From an uncultured Bacteroidia bacterium (lineage in GTDB: Bacteria > Bacteroidota > Bacteroidia > Bacteroidales > UBA932): a stretch of DNA of 54,341 nucleotides. The stretch spans positions 1 through 54,341 of the forward strand of contig CACYZM010000013.1 in the NCBI GenBank assembly GCA_902778855.1. Reading direction: 5' to 3'. A program made the position numbers and the translations under genes. Positions 1 to 54,341 of this stretch are shown here, one piece after another; position 1 is the stretch's first letter, and each line of letters starts with the position of its first letter. The notes beneath the pieces are model-generated. The model was not told the DNA's origin. It saw only the letters and a list, made by a program, of their open reading frames with translations, and made no database searches.

Positions 1-12
1 GATTTTCATCGT

Positions 13-210
13 TTATTCTTCTTTCATCAGTTTTTCGATTTCAGCTTCGTTGCCGCGGATGTAGTCGCGGCACCAGGCGATGAGCTCCATCGCCTTCTTG
101 ACGTCGGCGCCGATGGCGGAAAGGTCGCGCTCCGGATCCTCGATCTTCTTGACCAAAGCCTCCAGCTCGGCGTAGACTTCTTCGTATTTCTTTTGTTTAT
201 CCATATTCAT
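13..210 (-). CDS. xseB: Exodeoxyribonuclease VII small subunit
   Basis: 65 aa, typical length for XseB. The small subunit binds the XseA catalytic subunit to make exonuclease VII, which degrades single-stranded DNA to oligonucleotides in mismatch repair and recombination. The sequence is a charged, helical protein with the expected pattern (YEEVYAELEALVKKIED near the N-terminus, then a helix ending KLMKEE). It lies 1 nt downstream of the xseA stop, so the two are translated as an operon. Two in-frame ATGs are possible (210 and 204); the first is used here. Assignment is firm from the pairing with xseA. Confidence 0.9.
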   Translation of the reverse strand: MNMDKQKKYEEVYAELEALVKKIEDPERDLSAIGADVKKAMELIAWCRDYIRGNEAEIEKLMKEE

Positions 211-211
211 C

Positions 212-1399
212 TTATTTCTTTTCTACTTTCTTGACTTCCGCCTCGACGGTGCCGTCGCGGAAGAGGAGGGAGAGGCGGTCGCCGGGAGCGAAGGATGCGG
301 CGGAGGGGGCGCGACGGCCGTTTTTAAGCGCAATCAGGAAGCCGCGGTCGAGGGCGCGCTGCGGGTTGACGGCGTCGAGACGCTGCTCCAGCGCGTCGAG
401 GGCGCGGCGGGCGTCGGCGTGCCGGAGATTAACGGCGTGTACGATCCGCAGGTACAGCGTACTGAGAACCCCACGCTGGGCTTCCGCCTTCGTGCGCACA
501 GCCAGATGCAACCGCTGCAAGAGATTGTCGACCTGCCAGTCTTCTTCGGCGAAACGCTCGATGAGCCAGTCGGCCAAAGCCGTAGGCGTCTTCACGTGAG
601 TGTGAGCCACCATATCGGCGACGTGGTAGTCGTGGTCGTGGCCGATGGCGGTCAGCACGGGCAGCGGGAACTGGGCGATGTTGACGGCCAGGTCGTAGTC
701 GTCGAAACAGACAAGATCCATCGCCCCACCGCCGCCGCGCAGGATCAGCACGGCGTCGAACGCTTCGGCTTCGGCCGCCACGGCGTCGAGCGCGGCGATG
801 ATGCTCGCGGGAGCCTCCGCGCCCTGCATCAGGGCTTGGAACAGGCGCACGCCGAACTTAAAACCGTATTCGTTCTCGTCGAGATGCCGGCAGAAATCGC
901 GGAAGCCGGCGGCCGTGGCGCTCGAGATGACGGCCAGACGGCGCGGCAGCGACGGCAGCGGCAGCTGCGCGTTCATCTCGAACATCCCCTCTTCCTGCAG
1001 CCGGGCGATGGTCCGCTGGCGGGCCAGCTCCAGTTCGCCGACGGTAAAGGAAGGATCGATGTCGTAGATGACCAGCGACAGGCCGTACAGGACCGAATAG
1101 GAAACCTGGACCCGGACCAGCACCGACATGCCGGGCGCGAGGGCGCGGCCGGTCTGCGATTCGAAATAAGGCCGGATCATCCGCCAGGTCGAAGCCCAGA
1201 CGACGGCCGACACCTTGGCCAGCAAGGCGTTGGATTTCGGGTCCTTTTCCACCAGGGTCAGATAGCAGTGACCCGACGGATTCTGCTTCAGCTCGCTGAT
1301 TTCGGCCTGCAGCCACACCGTGTCGAAAAAAGCGTCTTCGAGCGCTTGTTTCACCCGCTCCTGCAAGGCCACCAGACCGATGGTTTTTCTCTCCTCCAT
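212..1399 (-). CDS. xseA: Exodeoxyribonuclease VII large subunit
   Basis: About 395 aa. Catalytic subunit of exonuclease VII. The N-terminal ~100 residues form the OB-fold nucleic-acid-binding region (WLQAEISELKQNPSGHCYLTL). The catalytic domain shows the family signatures RGGGGAMDLVCFDDYDLA and IGHDHDYHVADMVAHTHVKTPTA. The start is placed at ATG 1399 (MEERKTIGL); a GTG six nt upstream is an alternative. It is divergent from engB and shares a short AT-rich promoter interval with it. A -7 box lies about 20 nt upstream of the start. Confidence 0.93.
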   Translation of the reverse strand: MEERKTIGLVALQERVKQALEDAFFDTVWLQAEISELKQNPSGHCYLTLVEKDPKSNALLAKVSAVVWASTWRMIRPYFESQTGRALAPGMSVLVRVQVSYSVLYGLSLVIYDIDPSFTVGELELARQRTIARLQEEGMFEMNAQLPLPSLPRRLAVISSATAAGFRDFCRHLDENEYGFKFGVRLFQALMQGAEAPASIIAALDAVAAEAEAFDAVLILRGGGGAMDLVCFDDYDLAVNIAQFPLPVLTAIGHDHDYHVADMVAHTHVKTPTALADWLIERFAEEDWQVDNLLQRLHLAVRTKAEAQRGVLSTLYLRIVHAVNLRHADARRALDALEQRLDAVNPQRALDRGFLIALKNGRRAPSAASFAPGDRLSLLFRDGTVEAEVKKVEKK

Positions 1400-1418
1400 A
1401 TTCACAATTCCCTGTTGA

Positions 1419-1426
1419 CAAATATA
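1419..1426 (-). promoter_or_regulatory. Bacteroidota -7 box for xseA-xseB
   Basis: Read on the minus strand the site is TATATTTG, a full match to TAnnTTTG, 20 nt upstream of the xseA ATG. No convincing -33 TTTG lies at the usual 19-21 nt spacing. Confidence 0.6.
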
Positions 1427-1450
1427 CGAAAAATCCTCGATATTTTTTCG

Positions 1451-1458
1451 TACTTTTG
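1451..1458 (+). promoter_or_regulatory. Bacteroidota -7 box for engB operon
   Basis: TACTTTTG matches TAnnTTTG and lies 21 nt before the engB ATG. It sits inside a small inverted repeat, CGTAC-TTTT-GTACG (1449-1462), which may be chance. It is divergent from the xseA box. Confidence 0.6.
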
Positions 1459-1479
1459 TACGGTAATCTCTCTGCGACC

Positions 1480-2076
1480 ATGATCATCAAGCAGGCCCTC
1501 TTTGCCGGAAGCAGCCAGCACACGGACCAGAAGCCGAAAACCCGTCACCCGGAATTCGCCTTCATCGGGAGGAGCAACGTCGGCAAATCGTCGCTCATCA
1601 ACCGGCTCTGCAACCAGAAAGGCCTGGCCCACACCTCCGCGACCCCCGGCAAGACGCAGCTTGTCAACCATTTCCTGATCAACGACGCCTGGTACCTCGT
1701 GGACCTGCCCGGCTACGGCTACGCCCGGATGGGCAAGAAAGGCCGCGAGAAACTCCAGGACATCATCAGCGACTACATCCTCCACAGCGAAGACCTCGTC
1801 CTGCTCTTCGTCCTGCTCGATTCGCGCCACGACCTCCAGGCCATCGACCGCGACTTCATCGACGAACTGGGCGCCGAGGGCATCCCCTTCGCCCTGATCT
1901 ACACCAAGTGCGACAAACTCGGCCCCGTGGCCCTGAAAAACCGGGTGGACCGCAACGCCGCCGTGCTCGCCGAGTCCTGGGAGGAACTCCCGCCCACGTT
2001 CTGCACCTCCTCCGAGACGGGCCAGGGCCGCGAAGAGATCCTCAGCTACATCGAAACTATCCTTCAGCAACTATAA
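1480..2076 (+). CDS. engB: Ribosome biogenesis GTPase EngB/YsxC
   Basis: 198 aa, the usual size. Essential GTPase of the TrmE-Era-EngA-EngB family that assists 50S subunit assembly in the cytoplasm. G1 P-loop GRSNVGKS is at residues 30-37, G3 is DLPGYGYA, and G4 is TKCDK. The start is ATG 1480 (MIIKQALFAGS). An upstream in-frame TTG overlaps the -7 box and is not credible. First gene of a rightward group with prs and nadE, 21 nt before prs. Confidence 0.95.
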   Translation: MIIKQALFAGSSQHTDQKPKTRHPEFAFIGRSNVGKSSLINRLCNQKGLAHTSATPGKTQLVNHFLINDAWYLVDLPGYGYARMGKKGREKLQDIISDYILHSEDLVLLFVLLDSRHDLQAIDRDFIDELGAEGIPFALIYTKCDKLGPVALKNRVDRNAAVLAESWEELPPTFCTSSETGQGREEILSYIETILQQL

Positions 2077-2097
2077 CTAAACTATTTACCGACTTCC

Positions 2098-3048
2098 ATG
2101 CAAGAATACGATCACAAACTCAAGCTTTTCGCCTGCAACGGCTCCCGCGCCTTCGCCGAGCAGATCGCGCAGAAACTCAACACGAAACTCGGAGATTCCG
2201 AGCTGACCGTCTTCAGCGACGGGGAATTCCAGCCCCAATTCACGGAAAGCGTCCGCGGCTCCGCCGTGTTCATCGTCCAGAGCACCAATCCGCCGGCCGA
2301 CAACCTCTTCGAACTTCTGCTGATGATCGACGCCGCCCGCCGGGCCTCCGCCTACAAGGTGATCGCCGTGATTCCGTATTTCGGCTGGGCCCGTCAGGAC
2401 CGCAAGGACCGTCCGCGCGTGTCCATCGCCTCCAAACTCGTGGCCAATATGCTGACCGCCGCCGGCTGCGACCGCGTGATGACCTGCGAACTCCACGCCG
2501 CCCAGATCCAGGGCTTCTTCGACATCCCCGTCGACCACCTCTGGGCCAGTTCGATCTTCATCCCGTATATCAAGGCCATGAACCTCGACAACCTCTCCAT
2601 CGCCTCCCCCGACATGGGCGGCGCCAAGAAGGCCAACATCTACGCCAAGCACCTCAACGCCCCGCTGATCATCTGCCACAAGGACCGTTCGAAAGCCAAC
2701 GTCATCGGCAACATGACCGCCATCGGTGAAATCGAAGGCCGCAACGTGGTGATCGTCGACGATATGGTCGATACCGCCGGCACCATCACCAAATGCGCCG
2801 AAGTGCTGATGGAGCGCGGCGCCCTCAGCGTCCGGGCCGTCTGCACCCACCCGATCCTGTCCGGACCGGCCTACGACCGCATCAACGCCTCCGCCATCCA
2901 GGAGTTCATCGTGGCCGATACGATTCCGCTCCAGGCGGACAAGGACAATTCGAAGTTCACCGTCCTGTCGATGACCGGCCTGTTCGCCGACGTCATCGAC
3001 CATATCTACCACAACGAGCCGGTCAGCGACCTGTTCATCCGTTCCTAG
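2098..3048 (+). CDS. prs: Ribose-phosphate pyrophosphokinase
   Basis: 316 aa. Transfers pyrophosphate from ATP to ribose 5-phosphate to give PRPP for purine, pyrimidine, histidine, tryptophan and NAD synthesis. Full-length class I enzyme: an N-terminal half with FSDGEFQPQF, a catalytic flexible region and the PRPP-binding loop VVIVDDMVDTAGT in the C-terminal half. It lies 9 nt ahead of nadE. Because PRPP feeds NAD synthesis, the pairing is metabolically sensible. Confidence 0.96.
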   Translation: MQEYDHKLKLFACNGSRAFAEQIAQKLNTKLGDSELTVFSDGEFQPQFTESVRGSAVFIVQSTNPPADNLFELLLMIDAARRASAYKVIAVIPYFGWARQDRKDRPRVSIASKLVANMLTAAGCDRVMTCELHAAQIQGFFDIPVDHLWASSIFIPYIKAMNLDNLSIASPDMGGAKKANIYAKHLNAPLIICHKDRSKANVIGNMTAIGEIEGRNVVIVDDMVDTAGTITKCAEVLMERGALSVRAVCTHPILSGPAYDRINASAIQEFIVADTIPLQADKDNSKFTVLSMTGLFADVIDHIYHNEPVSDLFIRS

Positions 3049-3057
3049 CGTCCCGCC

Positions 3058-3903
3058 ATGATTCTCGATCCTACCCGCGAAATCTCCGACGTCCACGACC
3101 TGCTGGTCTGGAAAATCCGCGACTACTTTGCCGGCGCCGGCCTGAAGAAGGCCGTCCTCGGCCTGTCGGGCGGCATTGACTCGGCCATCGTGGCCGCCCT
3201 GGCCGTCGACGCCCTCGGCGCCGAAAACGTCCACGGCATCCTGATGCCCTCGGAGTATTCCTCCCTTTCGTCGGTCACCGACTCGGTGGAACTGGCCAAC
3301 AACCTGGGCATGAGCTACGACATCGTCCCCATCGAGAAGATCTACAAGCGTGCGATGATCGAGATGTTCAAGTTCTTCGAACTGGGCAAGTGGAGCGTGG
3401 CGCAGGAGAACCTGCAGGCCCGCATCCGCGGCACGATCCTGATGACCTGGGCGAACCGCTTCAACGCCCTGCTGCTCAACACCTCGAACAAGAGCGAGCT
3501 CTTCACCGGCTACGGCACCCTCTACGGCGACCTGTGCGGCGCCCTGATGGTGATCGCCGACCTGTACAAACTGCAGGTCTATGAGCTCTCCCACTACGAG
3601 AACAAGCTGCACGGCAAGGAAGTAATCCCGGAATCGATCCTCACCAAGGCCCCTTCCGCCGAACTCCGCCCGAACCAGAAGGACACCGACTCCCTGCCGC
3701 CCTACGAGCAGCTCGACCCCGTGCTCCACGCCCTCTGCGAAGAGGAGAAAGAGCCCGAGGCGGTCATCGCCGCCGGCACCGACAAGGCGCTGGTCGAACG
3801 CATCGTCCGCCTGAAGAAGGGCGCCGCGTTCAAGGTGCTGCAGATTCCGCCCGTGCTGACGGTGGGCGATCACCCGATCGTGCCCCCGTTCAAACAGATC
3901 TGA
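3058..3903 (+). CDS. nadE: NAD(+) synthetase, ammonia-dependent type
   Basis: 281 aa. Converts deamido-NAD to NAD using ATP. The N-type ATP pyrophosphatase P-loop SGGIDS is at residues 37-42. The length leaves no room for an N-terminal nitrilase/glutaminase domain, so it should use free ammonia or an unlinked glutaminase. The stop is followed after 1 nt by the next ATG, so coupled translation with the small downstream gene is likely. Confidence 0.95.
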   Translation: MILDPTREISDVHDLLVWKIRDYFAGAGLKKAVLGLSGGIDSAIVAALAVDALGAENVHGILMPSEYSSLSSVTDSVELANNLGMSYDIVPIEKIYKRAMIEMFKFFELGKWSVAQENLQARIRGTILMTWANRFNALLLNTSNKSELFTGYGTLYGDLCGALMVIADLYKLQVYELSHYENKLHGKEVIPESILTKAPSAELRPNQKDTDSLPPYEQLDPVLHALCEEEKEPEAVIAAGTDKALVERIVRLKKGAAFKVLQIPPVLTVGDHPIVPPFKQI

Positions 3904-3904
3904 A

Positions 3905-4180
3905 ATGAAAGTTTTCCTTCTGGCACTCCTTTTGCTCGCTATCGGCGTCGCGGGGATGGCCGTCACCATTCTTTTCAAGAAAGACGGCAAATTCCCCGAC
4001 GGTGAGATTGCGCACAACAAAGCGCTGCGGGAGCAAGGCATCATCTGCGCCAAGGAAGAGGAGCTGAGAATCTGGCGCAAACGGAACCCATCGGCGGCGG
4101 CACGCGGAGAGCGGCCCGCCGCCTGCCCCGAAGGCGGCTGCGAAGGATGCGCCTTTTTTGAAACGACCCAAACACATTAA
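3905..4180 (+). CDS. Small single-pass membrane protein with a C-terminal Cys cluster
   Basis: 91 aa. One N-terminal membrane segment (residues 3-25) is followed by KKDGKFPDGEIAHNKALREQG, then ICAKEEE, and near the end ACPEGGCEGCAFF. Four cysteines sit after the membrane helix, three of them in a C-x5-C-x2-C cluster that could bind metal or form disulfides. I recall similar short Bacteroidota proteins with the GKFP...NKALR...GIxCA pattern but cannot assign a function. It resembles NqrM-type maturation proteins only loosely in layout. It is coupled to nadE, 13 nt before the next ATG. Confidence 0.7.
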   Translation: MKVFLLALLLLAIGVAGMAVTILFKKDGKFPDGEIAHNKALREQGIICAKEEELRIWRKRNPSAAARGERPAACPEGGCEGCAFFETTQTH

Positions 4181-4193
4181 TAAAAACGTAAAA

Positions 4194-4745
4194 ATGGAGA
4201 AACTCAACAAACCCGCCATCCTGGTCGTCGACATGCTCAACGACTTCGTCACCGGTGCCATCGGCTGCGACCGCGCCCGCGCCATCGTACCCGCTACCGC
4301 CCGTCTGCTTGACGCAGCCCGCGAGAAAGGCGTCCCCGTGGTCTATTGCAACGACGCCCACCGTCCTGGCATCGACCGCGAACTGCAGATTTGGGGCGAC
4401 CACGCCATCGTCGGCACGCCCGGTGCCGAAGTCATCCCGGAACTGACGCCGAAGGCCTGCGATTACGTGGTTCCCAAACGCCGCTACAGCGGATTCTTCC
4501 AGACCGAACTCGATATTCTGCTCAAGGAACTCGGCGTGCAGACCGTCGTCATCACCGGCCTGCACACCCATATGTGCTGCCGTCACACCTCGGCCGACGC
4601 CTACTGCCTCGGCTACGATGTGGTCGTCGCCAAGGAGGCCACCAACTCCTTCACCGAAGAAGACTATCAGGGCGGACTGGCCTATCTGAAGACCTGCTAC
4701 GGCGCCGATGCCTACACCAACGACGAACTGGTCGCGATGTTCTGA
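4194..4745 (+). CDS. Isochorismatase-family cysteine hydrolase (nicotinamidase-like)
   Basis: 183 aa. The family's catalytic triad is visible: Asp13 in VVDMLNDF, Lys95 in VPKRRYSGF and Cys128 in HTHMCCRHT. NDAH (53-56) and GDH (68-70) resemble the metal-binding positions of nicotinamidase. Position after nadE suggests an NAD-salvage role, but substrates in this family vary and this is inference. The start is ATG 4194; an upstream TTG would overlap the preceding gene. A hairpin terminator follows 21 nt after the stop. Confidence 0.85.
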   Translation: MEKLNKPAILVVDMLNDFVTGAIGCDRARAIVPATARLLDAAREKGVPVVYCNDAHRPGIDRELQIWGDHAIVGTPGAEVIPELTPKACDYVVPKRRYSGFFQTELDILLKELGVQTVVITGLHTHMCCRHTSADAYCLGYDVVVAKEATNSFTEEDYQGGLAYLKTCYGADAYTNDELVAMF

Positions 4746-4766
4746 TCGGATATACGCCTCAACAAA

Positions 4767-4796
4767 AAAGCCCGGCCTGCCGCCGGGCTTTTCTTT
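4767..4796. terminator. Bidirectional intrinsic terminator
   Basis: Perfect 10-bp stem AAAGCCCGGC / GCCGGGCTTT (4767-4776, 4782-4791) with a 5-nt loop, T-rich on the right and A-rich on the left. It separates the convergent hydrolase gene and the M16 peptidase gene and can serve both. Confidence 0.9.
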
Positions 4797-4810
4797 TTCC
4801 AGGAGGGCGC

Positions 4811-6052
4811 TTACTTGAAGATCAGGGTCGATAGCCGGTCTTCGGCCAGGACTTCGGCAGCAACGGCGCGAAGGCTGTCGGACGTGATGGCCTCGATGCG
4901 GCGGCGCACCTCCTCGTCGGACAGGATTTCGCCGAAGACGAGCATGGCCTTGGCCATCGAGAGGGCCTGGGCCTCGCCGTTGTCGGCCGAGACGGCCATC
5001 TGGCCGAGCAGCTGTTTCTTGGCGGCGCGCAGGGCACGGTCGCCGAGGGGCTTGTCGCGGAGGGCGGCAAGCTCGCCGTGGACCAGCGTGATGCAGCGCG
5101 CCAGGTTCGGCTTCTCACAGCCGAAGTAGATGAGCAGGGAGCCGTTGTCGGCGAACTGGGTGAACGACGCATCGACGGCATAGACCAGCGCGTTCTTTTC
5201 GCGCAGCTTCTGGTTCAGTCGGGAATTGGCGCCGGGGCCGCCGAGCAGGTTGGCCAGGAGGATGAGTTCCATCCGGCGCGGGTCGTGGTAGCAGCAGGCC
5301 GTGGTGCCGATGATGCAGTTGATCTGGTGGTTCTTTTTGGCGACTTCCTGCCGGAAAACGGGGGCCGGGGCGATGACGGAGACGGGCTCCGGGCGGGTCC
5401 AGGGTTCCGCCGGACGATAGTCGGCGGGGATGTATTTGGCGATGGCGTCGCGGGCGATCTTCTCGGCCCGCTGGGGCGTGAAGTTGCCCACGATGCTGAT
5501 GCACATCCGCTCGGGCAGGAAGTTCCCGCGGACATAGTCGAGCAAGGCCGCCGAATCGATCTTCTTGAGGCTGCGGGTCGTGCCCAGGATGGGCCGCGCC
5601 AGGGGGCTCTCGCCGAAAAGCAGGCGCTCGAATTCCTCGAAGATGCACTCCGATGGGGAATCCTTGTACATATTGATTTCGTCGATCACCACGCAGCGCT
5701 CCTTGTCGAGTTCCTTCTGGGGAAAAGTCGAAGTGAAGGCCAGCTCGAAGAGCAGGTCCACGGCTTTGGCGGCGTCTTCTTTCAGGACGGTCGAATAAAG
5801 GACGGTTTCTTCCTTGGCGGTATAGGCGTTGAGCTCGCCGCCCAGGGCCTCGAGGCGGTTGCTGATCTGCTGCGGCGTGCGTTTCGTCGTGCCCTTGAAG
5901 AGCATATGTTCGGTCATGTGCGCGATGCCGCTGAAGGATTCGGGTTCGTTGCGCGTGCCGGAGCGGATGGCCAGGGCCGAGTAGGCGACTTGCGACCGGG
6001 TGCGCCGGAAAGCGAACTTCAGGCCGCAGTCGAATGTTTTTGTGTAAATCAT
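4811..6052 (-). CDS. M16 family zinc metallopeptidase
   Basis: 413 aa, the size of a single-module M16B (processing-peptidase-like) protein. The inverted zinc motif HMTEH is visible in SGIAHMTEHMLFKGT, and the third ligand region is probably the ETVLYSTVLKED stretch. An acidic LDKERCVVIDEINMYKDSP segment follows, as usual in the family. No signal peptide is evident, so it is probably cytoplasmic. M16B enzymes clear peptides; the substrate is unknown. It is divergent from dnaX with only 39 nt between start codons. Confidence 0.9.
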   Translation of the reverse strand: MIYTKTFDCGLKFAFRRTRSQVAYSALAIRSGTRNEPESFSGIAHMTEHMLFKGTTKRTPQQISNRLEALGGELNAYTAKEETVLYSTVLKEDAAKAVDLLFELAFTSTFPQKELDKERCVVIDEINMYKDSPSECIFEEFERLLFGESPLARPILGTTRSLKKIDSAALLDYVRGNFLPERMCISIVGNFTPQRAEKIARDAIAKYIPADYRPAEPWTRPEPVSVIAPAPVFRQEVAKKNHQINCIIGTTACCYHDPRRMELILLANLLGGPGANSRLNQKLREKNALVYAVDASFTQFADNGSLLIYFGCEKPNLARCITLVHGELAALRDKPLGDRALRAAKKQLLGQMAVSADNGEAQALSMAKAMLVFGEILSDEEVRRRIEAITSDSLRAVAAEVLAEDRLSTLIFK

Positions 6053-6056
6053 GCGG

Positions 6057-6064
6057 CAAAAATA
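6057..6064 (-). promoter_or_regulatory. -7 box for the M16 peptidase gene
   Basis: Minus-strand TATTTTTG matches TAnnTTTG and ends only 4 nt before the ATG at 6052, predicting a leaderless or nearly leaderless mRNA. Confidence 0.6.
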
Positions 6065-6077
6065 GACAATTTATTCG

Positions 6078-6085
6078 TACATTTG
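6078..6085 (+). promoter_or_regulatory. -7 box for dnaX
   Basis: TACATTTG matches TAnnTTTG and ends 6 nt before the dnaX ATG, again predicting a leaderless or nearly leaderless transcript. It is back to back with the M16 promoter. Confidence 0.6.
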
Positions 6086-6091
6086 TAGGCT

Positions 6092-7783
6092 ATGGAACAA
6101 TTCATCGTATCGGCCCGGAAATACCGCCCGAGCAGCTTCGAGACGCTGCTGGGCCAGGAAAATATCGCCCGCACGCTCAAGAACTCGATCCAGCGGGGCC
6201 AATTGGCCCACGCCTACCTGTTCTGCGGCCCGCGCGGCGTCGGCAAGACGAGCGCCGCCCGCATCTTCGCCAAGACCATCAACTGCAGCAATCCCGGTCC
6301 CGACCTTGAACCGTGCGGCGAGTGCGAATCCTGCCGTTCCTTCGCCGAAGGCCGTTCCTACAGCATCCACGAGCTTGACGCCGCGTCCAACAACTCCGTC
6401 GACGACATCCGCGCCCTGACCGACAAGGTCCGCATCCCGCCCCAGGTCGGCCGCTACAGCGTCTACATCATCGACGAGGTGCATATGCTTTCGCAGCAGG
6501 CCTTCAACGCCTTCCTCAAGACCCTCGAGGAACCCCCGGCACACGCCATCTTCATCCTGGCCACCACCGAGAAGCACAAGATCCTGCCCACCATCCTCTC
6601 CCGTTGCCAGACCTACGACTTCAACCGCATCGGCATTGCCGACATGGTCCGCAACATGAAGACCATCGCGGCCCAGGAGGGCGTGACGATGAGCGAAGAC
6701 GCGATGCACATCATCGCCCAGAAGGCCGACGGTGCGATGCGCGACGCCCTCACCCTCTTCGACCAGACGGTCGCCTTCTGCGGCAAGGAAGTGACCTACG
6801 ACCAGGTGATCAAGAACCTCGGCGTCCTCGACTACGAATACTACTTCCAACTGACCGACAACTTCCTCGCCGGCGACTACGCCACCGCCCTGCGCACCTT
6901 CGACGAGATTCTCGGCAAAGGCTTCAATGCCCAGAGCTTCATCGGCGGCCTGAGCACGCATTTCCGCGACCTGATCGTCTGCAAGAACGAAGCTTCGGCC
7001 ACGCTGCTCGAACTGGCCCCCACCGTGGCCGAGCGCTACCGCCAGACGGCCCAGCGCTGCGATCCCGGCTTCCTGTTCCAGGCGCTCGACATCACCTCCG
7101 GCTGCGAAACCGCCTACAAGCAGAGCGGCAATCCCCGCCTGCTCATCGAAATCGCGCTGATGAAGATCAGCCGGCTGATGGCTGCTCCGGCCGTCGTCGC
7201 CGCCCCGGCGCCCGCCGTGGCCGCCGCGCCCGCTCCGCAGGCTCAGCCGAAACCGCAGGTGCAGCCGCAGGCTCCGGCACCCGCACCGGCCCCCACGCCG
7301 GCTCCCGCGCCGCAGCCCCGCAAAGCGCACCCCACGGGCCTTTCCATCAAGGCCATGATGGAAGAGGCTGAGCAGCAGCCGGCCGTCGCCGCCGCGGACG
7401 AAGCTGCGCCGGCCGCCGCGGTCGTCATCGACGAGGCCGCGCTCGCCGACGCCTGGTTCGCCATGGCCCAGAGCGAGGCCAAGGCGCCGCGCCTGTCCTC
7501 CACCCTGGCCCAGGCCCAGCCGGTGCTCGACGGCAAGGACATCCACTTCGAAGTGGCCAACCTGGCCCAGCAGGAGTGGATCGAGCGCAACTGCCGCCAG
7601 CGCCTGGAAGCCTTCCTCCAGCGGAAACTGGGCGATCCCACCCTCCGGCTGCGGATTGACGTGAAACAGGCCGAAGACACCGGCCGCGGTCTCTATATGC
7701 CTTCCGACAAGGCAAAGTATTTGCAGGAGAACTCGCCCGAATACAACGGACTGAAGAAAGATTTTGAACTGGAAATCAGCTAG
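6092..7783 (+). CDS. dnaX: DNA polymerase III subunit gamma/tau
   Basis: 563 aa. AAA+ clamp-loader subunit of the replicative polymerase. Walker [10 protein letters not shown] is at 46-54. Zinc-binding cysteines are C65, C75, C78 and C81. Walker B region is IIDEVHM, and the SRC arginine-finger motif is in LSRCQTYDF. After about residue 365 comes a low-complexity Ala/Pro/Gln linker, then a C-terminal domain of about 120 residues. No A-rich slippery heptamer for programmed frameshifting was seen, so probably only the long form is made. It lies 2 nt before lptB. Confidence 0.95.
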
Positions 7784-7785
7784 CG

Positions 7786-8535
7786 ATGAAACTATTCTGC
7801 ACGAATCTGGTCAAGAAGTACGGCAAGCGTACGGTCGTCAAGGGCGTCTCCATCGAAGTGGAGCAAGGTGAAATCGTGGGCCTGCTCGGCCCCAACGGTG
7901 CCGGCAAGACCACCAGCTTCTATATGATCACCGGCCTGATCAAGCCCAACGACGGGCGCATCTTCCTCGGCGAAGAGGAGATTACCGGCCTTCCGATGTA
8001 CAAACGCGCCCAGAAAGGCATCGGCTATCTGGCGCAGGAAGCCTCGGTCTTCCGCTCGATGAGCGTGGAGAACAACATCCTCTCGGTGATGGAAATGGCC
8101 GGCTTCGACAAGGAATACCGCCTCAACCGGCTCGAGACGCTGATCGACGAGTTCGGTCTCCAGAAAGTCCGCAAAAACCAGGGCATCCAGCTCTCCGGCG
8201 GCGAGCGCCGCCGCTGCGAAATCGCCCGCGCCCTGGCCATCAACCCGAAATTCATCCTCCTCGACGAACCCTTCGCCGGCGTCGACCCGATCGCCGTCGA
8301 GGACATCCAGCATATCATCGCCAAACTCAAGACGATGAACATCGGCGTGATCATCACCGACCACAATGTCCACGAGACCCTGGCCATCACCGACCGCGCC
8401 TACCTCCTCTACGAAGGCGCCATCCTGGAAAGCGGCACCGCCCAGCAGCTGGCCGACAACCCCGAAGTCCGCAAGAAATACCTCGGCCAGAACTTCGAGC
8501 TCCGCAAAGCCGTCCTCCACGACCGCCCGGAATAG
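7786..8535 (+). CDS. lptB: LPS export ABC transporter ATP-binding protein
   Basis: 249 aa. ATPase of the LptBFG complex that extracts lipopolysaccharide from the inner membrane. Walker [10 protein letters not shown] is at 35-43, the ABC signature is LSGGERRR, Walker B/catalytic Glu is [12 protein letters not shown], and the switch His is in TDHNV. Length and motifs fit LptB rather than other branched ABC ATPases. It sits 2 nt after dnaX, so they share a transcript. The next object downstream is a REP doublet rather than a normal terminator. Confidence 0.92.
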
Positions 8536-8572
8536 CGTCTTCCTGCCTGTCTCTTCCAATCGGCCTGCCTCT

Positions 8573-8688
8573 GGACGCTCGATCCACCTTTCATCCATCT
8601 CATGGATCGTGCGTCCGGGAAATAGCGGTTTCATCGCCTTTTTTGGACGCTCGATCCATAAGACGGTTAATCCATGGACCGAGCGTCC
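8573..8688. repeat. REP doublet (REPIN-like) A-left
   Basis: Two 44-bp imperfect palindromes, 8573-8616 and 8645-8688, separated by 28 bp. Each has outer arms GGACGCTCGATCCA and its near complement around a 16-nt loop, and the two lie in opposite orientation. Read in reverse, the first matches the palindrome at 9960-10003 at 39 of 44 positions. The second matches the reverse of the palindrome at 9888-9931 at 38 of 44. Together they form the left terminal inverted repeat of RAYT unit A. Confidence 0.92.
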
Positions 8689-8750
8689 ACCTGAGCGCCG
8701 CAAAACATTGAATAGTATTAAATGCAGGAAAAAACCTGCAGGGAATGTCG

Positions 8751-8758
8751 TATATTTG
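8751..8758 (+). promoter_or_regulatory. -7 box for RAYT A
   Basis: TATATTTG matches TAnnTTTG, 89 nt upstream of the start codon. The second RAYT has its box at the equivalent distance (90 nt), which supports it. Confidence 0.65.
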
Positions 8759-8764
8759 TATCTG

Positions 8765-8838
8765 GCATTTCGGCTGTGGCGGTAGAACGCGGCGGGCGAA
8801 TTGTGCGAAAGATTTGTGTAACGAAAAGAACGAAATGC
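8765..8838 (+). promoter_or_regulatory. Conserved leader with pairing ends, RAYT A
   Basis: GCATTTCG (8765-8772) is the exact reverse complement of CGAAATGC (8831-8838), which ends 1 nt before the ATG. The 58 nt between contain GTGCGAAAGATTTGTG, shared with the leader of RAYT B. Pairing would close a loop immediately upstream of the start codon. A translational-control or transposase-recognition role is inferred. Confidence 0.5.
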
Positions 8839-8839
8839 G

Positions 8840-9775
8840 ATGCGGAAGACCTTTCACATCTCCCTTTCCTCGCACAACGAGGTAATGTTCCGGGATGAAG
8901 CCGACCTGACCCGCGGCTTCAACTGCTTGGCCCTGGCCATCTTGGAAACCGACTCCCGGCTGCTGGCCGACGGTTTTACCACTACGCATCTCCATCATCT
9001 GGCGCAATCCGATGCGCCCGATGAAGTGATGCGGCGCTACCGCTTGGCTTATACCCGCTATTTCAACGCCCGGCACAAACGGTCGGGAAGGATGGCCGAA
9101 AAATTCTGCTTCAAACTGCCGGTAGAAGGTTTCCATCATACGATGGCAGCTCTCAACTATGTGAACCGGCAGGGGCTCCATCACGGCCTTGCCCCAACAC
9201 CATTCGGATATCCATACTGCTCGGCCAATTCCTACTTTTCCAATCAGTTGGGGAAGGATCGAGATACTACGCTCCTGCCAGATTCTCAGCGCTATAAATA
9301 TCTGCCCCACGGCAACCCGGTTCCTTCCTCCTATCGGATGGATACTTCCGGACTCCTGCTCAGGGAAGACATTCTCGATGTCGCACTAGTCGAATCCTAC
9401 TACATCACGCCGCGGAACTATCTCTACCAGATGAACCGGCTCGGCGATGAAATGTTGCTGAAAGAACAGCGGGAAGAAGAATCTTCCTCCCCACTCATCA
9501 CGCTGGATCTCATCGAACAGGGAACGCCGGACTTTGACATCGGCCAACTCCTGCAAAATGAAAAGGGGAAGTTCGACCCCACGCTGATTTCCGATCTGGA
9601 ATTGTGTGCGCTGATCGATGAGACTTGCCTGCCGAAATACTGCAATGGCGTCACCATCTACGAGACATCCCTGAGCCAGCGCGAATTCCTGTATGACCTG
9701 ATCCGGCGAAACCTTTGGCGCGCCCGCCACAAAAGAACGTATGAAGCCCAACTGCGCCGCTGCCTCTGCCTGTAG
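8840..9775 (+). CDS. REP-associated tyrosine transposase-like protein (HUH, Y1), copy A
   Basis: 311 aa. HUH motif H50-L-H52 in TTTHLHHLAQ, and candidate catalytic Tyr107 in LNYVNRQGLHHGL, which resembles the YxHxNPxxAGL region of RAYT proteins. The 57-residue spacing fits single-tyrosine HUH enzymes. The C-terminal ~150 residues are conserved with copy B (43556-44491) but not recognised. The two proteins align without gaps over the full length and are roughly 60 percent identical by eye. The gene stands alone between inverted REP doublets. Such enzymes cut and join single-stranded REP DNA. Database entries may call this family hypothetical, so the RAYT call rests on motifs plus context. Confidence 0.75.
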   Translation: MRKTFHISLSSHNEVMFRDEADLTRGFNCLALAILETDSRLLADGFTTTHLHHLAQSDAPDEVMRRYRLAYTRYFNARHKRSGRMAEKFCFKLPVEGFHHTMAALNYVNRQGLHHGLAPTPFGYPYCSANSYFSNQLGKDRDTTLLPDSQRYKYLPHGNPVPSSYRMDTSGLLLREDILDVALVESYYITPRNYLYQMNRLGDEMLLKEQREEESSSPLITLDLIEQGTPDFDIGQLLQNEKGKFDPTLISDLELCALIDETCLPKYCNGVTIYETSLSQREFLYDLIRRNLWRARHKRTYEAQLRRCLCL

Positions 9776-9796
9776 TTGCCGGTCTGAATGGCTCCG

Positions 9797-9868
9797 TCGG
9801 GCAGACAGACAGACGGGCAGACGGACAGACGGGCGGCTACATAGACAGATGGGCAGGCACAGATAGAC
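9797..9868. repeat. GACA/GACG-rich simple-sequence tract
   Basis: Imperfect 4-nt periodic tract (GCAGACAGACAGACGG and similar) just after the RAYT A stop and before REP doublet A-right. No coding potential or CRISPR-like spacing. Together with 9888-10070 it fills most of the 398-bp gap between 9776 and 10173. Confidence 0.7.
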
Positions 9869-9887
9869 TTATTTGCGCTGCCCTACT

Positions 9888-10003
9888 GGACGCTCAGTCC
9901 ATGGATGCGCCGTCTCGTGGATCGAGCGTCCAAGATTGCCAGCATTTCGCCCTATTTCAGGACGCTCGATCCATGAGATGGATAAACGATGGACCGAGCG
10001 TCC
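9888..10003. repeat. REP doublet (REPIN-like) A-right
   Basis: Palindromes 9888-9931 and 9960-10003, each 44 bp, separated by 28 bp, identical geometry to A-left but as its reverse complement. The gap is also partly conserved in inverted form (GAAATAG). It forms the right terminal inverted repeat of RAYT unit A. Confidence 0.92.
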
Positions 10004-10030
10004 AACCTATCAGACCAAACTATTCCAGGT

Positions 10031-10070
10031 CAGGACGGGACAGGACGGGGCAGGACACGCCAGACAGGCG
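10031..10070. repeat. 10-bp tandem repeat, three to four units
   Basis: CAGGACGGGA, CAGGACGGGG, CAGGACACGC, then a decayed CAGACAGGCG follow in exact 10-bp register. The rest of 10071-10156 holds only degenerate CAGG/CCGGA motifs, including CCGGA-TTTG-TCCGG. Confidence 0.7.
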
Positions 10071-10156
10071 TCGACAGGCTGGTATCCAAGACAGGCATTG
10101 ACTGGTCGGGGCAGACCGGATTTGTCCGGACCGGATTAGTTTTATTTTTCTTTCTA

Positions 10157-10164
10157 TATCTTTG
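10157..10164 (+). promoter_or_regulatory. -7 box for the S51/ATP-grasp fusion gene
   Basis: TATCTTTG matches TAnnTTTG and ends 9 nt before the ATG at 10174, so the 5' leader would be only a few nt. Confidence 0.6.
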
Positions 10165-10173
10165 CGCCCTGTT

Positions 10174-12099
10174 ATGACACTCTTCCTGACAGGGAGTCCG
10201 ACGCGGTACGGCGAGGACTATTTTACGAATGACAACGGTTTCCGGGCGGAGGTCGTAGCGGCATTGCGGGCCGTTACCGGCGGGCGGCGGGCGCCGCGGG
10301 TGCTGCTGGTGAGTGCGGCGCCGGACGATCCCGGTTTTACGAAATCCGTGGAAGAAGGGATGGGGCTGTGCATCCACCGCTCCGACATCGCCACTTCCGC
10401 GATCGTGATGCTCGACCGGCACAATGCCGACCGGACGGCCGAACTGGTGCGGTGGGCCGACTGGGTCATTCTTTGCGGCGGGCACGTTCCGACCCAGAAC
10501 CGGTTCCTGCACGAAATCGGCCTGCGGGAGATCCTGAAGGATTACCGCGGGGTCGTCATGGGCTGCAGCGCCGGGTCGATGAACTGCGCCGGAACGGTCT
10601 ATGCCCATCCGGAACTTCCGGGAGAAGCCGTCGCCCCGCGCCACACCCGCTGGCTCCAGGGGCTGGGGCTGACCGACATCAACATCATTCCCCACTGGGA
10701 GCAGGTGCGGGAGGCCCGGGTCGACGGCCTGCGCCTGATCGAGGACCTGGCTTTTCCCGACAGCTGGCGCCATCCTTTCTATACGTTCCGCGACGGCGGC
10801 TTCATCAAGGTGAAGGACGGCCGCAGCGAACTCCGCGGCGAGGCCTGGGAGATTTCCCGGGGCCGGATGCGCCGCATCTGTGAAGAGAATCAATCCTATC
10901 CGTTTATGAACCTGGTATTCATTTCCCCCCACTTCCCGCAGACCTACTGGCAGTTCTGCGCCGGCGCCCGACGCAATGGCGTGAACGTGCTGGGCATTGC
11001 GGACACCAACTACGAGAATCTGTCCCCGGAGCTCCGCGCGCAGCTCACGGATTATTATAAGGTGAACGACCTGGAAAACTACGACGAGATGTACCGCGCC
11101 GTAGCGTGGTTCGCCCACAAGTATGGCATAATCGACTGGATCGAATCGAACAACGAATACTGGCTGGAGCAGGACGCCCGGCTGCGGACCGATTTCAACG
11201 TGACCACCGGCATCCACAGCGACCGCATCGCCGCCATCCGCAACAAGTCGGAGATGAAGAAGTACTACGCGCTGGGCGGCATCCCGACCGCGCGGCAAAT
11301 CAAGGGCTCCGCGGGCCGCGACGCCATCCGCGCCTTCGTGGCGAAGACCGGCTACCCGGTCATCGCCAAACCCGACAGCGGGATGGGCGCCTCCGGCACC
11401 TTCAAGCTCCAAAGCGATGCGGAGCTGGAGGCCTGGCTCGACGCGCATCCGAACTTCGGACAGTTCGTCATCGAAGAGTTCGTTACCGGCCTGCTCGTGA
11501 GCTACGACGGTATTTTCAATTCGAAGATGGAGCCCATCTTCGAGAACAATTCCGTGTTCCCCACGCCCGTGATGGACATCGTCCACGACAACCTCGACAC
11601 CTGTTACTGGATCAACAAGAAGGTGCCGGCGAAACTCGCCGCCATCGGCCGGCGCACCGTCAAGGCCTTCGGCACGCCGAGCCGCTTCGTCCACCTGGAA
11701 TTCTTCCAGCTGGACCGCGACCGCGAGGGCCTCGGCAAAAAAGGCGACTACGTGGGGCTGGAGGTAAATATGCGTCCTCCGGGCGGCTACACGCCCGATA
11801 TGATGAACTACGCCCATTCCACCGACGTCTTCCAGATCTGGGCCGATATGGTCGCCTTCGACGAACGCCGCAAACCGGAAGGCACGGCGTACTACTGCGC
11901 CTACGCCTCCCGTCGCGACGGCGTCGCCTACGTCCACGACCACCGGGAGATCCTGGAACGCTACGGCGCCCAGATCTGCTTCCAGGGGCGCGTCCCCGAC
12001 GCCCTCTCCGACGACCTGGGCAACCATTGTTTCCTGGCCCGCCTGAACGACAAGAAGGAGATCGAACCCTTCTTCCGTTTCGTCACGGAGCGGAAATAA
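10174..12099 (+). CDS. Fusion: S51 peptidase-like domain + ATP-grasp ligase domain
   Basis: 641 aa. Residues 1 to ~240 look like peptidase family S51 (dipeptidase E/cyanophycinase type, also called type 1 GATase-like). The nucleophile elbow is GCSAGS with Ser132, and a candidate His is in NIIPHWEQ. Residues 245-641 start MNLVFISPHFPQTYW and form a complete ATP-grasp protein of the carbamoyl-phosphate-synthase-like type: ESNNEYWLEQDARLRTDFNV, IAKPDSGMGASGTF (ATP loop) and GLEVNMRPPGGYTPD (metal-binding Glu/Asn). I recall close relatives of the second half as stand-alone proteins of about 390 aa in Bacteroidota. One open frame joins both with almost no linker. The start is ATG 10174; the TTG at 10162 lies in the -7 box. 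Joining a peptide hydrolase to a ligase suggests metabolism of a non-ribosomal peptide or amino-acid conjugate (inference). Confidence 0.82.
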   Translation: MTLFLTGSPTRYGEDYFTNDNGFRAEVVAALRAVTGGRRAPRVLLVSAAPDDPGFTKSVEEGMGLCIHRSDIATSAIVMLDRHNADRTAELVRWADWVILCGGHVPTQNRFLHEIGLREILKDYRGVVMGCSAGSMNCAGTVYAHPELPGEAVAPRHTRWLQGLGLTDINIIPHWEQVREARVDGLRLIEDLAFPDSWRHPFYTFRDGGFIKVKDGRSELRGEAWEISRGRMRRICEENQSYPFMNLVFISPHFPQTYWQFCAGARRNGVNVLGIADTNYENLSPELRAQLTDYYKVNDLENYDEMYRAVAWFAHKYGIIDWIESNNEYWLEQDARLRTDFNVTTGIHSDRIAAIRNKSEMKKYYALGGIPTARQIKGSAGRDAIRAFVAKTGYPVIAKPDSGMGASGTFKLQSDAELEAWLDAHPNFGQFVIEEFVTGLLVSYDGIFNSKMEPIFENNSVFPTPVMDIVHDNLDTCYWINKKVPAKLAAIGRRTVKAFGTPSRFVHLEFFQLDRDREGLGKKGDYVGLEVNMRPPGGYTPDMMNYAHSTDVFQIWADMVAFDERRKPEGTAYYCAYASRRDGVAYVHDHREILERYGAQICFQGRVPDALSDDLGNHCFLARLNDKKEIEPFFRFVTERK

Positions 12100-12125
12100 G
12101 GTCCGGAACTGAAAATGAAATGGTG

Positions 12126-12153
12126 GAGCGGCTTCGGCCGCTCTACTTTTTTT
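12126..12153 (+). terminator. Intrinsic terminator with UUCG tetraloop
   Basis: Stem GAGCGGC / GCCGCTC closed by TTCG, then TAC and seven T. It ends the fusion gene transcript and insulates it from the mraZ promoter just downstream. Confidence 0.9.
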
Positions 12154-12165
12154 ATGCCCATTGGG

Positions 12166-12200
12166 TGGAAAATTTTGGAAACATTTGTAAGAAAGTGGAA
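12166..12200 (+). promoter_or_regulatory. Putative MraZ operator: 10-bp direct repeats
   Basis: TGGAA occurs at 12166, 12176 and 12196, and a decayed TGTAA at 12186, in exact 10-bp steps. MraZ of E. coli and other bacteria binds several TGGGN repeats separated by 5 bp ahead of its own operon, so both register and location fit. The repeats overlap the -33 element, consistent with autorepression. Confidence 0.7.
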
Positions 12201-12217
12201 AATTATTTATACCTTTG
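12184..12217 (+). promoter_or_regulatory. Promoter of the dcw operon
   Basis: -33 TTTG at 12184-12187 and -7 TACCTTTG at 12210-12217, separated by 22 nt, about 33 nt ahead of the mraZ ATG. One of the few places in the window with both Bacteroidota elements. Confidence 0.75.
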
Positions 12218-12250
12218 TCCCCACACATCACTAAACGCATATAGAATTTG

Positions 12251-12697
12251 ATGGCGAAGTTTATCGGCTGCTACAAGGCAAAGTTGGATGACAAGGGGAG
12301 ACTGATCTTCCCGGCCGCCTTCAAATCCAGTATGGGCGAGGGCGCAAGCCTTCGCTTCGTAGTTAAAAAGTCTCTCTTCGCAGATTGCCTCGAGATGTAT
12401 ACCTTCGACGAGTGGGAAAAGGATTCCGAAGCGGTCAGAAGCCGTTTGAACCCCTTCAACCGGGAACACGACCGATTCTGGCGGGAATACATGAGAGGCA
12501 CTGCGGACGTAGAGCCCGACGGCAAGCTGGGACGCATGACCATTCCGAAAGCCCTCCTCGAGAAGGCCGGCATCGGAAAAGACGTCGTCTTTGCAGGCAG
12601 CAACCACTTGATCGAGATCTGGGACAAGGAGAAGTATGAAGCCAGGGAAATGAGCAGCGAAGATTTCGTCGCCCTGGCCGAAAAGATCCTCGGTTAG
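12251..12697 (+). CDS. mraZ: Transcriptional regulator MraZ
   Basis: 148 aa. First gene of the division and cell-wall cluster. Two SpoVT-AbrB-like halves are visible: FIGCYKAKLDDKGRLIFPAAFK near the N-terminus and PDGKLGRMTIPKALLEKAGI in the middle, each with the characteristic DxKGRxxxP-type pattern. MraZ forms a ring and represses its own operon through repeats upstream of the gene; matching repeats are present at 12166-12200. ATG 12251 is used; a TTG one codon earlier is in frame but less likely. Confidence 0.95.
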   Translation: MAKFIGCYKAKLDDKGRLIFPAAFKSSMGEGASLRFVVKKSLFADCLEMYTFDEWEKDSEAVRSRLNPFNREHDRFWREYMRGTADVEPDGKLGRMTIPKALLEKAGIGKDVVFAGSNHLIEIWDKEKYEAREMSSEDFVALAEKILG

Positions 12698-12712
12698 CGG
12701 GAGGAACCTGCC

Positions 12713-13582
12713 ATGTCTGCCTACCACACGCCTGTCTTGCTCCAAGAGAGCATCGCAGCGCTCGCGATCCGCGAAGACGGCGTCTACGTGGATGCGACTT
12801 TCGGAGGAGGCGGCCACAGCCGCGCGATCCTCGACCGACTGGGCCCGAAAGGCCGGCTGCTTGCTTTCGACAAAGACGAAGACGCGCTCCGGGAAGCGCC
12901 CGACGACGGGAGACTGACGCTTGTGCACGCGGATTTCCGCTTCGTGCACAATTTTGCGAAATACCACGGATACCCGGCCGTGGACGGAATTCTGGCGGAC
13001 CTGGGCGTTTCCTCCCACCAGTTCGACACCGAGGAAAGGGGTTTCTCCTTCCGGTTCGACAAGGCCCCGCTGGACATGCGGATGAATAAGCGCGCGCAGC
13101 GAAGCGCGGTTGACATAGTAAATAGTTATAGTGAGGAAGATCTGGAACGGATCTTCCGTCTTTACGGCGAGGTGGAAGGCAGTGGGAAGGTAGCGGCACT
13201 GATCGTAGCAGGACGTGCCCAGGCGCCGTTGAAGACCACGGAAGATTTAGGCAGGGCACTTCAACCTGTTCTGCCTAAATTCCAAGAGCATAAGTATTTG
13301 GCGAAAATATACCAGGCGTTGAGGATTGAAGTCAATGGCGAGATGACTTCTTTGGAGGGGTTTATGAAAGGGGCCGTCCGTTCACTCGGGCAAGGTGGCA
13401 GGCTGGCCGTGATTACATACCATTCTTTGGAGGACCGAATCGTCAAGAACGCAATCAGGACCGCCTGTCAGGAAGGGCTGCTGGAGCGTGTGACCAAGAA
13501 ACCCATTCTTCCCGCAGAGGAAGAAATTTCTTTGAACACGCGCGCGCGCAGCGCGAAACTGAGAGTTGCCGAACGATTGTAA
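12713..13582 (+). CDS. rsmH: 16S rRNA (cytosine(1402)-N4)-methyltransferase
   Basis: 289 aa. Methylates N4 of C1402 in 16S rRNA using S-adenosylmethionine. SAM motif I is DATFGGGGHS (28-37). DLGVSSHQFD and the C-terminal YHSLEDRIVKN are family signatures. A good Shine-Dalgarno-like GGGAGGA lies 8 nt before the ATG, unusual for this genome. The gene starts 15 nt after mraZ, the standard dcw order. Confidence 0.96.
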   Translation: MSAYHTPVLLQESIAALAIREDGVYVDATFGGGGHSRAILDRLGPKGRLLAFDKDEDALREAPDDGRLTLVHADFRFVHNFAKYHGYPAVDGILADLGVSSHQFDTEERGFSFRFDKAPLDMRMNKRAQRSAVDIVNSYSEEDLERIFRLYGEVEGSGKVAALIVAGRAQAPLKTTEDLGRALQPVLPKFQEHKYLAKIYQALRIEVNGEMTSLEGFMKGAVRSLGQGGRLAVITYHSLEDRIVKNAIRTACQEGLLERVTKKPILPAEEEISLNTRARSAKLRVAERL

Positions 13583-13589
13583 GACGGGC

Positions 13590-13937
13590 ATGGCCGACAA
13601 GAAAAAAAGCAAATACATCCTGGACAAGCTGGTCAGCTACCTGAGCGGGGACAAGCTGATCGAATGGGGGGTGGACCGCCAGTTGGGGTTCATCTTCTAC
13701 ATTTTTGTCATCGTTTGCGTGACCATCGCCTGGAGCCTGCTGGTGGAGCAGAGCCTGGTCAAGGTCCAGCGGAACGAACGCGAGCTGCAGGAGCTGCAGA
13801 TCAGCTATCAGCAGCATACCCTCGACCTGGTGGGCATGAACAACCGCACCCGGATCGACGCCATGCTCCGGCAGAACGGCTCTGCGCTCCACGCGCCCGC
13901 CGAACCGCCCAAACGGATTGTCCTCACCCAAAAATAG
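13590..13937 (+). CDS. ftsL: FtsL-like cell division protein
   Basis: 115 aa. Cytoplasmic N-terminus of about 35 residues, one membrane helix (FIFYIFVIVCVTIAWSLLV), then a periplasmic coiled-coil stretch (KVQRNERELQELQISYQQH). This topology and the place between rsmH and ftsI identify the Bacteroidota FtsL equivalent, which scaffolds FtsQ and FtsI at the division site. Sequence conservation of FtsL is poor, so context carries the call. ATG 13590 is used; it follows the rsmH stop by 7 nt. Confidence 0.85.
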   Translation: MADKKKSKYILDKLVSYLSGDKLIEWGVDRQLGFIFYIFVIVCVTIAWSLLVEQSLVKVQRNERELQELQISYQQHTLDLVGMNNRTRIDAMLRQNGSALHAPAEPPKRIVLTQK

Positions 13938-13943
13938 TCCGGC

Positions 13944-15995
13944 ATGCAGGTCAATATCAAACGAGTCGGCGTCTTCTACATCCTGTTCGTGGTGCTTGCC
14001 CTGGCCGCGATCGGGCAGATCATCAACCTGCAGTTCATCCACAAGCCCGGCCGGAGCTACACCAAGAAAACCGAACGGCAGGACGTCCTCCCCTGCACCC
14101 GCGGCAGCATCCTCTCCGATGACGGCCGCTACCTCGCCTTCTCCATTCCCGAGTACCGCATGGGCATGGACTGCGTGCAGGCCGACTCCGCCGTATTCGC
14201 CAGCGGCATCGACTCGCTGGCCGTCTGCCTGGCCAATTTCTACAAGGACAAGAAGGCCGCGCAATACAAGAAAGAGATCGTGGACCGGCGAAAGGAAGGC
14301 CTCAACGGCGGCCGCCGCTACCTGTACCTCAACCGGAAGCTGCTCACCTACCAGGAGATGAAGGAAGTCTCGTCGTTCCCCATTCTCCGCGAAGGGCGCG
14401 CCCGGGGCGGCCGCTCCGAAGAGAAGGTCGACCACCGCACCTACCCGTACGGCCGGCTCGGCTTCCGCACGCTCGGCTACATCAAGGACCAGCACGAAAT
14501 CCCCACCATCGGCATCGAAGGCAGCTGCGACTCGATCCTGCGGGGCGTCGACGGCGTGCAGCCGATGCGTCTGACCGAAGGCCGCAACTGGATCGTCGAC
14601 ACCGACAAGCCGACGGTCGAGCCCGTCGACGGCATGGACGTGCAGCTGACGCTCGACATCGATCTTCAGGACATCGCCCAGAACGCCCTGATCCACGTGC
14701 TGAGCAAGACCAACGAAGTGCACGCCGGCACCGTCGTGGTGATGGAGGTAGCCACCGGCGAAGTCAAAGCCATGGTCAATCTCGAGAAGGACGGCAAGGG
14801 TGGCTTCGACGAAACCTACAACTACGCCATCGGCCGCAAGGGCGAACCGGGCTCCGTGTTCAAGTGCGCCACGCTGACCACCCTGCTCGAGGACGGCAAG
14901 CTGACGCTCGACACCGAGATCCCCGCCACCGTGACCTGGCACTACGGCGGCGGCGCTCCCTTCACCGACCACTACCTCGACCGCTATACGACCATCAGCG
15001 TGAAACGTGGCTTCGAAATCTCCTCGAACAACGTGTTCCGCATCCTGGCCGCCAAATACTACGGCAACAATCCCCAGGAATTCCTCGACAAGCTGACCAA
15101 CGAGCGCCGCATTACGGCCGACTTCCCCTTCGAGCTCGGCGGCTTCGCTCACGCCGCGCTCAAGCGGGCCGACCTGAAAGAGGGCCGCAACGCCTGGAAC
15201 CCGAAAGACCTGCCCCAGATCGCCATGGGCTACACGGTCGAAATCACGCCGCTCCACACGCTCAACTACTACAACGCCATCGCCAACGGCGGCGTGATGA
15301 TGCGCCCGCACCTGGTGCGCAACTACCAGAAGGGCGGCCATATCGAACAGGAGTTCAAGCCCGAGAAGATGGGCACCGTCTGCAGTCCGGAAACGGCGCA
15401 GGAAGTGTGGAAGGCCATGCGCGGCGTCGTGGAATCGGAAGGCGGCACGGGCTACCGCGTGTTCAAGGGCTGCCCCGTCCCCGTGGCCGGCAAGACGGGA
15501 ACCGCCCGTATCGTGTTCCCGGGATCGGGCCGCTACGAAGACAAGGCCGGCCACAAGATGCACCAGGCCACCTTCGTGGGCTTCTTCCCCTCCGACGCGC
15601 CGAAGTATTCGATGATCGTGGTGGTCTATTCCGAGCCGACCTACAACAACTTCTACGGCGCCACCTGGAGCGGTCCGGTGTTCCGCGAAGTCGTTGAACA
15701 GATCTACGCTTCGGCCATCGACTGGCAGGAGCCGCTCGCCCGCGTGGGCTCCCTCCCCCAGCCCGATGACATCCGCCGGATGCAGGGAACGGATGATTTG
15801 AAGAACGGCCGCGTGCCCGACGTGACGGGCATGGGCCTTCGCGAGGCGCTGAACCTGCTCGAGAAACAGGGATGGACGGTCAGTTTCGAAGGCCACGGCA
15901 TCGTGGCCGGACAGCGCCCCGCCGCGGGCGACTCCATCCGCGAAAAACAGATAACCCTTACGCTCAAAGAAAAATATATCCATGAAACTAAATAA
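13944..15995 (+). CDS. ftsI: Division transpeptidase (FtsI/PBP2-3 class B) with PASTA domain
   Basis: 683 aa. N-terminal membrane anchor (8-28), class B dimerisation domain, then transpeptidase with Ser304 in SVFK, SSN at 360-362 and KTG at 517-519. A single C-terminal PASTA domain starts near VPDVTGMGLREALNLL. It cross-links septal peptidoglycan with FtsW. The PASTA tail is common in Bacteroidota FtsI. It begins 6 nt after ftsL and overlaps murE by 14 nt. Confidence 0.95.
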   Translation: MQVNIKRVGVFYILFVVLALAAIGQIINLQFIHKPGRSYTKKTERQDVLPCTRGSILSDDGRYLAFSIPEYRMGMDCVQADSAVFASGIDSLAVCLANFYKDKKAAQYKKEIVDRRKEGLNGGRRYLYLNRKLLTYQEMKEVSSFPILREGRARGGRSEEKVDHRTYPYGRLGFRTLGYIKDQHEIPTIGIEGSCDSILRGVDGVQPMRLTEGRNWIVDTDKPTVEPVDGMDVQLTLDIDLQDIAQNALIHVLSKTNEVHAGTVVVMEVATGEVKAMVNLEKDGKGGFDETYNYAIGRKGEPGSVFKCATLTTLLEDGKLTLDTEIPATVTWHYGGGAPFTDHYLDRYTTISVKRGFEISSNNVFRILAAKYYGNNPQEFLDKLTNERRITADFPFELGGFAHAALKRADLKEGRNAWNPKDLPQIAMGYTVEITPLHTLNYYNAIANGGVMMRPHLVRNYQKGGHIEQEFKPEKMGTVCSPETAQEVWKAMRGVVESEGGTGYRVFKGCPVPVAGKTGTARIVFPGSGRYEDKAGHKMHQATFVGFFPSDAPKYSMIVVVYSEPTYNNFYGATWSGPVFREVVEQIYASAIDWQEPLARVGSLPQPDDIRRMQGTDDLKNGRVPDVTGMGLREALNLLEKQGWTVSFEGHGIVAGQRPAAGDSIREKQITLTLKEKYIHETK

Positions 15996-17442
15996 ACTTC
16001 TGCAAGGCATCGAAGTGCTCGACCGGCAGGGCGGCGCGGAGCGGGAGGTCAGCCTGCTGACCTTCGACTCGCGCCGGTGCGTGCCGGGATCGCTGTTCGT
16101 CGCGGTCGCGGGCACCGAAGCCGACGGCCACGCCTACATCGGCAAGGCCGTCGCCGCCGGTGCCACCGCCGTGATCTACCAGAACGGCACGCCGGCGGAA
16201 ACCGTCGAAGGCGACGTGGCCTGGATCCGCGTGGCCGACAGCCGCCGCGCCCTGGCCCTGGTCGCCGACAACTGGTACGACCACCCGTCGGGCAAACTCG
16301 CCCTGGTGGGCATCACGGGCACCAACGGCAAGACCACCACGGTGACCCTGCTTTACAACCTGTTCACCCGGATGGGCTGGTGCTGCGGCCTGCTCTCGAC
16401 CATCGCCAACTACATCGACGGCGAACGCCTGCCCGCCTCGCACACCACCCCCGACCCGATCGAACTCAACGCCCTGCTCGCCCGGATGGTCGACAAGGGC
16501 TGCGCCTACTGTTTCATGGAAGTGAGTTCCCACGCCATCGACCAGGAACGGATCGCCGGCCTGGAATTCCGGGGCGCCCTCTTCTCCAACCTGACCCACG
16601 ACCACCTCGACTACCACAAGACCTTCGCCGCCTACCGCGACTGCAAGAAACGCTTCTTCGACAATCTCCCCACGACGGCCTTCGCCCTGGTAAACGTGGA
16701 CGACCGGAACGGCGAGGTGATGGTGCAGAATACCCGCGCGCAGGTGAAAACCTACGCCTGCAAGCGGATGGCCGACTTCCGCGGCAAGATCATCGAGGAG
16801 AGCCTGGAAGGGATGCTCATCAACCTCGACGGCACGCAGGTGTGGACCCGTTTCATCGGAGCCCACAACGCCTACAACCTGCTGGCCGTGTATTCCGCGG
16901 CCATCCTGCTCGGCGCTTCGCGCGACGAAGTGCTGGTGGGAATGAGCGCGCTCGGCCCGGTCGCCGGCCGGCTCGACTTCCTGCGGGGCGGACGCGACCT
17001 GACGGCCGTGGTGGACTACGCCCACACGCCCGACGCCCTGGAGAACGTACTCAAGACGCTCCGCGAAGCGGCCTGCGACCGCCCGCTGGTGTGCGTCTTC
17101 GGCTGCGGCGGCAACCGCGACAAGACCAAGCGCCCGGAGATGGGCGCCATCGCCGCCAAATACGCCGACCGCGTTGTCGTGACCTCCGACAACCCGCGCC
17201 ACGAAGATCCGGACGAAATCATCCGGGAGATCAAGGCCGGCATGGACACCCCCGCCCGCGCGCGGAGCCTGTTCATCACCGACCGGAAGGAAGCCATCCG
17301 CACGGCACTGATGACCGCCCCCGAAGGGGCCGTCATCCTGGTCGCCGGCAAGGGCCACGAAGACTACCAGGTGCTGGGCGACGTCAAAATCCACTTCGAC
17401 GACAAGGAAGTGATTGCCGAAACCTTTGCTGAAATGAATTAA
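15982..17442 (+). CDS. murE: UDP-MurNAc-L-Ala-D-Glu--2,6-diaminopimelate ligase
   Basis: 486 aa. Adds the third residue of the peptidoglycan stem peptide. ATP loop GTNGKTT is at 113-119. DNPR at 403-406 is the signature of enzymes that add meso-diaminopimelate rather than lysine, so the wall should be DAP type. Cytoplasmic. Its start lies inside the end of ftsI, indicating translational coupling. Confidence 0.96.
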   Translation: MKLNKLLQGIEVLDRQGGAEREVSLLTFDSRRCVPGSLFVAVAGTEADGHAYIGKAVAAGATAVIYQNGTPAETVEGDVAWIRVADSRRALALVADNWYDHPSGKLALVGITGTNGKTTTVTLLYNLFTRMGWCCGLLSTIANYIDGERLPASHTTPDPIELNALLARMVDKGCAYCFMEVSSHAIDQERIAGLEFRGALFSNLTHDHLDYHKTFAAYRDCKKRFFDNLPTTAFALVNVDDRNGEVMVQNTRAQVKTYACKRMADFRGKIIEESLEGMLINLDGTQVWTRFIGAHNAYNLLAVYSAAILLGASRDEVLVGMSALGPVAGRLDFLRGGRDLTAVVDYAHTPDALENVLKTLREAACDRPLVCVFGCGGNRDKTKRPEMGAIAAKYADRVVVTSDNPRHEDPDEIIREIKAGMDTPARARSLFITDRKEAIRTALMTAPEGAVILVAGKGHEDYQVLGDVKIHFDDKEVIAETFAEMN

Positions 17443-17454
17443 CGGGACTGGATC

Positions 17455-18645
17455 ATGCTCTATCATCTTTTCGAATATCTCCAGCGCATCGGACTCGACT
17501 TTCCCGGCGAGCGTCTGATGAACTATATTTCGTTCCGCGCCATCTGCTGCAGCATCGTGGCCATCCTCACCTCGATGCTCGTGGGCAAGAAAATCATCGC
17601 CACCCTGCAGAAGAAGCAGATCGGCGAGACCATCCGCGACCTGGGCCTGGAAGGGCAGCTGCAGAAGAAAGGCACGCCCACGATGGGCGGCATCATCATC
17701 CTGATCTCCATCCTGATCCCGATCCTGCTGTTCGGCAACCTGGCCAACACCAACATCCAGCTGCTCATCCTGACCACCGTGTGGCTGGGCGCGCTGGGCT
17801 TCATCGACGACTACATCAAGGTCTTCAAGCACAATAAGGACGGCCTGAACGGCCGCCTCAAGATCGTCGGACAAGTGCTGCTCGGCCTGGCCGTGGGCCT
17901 GACGCTCTACCTCACCAGCGAGAGCGGCATCAGCTACAGCCGCACCACCATCCCGTTCTTCAAGGGCAACGAGTTCGACTACAAGTGGCTCATCCCCTTC
18001 TCCGGCCAGTTCGTCCGGGCGCTCCAGGGCGGCCTCTACGTGCTGGTCATTACCTTCATCATCACGGCCTGCTCCAACGGCACCAACCTGACCGACGGCA
18101 TGGACGGCCTGGCGGCCGGCGTGTCGGCCATCGTCGGCGCCACGCTCGGCGTGCTCGCCTACGTATCCGGTCACGCGGGATTTGCCGACTACCTCAACAT
18201 CATGTATCTGCCCGACAGCGGCGAGATCACCGTCTACGTGTGCTGCTTCGTCGGTGCGCTCCTGGGCTTCCTCTGGTTCAACGCCTATCCGGCCCAGGTG
18301 TTCATGGGCGACACGGGCAGCCTGGCCCTGGGCGGCATCATCGCCGTGCTGGCCGTGCTCATCCGCAAGGAGCTGCTGCTGCCGATCCTCTGCGGCGTGT
18401 TCCTCGTGGAGAGCCTCTCGGTCATCATCCAGCGGGCCTACTTCAAATACACGAAGAAAAAGACCGGAACGGGCGTGCGCGTCTTCCGCATGTCGCCGCT
18501 CCATCACCACTACCAGAAGGAGAATCCCGACGCGCTCATCCAGAAGCCGCGCCAGATCCATCCGGAAAACAAGATCGTCGTGCGGTTCTGGATCGTATCC
18601 ATCATCCTGGCGGTCGTCACCATCGTTACCCTGAAAATCCGATAA
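17455..18645 (+). CDS. mraY: Phospho-MurNAc-pentapeptide transferase
   Basis: 396 aa. Polytopic inner-membrane enzyme that makes lipid I from UDP-MurNAc-pentapeptide and undecaprenyl phosphate. About ten membrane segments. Catalytic motifs include [19 protein letters not shown] and the C-terminal SPLHHHYQ. An insert of about 30 residues between helices ([17 protein letters not shown]...) is typical for Bacteroidota MraY. It starts 12 nt after murE. Confidence 0.96.
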
Positions 18646-18662
18646 TATACCCTATATCCAAT

Positions 18663-19997
18663 ATGAAGAAAGCAGTCATTCTCGGCGGAGGCGAAAGCGG
18701 CGTAGGCGCCGCGGTTCTGGCAAAAGTCCAGCATTTCGACACCTTCCTGTCGGACAGCGGCACCCTGAAGGACCATTTCCGTTCCCAGCTGCAGCAGTGG
18801 GACATTCCCTTTGAGGAAGGCGGTCACACCCAGGAGAAGATCCTGGACGCGGACGTGGTGATCAAGAGCCCCGGCATCCCCGAGACCGCTCCGCTGGTGG
18901 TCCGGCTCAAGGAGCAGGGCACGCCGGTCATCTCGGAGATCGAATTCGCCGGCTACTACGACACCGCCAAAAAAATCTGCATCACCGGCAGCAACGGCAA
19001 GACCACGACCACGTCGCTGATCTACTACCTGCTGCAGAACGCGGGCCTGAACGTGGGCCTGGGCGGCAACATCGGCCGCAGCTACGCGATGCAGGTGGCC
19101 ACGGAGAAACACGATATCTACGTTCTGGAGATCAGCAGCTTCCAGCTCGACGGCATGTACGACTTCCGCGCCGACATCGCGGTGCTGATGAACATCACGC
19201 CCGATCACCTCGACCGCTACGACCACTGCTTCCAGAACTACATCAACGCCAAGTTCCGCATCACGCGCAACCTGCGGCCCGAAGACTGCTTCATTTTCTG
19301 CTCCGACGACGAAGTGACCATCGGCGAACTCAACAAGATCGTGATCCAGGCCAAGAAACTCCCGTTCACCCAGGAGGGTACCGTGGAGCAGGGCGCCTGG
19401 CTCGACAAAGACACGATGCGCGTAAAGGTCGACGACAGCGAGTTCGACATCCTGGTCGACGACCTCGCGCTGGAAGGCCGGCACAACGTCTACAATTCGA
19501 TGGCGGCCGCCATCACCGGCAAGATCATGCACATCACCAACGACACCATCCGCCGGTCGCTGACCACGTTCGAAGGCGTGGAGCACCGCATGGAAAAGGT
19601 GATGACCGTCGGCGGCGTGCTGTATGTCAACGACTCGAAGGCCACCAACGTGAATTCCACCTGGTACGCCCTCGAGAGCATGACCACGCCCGTGGTCCTG
19701 ATCCTGGGCGGCACCGACAAGGGTAACGACTACACCCCGATCGCCGGCCTGGTACGGGAAAAAGTCAAGGCCATCGTGTGTATGGGCGTGGACAACAAGA
19801 AGATCATCGATTTCTTCACGGGCATGGTTCCCGTGATCTGCGAAACCGATTCCGCCGAGGCGTGCGTCGCCCAGTGCGCCGCGCTCGCCGAACCCGGCGA
19901 CACGGTGCTGCTGAGCCCCTGCTGCGCCAGTTTCGACCTGTTCAAGAATTACGAAGACCGGGGCCGCCAGTTCAAGGAGGCGGTCCGCAAGCTGTAG
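18663..19997 (+). CDS. murD: UDP-MurNAc-L-alanine--D-glutamate ligase
   Basis: 444 aa. Adds D-glutamate to UDP-MurNAc-L-Ala. Rossmann-like N-terminal domain with GGGESGVGAAVLA, ATP loop GSNGKTT at 109-115, NITPDHLDRY in the central domain and VNDSKATN in the ligase core. ATG 18663 (MKKAVILGGG) is the natural start; the frame stays open upstream across mraY but that part is noise. The stop is followed by 1 nt and the ftsW ATG. Confidence 0.96.
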   Translation: MKKAVILGGGESGVGAAVLAKVQHFDTFLSDSGTLKDHFRSQLQQWDIPFEEGGHTQEKILDADVVIKSPGIPETAPLVVRLKEQGTPVISEIEFAGYYDTAKKICITGSNGKTTTTSLIYYLLQNAGLNVGLGGNIGRSYAMQVATEKHDIYVLEISSFQLDGMYDFRADIAVLMNITPDHLDRYDHCFQNYINAKFRITRNLRPEDCFIFCSDDEVTIGELNKIVIQAKKLPFTQEGTVEQGAWLDKDTMRVKVDDSEFDILVDDLALEGRHNVYNSMAAAITGKIMHITNDTIRRSLTTFEGVEHRMEKVMTVGGVLYVNDSKATNVNSTWYALESMTTPVVLILGGTDKGNDYTPIAGLVREKVKAIVCMGVDNKKIIDFFTGMVPVICETDSAEACVAQCAALAEPGDTVLLSPCCASFDLFKNYEDRGRQFKEAVRKL

Positions 19998-19998
19998 T

Positions 19999-21318
19999 AT
20001 GATGAAGGCTTTCTGGAAACTCAAGGGAGACAAGGTGATCTGGATTCTCGTCGTGTTGTTCGCGATGATCTCGATCGTGGCCGTATTTTCCTCCAGCAGT
20101 TTCCTGGCCTCTTCCCGCGGGGTGAGCAAGGTCGCCATCTTCATGGAGCAGACCAAATCGGTCCTGATGGGCTTCATCGCCCTGATCCTCTGCTACCTCG
20201 TCCCCCTGCGCTTCTACCGCGCCACTTCGTTCTGGCTCTACGGGCTGTCGGTGCTGATGCTCATCATGCTGTACATTCCGGGCATCCGGGTGGAAATCAA
20301 CGGCGCCGTCCGCGGTATCCGGATTGCCGGCCATACCGTCCAGGTGTTTGAATTCGCCAAGATCGGCGCGATCCTCTACCTGGCCAAGGCCCTCGAACGC
20401 TGGGGCGACGATCTCGACGACTTCAAGCAGTTCGCCCTGAAGATCATCCTGCCCATTGGCGCCATCTGCCTGCTCATCCTCCCCAACAGCTTCTCCTCCG
20501 CCCTGCTGATCGGTATGATCAGTTTCCTGATCCTCTTCTTCATGAACGTGAACTTCAAGAACCTGGCGATTACGGTCGGGGCGCTGGTGGTGGTGGTGAT
20601 GCTGATGTTCGGCATCTACCACGCCTTCTTTGCGGGCCGGCCCGAGCGGCAGAAGAGTGCCGTCGGCAAGGTCTTCAACCGTTTTGGTACGGTGGAGAAC
20701 CGTCTGACGGCCCATTTCGACAACGAAGAGGAGAGCCTGGAAGGCCTGACGAAGAAAGAGATCGACCAGCTCAAGGACAAGGACCGCCAGAGCGAAAACG
20801 CGAAAGTGGCCATCTCGGAAGGCGGCATCTTCGGCAAGGGCCCGGGCAAGAGCACCCAGCGCTACTCCCTGTCGATGGCCTTCTCCGACTTCATCTATGC
20901 CTTCATCGTGGAAGAATACGGCCTCGTGGGCGGCGTTGTCGTGATTCTGCTCTACCTGATCTTCCTCTTCCGATGCATCCGGCTTTGCGGGCGATGCAAG
21001 GCCACCTACTCGAGCGTCCTGATCGTAGGCCTCTCGTTCCTGATCGCCACGCAGGCCTTTCTCCATATCCTGGTAAACGTCCGCCTGTTCCCGATCACCG
21101 GGCACACGCTGCCGCTCATCAGCCACGGCGGTACCGCCTACCTGGTGCTGTGCGGCGCCTTCGGCATGATCCTTTCGGTCAACCGCCAGCTCGACAAACA
21201 GGACGCCCAGGAGCGCGCCGCCCGCGAAGCGGCGGCTTCGCAACTGACCGAAGAATACAATCCCGATACCACCACAACCACCGACCATACGGAAATCACC
21301 TATACGACAAATGAATAA
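19999..21318 (+). CDS. ftsW: SEDS peptidoglycan glycosyltransferase FtsW
   Basis: 439 aa. Polymerises septal glycan strands from lipid II with FtsI. About ten membrane helices. A large loop of about 75 residues (roughly 205-290) contains a charged insert (HFDNEEESLEGLTKKEIDQLKDK) before the conserved GKGPGKSTQR segment. The conserved PITGHTLPLISHGGT is near the end. The charged insert seems longer than in proteobacterial FtsW. Tandem ATGs at 19999 and 20002 are equivalent. It overlaps murG by 8 nt. Confidence 0.95.
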   Translation: MMKAFWKLKGDKVIWILVVLFAMISIVAVFSSSSFLASSRGVSKVAIFMEQTKSVLMGFIALILCYLVPLRFYRATSFWLYGLSVLMLIMLYIPGIRVEINGAVRGIRIAGHTVQVFEFAKIGAILYLAKALERWGDDLDDFKQFALKIILPIGAICLLILPNSFSSALLIGMISFLILFFMNVNFKNLAITVGALVVVVMLMFGIYHAFFAGRPERQKSAVGKVFNRFGTVENRLTAHFDNEEESLEGLTKKEIDQLKDKDRQSENAKVAISEGGIFGKGPGKSTQRYSLSMAFSDFIYAFIVEEYGLVGGVVVILLYLIFLFRCIRLCGRCKATYSSVLIVGLSFLIATQAFLHILVNVRLFPITGHTLPLISHGGTAYLVLCGAFGMILSVNRQLDKQDAQERAAREAAASQLTEEYNPDTTTTTDHTEITYTTNE

Positions 21319-22423
21319 TCCTCGCATCATCATCAGCGGCGGCGGAACCGGCGGACACATCTTCCCCGCCCTTTCCATTGCGAACTCCATCAAGGAAATC
21401 TGCCCGGAGGCGGAAATCCTGTTCGTCGGCGCCGAAGGGAAAATGGAGATGGAACGCGTACCCGCCGCAGGCTACAAGATCATCGGCCTACCCGTGGCCG
21501 GGCTCCAGCGTTCGCTTTCACCCAAGAACCTCGCGCTTCCCTTCAAGGTGATCAAGAGCATCCGCAAAGCCGGAGAAATCCTCAAGTCGTTCAAGCCCGA
21601 CGTGGCGGTCGGCGTCGGCGGCTTCGCCAGCGCCCCACTCCTGTGGAGCGCCTCGCACAAGGGAATCCCCTGCCTGCTGCAGGAGCAGAATTCGTATGCG
21701 GGCCTGACCAACAAGATCCTGGCGAAACGCGCCGCCCGCATCTGCACGGCCTACGAGGGAATGGAAAAATTCTTCCCGGCCGACCGCATCCTGCTCACCG
21801 GCAATCCCATCCGCAAGGAGATCGCCCCGGCCACGGCCGCGCAGCGGGAAGAGGGCTACGCTTTCTACGGGCTCGATCCGCACAAGAAGACGCTCTTCGT
21901 GGTGGGCGGCAGCCTGGGCTGCGGCACGCTCAACCGGGTGATGCGCGACTGGGTGGAGCACCGCGCCGCATCCGCGGACTATCAGGTGATCTGGCAGTGC
22001 GGCAAGTACTACAAAGCCGGCGTGGATGAATTCATGGCGGGCCGCACGGTGCCGAACGTGTACTATACCGATTTCATCAAGCGGATGGATCTGGCCTACG
22101 CCGTGGCGGACCTGCTGGTCTCGCGCGCCGGCGCCGGCACGATTTCCGAGCTCTGCGTGGCGGGAAAACCCACGATTTTCGTACCTTCGCCCAATGTGGC
22201 GGAAGATCACCAGACGCACAATGCGATGGCGCTCGTCGGCAAGGACGCGGCCCTGATGGTCCGCGACGCCGACGCCGACGCCCAGCTGCTCGACACCGTC
22301 GAAGGCCTCCTCCCCGACGCCGCCCGGCTGGCCGACCTCGAAAGGAACATCCTCAAACTCGGCCGCAAAGACGCCTCCGAAGTGATCGCCAAAGAAGTAT
22401 TAAAACTAGTTAAGAATAAATGA
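21311..22423 (+). CDS. murG: UDP-GlcNAc--lipid I N-acetylglucosaminyltransferase
   Basis: 370 aa. GT28 enzyme that converts lipid I to lipid II at the inner face of the membrane. N-terminal GGGTGGHIFPALSIA, central VGVGGFASAPLLW and C-terminal SRAGAGTISELCVAGKPTIFVPSP are all diagnostic. It overlaps ftsW by 8 nt. Its last codons and TGA stop lie in the left arm of the 128-bp inverted-repeat element that separates it from murC. Confidence 0.96.
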   Translation: MNNPRIIISGGGTGGHIFPALSIANSIKEICPEAEILFVGAEGKMEMERVPAAGYKIIGLPVAGLQRSLSPKNLALPFKVIKSIRKAGEILKSFKPDVAVGVGGFASAPLLWSASHKGIPCLLQEQNSYAGLTNKILAKRAARICTAYEGMEKFFPADRILLTGNPIRKEIAPATAAQREEGYAFYGLDPHKKTLFVVGGSLGCGTLNRVMRDWVEHRAASADYQVIWQCGKYYKAGVDEFMAGRTVPNVYYTDFIKRMDLAYAVADLLVSRAGAGTISELCVAGKPTIFVPSPNVAEDHQTHNAMALVGKDAALMVRDADADAQLLDTVEGLLPDAARLADLERNILKLGRKDASEVIAKEVLKLVKNK

Positions 22424-22544
22424 TTTGTTTCTATTTCCAGACTACGGCCCCTACGGGGCCTATCCCTCCCAAAGCAAGCTTTGGGCCCCGCCCACTCACG
22501 GCTGCGTGGGCGCAGACGGTCTGGAAATAGAAACAAATCATTTA
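22417..22544. repeat. 128-bp hairpin element with perfect 26-bp inverted arms
   Basis: Left arm 22417-22442 (begins TAAATGATTTGTTTC) and right arm 22519-22544 are exact reverse complements over 26 bp. The 76-bp centre holds three more hairpins: GGCCCC-TAC-GGGGCC (22446-22460), CCCAAAGC-AA-GCTTTGGG (22468-22485) and GCCCAC/GTGGGC (22490-22511). It fills the whole gap between murG and murC, the only sizeable gap inside an otherwise tightly packed cluster. It could be a MITE-like insertion or a structured mRNA processing/attenuation site. No T-run follows, so it is not a simple terminator. Confidence 0.9.
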
Positions 22545-22554
22545 AAAGCATACT

Positions 22555-23910
22555 ATGTATACACATTATTATTTCATCGGAATCGGCGGGATCGGGATGA
22601 GCGCGATCGCGCGGTATTTCAAGCACCGGGGGGTTGCCGTCGCGGGGTATGACAAGACGCCGTCGGCGCTGACCCATCAGCTGGAAGAGGAAGGCATCGC
22701 CGTCCATTATGAGGACGACGTGACGGCCATCCCGCAGGATGTCGAACATACGTTCGTCATCTATACCCCGGCCATCCCCGAAGACCTCGGCGAACTCCAG
22801 TATGTCCGCAGCCACGGCTACGCGCTGGTCAAACGCTCGAAGGCGCTGGGCGAAATCGCCCGGGGACAGGAATGCCTCGCCGTATCGGGAACCCACGGCA
22901 AAACCACCACGAGCACCCTCCTCGCCCATATCCTGACGGCTTCCGGTGAAGGATGCAACGCCTTCCTGGGCGGCATCTCCAAAAACTACGACACCAACCT
23001 GCTGCTGAGCACGAACCCCGTGCTGGTGGCCGAAGCCGACGAATTCGACCGCTCATTCCTGCAGCTGCATCCCCATATCGCCGTCATCACGGCCACCGAT
23101 GCCGACCACCTCGACATCTATAACGACCACGCCCACGTGGTCGAAGCCTTCGGCCTGTTCGCCGCCCAGGTCGACGACGACGGTGCCGTCATCGTCAAGA
23201 AGGGCGTCGAGGTCCCGTTGGAAAACGTCAAGGCCCGGGTCCTGCATTATGCCTACGACACGCCCTGCGACTTCTACGCTTCCGACATCACGCCGCTGCC
23301 CGGCGGCTATTTCGACTTCACGATCAACCATCCCGCAGGCCGCATCCCGCATTGCCGGGTCGGCATCCCGGGCTGGGTCAACGTCGAGAACGCCGTCGCC
23401 GCTTCGGCCATCGCCCTGCTGCACGGCACCGCGCCGGAGCAGGTCCGCGAGGCCCTGGCTTCCTTCCAGGGCGTCAAGCGCCGCTTCGACATCCGCCTCA
23501 ACACGCCCGGCATCGCCTACGTCGACGACTACGCGCATCATCCCAACGAACTGCGCGCGTCGATCAGCTCGATGCGCAACATCTTCCCCGGACGAAAGAT
23601 CTGCGGCATCTTCCAGCCGCATCTCTATACCCGCACCCGCGACTTCGCCGACGACTTCGCCGATGCGCTCAGCGGCCTCGACAGCCTCATCCTGCTGCCC
23701 ATCTATCCGGCGCGGGAAGAGCCCATCCCCGGCGTCACGTCGCAGCTGATCTTCGACCGCGTGACGATCGCCGACAAGGTACTCATTGAAAAGGAAGCCC
23801 TGATGGACGTCCTCCAGGCGCGCAAGCTCGACTGCCTGGTGACCTTCGGGGCCGGCAACATCGACCGCTTCATCGAACCCATCGAACAAATGCTCCGTTC
23901 CCGCGAATGA
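22555..23910 (+). CDS. murC: UDP-MurNAc--L-alanine ligase
   Basis: 451 aa. Adds the first amino acid to UDP-MurNAc. N-terminal GIGGIGMSAIARYF dinucleotide-like fold, ATP loop GTHGKTT at 112-118, EADEFDRSFL, and DDYAHHPNE in the C-terminal part. The ATG comes 10 nt after the right arm of the hairpin element. The stop overlaps the ftsQ start as ATGA. Confidence 0.96.
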   Translation: MYTHYYFIGIGGIGMSAIARYFKHRGVAVAGYDKTPSALTHQLEEEGIAVHYEDDVTAIPQDVEHTFVIYTPAIPEDLGELQYVRSHGYALVKRSKALGEIARGQECLAVSGTHGKTTTSTLLAHILTASGEGCNAFLGGISKNYDTNLLLSTNPVLVAEADEFDRSFLQLHPHIAVITATDADHLDIYNDHAHVVEAFGLFAAQVDDDGAVIVKKGVEVPLENVKARVLHYAYDTPCDFYASDITPLPGGYFDFTINHPAGRIPHCRVGIPGWVNVENAVAASAIALLHGTAPEQVREALASFQGVKRRFDIRLNTPGIAYVDDYAHHPNELRASISSMRNIFPGRKICGIFQPHLYTRTRDFADDFADALSGLDSLILLPIYPAREEPIPGVTSQLIFDRVTIADKVLIEKEALMDVLQARKLDCLVTFGAGNIDRFIEPIEQMLRSRE

Positions 23911-24677
23911 TCAAAAAGATTCTCCTGACTTCCCTGATCGTCGTCCTGGCAGGCGCCCTGCTGGGATGCTACTTCCACTTCGTCGGCTCGCTGGCCGCGA
24001 AAGGACGGGAAACGTCGCGATGCGAACGGGTGGACATCATCCTGCTCGACTCGCTGGAAAGCGCCATCGTGGACAAAGGAGAAATGCAGGCATTCGTCGA
24101 CGGCGTGACCCTGGGACGGACCACCGCCCGGATCGACCTCGATTCCATCGAGCGGGCGATCCGCGCCCACGGCGAAGTAATGGGCGCCCAGGTCTATGCG
24201 GCCAGCCCGCAGCGCGTCGGCGTGGAGATCACGCAGCGCAAGCCGGTGATCCGGTTCGAAAACGGCCCGCAGCACTGGTACGCCGACCCGGAGGGCTACC
24301 TCTTCCCGGTCACCAATGCCGTCGACGTCCCCATCGTAACTGGCTGTCTGCCGCTGGAGCTGGCTGACAACTACCGGGGCGCCGTGCCCGAAGCCAATCG
24401 CACCTGGCTCCTCAACCTGGTGGAGCTGGCCCGCTATATCGATGAGAAGGAAGTGCTCCGCAACGAGATCGCCCAGATCGACGTGGCCGCCGACGGCGAC
24501 CTCGTCCTCTATACCCGGACGCCCGGCCCGGCCGTCATCTTCGGCGACAGCACCGGCTATGTCGAGAAGTTCCGGAAGCTGGAGGCCTGGTGGCGCAACA
24601 TCGCGCCCATCGAGCGCCAGAAACCCTACAAGACAATCAATTTAAAGTATAACAATCAGATCATTTGCAAGCTATGA
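23907..24677 (+). CDS. ftsQ: Cell division protein FtsQ
   Basis: 256 aa. Short cytoplasmic tail, one membrane helix (residues 5-27), then a periplasmic POTRA-like and beta domain (DLDSIERAIRAHGEVMGAQVYAAS; QRKPVIRF). FtsQ links the early and late divisome. Conservation is low as usual, and the position between murC and ftsA with ATGA overlaps at both ends makes the call safe. Confidence 0.9.
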   Translation: MIKKILLTSLIVVLAGALLGCYFHFVGSLAAKGRETSRCERVDIILLDSLESAIVDKGEMQAFVDGVTLGRTTARIDLDSIERAIRAHGEVMGAQVYAASPQRVGVEITQRKPVIRFENGPQHWYADPEGYLFPVTNAVDVPIVTGCLPLELADNYRGAVPEANRTWLLNLVELARYIDEKEVLRNEIAQIDVAADGDLVLYTRTPGPAVIFGDSTGYVEKFRKLEAWWRNIAPIERQKPYKTINLKYNNQIICKL

Positions 24678-26122
24678 GCAGATACGCAGCAGCCCTGGAT
24701 TTTGGAAGCGCCAAAATCGCGCTGGCGGTTGGCGAGAAGACGGCCTCCGGCGTCCGCATCGTCAGCTACCACGACACCCCCTCGGCCGGCATCGAATGCG
24801 GTGAGATCGTCAACGACTACAAGGTCGAGGAGATTGTCCGCAAGCTGATCGCCCAGGCCCAAGAGGAGCTCCAGGAGGAAATCGGCGAGTTGACCGTCGG
24901 CCTTTCCGGCCGTGTCCTCCACGGGCGGGAACTTCCCTGCCAGATCAACCGGACCGACCCGAAGGCCTACATCACCGATGAAGAAGTCCGGCAGATCACC
25001 CGCGCCCGGTACAACGCCACCCTGGAAGACGGCAACGCCGTCTTCGAAGCCGTTCCCCAGAAATACAGCACCGAGGAACGCTTCGGCATCAACCACGACG
25101 AACTCATCGGCATGGTGGGCGGCACCCTCGAGGCCACGTTCAAAATCTTCTACGGCAAGAAGCAGATCCTCGACCGCCGGATGACCGTGCTCGACAACTG
25201 CGGCCTGAAACTGAAGAAAGCCATCCTTGCCCCCGTCGCCTCGGCCCGCGCCGTGCTGACCCGGCCGGAGATGGAGAACGGCGTGGCGCTCGTCGACATC
25301 GGCCGCAGCTCCACCGAAGTGGCCATCATCAAGGACAACATCGTCCGCGACGTGGCCATCATCCCCTTCGGCGGCGAATCGGTGACGGCCGACATCAAGA
25401 ACGTGACGGGCATCACCAACCAGTGGGCCGAGACCATCAAGATCCTGCACGGCCGCTGCTGCGAAGAATACGCCGTGGAAAACAAGAAACTGATCCTCAA
25501 GAACGAGAACGATACCGACGACGGCGAAGTGGAGATCAGCCTCCTGGCCCGTGTGATCGAAGCCCGGATGAGCGAGATCTTCGACGCGGTGCGCTATGTC
25601 ATCGAGCAGTCCGGCTATGCGTCCAAGCTCACCTCGGGCGTGGTCATCACCGGCGGCAGCAGCCATCTCGAGAACATCCTCCAGCTGGCGGGCGCCCTGC
25701 TCGGCCAGCGCATCCGCCTGGCGGCCCCGCAGAACGCCATCGAGGGCAACAGCGTCGAAGACGCCTTCGACGTGTACGCCGCGACGGCGGTCGGCCTCGT
25801 GCTGGAAACCATCGACCCGCTGCTCTCGCACGCCCTGGAATTCCGGAAGGAGACCGTCGCCCAGCCGGCCAAGACCACGGAAAGTTCGCTCTTCGGCAAG
25901 GAAGATGAAGAAGAGGAAGAGATCTTCGACGCCCGGGCGGAACGCGAACGCCGCAAGGAAGAAGAGCGCAAGGCCAAGGAGCTGCGCAAGCAGCAGGATG
26001 CGCTCCGCAAACAGCAGGAAGCCGAGCGCAAGGCGCGCGAAAAGGCCGAGAAGAAGAAAGAAAAAAGCGGCCCGAGCTTCTTCGATTTACTGTTTTCTGA
26101 TTCTGACAATAACAACGCTTAA
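24674..26122 (+). CDS. ftsA: Cell division protein FtsA
   Basis: 482 aa. Actin-like ATPase that tethers FtsZ to the membrane. N-terminal AALDFGSAKIALAVGEK phosphate-1 motif, VDIGRSSTEVAII phosphate-2 motif and VVITGGSSHLENI adenosine motif. After about residue 410 comes a long charged coiled coil rich in Arg, Lys and Glu, ending SGPSFFDLLFSDSDNNNA. The extension makes it longer than E. coli FtsA (420 aa), and the hydrophobic SFFDLLF patch may act as the membrane-targeting helix. ATG 24674 overlaps ftsQ as ATGA. Confidence 0.94.
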   Translation: MSRYAAALDFGSAKIALAVGEKTASGVRIVSYHDTPSAGIECGEIVNDYKVEEIVRKLIAQAQEELQEEIGELTVGLSGRVLHGRELPCQINRTDPKAYITDEEVRQITRARYNATLEDGNAVFEAVPQKYSTEERFGINHDELIGMVGGTLEATFKIFYGKKQILDRRMTVLDNCGLKLKKAILAPVASARAVLTRPEMENGVALVDIGRSSTEVAIIKDNIVRDVAIIPFGGESVTADIKNVTGITNQWAETIKILHGRCCEEYAVENKKLILKNENDTDDGEVEISLLARVIEARMSEIFDAVRYVIEQSGYASKLTSGVVITGGSSHLENILQLAGALLGQRIRLAAPQNAIEGNSVEDAFDVYAATAVGLVLETIDPLLSHALEFRKETVAQPAKTTESSLFGKEDEEEEEIFDARAERERRKEEERKAKELRKQQDALRKQQEAERKAREKAEKKKEKSGPSFFDLLFSDSDNNNA

Positions 26123-26125
26123 GCT

Positions 26126-27367
<1,242 letters not shown>

Positions 27368-27368
27368 G

Positions 27369-28922
27369 ATGGAACCGAGAAGAAGAGTCCGTTTTGCCCC
27401 GAGCCCGACCGGCCCGCTCCATATGGGCGGCGTCCGCACGGCGCTTTACAACTACCTGTACGCCAAGCAGGCCGGCGGCGATTTCATTCTCCGCATCGAA
27501 GATACCGACTCCCAGCGTTTCGTGCCGGGCGCCGAGGCCTACATCATCGAGGCGCTCCGCTGGTGCGGCATCTACCCCGACGAGGGCGTGGACGAGGCCG
27601 GAAACGTGGTGGAAGTCGCTTCCGAAAAGCATCCCCACGCACCCTACCGCCAGTCGCAGCGGCGCGGCATCTACCGCAAGTATGCGGAAGAACTCGTGGC
27701 GAAAGGCTATGCCTACTACGCATTCGACACGGCCGAAGAGCTTGCGGCGCTCCGCACCGCGGCCGAAGCCGAAAAGAAAACCTTCACCTATAACTGGGAG
27801 ACGCGCGGATCACTCTGCAATTCGCTGACGCTTCCGGCCGACGAGGTGGCCCGCCGCCTGGCGGAAGAGACGGGCTGGACCATCCGGTTCAAGATTCCCG
27901 AAAACCGCACCGTGGCGATGGACGACCTGATCCGCGGCCACATCGAGGTCAACAGCAACACCCTCGACGACAAGGTGCTGTGGAAACGCGCCGACGAACT
28001 GCCGACCTACCACCTGGCCAACATCGTGGACGACCACCTGATGGAAATCACCGAGGTCATCCGCGGCGAGGAGTGGCTCCCTTCCCTGCCGCTGCACTAT
28101 CTGCTTTACGAGGCGTTCGGCTGGCAGGATTCGCAGCCGCGCTTCGCGCACCTGTCGCTGCTGCTCAAGCCCGACGGAAAGGGCAAGCTCAGCAAGCGCG
28201 ACGGCGACCGGCTCGGGTTCCCGGTGTTCCCGCTTCGCTGGGTCAACGCCGAGGGCGAAGTCTCGCGCGGCTACCGCGAAGACGGCTACTATCCCGAGGC
28301 CTTCGTCAATATGCTGGCCTTCCTGGGCTGGAATCCCGGCACGGAGCAGGAGATCTTTTCGCTGGAAGAGCTTGTGAAAGTCTTCACGCTGGAGCGCGTC
28401 ATCAAATCGGGCGCCCGCTTCAATCCCGACAAGGCGAAGTGGTTCAACCAGGAATATCTCCGGATGCGGCCCACCGAAAAGTTGGTGGCCGAATTCCGGG
28501 CCGCCGAAGGCGAGCGGGTCGCAGCCTTCTCCGACGAATACATCGGCGGCGTGCTCGACCTGATGCGCGAACGCGTCCACTTCCCCACCGAATTCCACGA
28601 CGCGACGGCCTTCTTCTTCGAGGCCCCCGCGGAGTACGATCCGGCGGCCGTGGCCAAGTTCTGGAAAGACGACATCCCCGCGCTGATTCCGCAGGTACGC
28701 GCTGTCATCGCAGGGCTCGATCCCTTCACGAAGGAGCACGTCGGCGAATCGGTCGAAGGGCTCATCCGCGAGAACGGCTGGCCGATGGGCAAGGTGATGA
28801 ACACCCTCCGCCTCTTCCTGGTCGGCAAGAGCATGGGCCCCGGCGTCGCCGAAATGATGGCCCTGATGGGCAAGGACGAAGTCCTGCGCCGCATTGACAG
28901 AGGAATCGCAACCTTATCATAA
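27369..28922 (+). CDS. gltX: Glutamyl-tRNA synthetase
   Basis: 517 aa. Charges tRNA-Glu. HIGH-like motif in FAPSPTGPLHMGG and KMSKS-like motif in GKLSKRDGDRLG. It begins 1 nt after the ftsZ stop, so it is read through from the dcw operon. The frame is long and intact, with a C-terminal anticodon-binding helical domain. Confidence 0.96.
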   Translation: MEPRRRVRFAPSPTGPLHMGGVRTALYNYLYAKQAGGDFILRIEDTDSQRFVPGAEAYIIEALRWCGIYPDEGVDEAGNVVEVASEKHPHAPYRQSQRRGIYRKYAEELVAKGYAYYAFDTAEELAALRTAAEAEKKTFTYNWETRGSLCNSLTLPADEVARRLAEETGWTIRFKIPENRTVAMDDLIRGHIEVNSNTLDDKVLWKRADELPTYHLANIVDDHLMEITEVIRGEEWLPSLPLHYLLYEAFGWQDSQPRFAHLSLLLKPDGKGKLSKRDGDRLGFPVFPLRWVNAEGEVSRGYREDGYYPEAFVNMLAFLGWNPGTEQEIFSLEELVKVFTLERVIKSGARFNPDKAKWFNQEYLRMRPTEKLVAEFRAAEGERVAAFSDEYIGGVLDLMRERVHFPTEFHDATAFFFEAPAEYDPAAVAKFWKDDIPALIPQVRAVIAGLDPFTKEHVGESVEGLIRENGWPMGKVMNTLRLFLVGKSMGPGVAEMMALMGKDEVLRRIDRGIATLS

Positions 28923-28925
28923 ACT

Positions 28926-29357
28926 ATGAAAATCGGATTAGCTTCAGATCACGCTGGCTACGAATACAAACAGCAACTGATCGCCTACCTGCGGCGGAAA
29001 GGGATTTCCGTCGTGGACTACGGAACCCACGGAACGGCGAGCGTCGACTATCCCGACTTCGCCCACGCCCTCGCCGAAGGCGTCGAGTCCGGCGAGGTCG
29101 ACAAGGGAATCGCCCTGTGCGGCACCGGCAACGGCATGGCCATGACCCTCAACCACCACAAGGGCATCCGCGCCGGTCTGGCCTGGAACCGTGACATCGG
29201 CGCCCTGGTCAAGCAGCACAACAACGCCAACGTCCTGGTGATGCCCGCCCGGTTCATCACCCTGACCATGGCCCGGCTCATTGTCAAAACCTGGCTCGAA
29301 ACCGAATTCGAAGGTGGAAGACACCAGCGCCGCATCGACAAAATACCTTGTGCTTGA
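28926..29357 (+). CDS. rpiB: Ribose 5-phosphate isomerase B
   Basis: 143 aa. Interconverts ribose 5-phosphate and ribulose 5-phosphate. KIGLASDHAGYEYK at the N-terminus, VDYPDFA and the phosphate/active-site segment GIALCGTGNGMAMTLN fit the RpiB/LacAB family. It starts 3 nt after gltX. Confidence 0.94.
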   Translation: MKIGLASDHAGYEYKQQLIAYLRRKGISVVDYGTHGTASVDYPDFAHALAEGVESGEVDKGIALCGTGNGMAMTLNHHKGIRAGLAWNRDIGALVKQHNNANVLVMPARFITLTMARLIVKTWLETEFEGGRHQRRIDKIPCA

Positions 29358-29379
29358 CGGCTGCCCCGTCGGGGAAGGC

Positions 29380-30150
29380 ATGCCCGCCTTCTTCGAGGAG
29401 CATCTCTCGCACGACCTGGCGGACTATCCCGACGGGATCGTCCTCCCTTTGGACAAGCCCTACCGCTGGACTTCCGCCGACCTGGTGCGCAAATGCAAAT
29501 TTACCCTGCAGAAACATTTCGGCCTTCGCAAGCTGAAAGTCGGCCATGCCGGCACGCTCGACCCGCTCGCCACGGGATTGCTACTCGTGTGTGTCGGCAA
29601 GGCGACCAAGCTTGCGGAGGCGCTGCAGGCCTCTGAGAAAGAGTATCTGGCGACCGTCGAATTCGGCGCCACCACCGCCTCGTTCGACCTGGAGCAGCCC
29701 ATCGACCAGTTCTTCCCCTACGACCATATTACCGAAGAGGCCGTCCGGGCCGTCCTGCCCCAGTTCATCGGGCCGCAGGACCAGGTCCCGCCCGTCTTCT
29801 CCGCCAAGATCGTGAACGGTCTGCGCGCCTACGAATACGCCCGCAGCGGCGAGCCGCTGGAGCTGCGCACCAACCGCATCGAAATCTACGACATTTCGCT
29901 CGAAAACTTCACGCTCCGCAACGTGATGACCGGCGACGGCTACGTGGTCGACGAAGTCGTCCGCCACGTCCACAACTACCACACCTCCTCGACCAGCGAC
30001 GGCACCCGCCCCGCCGCGCTGCTCCGCATCCGCTGCTCCCGCGGCACCTACATCCGCTCCCTCGCCCGCGACCTGGGCCTCGCCCTGGGCTCCGGCGCCT
30101 ACCTCACCGCCCTGCGCCGCACCGCCAGCGGCGATTTCCGCCTGCCCTGA
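29380..30150 (+). CDS. truB: tRNA pseudouridine(55) synthase
   Basis: 256 aa from ATG 29380. Makes pseudouridine 55 in the T loop of tRNAs. Catalytic Asp61 in GHAGTLDPLATG, LDKPYRWTS near the start, and SRGTYIRSLARDLG near the end. The frame continues upstream into rpiB (GTG 29314 and 29350 possible), but family alignment favours ATG 29380, where IVLPLDKP falls about 20 residues in. Last gene before the terminator. Confidence 0.93.
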   Translation: MPAFFEEHLSHDLADYPDGIVLPLDKPYRWTSADLVRKCKFTLQKHFGLRKLKVGHAGTLDPLATGLLLVCVGKATKLAEALQASEKEYLATVEFGATTASFDLEQPIDQFFPYDHITEEAVRAVLPQFIGPQDQVPPVFSAKIVNGLRAYEYARSGEPLELRTNRIEIYDISLENFTLRNVMTGDGYVVDEVVRHVHNYHTSSTSDGTRPAALLRIRCSRGTYIRSLARDLGLALGSGAYLTALRRTASGDFRLP

Positions 30151-30194
30151 TCATTTCGCTGCAACGGAAACAGCTTATAATCAACTAATTACAT

Positions 30195-30229
30195 AAAGTG
30201 ATCCCCCCGTTTTTCGAGGGGATCATTTT
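30195..30229 (+). terminator. Intrinsic terminator after truB
   Basis: Stem AAAGTGATCCCC / GGGGATCATTTT (30195-30206, 30218-30229, one G-U pair) with a CCGTTTTTCGA loop and T-run. It ends the long rightward run that began at mraZ. Confidence 0.85.
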
Positions 30230-30287
30230 GTGTAAATGCCTGATAGACAGATGCGTACATTGCAGCGATAGTTTTGCTGGTGACCCG

Positions 30288-30319
30288 TTTGCGAATCAAA
30301 CAGAATAGCGGTACCTTTG
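30288..30319 (+). promoter_or_regulatory. Promoter of the PAP2 phosphatase gene
   Basis: -33 TTTG at 30288-30291 and -7 TACCTTTG at 30312-30319 with 20-nt spacing, an ideal Bacteroidota promoter, 19 nt before the ATG. Confidence 0.8.
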
Positions 30320-30338
30320 TAATATAATCATAAAAACC

Positions 30339-31853
30339 ATGAAAAAGCTTCTGGCCATTCTGTCGACAGCCTTGCTCTTCGGGTGTCTCAGCACGACGCT
30401 CCGGGCGCAGGACATTCAACTATATGTGACGGAACACGAACTTCCCAATCTGGTCAAGTGCCTCCCGCCGCCGCCAGACACGATCGGCGAGGCGTTCACG
30501 CACGACATCATGCGCTATATGTGGGGCAAGAACCAGCGGCTCGATCCGGAACGGCTGGCCCAGGCCAAACGCGATGCGATCTGGAGCCTCGATACGGTCC
30601 GCGTCATCTACAGCGAACCTTTCGGCTACGAGATCGATCCGGTGAAGACGCCGGAGATCTACAAACTCTTCGTCAACGGCGTTTCGACCATCGAGCAGAT
30701 CCGCTTCCGGCCCAAAGCCCATTATTTCCGAATGCGGCCGTATGCCCGTTTCCACGAGAGTTCCATCTTCCCGCAGGACGACGAGTGGCTGGCTACCGAG
30801 GGTTCCTACCCTTCCGGTCACACCATCCGCGCCTGGAGCACGGCCCTGGTTCTGGCGGAAGTGAACCCGGCGGCGGCGGAAGCGCTTTTCAGCCGGGCGG
30901 TTGAAAGCGGCGAGAGCCGTGTCATCGCCGGCTGCCACTGGCAGAGCGATGTCGATGCCAGCGCCTCGGCTGCCTGCATCGGCTACGCCTTCCTGCAGGC
31001 CAATCCCGAGTACCGGGCCCAGGCCGAACGCGCCCGCGCGGAATTCAAGCGCATCTCGGGTCTGCCGTCGCTCAAGCCGGAATTCGTCTGCGACTTCGCC
31101 GACTGGACGCCCGAGGCCGAAGAAGTGACGGGCTCCACGCAGGGTTTCACCATGCACGGCGACTATGCCTTCGTTTTGCACGACAAGGGCCGCCTCTGCA
31201 TCTTCGATATGAAAAAACGGAAGATGGTGGCCAACTATCTGATGGAAGGCAATACCTCGCACTGCAACAACGCCTGCTTCGGTGTGGAGAGAGCCACGCG
31301 CCGGTCGCAGTTCCCGCTGCTGTATGTCGCCTCCTGCGGCGGCGAAAACTGCTGCTACGTGACCGACGTCACGCTGAAGGGCAGCCGCATCGTCCAGAAG
31401 ATCTTCTACACCGGGACCGACTATGCCGGCACCATCGACTGGTGCCTCGATGCCGAGAATGGTTTCATCTACACCTATGGTGGGCGCAACGGCGGCTACA
31501 AGCTGCTCAAGAAGTTCCGCCTTCCGCGTCTGGCGGACTCCGACGGAAACGGAGAGGTACACCTGACCGACGCCGACGTGCTCGATGTCACGCGGCTCGA
31601 AAGCGGCATCAACATCTGGCAGGGAAGCATCGTCCGCGGACGCTACGCCTATCTGCCGGACGGCTATGCTCCGCACGAGCTGTTCGTCCACGTGGTGGAT
31701 CTCGATGAAAAGAGAATCGTCCTGAGCAGGAACATCACCGACCTGGTCGACGAACCCGAAGGCATCTGCCTGAAAGACGGTTTCGCCTGGGTCGTCTTCA
31801 ATACCGCTGACGGCCCCCGCCACTCCCGGCTCTGGCGTTTCAGCCTTGAGTAG
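30339..31853 (+). CDS. Secreted PAP2 acid phosphatase with a large C-terminal domain
   Basis: 504 aa. Signal peptide (1-23, ending LRAQ). Residues ~30-245 are a class A nonspecific acid phosphatase: K126-x6-R133P, PSGH at 158-161 and SR(193-194)-x5-H200-x3-D204, all catalytic residues present. Residues ~246-504 are unrelated to PAP2 and made of short beta-like repeats (GFTMHGDYAFVLHDKGRLCI; NGFIYTYGG; GSIVRGRYAYLPDGY; EGICLKDGFAWVVF), suggesting a beta-propeller of the six-bladed Bacteroidota type. Typical members end near 250 aa, so this is a fusion. Probably periplasmic phosphate release; the role of the propeller is unknown. Confidence 0.85.
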   Translation: MKKLLAILSTALLFGCLSTTLRAQDIQLYVTEHELPNLVKCLPPPPDTIGEAFTHDIMRYMWGKNQRLDPERLAQAKRDAIWSLDTVRVIYSEPFGYEIDPVKTPEIYKLFVNGVSTIEQIRFRPKAHYFRMRPYARFHESSIFPQDDEWLATEGSYPSGHTIRAWSTALVLAEVNPAAAEALFSRAVESGESRVIAGCHWQSDVDASASAACIGYAFLQANPEYRAQAERARAEFKRISGLPSLKPEFVCDFADWTPEAEEVTGSTQGFTMHGDYAFVLHDKGRLCIFDMKKRKMVANYLMEGNTSHCNNACFGVERATRRSQFPLLYVASCGGENCCYVTDVTLKGSRIVQKIFYTGTDYAGTIDWCLDAENGFIYTYGGRNGGYKLLKKFRLPRLADSDGNGEVHLTDADVLDVTRLESGINIWQGSIVRGRYAYLPDGYAPHELFVHVVDLDEKRIVLSRNITDLVDEPEGICLKDGFAWVVFNTADGPRHSRLWRFSLE

Positions 31854-31865
31854 CAAACATCTCCG

Positions 31866-32396
31866 TCACTTCCGGCTCCAGCCCAGCAGCCGCATCACGG
31901 CTTCCAGACGGGTCAGACGCCGGTTGAACTCCGCCAGTTCGGCTTCGGACGGCGTTTCTTCCGAAACGCCCTGAAGTTTGTCCCAGGTCCATTTCGCTTT
32001 GAGAATCGTACCGTCGGGCGCCTGAACCATTCCTTCGCCGTGTCGGGAACCGCGTTTCCAGGGGCAAATGGAATACTCCACCTGCAAAGCCCCGGTCGCT
32101 GCATCGGGAATAACATAGCGGGCGATGCCATATCCGTCGGCAAAGGCATTCCGGCCGGATTTGGATTCGGAACCCGAACCCAGATAAAGGAAAGCCCGAT
32201 CCTGCGAATAGATGCAAACGGTTGTATCGTTGATGAGGATACACTCCAGTTTTTCCTTCTGGTACTGTACCGACGGGGTCTGGTTCAGTTGCTTCATCTG
32301 CCATTCGAGATACGAGTGCCTTTGGGCAGAAAGCAGGGAAGGCAGTCCGATCAGCAGAATTGTCAGCAAACAGTATGTCACCGGCGTACGTTTCAT
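31866..32396 (-). CDS. Small secreted protein with a MORN-like segment
   Basis: 176 aa. Signal peptide (to about residue 25, LLSAQ). The middle region has RHGEGMVQAPDGTILKAKW, resembling one MORN unit. The C-terminal helix ELAEFNRRLTRLEAVMRLLG may be a short coiled coil. No confident family. Its start overlaps the stop of the TPR regulator gene as ATGA, so it is the third gene of a leftward operon and probably works with the surface protein and regulator. Confidence 0.7.
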   Translation of the reverse strand: MKRTPVTYCLLTILLIGLPSLLSAQRHSYLEWQMKQLNQTPSVQYQKEKLECILINDTTVCIYSQDRAFLYLGSGSESKSGRNAFADGYGIARYVIPDAATGALQVEYSICPWKRGSRHGEGMVQAPDGTILKAKWTWDKLQGVSEETPSEAELAEFNRRLTRLEAVMRLLGWSRK

Positions 32397-33817
32397 AGCA
32401 GAGTCAGATACTGGTCACGGTGCGGCGAATCCGATGAAAGGATAACCTTCTTGATGCCACTTTTCTTGGTATGGACGGTGGCATCGGAAGCCATTTCCAT
32501 CAGCAGGCGGATGGTCGCGGCATCGAAACCAGCGAAGACATAACTCATAAAACGGAACGTTTCCTCCTGATAAGAAGGAAAATCATCCCGGAAGTGCGCC
32601 ATCACGTCGTCCAGGTCGCGGTTGATCATCGCTTCGAACTGTTTCTGACCCCGCTTGTCGAGCCGGATATCCTTGATCAACTGGCTTAGTTGATAATACA
32701 CGCCCCGTTCCCTGTCGGGAGAATTCTGCACGATTTCGCTGATCCGGCCTACTTTCTGGAAATATGACTGATACAATTTCGCATAGTCGGACCGCAGGCG
32801 CGCCTGCGACAACGAGAGTTCATCGCGCTGGTTCTCCATCGAAGACGCCCAGTCGAGCAGTTCAGCCCGCTCAAATCGAGTCTTCCGGTCACGACGACGG
32901 AATAAAAGAAAGGCCGCCGCCAGCAACAGAAGCAGGATCAGCAGGATCAGGCCGCCGATGACGCCCATCGACCGGTCGCGGGCCCTGATCCGTTCATTCT
33001 CCAGCACATAATAATCACGTTGGGCTCGGACAGCCGACTGGCGAAGCATTCGCAACATACCGCTGCGCTGACGCCGCGCGGCCTGTTCAAGCAGGTCGAA
33101 CGCCGTCCGGTAATCGCCCTGCAAGGCGAGGGTCCGGCTTTTCCAGACCTGATAGGCATGGCTTTCCGCCCACCCCGATGAAACCATCTCCTTGAAAACA
33201 GCCTCGGCGCGCGTCTTTTCACCCGTGGAGGCCAAAGCATACGCATACGCGCCCCAATGATCCGGACTGTCCATCACATCCGTCAGGGCCAGTGCCTCCT
33301 CGAAGAGAGAGACGGCCCGGTCAGGATCGTCAAGATCCTGCACGGACAGCAAGGCTGCATCGGCCAGCATCCGGGGCAAATCCGCCTCGGGCAAGCCGCG
33401 TTCAGCCAGCATAACCGTATATAAGGAATCTGCTGCCGTGAAGTCTTCCAGGCCGACCCGGGCACGGGCCATCCGGTATATCGCTGCACCGGCCAACCTG
33501 GAATCGGACAGGCGTGTGAAAACAGCCCTGGCACTGTCGGCCGAAGCAAGCGCCTCGCTGAAGAAACAGGTATTGGCATAGGCATCCGACAGGGCGAGAA
33601 GGATCCGGCCCAGAAAGGCGTCCTCGTGCATGCGGGCGGCGGCTTCTCCGGCCTGCGTCAGCGAAAGAACGGCCTCGTCGTACCTGCCCTCCGCCATCTG
33701 TTGTTCACCCTGCGCAAACCCTTCCTGCGCAAGGGACGCCCGTGACCCGCCGCTGCCGCAGGAAACCGCAAGCAGCAAGACCATCCATGCCATTATGAAA
33801 GAAAGGCGTGTCTTCAT
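32393..33817 (-). CDS. Membrane-anchored TPR protein with C-terminal HTH-like region
   Basis: 474 aa. Lipoprotein-type signal (LLLAVSCGSGG), periplasmic tetratricopeptide helices over residues ~30-265, a strong membrane helix (VIGGLILLILLLLLAAAFLLF) and a cytoplasmic part with a coiled coil (AELLDWASSMENQRDELSLSQ). The C-terminal block FMSYVFAGFDAATIRLLMEMAS...KKSGIKKVILSS is the truncated LuxR-like helix-turn-helix pattern I know from Bacteroidota TPR regulators. It therefore likely senses something in the periplasm and acts on DNA or a partner. It overlaps both neighbours by 4 nt. Confidence 0.75.
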   Translation of the reverse strand: MKTRLSFIMAWMVLLLAVSCGSGGSRASLAQEGFAQGEQQMAEGRYDEAVLSLTQAGEAAARMHEDAFLGRILLALSDAYANTCFFSEALASADSARAVFTRLSDSRLAGAAIYRMARARVGLEDFTAADSLYTVMLAERGLPEADLPRMLADAALLSVQDLDDPDRAVSLFEEALALTDVMDSPDHWGAYAYALASTGEKTRAEAVFKEMVSSGWAESHAYQVWKSRTLALQGDYRTAFDLLEQAARRQRSGMLRMLRQSAVRAQRDYYVLENERIRARDRSMGVIGGLILLILLLLLAAAFLLFRRRDRKTRFERAELLDWASSMENQRDELSLSQARLRSDYAKLYQSYFQKVGRISEIVQNSPDRERGVYYQLSQLIKDIRLDKRGQKQFEAMINRDLDDVMAHFRDDFPSYQEETFRFMSYVFAGFDAATIRLLMEMASDATVHTKKSGIKKVILSSDSPHRDQYLTLL

Positions 33818-36339
33818 CGGCCGTCGTTCATTAAAATGTTGACAGATACCGGACGGCCTCCGTCGCTGATTCCTTCTAGTACGAAACGCCAGGGCGCCGT
33901 ATGGTCGGAGCTGTAGAACGACACCCGCGCCTGTCCGTTCACGATCCGGAATTCCGGCTCCCAGTGCAGTGTCGGACGCATCGGCTCAAAGCGCTTTTTC
34001 GAGGCGGCACTTTCGTATTTCGGTGCATAGAAGCGGACGGGACGCTGCCAGCCGAGCGGACGCTCCGCCGTGACATTGGCAGCCGAATGCTCGGGATAGC
34101 GCACCGCGATCAGGATGGCCGGCGGCGTATGTCCGGCACCGGTTTCAGCTTGTGCAAAATTGTATTTGGCCGCTCCCATTCCTTCAATATAGACAAACGC
34201 CTGCACATCTGACACCCGCAGGGTACGCAATTCTTCCAGATCGTACGGCACCCCATTTACAAAGACATTGGCGATCCGGTGATTCGCCGATGCGCCGCGC
34301 ATCCGTTCGTCCATCCGCCGGCCCGCATTGTGCTGCAGTTCCGGACAGGTTCCAAAGATATAAGACAACAGGTCGTAGTCAGCATAGGGCTGCAGCATCT
34401 TCTCGTCACGATACTGATTGCGGTTGAACGTATCGTCGGGATAGGGCGACAGACGGAAGGTACGCGAAGCCTCGATGCGTGCAGGCGCCAGGGTATAGAC
34501 CAGTGAGCCGTCGGTCGTGGCATAGCTGCGGCGGACCAGCTCTCCGTATTCGGGCGAATAGCCGGCATACTCCAGATAATGGACCGGTTGGAATGACGCC
34601 GCAAAATAATCGGGATTCAGGATGGGCATATACCATTTCCTGAAAACCTTGCCATTGCCCTGCGCCCCGACGAGGAACTGCGTGCTTTCCGGGAAATCGA
34701 GACCGTTCAATGCGAAATAAGCCGTGGAGTCGAGCTCCGCAATCTGGGTGTATCCTAAACTGGGCGCCGCAAAACAGATTGTCGCGCTCCGGCTCCTGCC
34801 CAGCACGCCGTTCACATAGCCGCTCAGCGACTGCGTGTATTCCTTCCCAAATCGCGGCATGGCGTTCTTGTTCTGGAGGATAGCCGACAGGTCATAGTAG
34901 CGCCAGCCTTGCGAAAGGAGCAGCAGGTCGGCATCGGCGATGCGCTGCGAAAGAGGGCGGCTGGCATCGAAATAGCGCTGAGGCTGTTCCACGAGTCCTT
35001 TCAGCTCGCTGCCCAACAGCATCCAACTTTCCAGGGTATGCGCCGTTTCGCTGTCGGGGGCATATTCCTCATCGGTCACGGCCAGGGAGAAATCACCGCT
35101 GACCGGCCGGCCGGCCGCATCGCTGAGTTTCACGGTCGCCGTCACTTTCTCGCGCCTGCCGGGCTGCGGTCTGTCGAGAGCCACTGAGGCGCGGACCGCT
35201 CCGTCGGGGAAAACGAAGAACGGCCGTTCGGCATAGACCTGCCCGTTCTCGTCAAAAACGGCAGCCACGTGGATGCCGGGGTTCAGTTCCGTATAGTTCA
35301 CCCGCTTCCCTTTCCGACTTTCGGCGTAGTGCGACTGCAGCACGAAACCACTCCGGTCGTAAACCGCAAGATATGTCGAGGAAGGCAGCGTCAGCCCTGC
35401 ATCGGCCACGGAAATCGACACGCCTTTTTCGTCGGGGATCACACGGATGACCACGGCAGCCGTCTCGGGCAGCGGCACGTCGGCCTCGAAGCGGAACTGC
35501 TCGACGGCTGTCTCCGCTACGGCTCTCAGACGCTTCGTTCCGGCAGGAACCATGATTGACACTTTTCCCAGACCCAGGTCGTTGGTCTTGAAAGTAGCCA
35601 GCGTCAGGCCTTCGTTGCCACGGATGGTTCCTTCCACCCGCACGCCCAGGCCATCCTGGTTGACGGCCTTGACACCCAGTACGCTGCGGCGACCGGGCAG
35701 ATAGCGCCCGCTCTCGGGAAGGAACTGCAAGTCGACGGCCGTCTCCTTTTTGCCGGTACGCGCCCCGAGTTCCTTGCGGAACGGATTGCGAATGCCCAGT
35801 TCGTCGTAGGTGCGTTGGTCTGTGTATTCGGCAATCAGCAGGTCCGAAACGAACTCGTCCTTCATCGGATTGCGTATTTCAATGTCTTTTGTATAGAGGT
35901 ATTGCGGGTTGCCGTTAAGCATCCAGTAGCTGTAAGCGCGAAGTGTCGCCACACCGGAGTTCAAGTCTTCAGTCAGCGGCAGGCAGCCCGTGAAAGCCCC
36001 GTCACTTCCGCGTTTGATCTTGACCCGCTGACGCAGCCGGGTCTTCTCCTGGCGGGAAAGCTGGAAAGTCCGTTCCCACTGCGCGGAGAAGAGTTCCACA
36101 TAGAGATAATTGCAGGGCGCATATTCGACCTGCGGGGCAACGTTCTCCAGGTATCCGCGAAACCAAATGGTATCACCAATATTATACACCTCCCGGTCTG
36201 TATGGAGGAATACCTTTTCAGGAGAAAGGAGACGGACGAAACGATCGAAACGCTCATCGGTCCGAGACTGGGCGCCCGTGACACAAGGCAGGGACAGATA
36301 AACAGTCAGCAGGAGCAGAAGGGAATGACGGGGAAACAT
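33814..36339 (-). CDS. MG2-type surface/periplasmic protein with C-terminal plug-like region
   Basis: About 841 aa from ATG 36339 (MFPRHSLLLLL, signal peptide ending TGAQ); the frame is open 24 codons further but that part looks untranslated. The N-terminal part has FLHTDREVYNIGDTIWFRGYL, the macroglobulin MG2-like start of a known Bacteroidota family. Several beta-sandwich repeats follow. Residues ~700-800 (YDLLSYIFGTCPELQ..., VFVNGVPYDLEELRTLRVSDVQAFVYI) resemble a TonB plug domain without a barrel. It overlaps the TPR regulator gene by 4 nt; the trio is probably a sensing or peptide-handling system. Confidence 0.75.
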   Translation of the reverse strand: MFPRHSLLLLLTVYLSLPCVTGAQSRTDERFDRFVRLLSPEKVFLHTDREVYNIGDTIWFRGYLENVAPQVEYAPCNYLYVELFSAQWERTFQLSRQEKTRLRQRVKIKRGSDGAFTGCLPLTEDLNSGVATLRAYSYWMLNGNPQYLYTKDIEIRNPMKDEFVSDLLIAEYTDQRTYDELGIRNPFRKELGARTGKKETAVDLQFLPESGRYLPGRRSVLGVKAVNQDGLGVRVEGTIRGNEGLTLATFKTNDLGLGKVSIMVPAGTKRLRAVAETAVEQFRFEADVPLPETAAVVIRVIPDEKGVSISVADAGLTLPSSTYLAVYDRSGFVLQSHYAESRKGKRVNYTELNPGIHVAAVFDENGQVYAERPFFVFPDGAVRASVALDRPQPGRREKVTATVKLSDAAGRPVSGDFSLAVTDEEYAPDSETAHTLESWMLLGSELKGLVEQPQRYFDASRPLSQRIADADLLLLSQGWRYYDLSAILQNKNAMPRFGKEYTQSLSGYVNGVLGRSRSATICFAAPSLGYTQIAELDSTAYFALNGLDFPESTQFLVGAQGNGKVFRKWYMPILNPDYFAASFQPVHYLEYAGYSPEYGELVRRSYATTDGSLVYTLAPARIEASRTFRLSPYPDDTFNRNQYRDEKMLQPYADYDLLSYIFGTCPELQHNAGRRMDERMRGASANHRIANVFVNGVPYDLEELRTLRVSDVQAFVYIEGMGAAKYNFAQAETGAGHTPPAILIAVRYPEHSAANVTAERPLGWQRPVRFYAPKYESAASKKRFEPMRPTLHWEPEFRIVNGQARVSFYSSDHTAPWRFVLEGISDGGRPVSVNILMNDGR

Positions 36340-36561
36340 ATTCGTTGTATTTTCGGTTTCGATGACAAATTTCGTCCGCAATGACAAATATCGCAAATTT
36401 CCGACAATCAAAAAACTTAAGGCACAAGGAACGCAAGTCGCTGAAAAACAATACGATACGGAGAAGCTTAGATTCGTTTTTCTTAGCTAATAATTAAGTA
36501 GCTCATTATCAAACATTTATGTTGCAACAACAAAGATATGTCAAAAGGGAGTTTTATTCTT

Positions 36562-36569
36562 TATCTTTG
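36562..36569 (+). promoter_or_regulatory. -7 box for the nitroreductase operon
   Basis: TATCTTTG matches TAnnTTTG and ends 4 nt before the ATG, so the mRNA may be leaderless. The AT-rich stretch 36340-36561 holds nothing else I can name; it must also contain the promoter for the leftward operon. Confidence 0.6.
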
Positions 36570-36573
36570 TATT

Positions 36574-37209
36574 ATGAAAAAGAAGATGCTCATAGGGGCG
36601 CTGGTGGTTGCTTTCGTGTTGGCCGCCGCGTGCGGGAAGGAGGCGCAGCCCGCCCAGAAAAGTGCGCTGGAAGTGATCAAGGCCAGGACCAGTATCCGCA
36701 GCTTTACCGGAGAAAAGCTCTCCGAGGAGCAGATCAATACGCTGCTCGATGCCGCGATGGCGGCGCCGACCGCGGCCAATGAGCAGCCCTGGCGTTTCAT
36801 CGTCATCACCGACGACGACGTGAAGGCCGGCCTCTACAGCGGGGAAGTCCACAAGAAGATGGTCGTTTCGGCAGGCGCCGTGATCATCGTCTGCGGCGAG
36901 ACCACCCGGCTGCGCAAACCCAAGGACGCCGATGAGAACGCCGAGCCCGTCCCCGTGCCGAATCCCTATTGGTATGAAGACTGCTCCGCCGCCACGGAGA
37001 ACCTGCTGCTGGCCGCCACGGCGATGGACCTGGGCGCCGTCTGGCTCTCCTGCTATCCGATCGAGCGCTCCGTGAACCGCATCCGGGAGTACCTCGGCAT
37101 CCCCGAATCCGTGACTCCGCTGGCCATCGTCCCGGTGGGCTATCCTGCCGAGAATCCCGCGCCCAAGAATAAGTGGAAAACTGAAAACATTCACTATAAC
37201 AAGTGGTAA
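36574..37209 (+). CDS. Nitroreductase-family lipoprotein
   Basis: 211 aa. The first 20 residues form a lipoprotein signal with lipobox AAAC-GK. The rest is a complete FMN-dependent nitroreductase fold: KARTSIRSFTGEKLS (FMN-binding Arg/Ser/Arg) at the start, MAAPTAANEQPWRF, and C-terminal GYPAENPAPKNKW. Members are normally cytoplasmic, so an exported, lipid-anchored copy is unusual. Substrate and electron donor are unknown. It heads a rightward group with the DUF3784-like protein and the phosphoesterase. Confidence 0.85.
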   Translation: MKKKMLIGALVVAFVLAAACGKEAQPAQKSALEVIKARTSIRSFTGEKLSEEQINTLLDAAMAAPTAANEQPWRFIVITDDDVKAGLYSGEVHKKMVVSAGAVIIVCGETTRLRKPKDADENAEPVPVPNPYWYEDCSAATENLLLAATAMDLGAVWLSCYPIERSVNRIREYLGIPESVTPLAIVPVGYPAENPAPKNKWKTENIHYNKW

Positions 37210-37220
37210 TCCCTCCTGCC

Positions 37221-37562
37221 ATGGCGTCTATCCCCACCATCCTCAGTGTGACCGTCAATGCGATTGTCACCGCCATTCTCCTGCTGATTGCCCTGCTCAT
37301 CCGCGTGGGCAAAGGCGACAAACTGATTGCCGGCTACAATACGGCCAGCGAAAAGGAGCGCGCCAAATATGACGTTACCCGTCTCCGGCGCGTCATCAGC
37401 TGGTGCCTGATCCTCGTCGCCGCCCTAATGTGGCTTCCCAACCTGATCCGGGCCCTGACCGACCACGTGAAACCGGTCGTCTACTTCATCTGGTCCACCC
37501 TCATCCTCGTCGTCGTCATTGTCACCCTCGTCCTGGCCAACACCTGGGCGAAAAAGAAATAA
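37221..37562 (+). CDS. DUF3784-like small membrane protein
   Basis: 113 aa. Three membrane helices (6-29, 52-72, 83-106). Between the first two lies KGDKLIAGYNTASEKERAKYD, the hallmark of DUF3784 proteins found widely in Firmicutes and Bacteroidota, with no known function. ATG 37221 is used, 11 nt after the nitroreductase stop. It is 3 nt before the next gene, so the three genes are one operon. Confidence 0.8.
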   Translation: MASIPTILSVTVNAIVTAILLLIALLIRVGKGDKLIAGYNTASEKERAKYDVTRLRRVISWCLILVAALMWLPNLIRALTDHVKPVVYFIWSTLILVVVIVTLVLANTWAKKK

Positions 37563-37565
37563 GCC

Positions 37566-38846
37566 ATGAAACCGAGAACGATCTACGCAGCCCTGCTTTG
37601 CCTGTCGGTGGCCTTGACGGCCGCGACCGCCTGCAAGCCGGCGGAACCCGAAGAGATCTACCACATCGTCACAACGATCTGCGAGGACGCCTCGTCTGCC
37701 GTCACGGTCAATTATCACTGCAGCGGCAGCAAGAGTTATGTGCTGGTGGCGAAGGCCGACGACGTAGCGTTCCGGAAGGCGAAAAAGGTCAAACCAGTCT
37801 GCCGGACCTGGAGCACCGTCGGCATCGAGAATACCGCCACGGAATCGACTTTCTACACGAAAGAGCGGTACGTCTGCAACGCCACCCTCACCGGGCTGGA
37901 GGCCGACACGCGCTACATCTACAAGATCGTCGCCGGTAAAACCGAGACCGACGCCCGGCAGTTCAAGACGGCGGGGCAGCAAGGCCCCTGGAGTTTCGTC
38001 GCCTTCACGGATTTCCAGCATCGCGAGAATCCTGTGACGCTGCCCTTGGTCCAGATGATGAAAGAGATGTTTTCGCCCGACCTGGTGGTCTGCAGCGGCG
38101 ACCACATCGACGTGGCCGGCAACGAGTATGAATGGTCGTTCATCCTCGACAACGACATCTTCCGCGATTTCGTCTACGCTGCTTCGCCCGGCGACCACGC
38201 CTACTGGGCCTGCGACAAGGTCAATGGCGGCTATCCGCAGTACGACAAGCCTTATACCTTCGTCAACCTTTTCAAATTCCCCGACAACGGGTCGCCGACC
38301 AGCCCCGGCAGTTCCTACTATTTCTACTACAACAACGTGCTGTTCGTCGCGCTCGATATGAACAACTCCGACGTCGCATCCGGTTCGCGCTTCGACGAAG
38401 AGGCCGTCTGGTTCCGGGAAACGATGGAGCGCCTGCAGGGTACGTACCAGTATCTGGTCGTCTTTATGCACAAGTCGGTCTACGGCTCCGATCTCGTCGA
38501 CCCGGCCGTCGCCCGGAACATTCGGCCGCAGTGGGCTCCGCTTTTCCAGGAATATCAGGTTGATCTGGTCCTGAGCGGCCACGACCACATCTTCTCCCGG
38601 ACCAACGCGATGGAGGGCGGCACCTTCTACCTCGACATGGGCTCCAGCGGCGACAAGAAGCGCCGGCCCGACAGCACGATGTGGGAAAACACGGCCCGCT
38701 ACGCCAAAGTCATCGACCTGATCGACGAAGAAATCAGCTGCGCCTGCCACGTCGAAGTCGACGATACCTGCCTGAACGTGACGGTCTACGACCAGAACCG
38801 CCAGGTCGTGGACAGCTTCCGCATCCCGCGGAAAGGAGGGAACTAG
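37566..38846 (+). CDS. Metallophosphoesterase lipoprotein (purple-acid-phosphatase-like)
   Basis: 426 aa. Lipoprotein signal (TAATAC-KP). Residues ~30-140 form a fibronectin-like N-domain as in purple acid phosphatases (TLTGLEADTRYIYKIVAG). Residues ~145-400 are a calcineurin-like phosphoesterase core with TDFQH, VVCSGDHID, the SPGDHAYW region and LSGHDHIFSR. The usual GNH motif is replaced by GDH. Likely periplasmic; substrate unknown. Cotranscribed with the two preceding genes. Confidence 0.88.
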   Translation: MKPRTIYAALLCLSVALTAATACKPAEPEEIYHIVTTICEDASSAVTVNYHCSGSKSYVLVAKADDVAFRKAKKVKPVCRTWSTVGIENTATESTFYTKERYVCNATLTGLEADTRYIYKIVAGKTETDARQFKTAGQQGPWSFVAFTDFQHRENPVTLPLVQMMKEMFSPDLVVCSGDHIDVAGNEYEWSFILDNDIFRDFVYAASPGDHAYWACDKVNGGYPQYDKPYTFVNLFKFPDNGSPTSPGSSYYFYYNNVLFVALDMNNSDVASGSRFDEEAVWFRETMERLQGTYQYLVVFMHKSVYGSDLVDPAVARNIRPQWAPLFQEYQVDLVLSGHDHIFSRTNAMEGGTFYLDMGSSGDKKRRPDSTMWENTARYAKVIDLIDEEISCACHVEVDDTCLNVTVYDQNRQVVDSFRIPRKGGN

Positions 38847-38856
38847 CGGGGTGACG

Positions 38857-38909
38857 ATAAGGACGATGGAATAATCTTTGTTACTTTCCCGGGCATTTCC
38901 CGTCCTTAT
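38857..38909 (+). promoter_or_regulatory. 9-bp inverted repeat around a possible promoter
   Basis: ATAAGGACG (38857-38865) and CGTCCTTAT (38901-38909) are exact reverse complements and bracket TAATCTTTG (38872-38880), a -7-like box with one extra base. It lies directly ahead of the broken receptor gene. It could be an operator; weakly supported. Confidence 0.35.
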
Positions 38910-38924
38910 TGAAAAGACCCTTGT

Positions 38925-41821
38925 ATGAGAAATAAATTGCTTTTGACACTTGGCTGTGTCCTGGGCTGGCTGATGCCGGCCGGGGCACAGTTTGTTCCAG
39001 GAGGATTGTTCGAAAGGAACCAGGGCACCGTCGTCGTGAAGGTGCTGGAACAGGGTTCCGAAAAGCCGGTGCCTTTTGCCTCGGCCTATCTGACCGCCAA
39101 GAACGATACGCTGATCACCAATTTTGCCCTGACCGACACGACCGGCCTGGCCCGCATCACGAAGGTGACGCGGGGCAATTACGTGCTGACCATCGAGATG
39201 CTGGGCTACAAGACCTACAACAAGGAGCATTATTTCTCGTTCCCATCGGCAACCCGATCGAGATCAAGCAGGATACCATCATCTTCAACGCCGCTTCGTT
39301 CCAGGTGGGGCAGAACCAGATGCTCGAGGATCTGCTCAAGCGGATGCCGGGTATGGAGGTTTCGAAAGACGGCACCGTGAAGTACAACGGCGAAACCATC
39401 CAGAAAATCACGGTGGGCGGCAAGACCTTCTTCTTCGACGATCCGAAGATGGCCCTCAAGAACCTGCCGGCCAAGGTGGTGGACAAGGTGAAGGTCATCG
39501 ACAAAGTAAGCGATTCCGAGCAGTTCACGGGCGTTTCGACCAACCGCGAAAAGGTAATGGACCTGGAATTCAAGCAGGAATTCAAGAAAGGCTGGTTCGG
39601 CAACGCCACGGTCGGGGCCGGTACGACGGTGGCCGGTGACCGCAAAGATGAGATGATTGACAACCGCGGCTTCCTCTATACGGGCAACGTGATGGTTTCG
39701 GGCTACAATGAAAAAGACCAGCTCACGCTGGTGGGCGGAGCCTACAACGCGCCGATTTCGGGCGATGACGGCATATTTGTCGCCGTTATGGTGGATGGTG
39801 ACGAGCAATCCCGCATGGTCTTCGGCGGCGGTGGCGGCGGCATCCAGACGTACCGGCAGCTGGGCGCCAACTACAATACGACGCGCATCAAAGGCGTTGA
39901 AACGACCGGAGCGGCCAGCTACAATCACTCCTTCAACGATTCGCGCAGCCGTTCAGAGCGAACGACCTTCGACGCCACCGGCAGCGATATCTTCACCGGG
40001 ACGGAAAACAAGGCTTTCGCGGCGACCGACAACGTGAAGATCAATTTCGAGCTCAAGAATACCGACCGGAAAAAGATCCTCTTTTCCTTTGAACCGACCT
40101 TCCGCTATGCCGGCGGGAAGAACGAACAATACAACGACAACGCTTCGAAGCAGCTGGACGGCGGCCAACGGCTCAACAGTTCTTCGTCCAGCAACTACGC
40201 GCAGTCCGGGCAGTTCACCCACGTCGCTACCTTCAGCCTGGGCGTCAAATCGCTGGGCGGCAACAAGCTTCGCAGCTTGACACTTTCCGGAAACTATTCC
40301 CTGTCCGATTACGACGCGGACAGCCGCGAATTCTCGCAGACGTTCCGACAGGCCGTGCAGGATCCCGTGACCCGCGATCTTTTCTATAAGACCGAAAACC
40401 GCAATTATTACGGAAATCTCCGGCTGGCCTACAACGAGCCCCTTTCGGAGCGCTGGATGTTCACGGTCAATGCCAATGGCTACGCCTCGTGGCGGAATAA
40501 CGGAAAGGATGCCTTCGACCGCACGTCGGGGACGGCCGGTTTCAATCCTTCGGTCGTCGACCGGAACAACTACACGAAGCACAACGACTATTACTCTTCG
40601 TTCACGAAGAACCGCTACATCTATTTCAACGAAAGCGTCCAGCTCCAGTACAAGAAAGACGCGTATTCCCTGCAGTTTGGTGCCCAGATGCAGGAGACCC
40701 TCAACGAGACGCGGGCCAAGTCGCTGGGCCGGGAAACCGAAACCGGGTTGGGCGAATGGTTGTTCGACTGGAACCCGTATCTCAATTACCGCTGGATGAA
40801 GAATCAGAAAACCGTCAATCTTTTCTACAACGGCCGGTCCACCCGTCCTTCCGCGGCCAATCAGCTGCCCGTACTGGACATCTCGGTGCCTACGCGGCTG
40901 CGGATGGGCAATATCTACCTGAAACCCGCGTACGGTCATCTGCTGAATGGGAGCCTTTATCTGAATAATCCGCAGAAGCAGTTGAGTTTCAATCTCTTTA
41001 TGAATACCGCCATGAATATGCGGCAGATGGTGACGGCCAGTTGGTTCGACGGAGACGGCATCCAGTACAGCATCCCGGTGAACTCCGCGAAGCCGGCGTT
41101 CACGGCGATGGTGTATTCTGGCGCTTCGATTCCGCTGACCAGCGACAAGAAGTTGAAATTGGAGCCCGGTTTTTATTTGACAGACAGCCGGGCGATCAGC
41201 TATCAGAACACCCGGCGGCTGGAGGGCCTCGATGTGGATGCGTTCGATTATGCAAAGTTTATGGATGGGTTCTGGGGCGATGCCGCCGGCAACCTCTTCT
41301 ATTCCGGCAAAAGCGGATTCAGCGAAAGCGTGACCAACAGCCTGTCGTTCCAGCCGAGTCTCAGCCTGGACTACCGGGGTGAGACGATCTCTGCCTATCT
41401 GAGCGGTGCGACTTCCTACCAGTCATCCCATTATTCCCTCGACAGCGCCGCGGATACGAAGACCTGGTCCAGTAACGTTTCCCTGGGCCTGGAATGGGAG
41501 ACGAAACACGGATGGGAACTGGAGACGAATGCATCCTACCTTTTTTATCACGGCTTCCCGGAAGGATACAACCAGCCGTACCTGATGTGGGATGCCGGCA
41601 TCGTCAAGAACATCAAGCAGTTCTCCATCGGCTTCCACGCCAGTGACATCCTGAACAGCACGCGAACCACGCGCCACATCACGACTGAGAACTACGTGGA
41701 AGACGCGATGTACAACCAGCTCGGCCGCCATTTCTTCATCACCCTGAAATGGAACTTCGGCAAACTCAACGCCGCCCAAAGCAACAAGGCCAGCCGGGCC
41801 GCGATGCAGATGATGTTCTAG
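38925..41821 (+). pseudogene. TonB-dependent-receptor-like outer membrane barrel, frameshifted
   Basis: Two out-of-frame pieces of one gene. The first (from 38925) has a signal peptide and a carboxypeptidase-regulatory-like domain up to GYKTYNKEHYFSF. The second (in frame from 39242, PIGNPIEIKQDT) carries the plug and the whole barrel to WNFGKLNAAQSN. The intact paralogue at 48382-51399 has 28 residues between the equivalent of FSF and IGNPIE; here only 2 nt remain, a net loss of 82 nt that shifts the frame. Without restart the product would lack plug and barrel. The rest of the barrel is uninterrupted for over 800 codons, so the lesion is recent or is an assembly error. Flanking genes are unrelated. 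Confidence 0.8.
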
Positions 41822-41826
41822 TCGTC

Positions 41827-41847
41827 ATGCCCGGGTTGACCGGGCAT
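41827..41847. terminator. Hairpin between convergent genes
   Basis: ATGCCCGG-GTTGA-CCGGGCAT, perfect 8-bp stem midway between the convergent barrel gene and the S41 peptidase gene. No T-run, so terminator function is uncertain. Confidence 0.4.
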
Positions 41848-41852
41848 CTCGC

Positions 41853-42770
41853 TTACAAACTTTTAATCCACTTCGTCGCTTCCTCCAGCGGCTGGTCCGT
41901 CGTCACGTCCGGGGCGATGGGGTCGTCGCAGAAGATTTCGCCGGTGCGGGCCATGTCGCAGCCGGTCGTCAGCACGAGCTGCGAGCCGTCGGGCATAGGG
42001 TATGGCGCGTTTGCTGAGGCGTAGCCGGCTGTCGGAGCGCCGAAGGTGCGGGCTTTCTCCAGTCCCCGGAAGCAGAGCAGGGTCGCTTCGCCGGAGCTGG
42101 CTGTTTTATCATCGGTCAGCAGGGCGACGGGGCAGTCGAGGGCCGGCCGGGCCGAGAGCCCCACGTTCCGAAGGACCATATCTTTCGTCACGTGCATCGT
42201 GAACTTCCGGGTTTTGAATCGCAGGATATTGTCATCCGGCAAGAAACGGTGGATGGCGGCGATCATCGGATACATATTGCCGCCGGTATTGCCGCGCAGG
42301 TCGATGACGACGCCTTTCAGCGCGACGGCTTCCGGGGTTTCGGCTTCCGGCAGCGCGTCGAGCACGGCCTTGGCATAGCGCTGGTTTTCATCGGCCGACT
42401 GGCCGCTGAAATGCGGCAGAACGATGAGCAGGATGCCGTCATCGAGCGTCGTCACCGAAGGCTCGGTTGCCATGTCCTCGGCCGACAACTCCTGCTGGCG
42501 CTCCTCAGTCCAGATGAAAGAATGCTTGCCCCCGGCTACCTTAATCGCCGTCCGGGTAATCTCGTAAGCCTCTTCCTTCGTCCCCGGCCTGGCTTCCAGC
42601 GCCGCCGCCCGCGTCTGCTCCCACGCCGGCCCCTCAGCGAAAAGCCCGTGCTTGTCCATCAGCTTGACGGCTTTCTTGACATATTTTTGTTCCGGACTCT
42701 GGCACCCGGCCAGCATCAGACTGGCCAGCGCAGCCAGTGTGAAAAAAGAGAGATACAGTGAACGTTTCAT
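41853..42770 (-). CDS. S41-family peptidase lipoprotein
   Basis: 305 aa. Lipoprotein signal (LMLAGC-QS). The tail-specific protease core is visible: GVVIDLRGNTGGNMYPMI, then LLTDDKTASSGEATLLCF where the Ser of SSGE is the expected nucleophile, and GAPTAGYASAN. No PDZ domain is apparent and the protein is short for C-terminal processing peptidases, as in many Bacteroidota S41 lipoproteins. Envelope peptidase; substrate unknown. Confidence 0.88.
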   Translation of the reverse strand: MKRSLYLSFFTLAALASLMLAGCQSPEQKYVKKAVKLMDKHGLFAEGPAWEQTRAAALEARPGTKEEAYEITRTAIKVAGGKHSFIWTEERQQELSAEDMATEPSVTTLDDGILLIVLPHFSGQSADENQRYAKAVLDALPEAETPEAVALKGVVIDLRGNTGGNMYPMIAAIHRFLPDDNILRFKTRKFTMHVTKDMVLRNVGLSARPALDCPVALLTDDKTASSGEATLLCFRGLEKARTFGAPTAGYASANAPYPMPDGSQLVLTTGCDMARTGEIFCDDPIAPDVTTDQPLEEATKWIKSL

Positions 42771-42774
42771 ACGG

Positions 42775-42782
42775 CGAAAGTA
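42775..42782 (-). promoter_or_regulatory. Possible -7 box for the S41 peptidase gene
   Basis: Minus-strand TACTTTCG, one mismatch from TAnnTTTG, 4 nt before the ATG. Weak. Confidence 0.4.
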
Positions 42783-42874
42783 CGCAATTTATGGCAATTT
42801 TCCTCGCGGAACGACATGTTCATCGGTCGTAACCGTATGCGAAGTACCACGGGCAGATTCTGCGCCGCCGGTCT

Positions 42875-42989
42875 GGCAACGAAAGGGATGACGGCGCTGC
42901 TTGATCCCTTTCGTTGCCAAAAACTGGCGATTATGGCCGAAAAGTGGCGACGAAAGGGATGAGATAGATAAACTATACCTTTCGCTGCC
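42875..42989. repeat. REP doublet (REPIN-like) B-left
   Basis: Palindromes 42875-42918 and 42946-42989, each 44 bp, 27 bp apart, arms GGCAACGAAAGGGAT and complement. Their reverse complements match the palindromes at 44617-44660 (40 of 44) and 44546-44589 (40 of 44). The gap is conserved in inverted form too (ACTTTTCGGCC...TTTTT). Confidence 0.93.
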
Positions 42990-43425
42990 GGAAAATGAGA
43001 TAAAGCAGATGTACCACCATCGCAGCAAGCAGTGTCCAGGTAACACCAGACAGTGGCTGCGCAAGTTTCCCGACCGCCATCAGGTAGAGACTCAGTGACA
43101 GCCAGGCAAAGACGGCAATCCCCCACATTTTTATGGCGCGGCCGATCGCTGTTGCTAAAGCGGGATTGTCTTCTCCCGCTTGCCGGGGCAGATTGATCAG
43201 CCGAGGGCGTTTTTGGACAAAGAATAGCAGTCCATACAAGGCCGCAGCGATGAGGGCCAGATATAAGAAAACCGTCCGGTCTCCCCAGGCGTCAATTTTT
43301 CCATGGAAGAAATGCCTGGGAACAGGTATCCCTGCCAGTTCGCCATAGTGTACTAGCGGGAAAAGTGTCACCAGCAGCAAGACAGCAGTTATGATTTCCT
43401 CGAAGAGGCGGATTCTCTTGTTCAT
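42973..43425 (-). CDS. Four-helix small membrane protein inside RAYT unit B
   Basis: 150 aa. Four predicted membrane segments (about 10-27, 50-70, 102-121, 125-145). No family recognised. The last codons (FRQRKV and the TAG stop) lie inside REP palindrome 42946-42989, so the repeat supplies the end of the protein, pointing to insertion of the REP into an older gene or to a gene built with the unit. It is divergent from the RAYT gene. Confidence 0.7.
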   Translation of the reverse strand: MNKRIRLFEEIITAVLLLVTLFPLVHYGELAGIPVPRHFFHGKIDAWGDRTVFLYLALIAAALYGLLFFVQKRPRLINLPRQAGEDNPALATAIGRAIKMWGIAVFAWLSLSLYLMAVGKLAQPLSGVTWTLLAAMVVHLLYLIFRQRKV

Positions 43426-43465
43426 AATGGCAGCGTTATATGCAGTAAAGTTAGCAAATAATCCC

Positions 43466-43473
43466 TATCTTTG
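43466..43473 (+). promoter_or_regulatory. -7 box for RAYT B
   Basis: TATCTTTG matches TAnnTTTG, 90 nt before the ATG, equivalent to the box of RAYT A. Confidence 0.65.
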
Positions 43474-43479
43474 AGGAAA

Positions 43480-43554
43480 GCATTTCGTCGGTGCGGCGGG
43501 CCGTGGCGAACGAAACGTGCGAAAGATTTGTGAAACTGTAGTAAAACGAAATGC
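43480..43554 (+). promoter_or_regulatory. Conserved leader with pairing ends, RAYT B
   Basis: GCATTTCG (43480-43487) and CGAAATGC (43547-43554) are exact reverse complements 59 nt apart, the second ending 1 nt before the ATG, as in RAYT A. GTGCGAAAGATTTGTG within is identical in both leaders although the REPs differ. Confidence 0.5.
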
Positions 43555-43555
43555 C

Positions 43556-44491
43556 ATGAGAAAGACCTATCACATCTGTCTCTCTTCCCACAATGAAGTG
43601 ATGTTCCGGAGTGAAGCTGACTTGTGTCGCGGCTTCAATGCCTTGGCGCTTGCCATCCTGGAAACAGATTCCCGTCTGCTGGCAGAAGGTTTCCTGACCA
43701 CCCATTTCCATCAACTGGTTCAGACAGACTGTCCGGATGAAGTCATCCGGCGGACACGCTATGCGCATGCCCGGTTTTTCAATACGAAATACAAGCGACG
43801 GGGAAGCCTGGGCGAAAGGCGCCCCTTTTCACTGGAGGTGGAAGGATTCCACCATACCGTGGCTGCCCTGAACTATGTAAACCGGCAGGGTCTCCATCAC
43901 GGACTTTCACAGACGCCTTTCGGTTACCGGCACTGTTCAGCCGGCGTGTTCTTCCAACAGGACTTCGGGCATCGGCAACCGGTGGCATTGATGCCTGCCG
44001 ACCAACGCTATAAGTATCTGCCCAAAGGAATCAACATTCCGACAGAATACAGGATGGATACGAGCGGGCAGCTGCTGCGGGAAGACGTTATCGATACGGC
44101 TCAGGTGGAATCCTTCTACGCCACTCCGCGGAATTATCTTTACCAGATGAACAAGATCGGCGATGAAATGTCGGTAAAAGAACAGCAACAGGAAGAATCC
44201 ACCACGCCCATCATTACGATGGCCGTTATGGAACCCGGTTATTCTCCTGAAGAGATTGGCCGGCTGCTGCAAAATGAAAAAGGACGCTATGATCCGCAAA
44301 TGATTACGGACCTGGAGTTATGTGCCGTCATCGACGATGCCTGTCTGCCCAAATACTTCAAAGGCGTCACCCTCTACGAACTGTCCCGGCAGCAACGGAT
44401 CTGGCTCTGCAATCTGCTCTGGAAAAACCTTTGGCCCCGCCGTCGGAAAAGGACCACGGAAGCCCAATTGAAGCGGTGCCTCTGGCTATGA
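43556..44491 (+). CDS. REP-associated tyrosine transposase-like protein (HUH, Y1), copy B
   Basis: 311 aa, same length as copy A and alignable without gaps. HUH motif H50-F-H52 in LTTHFHQLVQTD; candidate catalytic Tyr107 in LNYVNRQGLHHGL. The blocks RYKYLP, YRMDTSG, LLRED, TPRNYLYQMN, LLQNEKG and DLELCA are shared with copy A; differences cluster at 53-95 and 125-150, plausible REP-recognition surfaces (inference). ATG 43556 (MRKTYHICLSS) corresponds to the start of copy A. The frame is open 13 codons upstream but that is conserved leader. Flanked by its own REP family. Confidence 0.75.
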   Translation: MRKTYHICLSSHNEVMFRSEADLCRGFNALALAILETDSRLLAEGFLTTHFHQLVQTDCPDEVIRRTRYAHARFFNTKYKRRGSLGERRPFSLEVEGFHHTVAALNYVNRQGLHHGLSQTPFGYRHCSAGVFFQQDFGHRQPVALMPADQRYKYLPKGINIPTEYRMDTSGQLLREDVIDTAQVESFYATPRNYLYQMNKIGDEMSVKEQQQEESTTPIITMAVMEPGYSPEEIGRLLQNEKGRYDPQMITDLELCAVIDDACLPKYFKGVTLYELSRQQRIWLCNLLWKNLWPRRRKRTTEAQLKRCLWL

Positions 44492-44545
44492 AGCTTCTTT
44501 CGCGAGAGATGTGGGTCTGAGACCGATTCCTTTATTCCATTGTTT

Positions 44546-44660
44546 GGCAGCGAAAGGGATCATTTATCTATCTCATCCCTTTCGTTGCCACTTTTCGGCC
44601 GAAACAGTCGGTTTTTGGCAGCGAAAGGGATCAAGCGGCGCCGGCATCCCTTTCGCTGCC
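44546..44660. repeat. REP doublet (REPIN-like) B-right
   Basis: Palindromes 44546-44589 and 44617-44660, 44 bp each with a 27-bp gap, arms GGCAGCGAAAGGGAT and complement. It is the reverse complement of B-left, so the two close RAYT unit B as long terminal inverted repeats. Confidence 0.93.
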
Positions 44661-44746
44661 AGACCAGCGGCGCAGAAGGAGTGGCGGCGCAAAAGACAGG
44701 ATATGGATGGCCGACAGGGCTTGATGCCCCGGAGGCGGAGACGCGT

Positions 44747-45883
44747 CTATTTGTTGGCCTCAGGCGTTGTTTGGGAGAAGGCGGCGATGACGGCGCGGAG
44801 GGCGCGGGCGTCATCGCGGGGGCGGATGGTGCCTTCGTCGTTGCCGGACTTGAGGGTGTAGTAGCGGTTGAGGAAGCTGTTGGCGTCGGACCAGATGGTA
44901 TGGATGTAGCCTTGCAGGTGGGCGGCGGTTGCGCGAGCGGACTGCTTGCGGAAGCGGGCCATGTCGCTGATCTGCTGCAGGCAGACATCCGGATTCCGGT
45001 AGCCGCAGGAAGCGACGTTGAAGCCTTTCATCGCGAAATAGACACCGGTCAGGTCGGCCCGTTCGTAGTGCCAGTCGCAGATGAAGACATCTTTCGGGAT
45101 CATGTCGATGGCCGGCCAGGTGTCGTTGTAGCTGGCTTCCCACTCGCCGAGTCCGGTCGTGCGGCCGTCGAGCAGACGGTCGCCCCAGATCATCAGCTGG
45201 CGGCCTTTCTCCGCCAGGTGGTCGTGGATCAGGGTCACTTCGCCGGCGAACAGTTCGGCTTTGTCGTGGTCGTGGCAGCGGGGGCATTCCGCTTCGCCTA
45301 GATAGAACACTTCGTCCATCCCGGCGTGGAAGCCGTCGGCCTCAAAGGCATCGCAGAGTTCATCCACCAAAGCGAAGACGACGTCGTGCACTTCCGGATG
45401 GAGCGGGCAATAGCTTTTGCAGTAGAGGCGGTCGGGATTCGGCCAGGGTTTATAGTTCGCCGTCTTGACGGAAGGAGTCTCGTCGAATTGGGGATATTCC
45501 CGGAGCAGGGCGTGCGTTTTCTCCGCCCAGGACTGATGCCCCAGCAGATTGATCTGTGGCACGACGCGGATGCCGTGCTTCCGGCAGACCGCTACGATCT
45601 TCCTCACATCTTCCCGGGTCAGCGGATTGGGGTCCCGGAGTTCCGGATGCGATTCATAGGCGTAGTTCCAGTCCACCCGCAGGATGAGCAGGTTGAAGTG
45701 GGCCGGAGCCAGCTCTTCTTCCACGAAGGTGAGGAAACGATCCAGCCCGGCGGGCTTGGGCGCTTCGATGGCCAGGCCTCTGACAGGGAGAGACTCGGCG
45801 GCCTCTTCTTCTGCTGCCCGGCAGAAGGAGGGGAAAAGCAGCATCAGGGATACGGTCAGCAGTAAAAAGGACAAATGTTTCAT
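44747..45883 (-). CDS. Secreted GH20-like glycoside hydrolase
   Basis: 378 aa. Signal peptide to about residue 23. A TIM-barrel pattern follows: FNLLILRVDWNYAYES, HGIRVVPQINLLGHQSWAE, and DGFHAGMDEVFYLGE, where Asp-Glu is the catalytic pair expected in family 20 beta-hexosaminidases. No N-terminal GH20b domain and no carbohydrate-binding module, so it is a short, divergent member and the substrate cannot be stated. The gene starts 24 nt downstream of the LysR-type gene on the same strand. Confidence 0.75.
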   Translation of the reverse strand: MKHLSFLLLTVSLMLLFPSFCRAAEEEAAESLPVRGLAIEAPKPAGLDRFLTFVEEELAPAHFNLLILRVDWNYAYESHPELRDPNPLTREDVRKIVAVCRKHGIRVVPQINLLGHQSWAEKTHALLREYPQFDETPSVKTANYKPWPNPDRLYCKSYCPLHPEVHDVVFALVDELCDAFEADGFHAGMDEVFYLGEAECPRCHDHDKAELFAGEVTLIHDHLAEKGRQLMIWGDRLLDGRTTGLGEWEASYNDTWPAIDMIPKDVFICDWHYERADLTGVYFAMKGFNVASCGYRNPDVCLQQISDMARFRKQSARATAAHLQGYIHTIWSDANSFLNRYYTLKSGNDEGTIRPRDDARALRAVIAAFSQTTPEANK

Positions 45884-45907
45884 GGCGACTATGTGTGTTA
45901 ATCAGTT

Positions 45908-46831
45908 TCAAAGCGTCAGGTGACCTCTTCGGATGGCGGTTTCGAGGAGTTCGCCGGGGATGATGTGGCGAACGGCGTCGACAACAGCGTTGAGTTTGGC
46001 TTCATGGATGAAATCTGCCCGGACGACGAGGGAGATGGTCCGCGTCGTGGTCGGGTCGATAATGGGACGGAGACATTTCTGCTGGCTGTACATAATCAGG
46101 TCGGTATGCGTCTCCGGAACGATGGTGATACCGCCGTTATCGTTGACGACCTGGATCAGGATGCCGACCCGGCCGCCTTCGAAGAAGCGTTCATAGGTAA
46201 AATCGCCTCCCTTGAGATCCCGGGGATCGAGCTGCCGCAAGCCGTCACGGATAATCCAGAGGGGCTGGTCCAACAGGGTCTCAGTCCTTATATTCTCCGC
46301 AGAATAGGCCGGATTGTCTGGCGATACATAGGCCAGGAAACGCTCGTGATAAAGCGGGATATCCAGGAAGCCGGTATCTCGGGCCGACCCGGCGATAATG
46401 CCCATATCCACCTCCGCCTTCCGGAGTTTATCCAGCACGGTATCGGTCAGCATCTCTTCCATCTGGAGCGAGATGGACGGATATCGGTCTCCGAAATATT
46501 TGAAAAGGCCGGACACCAGGACGGGAGCGACGGTCGAAATGAGGGCGATCCGGAGCGGGCCGGCGAGCGATTCCTTTTCCGAGCGGGTCATCTGGGTAAT
46601 CTGCTCCACATTGTACAGCACCACCTTTGCCTGGTCGATGACCTTGCGGCCGATTTCCGTCGGTGCCACGGGGTGGGCATCGCGGTTGAAGAGGCGCACG
46701 TCCAGTTCTTCCTCCATTTTCTTGACCATCAGGCTCAAGGTCGACTGGGTGAGGCCGCAGGCCTCGGCCGCCTTGCCGAAACTCCTGTACGTGTCGATGG
46801 CAACGATGTAACGCAGCTGCTGAAGTGTCAT
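45908..46831 (-). CDS. LysR-type regulator, OxyR-like but without the redox cysteine
   Basis: 307 aa from ATG 46831 (MTLQQLRYIVAIDTYRSF). Winged helix at 1-60 with FGKAAEACGLTQSTLSLMVKKMEEEL; effector domain from about 90. Overall closest in pattern to Bacteroidota OxyR. Where OxyR has GHCLRDQ around its peroxide-reactive Cys, this protein reads IIRDGLRQLDPRDL with no Cys, so thiol peroxide sensing is unlikely. It is divergent from trkH across 96 bp that contain two palindromes, suggesting control of trkH and itself. Confidence 0.83.
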   Translation of the reverse strand: MTLQQLRYIVAIDTYRSFGKAAEACGLTQSTLSLMVKKMEEELDVRLFNRDAHPVAPTEIGRKVIDQAKVVLYNVEQITQMTRSEKESLAGPLRIALISTVAPVLVSGLFKYFGDRYPSISLQMEEMLTDTVLDKLRKAEVDMGIIAGSARDTGFLDIPLYHERFLAYVSPDNPAYSAENIRTETLLDQPLWIIRDGLRQLDPRDLKGGDFTYERFFEGGRVGILIQVVNDNGGITIVPETHTDLIMYSQQKCLRPIIDPTTTRTISLVVRADFIHEAKLNAVVDAVRHIIPGELLETAIRRGHLTL

Positions 46832-46841
46832 GGCCCCGCCG

Positions 46842-46856
46842 ATTGATAATATCAAT
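46842..46856. promoter_or_regulatory. Palindromic LysR-type operator 1
   Basis: ATTGATA-A-TATCAAT, perfect 7-bp arms, 11 nt upstream of the regulator's ATG and next to its -7 box, a place suited to autorepression. Confidence 0.55.
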
Positions 46857-46857
46857 G

Positions 46858-46865
46858 CAAATATA
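46858..46865 (-). promoter_or_regulatory. -7 box for the LysR-type gene
   Basis: Minus-strand TATATTTG matches TAnnTTTG; start point would fall inside operator 1. Confidence 0.6.
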
Positions 46866-46871
46866 AAAAAT

Positions 46872-46892
46872 ATTATATTGATTAATGATAAT
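46872..46892. promoter_or_regulatory. Palindromic LysR-type operator 2
   Basis: ATTAT-N11-ATAAT, the T-N11-A geometry of LysR-type sites, overlapping the -33 region of the trkH promoter. Confidence 0.45.
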
Positions 46893-46900
46893 CCGAGCCA

Positions 46901-46908
46901 TAACTTTG
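46901..46908 (+). promoter_or_regulatory. -7 box for trkH
   Basis: TAACTTTG matches TAnnTTTG, 19 nt before the ATG, with a TTG 20 nt upstream (46878-46880) as a partial -33. Confidence 0.65.
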
Positions 46909-46927
46909 CCATCTCAATCGAAACGCG

Positions 46928-48376
46928 ATGAAGTGGACGGTCATCACCTGGTTTATCGGCATCTCGCTGCTACTGGTAGCGGCCCTGATGACCGTGTCCG
47001 GGATCATCGCCCTGTGCATTCCGGGCGACGAGAGCTGGGCCCCGCTTCTGTTCTCGGCGACCATTACCGGCTCCGCCGGTGTATTCCCCCTCATTTTCGT
47101 GAGAAAAGGGCAACATCGGCTCTCTTTCCGCGAAGGGAACTGCATCGTCGTGCTGGCCTGGATCCTGGCGTGCATCTTCGGGATGATCCCCTTCCTGCTT
47201 TATGGCGGAGAATTCACGCCGGTCAACGCCCTCTTCGAGAGCATCTCCGGCTTCACGACCACCGGCGCCTCCATTCTGAACGATATCGAAGCGCTCCCGA
47301 AAGGACTCCTGTTCTGGCGCATCTCCACAGCCTGGGTGGGCGGCATCGGCATCGTCACCCTGTTCTCGATGCTGACCGGACGGGCCGATAAATCGACGCT
47401 TTCCAAGGCCGAAATCTCGAGCATCGCCCGGGAATCCTTCGCCGGCGGAAGGAGCGTCAGCTTCGCCAACCGGATGCTGATCACCTATCTCGCCCTCACG
47501 GTCGTCTCTTTCCTGTCGCTGAAACTGACGGGATTGGGCTGGTTCGACGCGGCCACCCACGCGATGTCCGCCTGCAGCACCTGCGGGTTCTCCACCCGGA
47601 ATGCCAGCGTGGCCTTCTTCGACAACCCGGCCGCAGAATTCGTCATGACCCTGACCATGCTCGCCGCCGGCATCCACTTCGGCATCCTGTTCCTCGCGAT
47701 CCTGCGGGGCAAACCCGAATACTTCTGGAAATCCGAAACCATCAAGGTATTCCTGGCCCTGGTCGGCCTGGCCATCCTCGTCGTCACCGCGGACCTGCTG
47801 ATCAACGGACACTACCCTTCTTTCGGCTCGGCGCTGCGGGATGCATCCTTCCAAGTGGCTTCCATCTCCACCACCACCGGATTCGCCACCCAAGACACGA
47901 CGCTCTGGCCGCCGCTCAGCATGTCGGTGCTGATCATCTGCTCGCTCATCTGCGGCTGCTCCGGCTCCACGTCCGGCGGCATCAAGGTCGACCGGGCCAT
48001 CGTGGCCATCAAGGGCCTCCAGCGGAAAGTGAAACTGACCGTTTCGCCCAACGCCGTGACGAGCGTCCGCGTGGACGGCAAGACCAAATCGGTCGAACAG
48101 GTCAGCGACGCTTTCGGCTATATCTTCTGCTACCTGCTCATCGTGGTGGCGTTCGCCACGCTGAACAACGCCATGGGCCTGGACTTCACCACCGGCGTCA
48201 CCGCCTCAGTCGCCTGCATCGGCAACGTCGGCCCGGGATTCGGCGACGTTGGCTCGATGTGCAATTACGCCACATTCCCGCCGCTCCTCAAAATATCCAG
48301 CATGCTGGAAATGATGATCGGCCGTCTGGAAATCTTCCCGGTCCTCTATTTGGTACGCTCCATCCGGAGGAAGTGA
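46928..48376 (+). CDS. trkH: Trk-type potassium uptake membrane subunit
   Basis: 482 aa. Potassium-translocating subunit with four pore-loop repeats; selectivity-filter segments are visible as FTTTGAS, CSTCGFS, STTTGFA and GNVGPGF. About ten membrane helices. No TrkA/KtrA regulatory partner lies next to it, so that must be elsewhere. It is divergent from an OxyR-like LysR regulator. It ends 5 nt before the convergent barrel gene with no clear terminator between. Confidence 0.92.
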   Translation: MKWTVITWFIGISLLLVAALMTVSGIIALCIPGDESWAPLLFSATITGSAGVFPLIFVRKGQHRLSFREGNCIVVLAWILACIFGMIPFLLYGGEFTPVNALFESISGFTTTGASILNDIEALPKGLLFWRISTAWVGGIGIVTLFSMLTGRADKSTLSKAEISSIARESFAGGRSVSFANRMLITYLALTVVSFLSLKLTGLGWFDAATHAMSACSTCGFSTRNASVAFFDNPAAEFVMTLTMLAAGIHFGILFLAILRGKPEYFWKSETIKVFLALVGLAILVVTADLLINGHYPSFGSALRDASFQVASISTTTGFATQDTTLWPPLSMSVLIICSLICGCSGSTSGGIKVDRAIVAIKGLQRKVKLTVSPNAVTSVRVDGKTKSVEQVSDAFGYIFCYLLIVVAFATLNNAMGLDFTTGVTASVACIGNVGPGFGDVGSMCNYATFPPLLKISSMLEMMIGRLEIFPVLYLVRSIRRK

Positions 48377-48381
48377 CCGGG

Positions 48382-51300
48382 CTATCGCAGCAGATAATTC
48401 GAATTCATCCGGTCCAGGTCGCGGCGGAGGCCTTCGGCATTGCGGCTCTTGGCGGCGTTGAGCTTGCCGAAATTCCATTTCACGGAGAAGATGAAACTGC
48501 GGCCGGTCTGGTTATGCATCGAATCTTCCACATAGTTGGCTGTCACGACGTGACCCGTCGAGCGCGACTGATTGAGGATGTCGTAGATGCTGAAGCGGAG
48601 CGCCCAGGCCTTGATGTTCTTGGTCAGGCTGAAATCCCAATTCAGGTACGGCTCATTGTAGCCCTGCGGGAAGCCGGCGAAGAAGTAATAGCGGGCACTG
48701 GTGTTCAGCTCAAAGCCGTGTTTCGTGGTCCAGTCGAAAGAGCCGTTTACCGTGCTGGTCCACGTCCGCGTGTCGGCATCGCTGTCCAGCGAGTAGCGGG
48801 ATGAATGCATGGAAGTGGAAGCACCGGCGCTTGCCGTGACCTGGTCGCCCCGGTAGCGCAATGACATCGAAGGAGCCAGCCGCAACGTGTGCGTCAGGCT
48901 CTCGCTGAAACCGCTTGCACCGGAATAGAACGTTTCTCCCCGTTCATCCGAGCCCCAGAACCCGGCCATGAAAGCGTTATAGTCGAAGGCGTCGATGTCG
49001 AGCGGATCGAGGCGCCGCACATTCTGGAAACTGACCGAACGGGTGTACATCGTCATCAGGTTGATGGTCGTGGTCAGGCGCTTATCGGCCGTCAACGGCG
49101 TATTGAAGAACGAGAAGACCGACGCGTTCAAAGCCGGCTTGGCCGCATTGACAGGAATGCTGTAGTGCACGCCGTCCGCATCGAACCAGCTGGCTGACAC
49201 GGAACTGCGCAAAGTCATTCCGCCACTGAAGGACAACGAGAGCGACCGTTGCGCCGCGGCGTTGTTTGCGTTGATGCTGAAACTGGCATTGTGCCGGAAC
49301 GAAGGCTGCAGGTAGATGTTGCCGAGCGACAGTCTCGTGGGGACAGAGAGGTTGAGCCGGGGAAGCATATTGGTGACCGAAGGCTGCAAGGTATTTCCGT
49401 TGTAGAAGATGAAGAAATTGGCCTGTTGCCCTTTCCGCCAGCGCAGCTGGAGGTAAGGATTCCAGTCGATAATCCACTCCCCGATGTCGCTCTGTGTCGT
49501 GATTCCCCGTGAAACGGAAGTCATTTCATTGAGCGATTCCTGCAGATTCGCGCCAAACTGAACGGAGGTAAAGCCCTTTTGGTACTGCAGTTGGACAAGT
49601 TCGCGGAAGAACACATAGCGGCTCTCCGAAGAAGTGGAATAATAGGCATTGGGCGTGCGGTAATCCCCCTTGTCGACTACGGAAGCGTCGAAATGGGCGG
49701 CACCGGACGTCCGGCCGAAAGCATCTTTTACGTTTTTGCGCCAGGTAATGCTGCCGATCGCCTGGGCAGACAGCGCCCAATTTGCAGAAAGGGGTTCGAC
49801 GTAGGTGAAGTTGAGACTTCCGCGCCCGTTCCGGTTGTCGGTATCATAGAAGAGGTCCTTTACTTCTGCCACATCTGCGCCACGGAACTGCGTTTCGGAA
49901 TACTCACGGCTGTCCGCATCATAGTCTGTGTAGGAAAACTGTCCGTTGAGGGTGAGACTGCGACGTTTGTTGCCACCCAGATTGCGGAATCCCAGTTCGA
50001 CAGAAGAACTGTAGTCGGCCTCGTGAGACAGGGAAAACGTGCTGGAAGAAGAACTGTTGAGGAATTCCCCGCCCGACTCCTGCGCACGGTTATCGTTGTA
50101 CGCTTCCCGCTGACCCCGCGTGTAGGTAAAACGGGGCCGGAAGGTAAAGAGGATCTTTTTGCGGTCGGTGTTCTTCAGTTCGAGATTGGCCTGCAGCGAG
50201 TGGTCGTTTGTGAAAGTCTTGGTCTCCGTATCCGAAAGGTTGTCGTTTCCCCCGGGCACGAAGGTCGTACGGGAGGCTTTGCGCCGGTTGTCCACGAAAC
50301 CGTGGTTGAACTGGGCGGAAGCCGAGGTTTCCAGGCCTTTGAGCCGGGTGGTATTGTAATTCACGCCAGCCTGCTCCTGCGTCGTGAGGCCGGTGCCCAT
50401 CGAAGCGGAAGCGCCCTCTTCCGAAAAGAAGACCACGACGCCACCGCCGCCGATCGGCGAGTTTCCGGCATTGCCCACGAGGGTCAGCTGGTCTTTTTCC
50501 GTATAACCCGACACCAGGACGCTGCCGGCGTAGAGGAGGCCGCGGTCGTCAATCATTTCGGCCGCCCGGTCTCCGGCCAGCGTGCTGCCCAGCCCCGCTT
50601 CCGCGTTGCCGAACCAGCCTTCCTTGAACTCCTGCTTGAACTCCAGGTCCATCACTTTCTCGCGGTTTTCCGCCACGCCTGTGAACTCTTCGGCATCGGT
50701 CTTCTTGTCGATGACCTTCACCTTGTCCACCACCTTGGCGGGCAGATTCTTCAAAGCCATTTTCGGGTCATCGGAGAAGAAGGTCTTACCGCCCACCGTA
50801 ATGCGCGGGATCGTTTCGCCATTATACTTGATGGTGCCGTCGTCCGACACTTCCATGCCGGGCATACGTTTGAGCAGGTCTTCCAGGACGGCATTCTGCC
50901 CGAGCTGGAACGAGGCGGCGTTGAAGATCACGGTATCCTGCTTGATCTCGATGGGATTTCCGATGGCCGTGATGCGCGCGGCATCGAGCAGCTCCGTATC
51001 TTCCGCCAGGGAAACCGTGCCCAGGTCGACTTCCCGCTTGTTCCAGGAAAAGCCAAAATACTGCTCTGCCTGGTAGCTCTTGTAGCCCAGTAACTCTACA
51101 AAGACATTGTAAGTACCAAGCGTGACCTTTTTGATCTGGGCCACACCCAGCGTATCGGTCACCGTGAAGTTCGTAATCAGCGTATCGTTCTTGGCCGTCA
51201 GATAAACCGACGCGTACGGAATGGGCGCCTGCGTCTTCTCCTCAACCACCTTGAGCTTCACCGTGCCCACGTTGGGGCCGTCGAAGCCACCGCGGCCCGA

Positions 51301-51399
51301 CACGACAATCACCTGTGCCGTCGCCGGTTGCCAGGCCGCCAGCGCGACTATCAACGCGAGGGCCGTCAGGCCCGCAAATCGTATGTTCTTCCAATTCAT
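48382..51399 (-). CDS. TonB-dependent-receptor-like outer membrane barrel protein
   Basis: About 1005 aa from ATG 51399 (MNWKNIRFAGL, signal peptide ending PATAQ); ATG 51414 is an alternative. A carboxypeptidase-regulatory-like beta-sandwich (residues ~45-120, APIPYASVYLTAKNDTLI), a plug-like region (NPIEIKQDTVIFNAASF, LLKRMPGMEVSDDG) and a long barrel to KWNFGKLNAAKSRN. No SusD partner is adjacent, so not a SusCD pair. It is the intact paralogue of the broken gene at 38925-41821. It lies 39 nt downstream of the thioredoxin-like gene, so it may belong to the same operon. Confidence 0.85.
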   Translation of the reverse strand: MNWKNIRFAGLTALALIVALAAWQPATAQVIVVSGRGGFDGPNVGTVKLKVVEEKTQAPIPYASVYLTAKNDTLITNFTVTDTLGVAQIKKVTLGTYNVFVELLGYKSYQAEQYFGFSWNKREVDLGTVSLAEDTELLDAARITAIGNPIEIKQDTVIFNAASFQLGQNAVLEDLLKRMPGMEVSDDGTIKYNGETIPRITVGGKTFFSDDPKMALKNLPAKVVDKVKVIDKKTDAEEFTGVAENREKVMDLEFKQEFKEGWFGNAEAGLGSTLAGDRAAEMIDDRGLLYAGSVLVSGYTEKDQLTLVGNAGNSPIGGGGVVVFFSEEGASASMGTGLTTQEQAGVNYNTTRLKGLETSASAQFNHGFVDNRRKASRTTFVPGGNDNLSDTETKTFTNDHSLQANLELKNTDRKKILFTFRPRFTYTRGQREAYNDNRAQESGGEFLNSSSSSTFSLSHEADYSSSVELGFRNLGGNKRRSLTLNGQFSYTDYDADSREYSETQFRGADVAEVKDLFYDTDNRNGRGSLNFTYVEPLSANWALSAQAIGSITWRKNVKDAFGRTSGAAHFDASVVDKGDYRTPNAYYSTSSESRYVFFRELVQLQYQKGFTSVQFGANLQESLNEMTSVSRGITTQSDIGEWIIDWNPYLQLRWRKGQQANFFIFYNGNTLQPSVTNMLPRLNLSVPTRLSLGNIYLQPSFRHNASFSINANNAAAQRSLSLSFSGGMTLRSSVSASWFDADGVHYSIPVNAAKPALNASVFSFFNTPLTADKRLTTTINLMTMYTRSVSFQNVRRLDPLDIDAFDYNAFMAGFWGSDERGETFYSGASGFSESLTHTLRLAPSMSLRYRGDQVTASAGASTSMHSSRYSLDSDADTRTWTSTVNGSFDWTTKHGFELNTSARYYFFAGFPQGYNEPYLNWDFSLTKNIKAWALRFSIYDILNQSRSTGHVVTANYVEDSMHNQTGRSFIFSVKWNFGKLNAAKSRNAEGLRRDLDRMNSNYLLR

Positions 51400-51423
51400 A
51401 TCTTTTAGTCGCATATTGTCCCC

Positions 51424-51431
51424 AAAAGTTA
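51424..51431 (-). promoter_or_regulatory. Possible -7 box for the barrel gene
   Basis: Minus-strand TAACTTTT, one mismatch from TAnnTTTG, 9 nt before ATG 51414 or 24 nt before ATG 51399. If real it gives the gene its own promoter. Confidence 0.35.
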
Positions 51432-51438
51432 AAGTCTC

Positions 51439-52275
51439 CTACTCTTCCGGCCAGTTTTCGCCCCATTCGGGAGAAAGGCCGGTGTAGGCGACGAACAGTT
51501 CGGGCTGGAATCCGCCGATGATGCGGCGGATGCGACCCTGCCGGTCGGTATAATAATAAGTCGGAATCCCGCGGATACCCATTTTCTTGTCGAGCGGTCC
51601 CTCCTTCCCCTGCAAATCCGAGATCAGCAGATAGGGTTCCAGCTGAAAAGCTTTGACCCGCTTCTGGAAGTCGGCCATGTTTTCCGCATAGACATACGCC
51701 ACGACGGCCAGGCTGTCACGGTCGGTGGCGGCGAGCAGGTCCTTGAACCAGAAGTGCGTGCTCCGCTTGATCCAGCCCCAACCCTCATAGATGAGCAGGA
51801 CGCGCTTGCCATCGGTGACCGACCAGTCGAAGGGCTTGCCGTCGATACCGACGCCCTCGAAATGCGGCAGCGGGTCGCCCACCTCCGGGGTTTTCTTTTC
51901 AATATGCTTACGGAGTGCCTGGCCCAGCTTTGTCTTCTGCATGCCGGGATTCAGTGATTCGTAGACCTGGCGCAGGTCTTGCCGGGACACGTGGTCGGCG
52001 CTGCGGGTCACCTTATCGAGGGCACTGGGTGCCGTGGCGGCGTGCAGGAGAGCCAGCCGGATCCGCTCCTGTTCGAGGGCAATGAGCCGTCGGTTCTCCT
52101 CCTGTTTGGTCACGAGCGGCGAATAGATGGCTACCTGCTTGTCGCGAAAGAGTTCTTCGGCCGCCACATATTCGTCTTCCGTAGAATGGACCTCGACCGG
52201 TTCTTTCCGGCACGCAGCAACCGCAAGCAGGAGCATCAGGCTGATGAAAAGCAAGCGTGGTTTCATGGGATTCAT
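51439..52275 (-). CDS. Thioredoxin-fold lipoprotein lacking the CxxC motif
   Basis: 278 aa. Lipoprotein signal (LLAVAAC-RK), a helical region to ~130, then a TlpA/AhpC-like fold: VGDPLPHFEGVGIDGKPFDWSV, the strand VLLIYEGWGW, and IRGIPTYYYTDRQGRI with the cis-Pro loop. Where the active-site WCxxC should follow, the sequence reads GWGWIKRS, with no Cys. It is thus a redox-dead thioredoxin-like protein, perhaps a binding or scaffold subunit. Its ATG overlaps the stop of the M56 gene (TAATG). Confidence 0.8.
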   Translation of the reverse strand: MNPMKPRLLFISLMLLLAVAACRKEPVEVHSTEDEYVAAEELFRDKQVAIYSPLVTKQEENRRLIALEQERIRLALLHAATAPSALDKVTRSADHVSRQDLRQVYESLNPGMQKTKLGQALRKHIEKKTPEVGDPLPHFEGVGIDGKPFDWSVTDGKRVLLIYEGWGWIKRSTHFWFKDLLAATDRDSLAVVAYVYAENMADFQKRVKAFQLEPYLLISDLQGKEGPLDKKMGIRGIPTYYYTDRQGRIRRIIGGFQPELFVAYTGLSPEWGENWPEE

Positions 52276-53588
52276 TAATGTTTCGATCGGATTACGTTGA
52301 GCAGCACCACGCCGTTGCGGGCTTTCTCACCAAATATGGTCATGGCTTCTTCGCCGTGGATATAGGCATACCACTTCCAATTCCACCGTCCTGAACCAAG
52401 CTCCATACGGCGCTGGTATGGGAACTCTACGCCATTGACAAGCATCAGCGGGAATTGGTCGGGATCGCTCACATTGAAACCGGGAATCAGTTGAAAATGC
52501 ACCCGCCCCGATTCATCGGACTCTTCGGGGCGGGACTTCATGCTTATCAAGCCCATGGGGACGGGACGGCCAAAAGCCCGGGCAATTTCTTCGGGGCCAA
52601 GGACGGAAAAATCGCCGATCTGCTCCCGGCGAGTCGAGAAATCATTCCAGGAGACGGATTCGTTGTCCAGAAGGAGAATCGGCTGGTGTCCCAGCGAGAA
52701 ACCGTCGATCTGCACCCGGGCATTGGCTAGCAGCATCATCCCCAGCAGCGGCGCACAAGCCAGCAAGCGCCAGGCCTGCGCCTTTTTGGCAGCAGGACGC
52801 GACATCATCCGGACGCGGTCTTTTAAAACACTGTCACTAAAGCTATTGGCAATGGTATAACCCCGCTGTGCCGCGGCTTTCTGTACCAGCAGGAACAAAT
52901 AGCCTTTCCGATCGGCACCCCGCTCGAGAACCGCAGCATCAGCCTGGAACTCGTGGACAGCGCAAAGGTCTTCCCGGAGCATCCAGATGAAAGGATTGAA
53001 CCACTGCAGGGCGGCGGCGAAGTCCACCAGCAACAGGTCGCGGGAATGACGGAGCCGAACGTGCGCACTTTCGTGATCGAGGATCTCCCGCCGGCCGGAC
53101 TGCCAGTCGGCGCGAGAAATGACGATGTTCCGCATCCAGCTGAACGCGATGATGTCGTGGTCGACGACATAAACGCGGATGCCGCCCTCTTGGGAGACCG
53201 GCTCCCCACTGCGCAGAATCCGCCGCACGTGACAGATTGAACGGAGCAGACGCCCCAGTACCCAGCATACGCCGACCAGATAGACCAACGCCACCAGGTT
53301 CAGCCAGAGAGCCGGTTTGACAACGGGCGCGGACAGGCTCAGCACGTCGGTCAGCAGCGGCTGGCTGGCCGCCATCAGGTCGGTCACCTGCGTCACTTCG
53401 GCCAGTGTCCGGCCACGATGGAAGGTAATCACGGCGAACGGCAGCACAAAGCTGGCGGCAGTGGCGCCCAGCAACACCGCCCGATTCAGCCGCAACAACG
53501 TTCCGTCGCGCAGCGCCACCCGGTAGAACAGGTAGAAGACGGCCAGCGCGAGGGAAGCCTTCAGCAGATATAAAAGGAAAGGCATCAT
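52275..53588 (-). CDS. M56 (BlaR1-type) membrane metallopeptidase
   Basis: 437 aa. Membrane helices at the N-terminus (residues 3-20, 37-55, 95-112) and near 275. Between them lies the cytoplasmic zinc peptidase domain with ILDHESAHVRLRHSRD (HExxH). The C-terminal tail (about 330-437) lies outside the membrane and ends GEEAMTIFGEKARNGVVLLNV, the plug-like motif seen in Bacteroidota M56 proteins. It lacks a beta-lactam-binding domain, so the signal is not a beta-lactam. It lies 10 nt after the BlaI-type repressor gene, its likely substrate. Confidence 0.88.
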   Translation of the reverse strand: MMPFLLYLLKASLALAVFYLFYRVALRDGTLLRLNRAVLLGATAASFVLPFAVITFHRGRTLAEVTQVTDLMAASQPLLTDVLSLSAPVVKPALWLNLVALVYLVGVCWVLGRLLRSICHVRRILRSGEPVSQEGGIRVYVVDHDIIAFSWMRNIVISRADWQSGRREILDHESAHVRLRHSRDLLLVDFAAALQWFNPFIWMLREDLCAVHEFQADAAVLERGADRKGYLFLLVQKAAAQRGYTIANSFSDSVLKDRVRMMSRPAAKKAQAWRLLACAPLLGMMLLANARVQIDGFSLGHQPILLLDNESVSWNDFSTRREQIGDFSVLGPEEIARAFGRPVPMGLISMKSRPEESDESGRVHFQLIPGFNVSDPDQFPLMLVNGVEFPYQRRMELGSGRWNWKWYAYIHGEEAMTIFGEKARNGVVLLNVIRSKH

Positions 53589-53598
53589 CGGCGTGCGC

Positions 53599-53955
53599 TC
53601 ATTGTTTTTCGATCTCGCGGATCAGTTCTTTCAGATCCTCGACGGAAATCTTCTCATCCTTGACCAGGGCCGATACGGCCTGCAGGTAGGAATTGCCGAA
53701 AAACTTGTCCACGACATTGGTCAGCGTGGCCTCGCGGTATTCATCCTGCGAGACGGCCGCTTGATAGCGGTACGTCGGCCCGAAGGCCTCGTGGCTCAGG
53801 AACCCGTCGGCCTCCAGGGTCCGCACCTGCGTCGACAATGTATTGAAATGCGGTTTGGGATCGGGATAGGATTCCCGAAGTTCCCGGACGAACAAAGCCC
53901 CGTGTTCCCAGAACCGGCTCATGATCGCCTCTTCTTTTTTAGTCAACCTTCGCAT
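53599..53955 (-). CDS. BlaI/MecI-family repressor
   Basis: 118 aa, the normal size. Winged-helix DNA-binding N-terminus (LTKKEEAIMSRFWEHGALFVRELRE; NTLSTQVRTLEADGFLSHE) and a C-terminal dimerisation region. In the classical pathway the paired M56 protease triggers cleavage of this repressor. Its start overlaps the end of the upstream thioredoxin gene by 17 nt. Confidence 0.92.
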   Translation of the reverse strand: MRRLTKKEEAIMSRFWEHGALFVRELRESYPDPKPHFNTLSTQVRTLEADGFLSHEAFGPTYRYQAAVSQDEYREATLTNVVDKFFGNSYLQAVSALVKDEKISVEDLKELIREIEKQ

Positions 53956-54341
53956 CTGACCGCTCTACTCGCGACAGATTATGATGGCCGGTCAGGATGA
54001 TGTTGCCCTGGGGATCCAGCAAGAAAAAGTGAGGAATACCGTTGACAGGGAATTTGGCGCAGATGACACCTTCGAGGTCGAAGACCTGATCGTAGTCGAT
54101 GCCAAATTCGGCCATGGCCGACATGGAATTCTCCGGCTTGTCCTTGACCGTAACCCCAACAATCTTCAGGCCTTTCGCGGCAAAGAGCCTGTTCAAGCGT
54201 ATCACATTCGGAATCTCCTCCCTGCACGGGCCACACCACGAAGCCCAGAAATCGAGCAGAAGATATCCTCCGTCGCCAGTCAGGGATGACAGGCATTCAT
54301 CGGCATCCATTTCCTTCTCCGAGACCACACCCCCGTCTTTG
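53939..54341 (-). CDS. TlpA-like thioredoxin, partial (cut by the window edge)
   Basis: C-terminal 133 residues only; the frame runs open to the last base, and the visible GTG at 54328 is probably internal. The active site is intact: LLLDFWASWCGPCREEIPNV, then IVGVTVKDKP and VNGIPHFFLLDPQGNII with the cis-Pro. Likely an exported thiol-disulfide oxidoreductase. It overlaps the repressor gene by 17 nt, so the repressor, M56 protease and second thioredoxin-fold protein are cotranscribed with it. Confidence 0.85.
   Translation of the reverse strand, partial: KDGGVVSEKEMDADECLSSLTGDGGYLLLDFWASWCGPCREEIPNVIRLNRLFAAKGLKIVGVTVKDKPENSMSAMAEFGIDYDQVFDLEGVICAKFPVNGIPHFFLLDPQGNIILTGHHNLSRVERSDAKVD

Follow-up and report, generated by a model that had tools for sequence, protein, structure and literature searches.

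A RAYT-like gene between inverted hairpin doublets in a Bacteroidales genome, with a stem that probably belongs to its own enzyme

When two paralogous RAYT-like genes of one genome stand between palindromes of different sequence, does each palindrome belong to its own enzyme, and if so, which part of the hairpin and which part of the protein carry the match? The question is raised by a window of 54,341 nucleotides from an uncultured Bacteroidales genome (contig CACYZM010000013.1; the window is the whole stretch that was analysed), and above all by its second such locus, unit B, which the initial annotation had described correctly base for base. The left doublet of unit B consists of the repeats 42875-42918 and 42946-42989 and the right doublet of 44546-44589 and 44617-44660, each laid out as 44 + 27 + 44 bp. 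The doublets are inverted, with 40/44 identity in both matched pairs; the similarity extends 17 bp outwards (16/17 identical), and the spacers agree at 21/27 positions. A repeat search returns the whole as a single inverted repeat of 148 nt with 86% identity (42858-43005 / 44530-44677). Four hairpins of 16+14+16 nt flank the gene, two per side. In the left doublet (42858-43005, minus strand; 148 nt) the order on the minus strand is loop 1 then loop 2, the right doublet (44530-44677) lies on the plus strand, and loop 2 is outermost in both. The outer left hairpin (42874-42919, stem TGGCAACGAAAGGGAT) is of the loop 2 type and the inner left hairpin (42945-42990) of the loop 1 type, reading GAGATAGATAAA on the plus strand; on the right, the inner hairpin (44545-44590) has loop 1, ATTTATCTATCTC, and the outer hairpin (44616-44661) has loop 2, CAAGCGGCGCC. 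The gene for RAYT-like protein B (43556-44491, plus strand; 311 aa) starts about 550 nt downstream of the end of the left doublet. Between the two, on the opposite strand, lies an ORF for a 150-aa membrane protein (42973-43425, minus strand), whose 3' end and stop codon sit inside the inner left hairpin and which is present within unit B in genomes G017, G018 and G022 too.

Protein B is very probably a TnpA_REP-fold HUH/Tyr enzyme, because of the structural matches of its model and the conservation of H50, H52 and Y107. The AlphaFold2 model (64 aligned relatives) has a mean pLDDT of 93.8, and its top PDB match in Foldseek is 4er8, the E. coli REP transposase (TnpA_REP) with a REP hairpin (E 5e-5, target TM 0.68); the IS608 and ISDra2 TnpA and related transposases rank below it. 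The protein carries HxH at residues 50-52, Tyr107 and YVNRQ; among 64 sequences H50 and Y107 never vary and H52 hardly does. The single-Tyr HUH fold of TnpA_REP/RAYT proteins is predicted for B on these grounds, which supports the earlier designation as a RAYT unit. Profile searches gave no meaningful match for A or B in Pfam and NCBIfam, and the Pfam model Y1_Tnp (PF01797) matched neither protein and only one of 64 relatives, at E 0.08. Since that profile fits class 2 only in part, according to the accessible text of PMC6006769, the miss leaves membership of the TnpA_REP/RAYT proteins possible. The protein sequence found no match in the PDB, a plasmid search gave none, and PHROGs returned only weak matches to families without a telling name. 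The C-terminal ~150 residues of B, modelled alone, reached a pLDDT of 70.8 and had no PDB match below E 1.

The other locus of the window, unit A (8572-10004), is made of the same kinds of parts. Its left doublet (8572-8704, plus strand) has hairpins at 8572-8617 and 8644-8689, stem TGGACGCTCGATCCAT and loop 1 outermost; the gene for protein A follows (8840-9775, plus strand), and the right doublet (9872-10004, minus strand) has hairpins at 9887-9932 and 9959-10004. Protein B is indeed, as had been proposed, a 311-aa paralogue of the 311-aa protein A, at 64% identity. The identical geometry ascribed to the two units extends to the parts but not to their direction: loop 1 is outermost in A and loop 2 in B, so that the A and B doublets point opposite ways, and those of unit C are direct. 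The same genome holds two more close paralogues, C (60%) and D (53%), as well as two distant RAYT-like paralogues and one further weak match. The distant proteins have 330 and 337 aa (L005, L006), and palindromic repeats with 51-nt spacing and other sequence lie at L005:1113-1303 and L006:1144-2513 (CGGTGAGCAAA... and GGGCACGG...). The array downstream of unit C (L003:1289-1478) holds an extra end-plus-arm copy, as if a doublet had been inserted in the loop of another, a nesting judged by eye only.

The palindromes of A and B had been called completely different, and the repeats unrelated. The stems do differ, with 7/16 positions alike when the two doublets are aligned, but both doublets have their loops, their right end and a portion of the spacer in common, and the repeats are not unrelated. 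Among 51 aligned non-redundant doublets of the A, B and C types, collected by loop 1, a common frame runs from the left end (TTnATCYCATT) through loop 1 (TTYATCYATCTC), the spacer and loop 2 (CAAGCGGCGCC) to the right end (GCGGCGCA); in A-type copies adjoining the enzyme the left end is mostly lost. Loop 2 repeats the right-end motif, which was found in loop 2 of 49/63 doublets, at the right end of 39 and at both places in 30, against 7 and 10% in shuffles. The resemblance of loop 1 to the left end (left-end motif in 27/63 doublets) is partly circular because the doublets were collected by loop 1, whereas the echo between loop 2 and the right end is not. Loops and ends may thus form a common cleavage module. 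No conserved columns for a GTAG or CGTC head were found at the hairpin foot in the 51 doublets, and the TIRtron terminal repeat GGGG[AT][CG]A[CG], as given in the accessible text of PMC6006769, is absent from their consensus. Within this frame the stem changes. The sister clade of A (L073, L077, L081, L084 and others) has arms with CGCGAAAGGGA, nearer to B's GGCAACGAAAGGGAT than to A's, and the 3' arm of L073 (GGACGCGAAAGGGAT) has 9/15 positions in common with A's GGACGCTCGATCCAT, including the GGACGC foot. Because the sister arms are closer to those of B and the foot is common with L073, the A stem appears, in this comparison of arms, to be derived by a switch in its middle part.

How far this pattern extends can be seen among relatives. 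With each species represented by a single genome, a scan found 108 related stretches; the best 80 were kept and, together with A-D, make up the 84 loci examined. All 80 titles name Bacteroidales or Bacteroidia, many with ruminant samples and two with horse faeces, and 27/40 genomes of the genus have an enzyme match, distant ones included. Palindromic motifs that recur (with no fewer than two arms per strand and two arm pairs) are present at 71/84 loci, unit B among them, and in 0/84 block-shuffled controls (one shuffle per locus). Thirteen loci failed, 12 with full flanks and one with a short flank; a palindrome is visible in other scans at three of them (L074, L084, L143), and at the remainder the doublet may be absent. 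The two-hairpin layout recurs in three further tree groups, with other loops. The downstream flanks of L119, L103 and L105 carry long BIME-like arrays of hairpin arms, up to 12 in L119.

Across these loci stem sequence goes with protein clade, as the initial annotation had expected. Stems are alike in 35/35 pairs of loci at 80% protein identity or more, in 71/319 at 60-80%, in 64/1440 at 45-60% and in 2/691 below 45%. The Mantel correlation of stem with protein (rho 0.21, reached in 0/2000 permutations) is inflated, like the Fisher test given below, by linked copies and related loci. Automatic stem picking produced artefacts at L072 and L085, both inside these figures (L085 is A-type by its loop); without the two, rho is 0.24 and the first and last counts are 35/35 and 2/669. 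After L072, L085, L090 and L111 had been removed by hand, a removal that also applies to the residue scan, 67 stems fell into 22 to 30 clusters, depending on the threshold, and only 1/48 pairs of enzymes from one genome (genomes grouped by accession) had a common stem.

Copies away from the enzyme bear on the same question. In the genome of the window, two contigs on which the enzyme has no close match carry B-stem doublets (C26:24659 and C17:37965), and loop-defined doublets number 7 vs 0 control matches. A-type doublets stand away from the enzyme in G000, G010 and G037. At least 7/40 genomes have A-type doublets, and 6 of these have an A-clade enzyme; the exception, G015, has no A-clade enzyme match in an incomplete assembly (87%), and G020 likewise has doublets and no enzyme match in an incomplete one (78%). 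Among the matches listed, solo A-type copies occur in 3/6 enzyme genomes vs 1/34 others (Fisher 0.008), and exact B-type arm hairpins occur in 5/40 genus genomes, all with a B-clade enzyme that at least one hairpin adjoins in each. The same palindromes are therefore found elsewhere in the genome, here and in relatives, as in a REPtron; outside the genome of the window some loop-pattern matches resemble coding sequence rather than doublets (the sole matches of G007 and G018 are examples). Copies are few, about ten or fewer per stem type per genome among the matches listed, and not the tens to hundreds of canonical REPs, and degenerate copies could be hidden from this count. No clean empty site was found for solo elements, whose flanks are rearranged between species, nor for unit B, whose flank genes are adjacent without the unit in G033, with the right gene inverted. 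Four loci in G020 and G035 (L148-L150 and L152) hold near-identical loop-type doublets, three of them near G020 contig ends, and L159 holds dispersed repeats at 228-325 (~90 nt) and 322-461 (~135 nt) with matches in at least many of the 40 genus genomes.

On the protein side, the differences between A and B cluster at residues 53-95 and 125-150, as previously noted (0.58 vs 0.29 elsewhere, circular-shift p 0.003); in four other family sets the clustering in these regions is less sharp, the value being reached by 12, 24, 88 and 21 of 310 shifts. The suggestion that these differences mark the recognition surface finds support in part of one region only: residues 81-96 and 61-76 track the stem, but 125-150 showed no stem association in a residue scan with overall identity removed and was dropped as a specificity surface. 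That scan (67 loci, 353 overlap-zone pairs, 95 of them stem-alike, 300 permutations) places residues 81-96 at the top for stem sharing at given identity (r 0.30 and 0.27), with 81-92 best (r 0.30, 0/300 permutations), followed by 153-168, 177-188, 289-308 and 61-76; it is exploratory because related loci are not independent. The 26 substitutions confined to the A clade include positions 79, 82, 89, 90, 92 and 94. In the model, residues 81-96 lie where a helix (60-79) is joined to a strand (91-95), and from these alignments they are a candidate segment for reading the stem. In the accessible text of PMC6006769, insertions between helix C and strand 4 were proposed to assist Bacteroidetes subclass 2.6 in recognizing unusual REPs, a site that by analogy would lie near this segment.

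Taken as a whole, unit B is probably a REPtron-like locus, in which a nuclease of the HUH/Tyr TnpA_REP fold is joined by non-autonomous doublets that it processes and the stem serves as a private key. The element would be the doublet, two hairpins with stems of ~16 bp set ~25 nt apart. The enzyme would bind the extruded stem, place its cut by means of the conserved loop and the sequence of the element end, and re-join the DNA with Tyr107. The stem would be the key of each enzyme/element pair, and loops and ends the machinery common to the A/B/C group. As paralogues diverged, the stem would have changed in all copies together with the protein segment around 81-96. Mismatched pairs within the stems offer a view of the strand involved, since hairpins acting as single strands should show more G.T than A.C on the acting strand. 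Over 95 hairpins, G.T vs A.C is 38 vs 18 in hairpin 1 and 21 vs 47 in hairpin 2 (59 vs 65 together); by stem class (A/B/C), hairpin 1 fits in 6/8 and hairpin 2 in 7/8, and the other groups show no strand trend (5 opposite and 5 same of 36 doublets). These mixed counts do no more than suggest that the two hairpins work on opposite strands, as in an inverted REP pair. Speaking against the REPtron-like reading are these mixed counts, the missing GTAG or CGTC head, the few copies, the 13 loci that failed the palindrome test, the doublets of G015 and G020 with no matching enzyme in their incomplete assemblies, and the failure to find a clean empty site.

A match of stem and protein could also arise from shared descent only, the flanks drifting with a vertically inherited locus and no stem being recognized. 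Part of the correlation is vertical descent, because four of the five A-clade relatives (L075, L082, L083, L136) are flanked by the same pair of genes as unit A (L085 is not), and the inflation of the Mantel and Fisher tests favors the same account. More than descent is probably involved, however, since copies far from the enzyme keep the same private stem, and the arms within a locus vary together against constant loops and a partly constant frame. In the exploratory scan, moreover, the stem association persists after correction for overall identity, and only a few segments show it. Descent as the sole cause is thus unlikely, and co-diverged private pairs of enzyme and hairpin, known in principle from other RAYTs, are probably what these loci contain.

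Unit B could instead be a DNA-inversion switch, with the enzyme flipping the gene that encodes it together with the 150-aa membrane gene. In G022 (which appears to carry L068) the unit is inverted relative to the left flank gene, whereas G000, G017 and G018 agree with one another. The doublet beside that gene is alike in G022 and G017 on its outer side, which goes with the flank, and different on its inner side, which goes with the unit; the change point falls in a common stretch across stem 1 and loop 1. As read from the two doublets, this pattern is what exchange between inverted doublets leaves as its trace. In G000 the spacer types are reversed though the unit is not inverted, which asks for further exchange or conversion, and in G022 ~2.4 kb extra separates the unit from the right flank gene. 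The unit is flipped, however, in only one of the four genomes with the flank, and an assembly error is possible because G017 is broken over two contigs. The apparent inversion could be due to the enzyme or to host recombination, which between inverted repeats of 148 nt gives the same result. Unit A, moreover, keeps a constant orientation to its neighbors in the four relatives with that context, and the doublets of C are direct, so a dedicated switch appears quite improbable. The flank genes of unit B (41853-42770 and 44747-45883) have another relative orientation in G033, G035 and G016, and the neighborhood is therefore rearrangement-prone.

Still less probable is an autonomous transposon of the IS200/IS605 type with the doublets as its ends. 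A gene between inverted doublets and a 148-nt inverted repeat would suit it, but a complete doublet stands on each side, solo doublets exist, C is one of several loci whose doublets are direct, and unit A occupies one site in 4/5 relatives. Least credible of all are hairpins that serve mainly as bidirectional terminators or mRNA stabilizers: the stems are stable, mostly extragenic at gene ends and in one case overlap a gene 3' end, yet conserved loops, pairs at fixed spacing and the matching of stem to enzyme would go unexplained.

Beyond the REPtron-like reading of unit B itself, it is conceivable, as a more speculative proposal, that a rumen Bacteroidales genus carries a radiation of mutually orthogonal nuclease/hairpin pairs. 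The stem would be an exchangeable address, its foot and middle block separately changeable, read by a short segment; loops and ends would be the common cleavage module, and some pairs would flip their own gene by way of the doublets. Hairpin choice by REP transposases is only partly known, three REPtrons having been studied according to the accessible text of PMC8266576, and the 67 loci with 22 to 30 stem types are a natural set of enzyme-and-hairpin pairs. Since sister clades keep their loops and change their stem, exchanges of ~15 residues and of a few base pairs would put the specificity code to a direct test. None of the Pfam and NCBIfam models that were scanned reports this branch; its loci, which belong to a poorly charted family of probable hairpin-cutting enzymes with a stem that seems, from sequence comparison, private to each, are therefore probably under-annotated.

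Co-evolution itself is not a new idea, because trees of the same topology for RAYTs and their REPs in Stenotrophomonas were published in 2010 (PMC2817692), followed by the switching of REP class (“orthoswitch”) in 2013 (PMC3686654), so that co-divergence is on record for other RAYTs in the accessible text of both. Recognition by three REPtrons was studied in 2021 (PMC8266576), a Bacteroidetes TnpA_REP subclass with atypical structures was described in 2018 (PMC6006769), and the GTAG, CGTC and TIR types are covered in PMC3733652. Literature from mostly outside subscription journals, in its accessible portions, did not describe this branch and its long-stem doublets, a stem switch on conserved loops, residues 81-96 as a candidate reader segment, or an inversion of unit B in one relative with exchange inside the doublets. 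Rather than co-divergence, the better finding is, on sequence grounds, the stem switch on a conserved frame together with a short candidate reader segment.

Among known systems, the TnpA of IS200/IS605 elements (IS608, ISDra2) resembles protein B in its catalytic fold by Foldseek, but unit B does not have the simple layout of left end, gene and right end. TIRYTs and TIRtrons, as far as described in the accessible text of PMC3733652 and PMC6006769, are RAYT relatives with long inverted repeats and C-terminal extensions, as here, but the present loci have hairpin doublets and a conserved end other than GGGG[AT][CG]A[CG]. TnpA_REP subclass 2.6 shares with the loci studied here its occurrence in Bacteroidetes, “atypical secondary structures” flanking the gene and copies elsewhere; the accessible description sets it apart, with 179 aa, NH[LIV]H and YIH[QN]NP (PMC6006769) against 311 aa, TH[FL]H and YVNRQ here. 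The RAYT/REP systems of Stenotrophomonas, Pseudomonas and E. coli, in the accessible parts of their accounts (PMC2817692, PMC3686654, PMC8266576), have the HUH/Tyr fold, a palindrome-flanked gene and inverted doublets in common with unit B, and paralogues with private REPs, co-evolution and an “orthoswitch” of REP class in common with the group. The gene between inverted REPs that marks a REPtron is found in A and B, whereas C and several others have direct doublets. Unlike those systems, the present hairpins lack a GTAG head and have stems of ~16 bp, loops of 14 nt and few copies, their enzyme of 311 aa leaves the Y1_Tnp Pfam model silent, and in the A/B/C group the loops are kept while the stems change.
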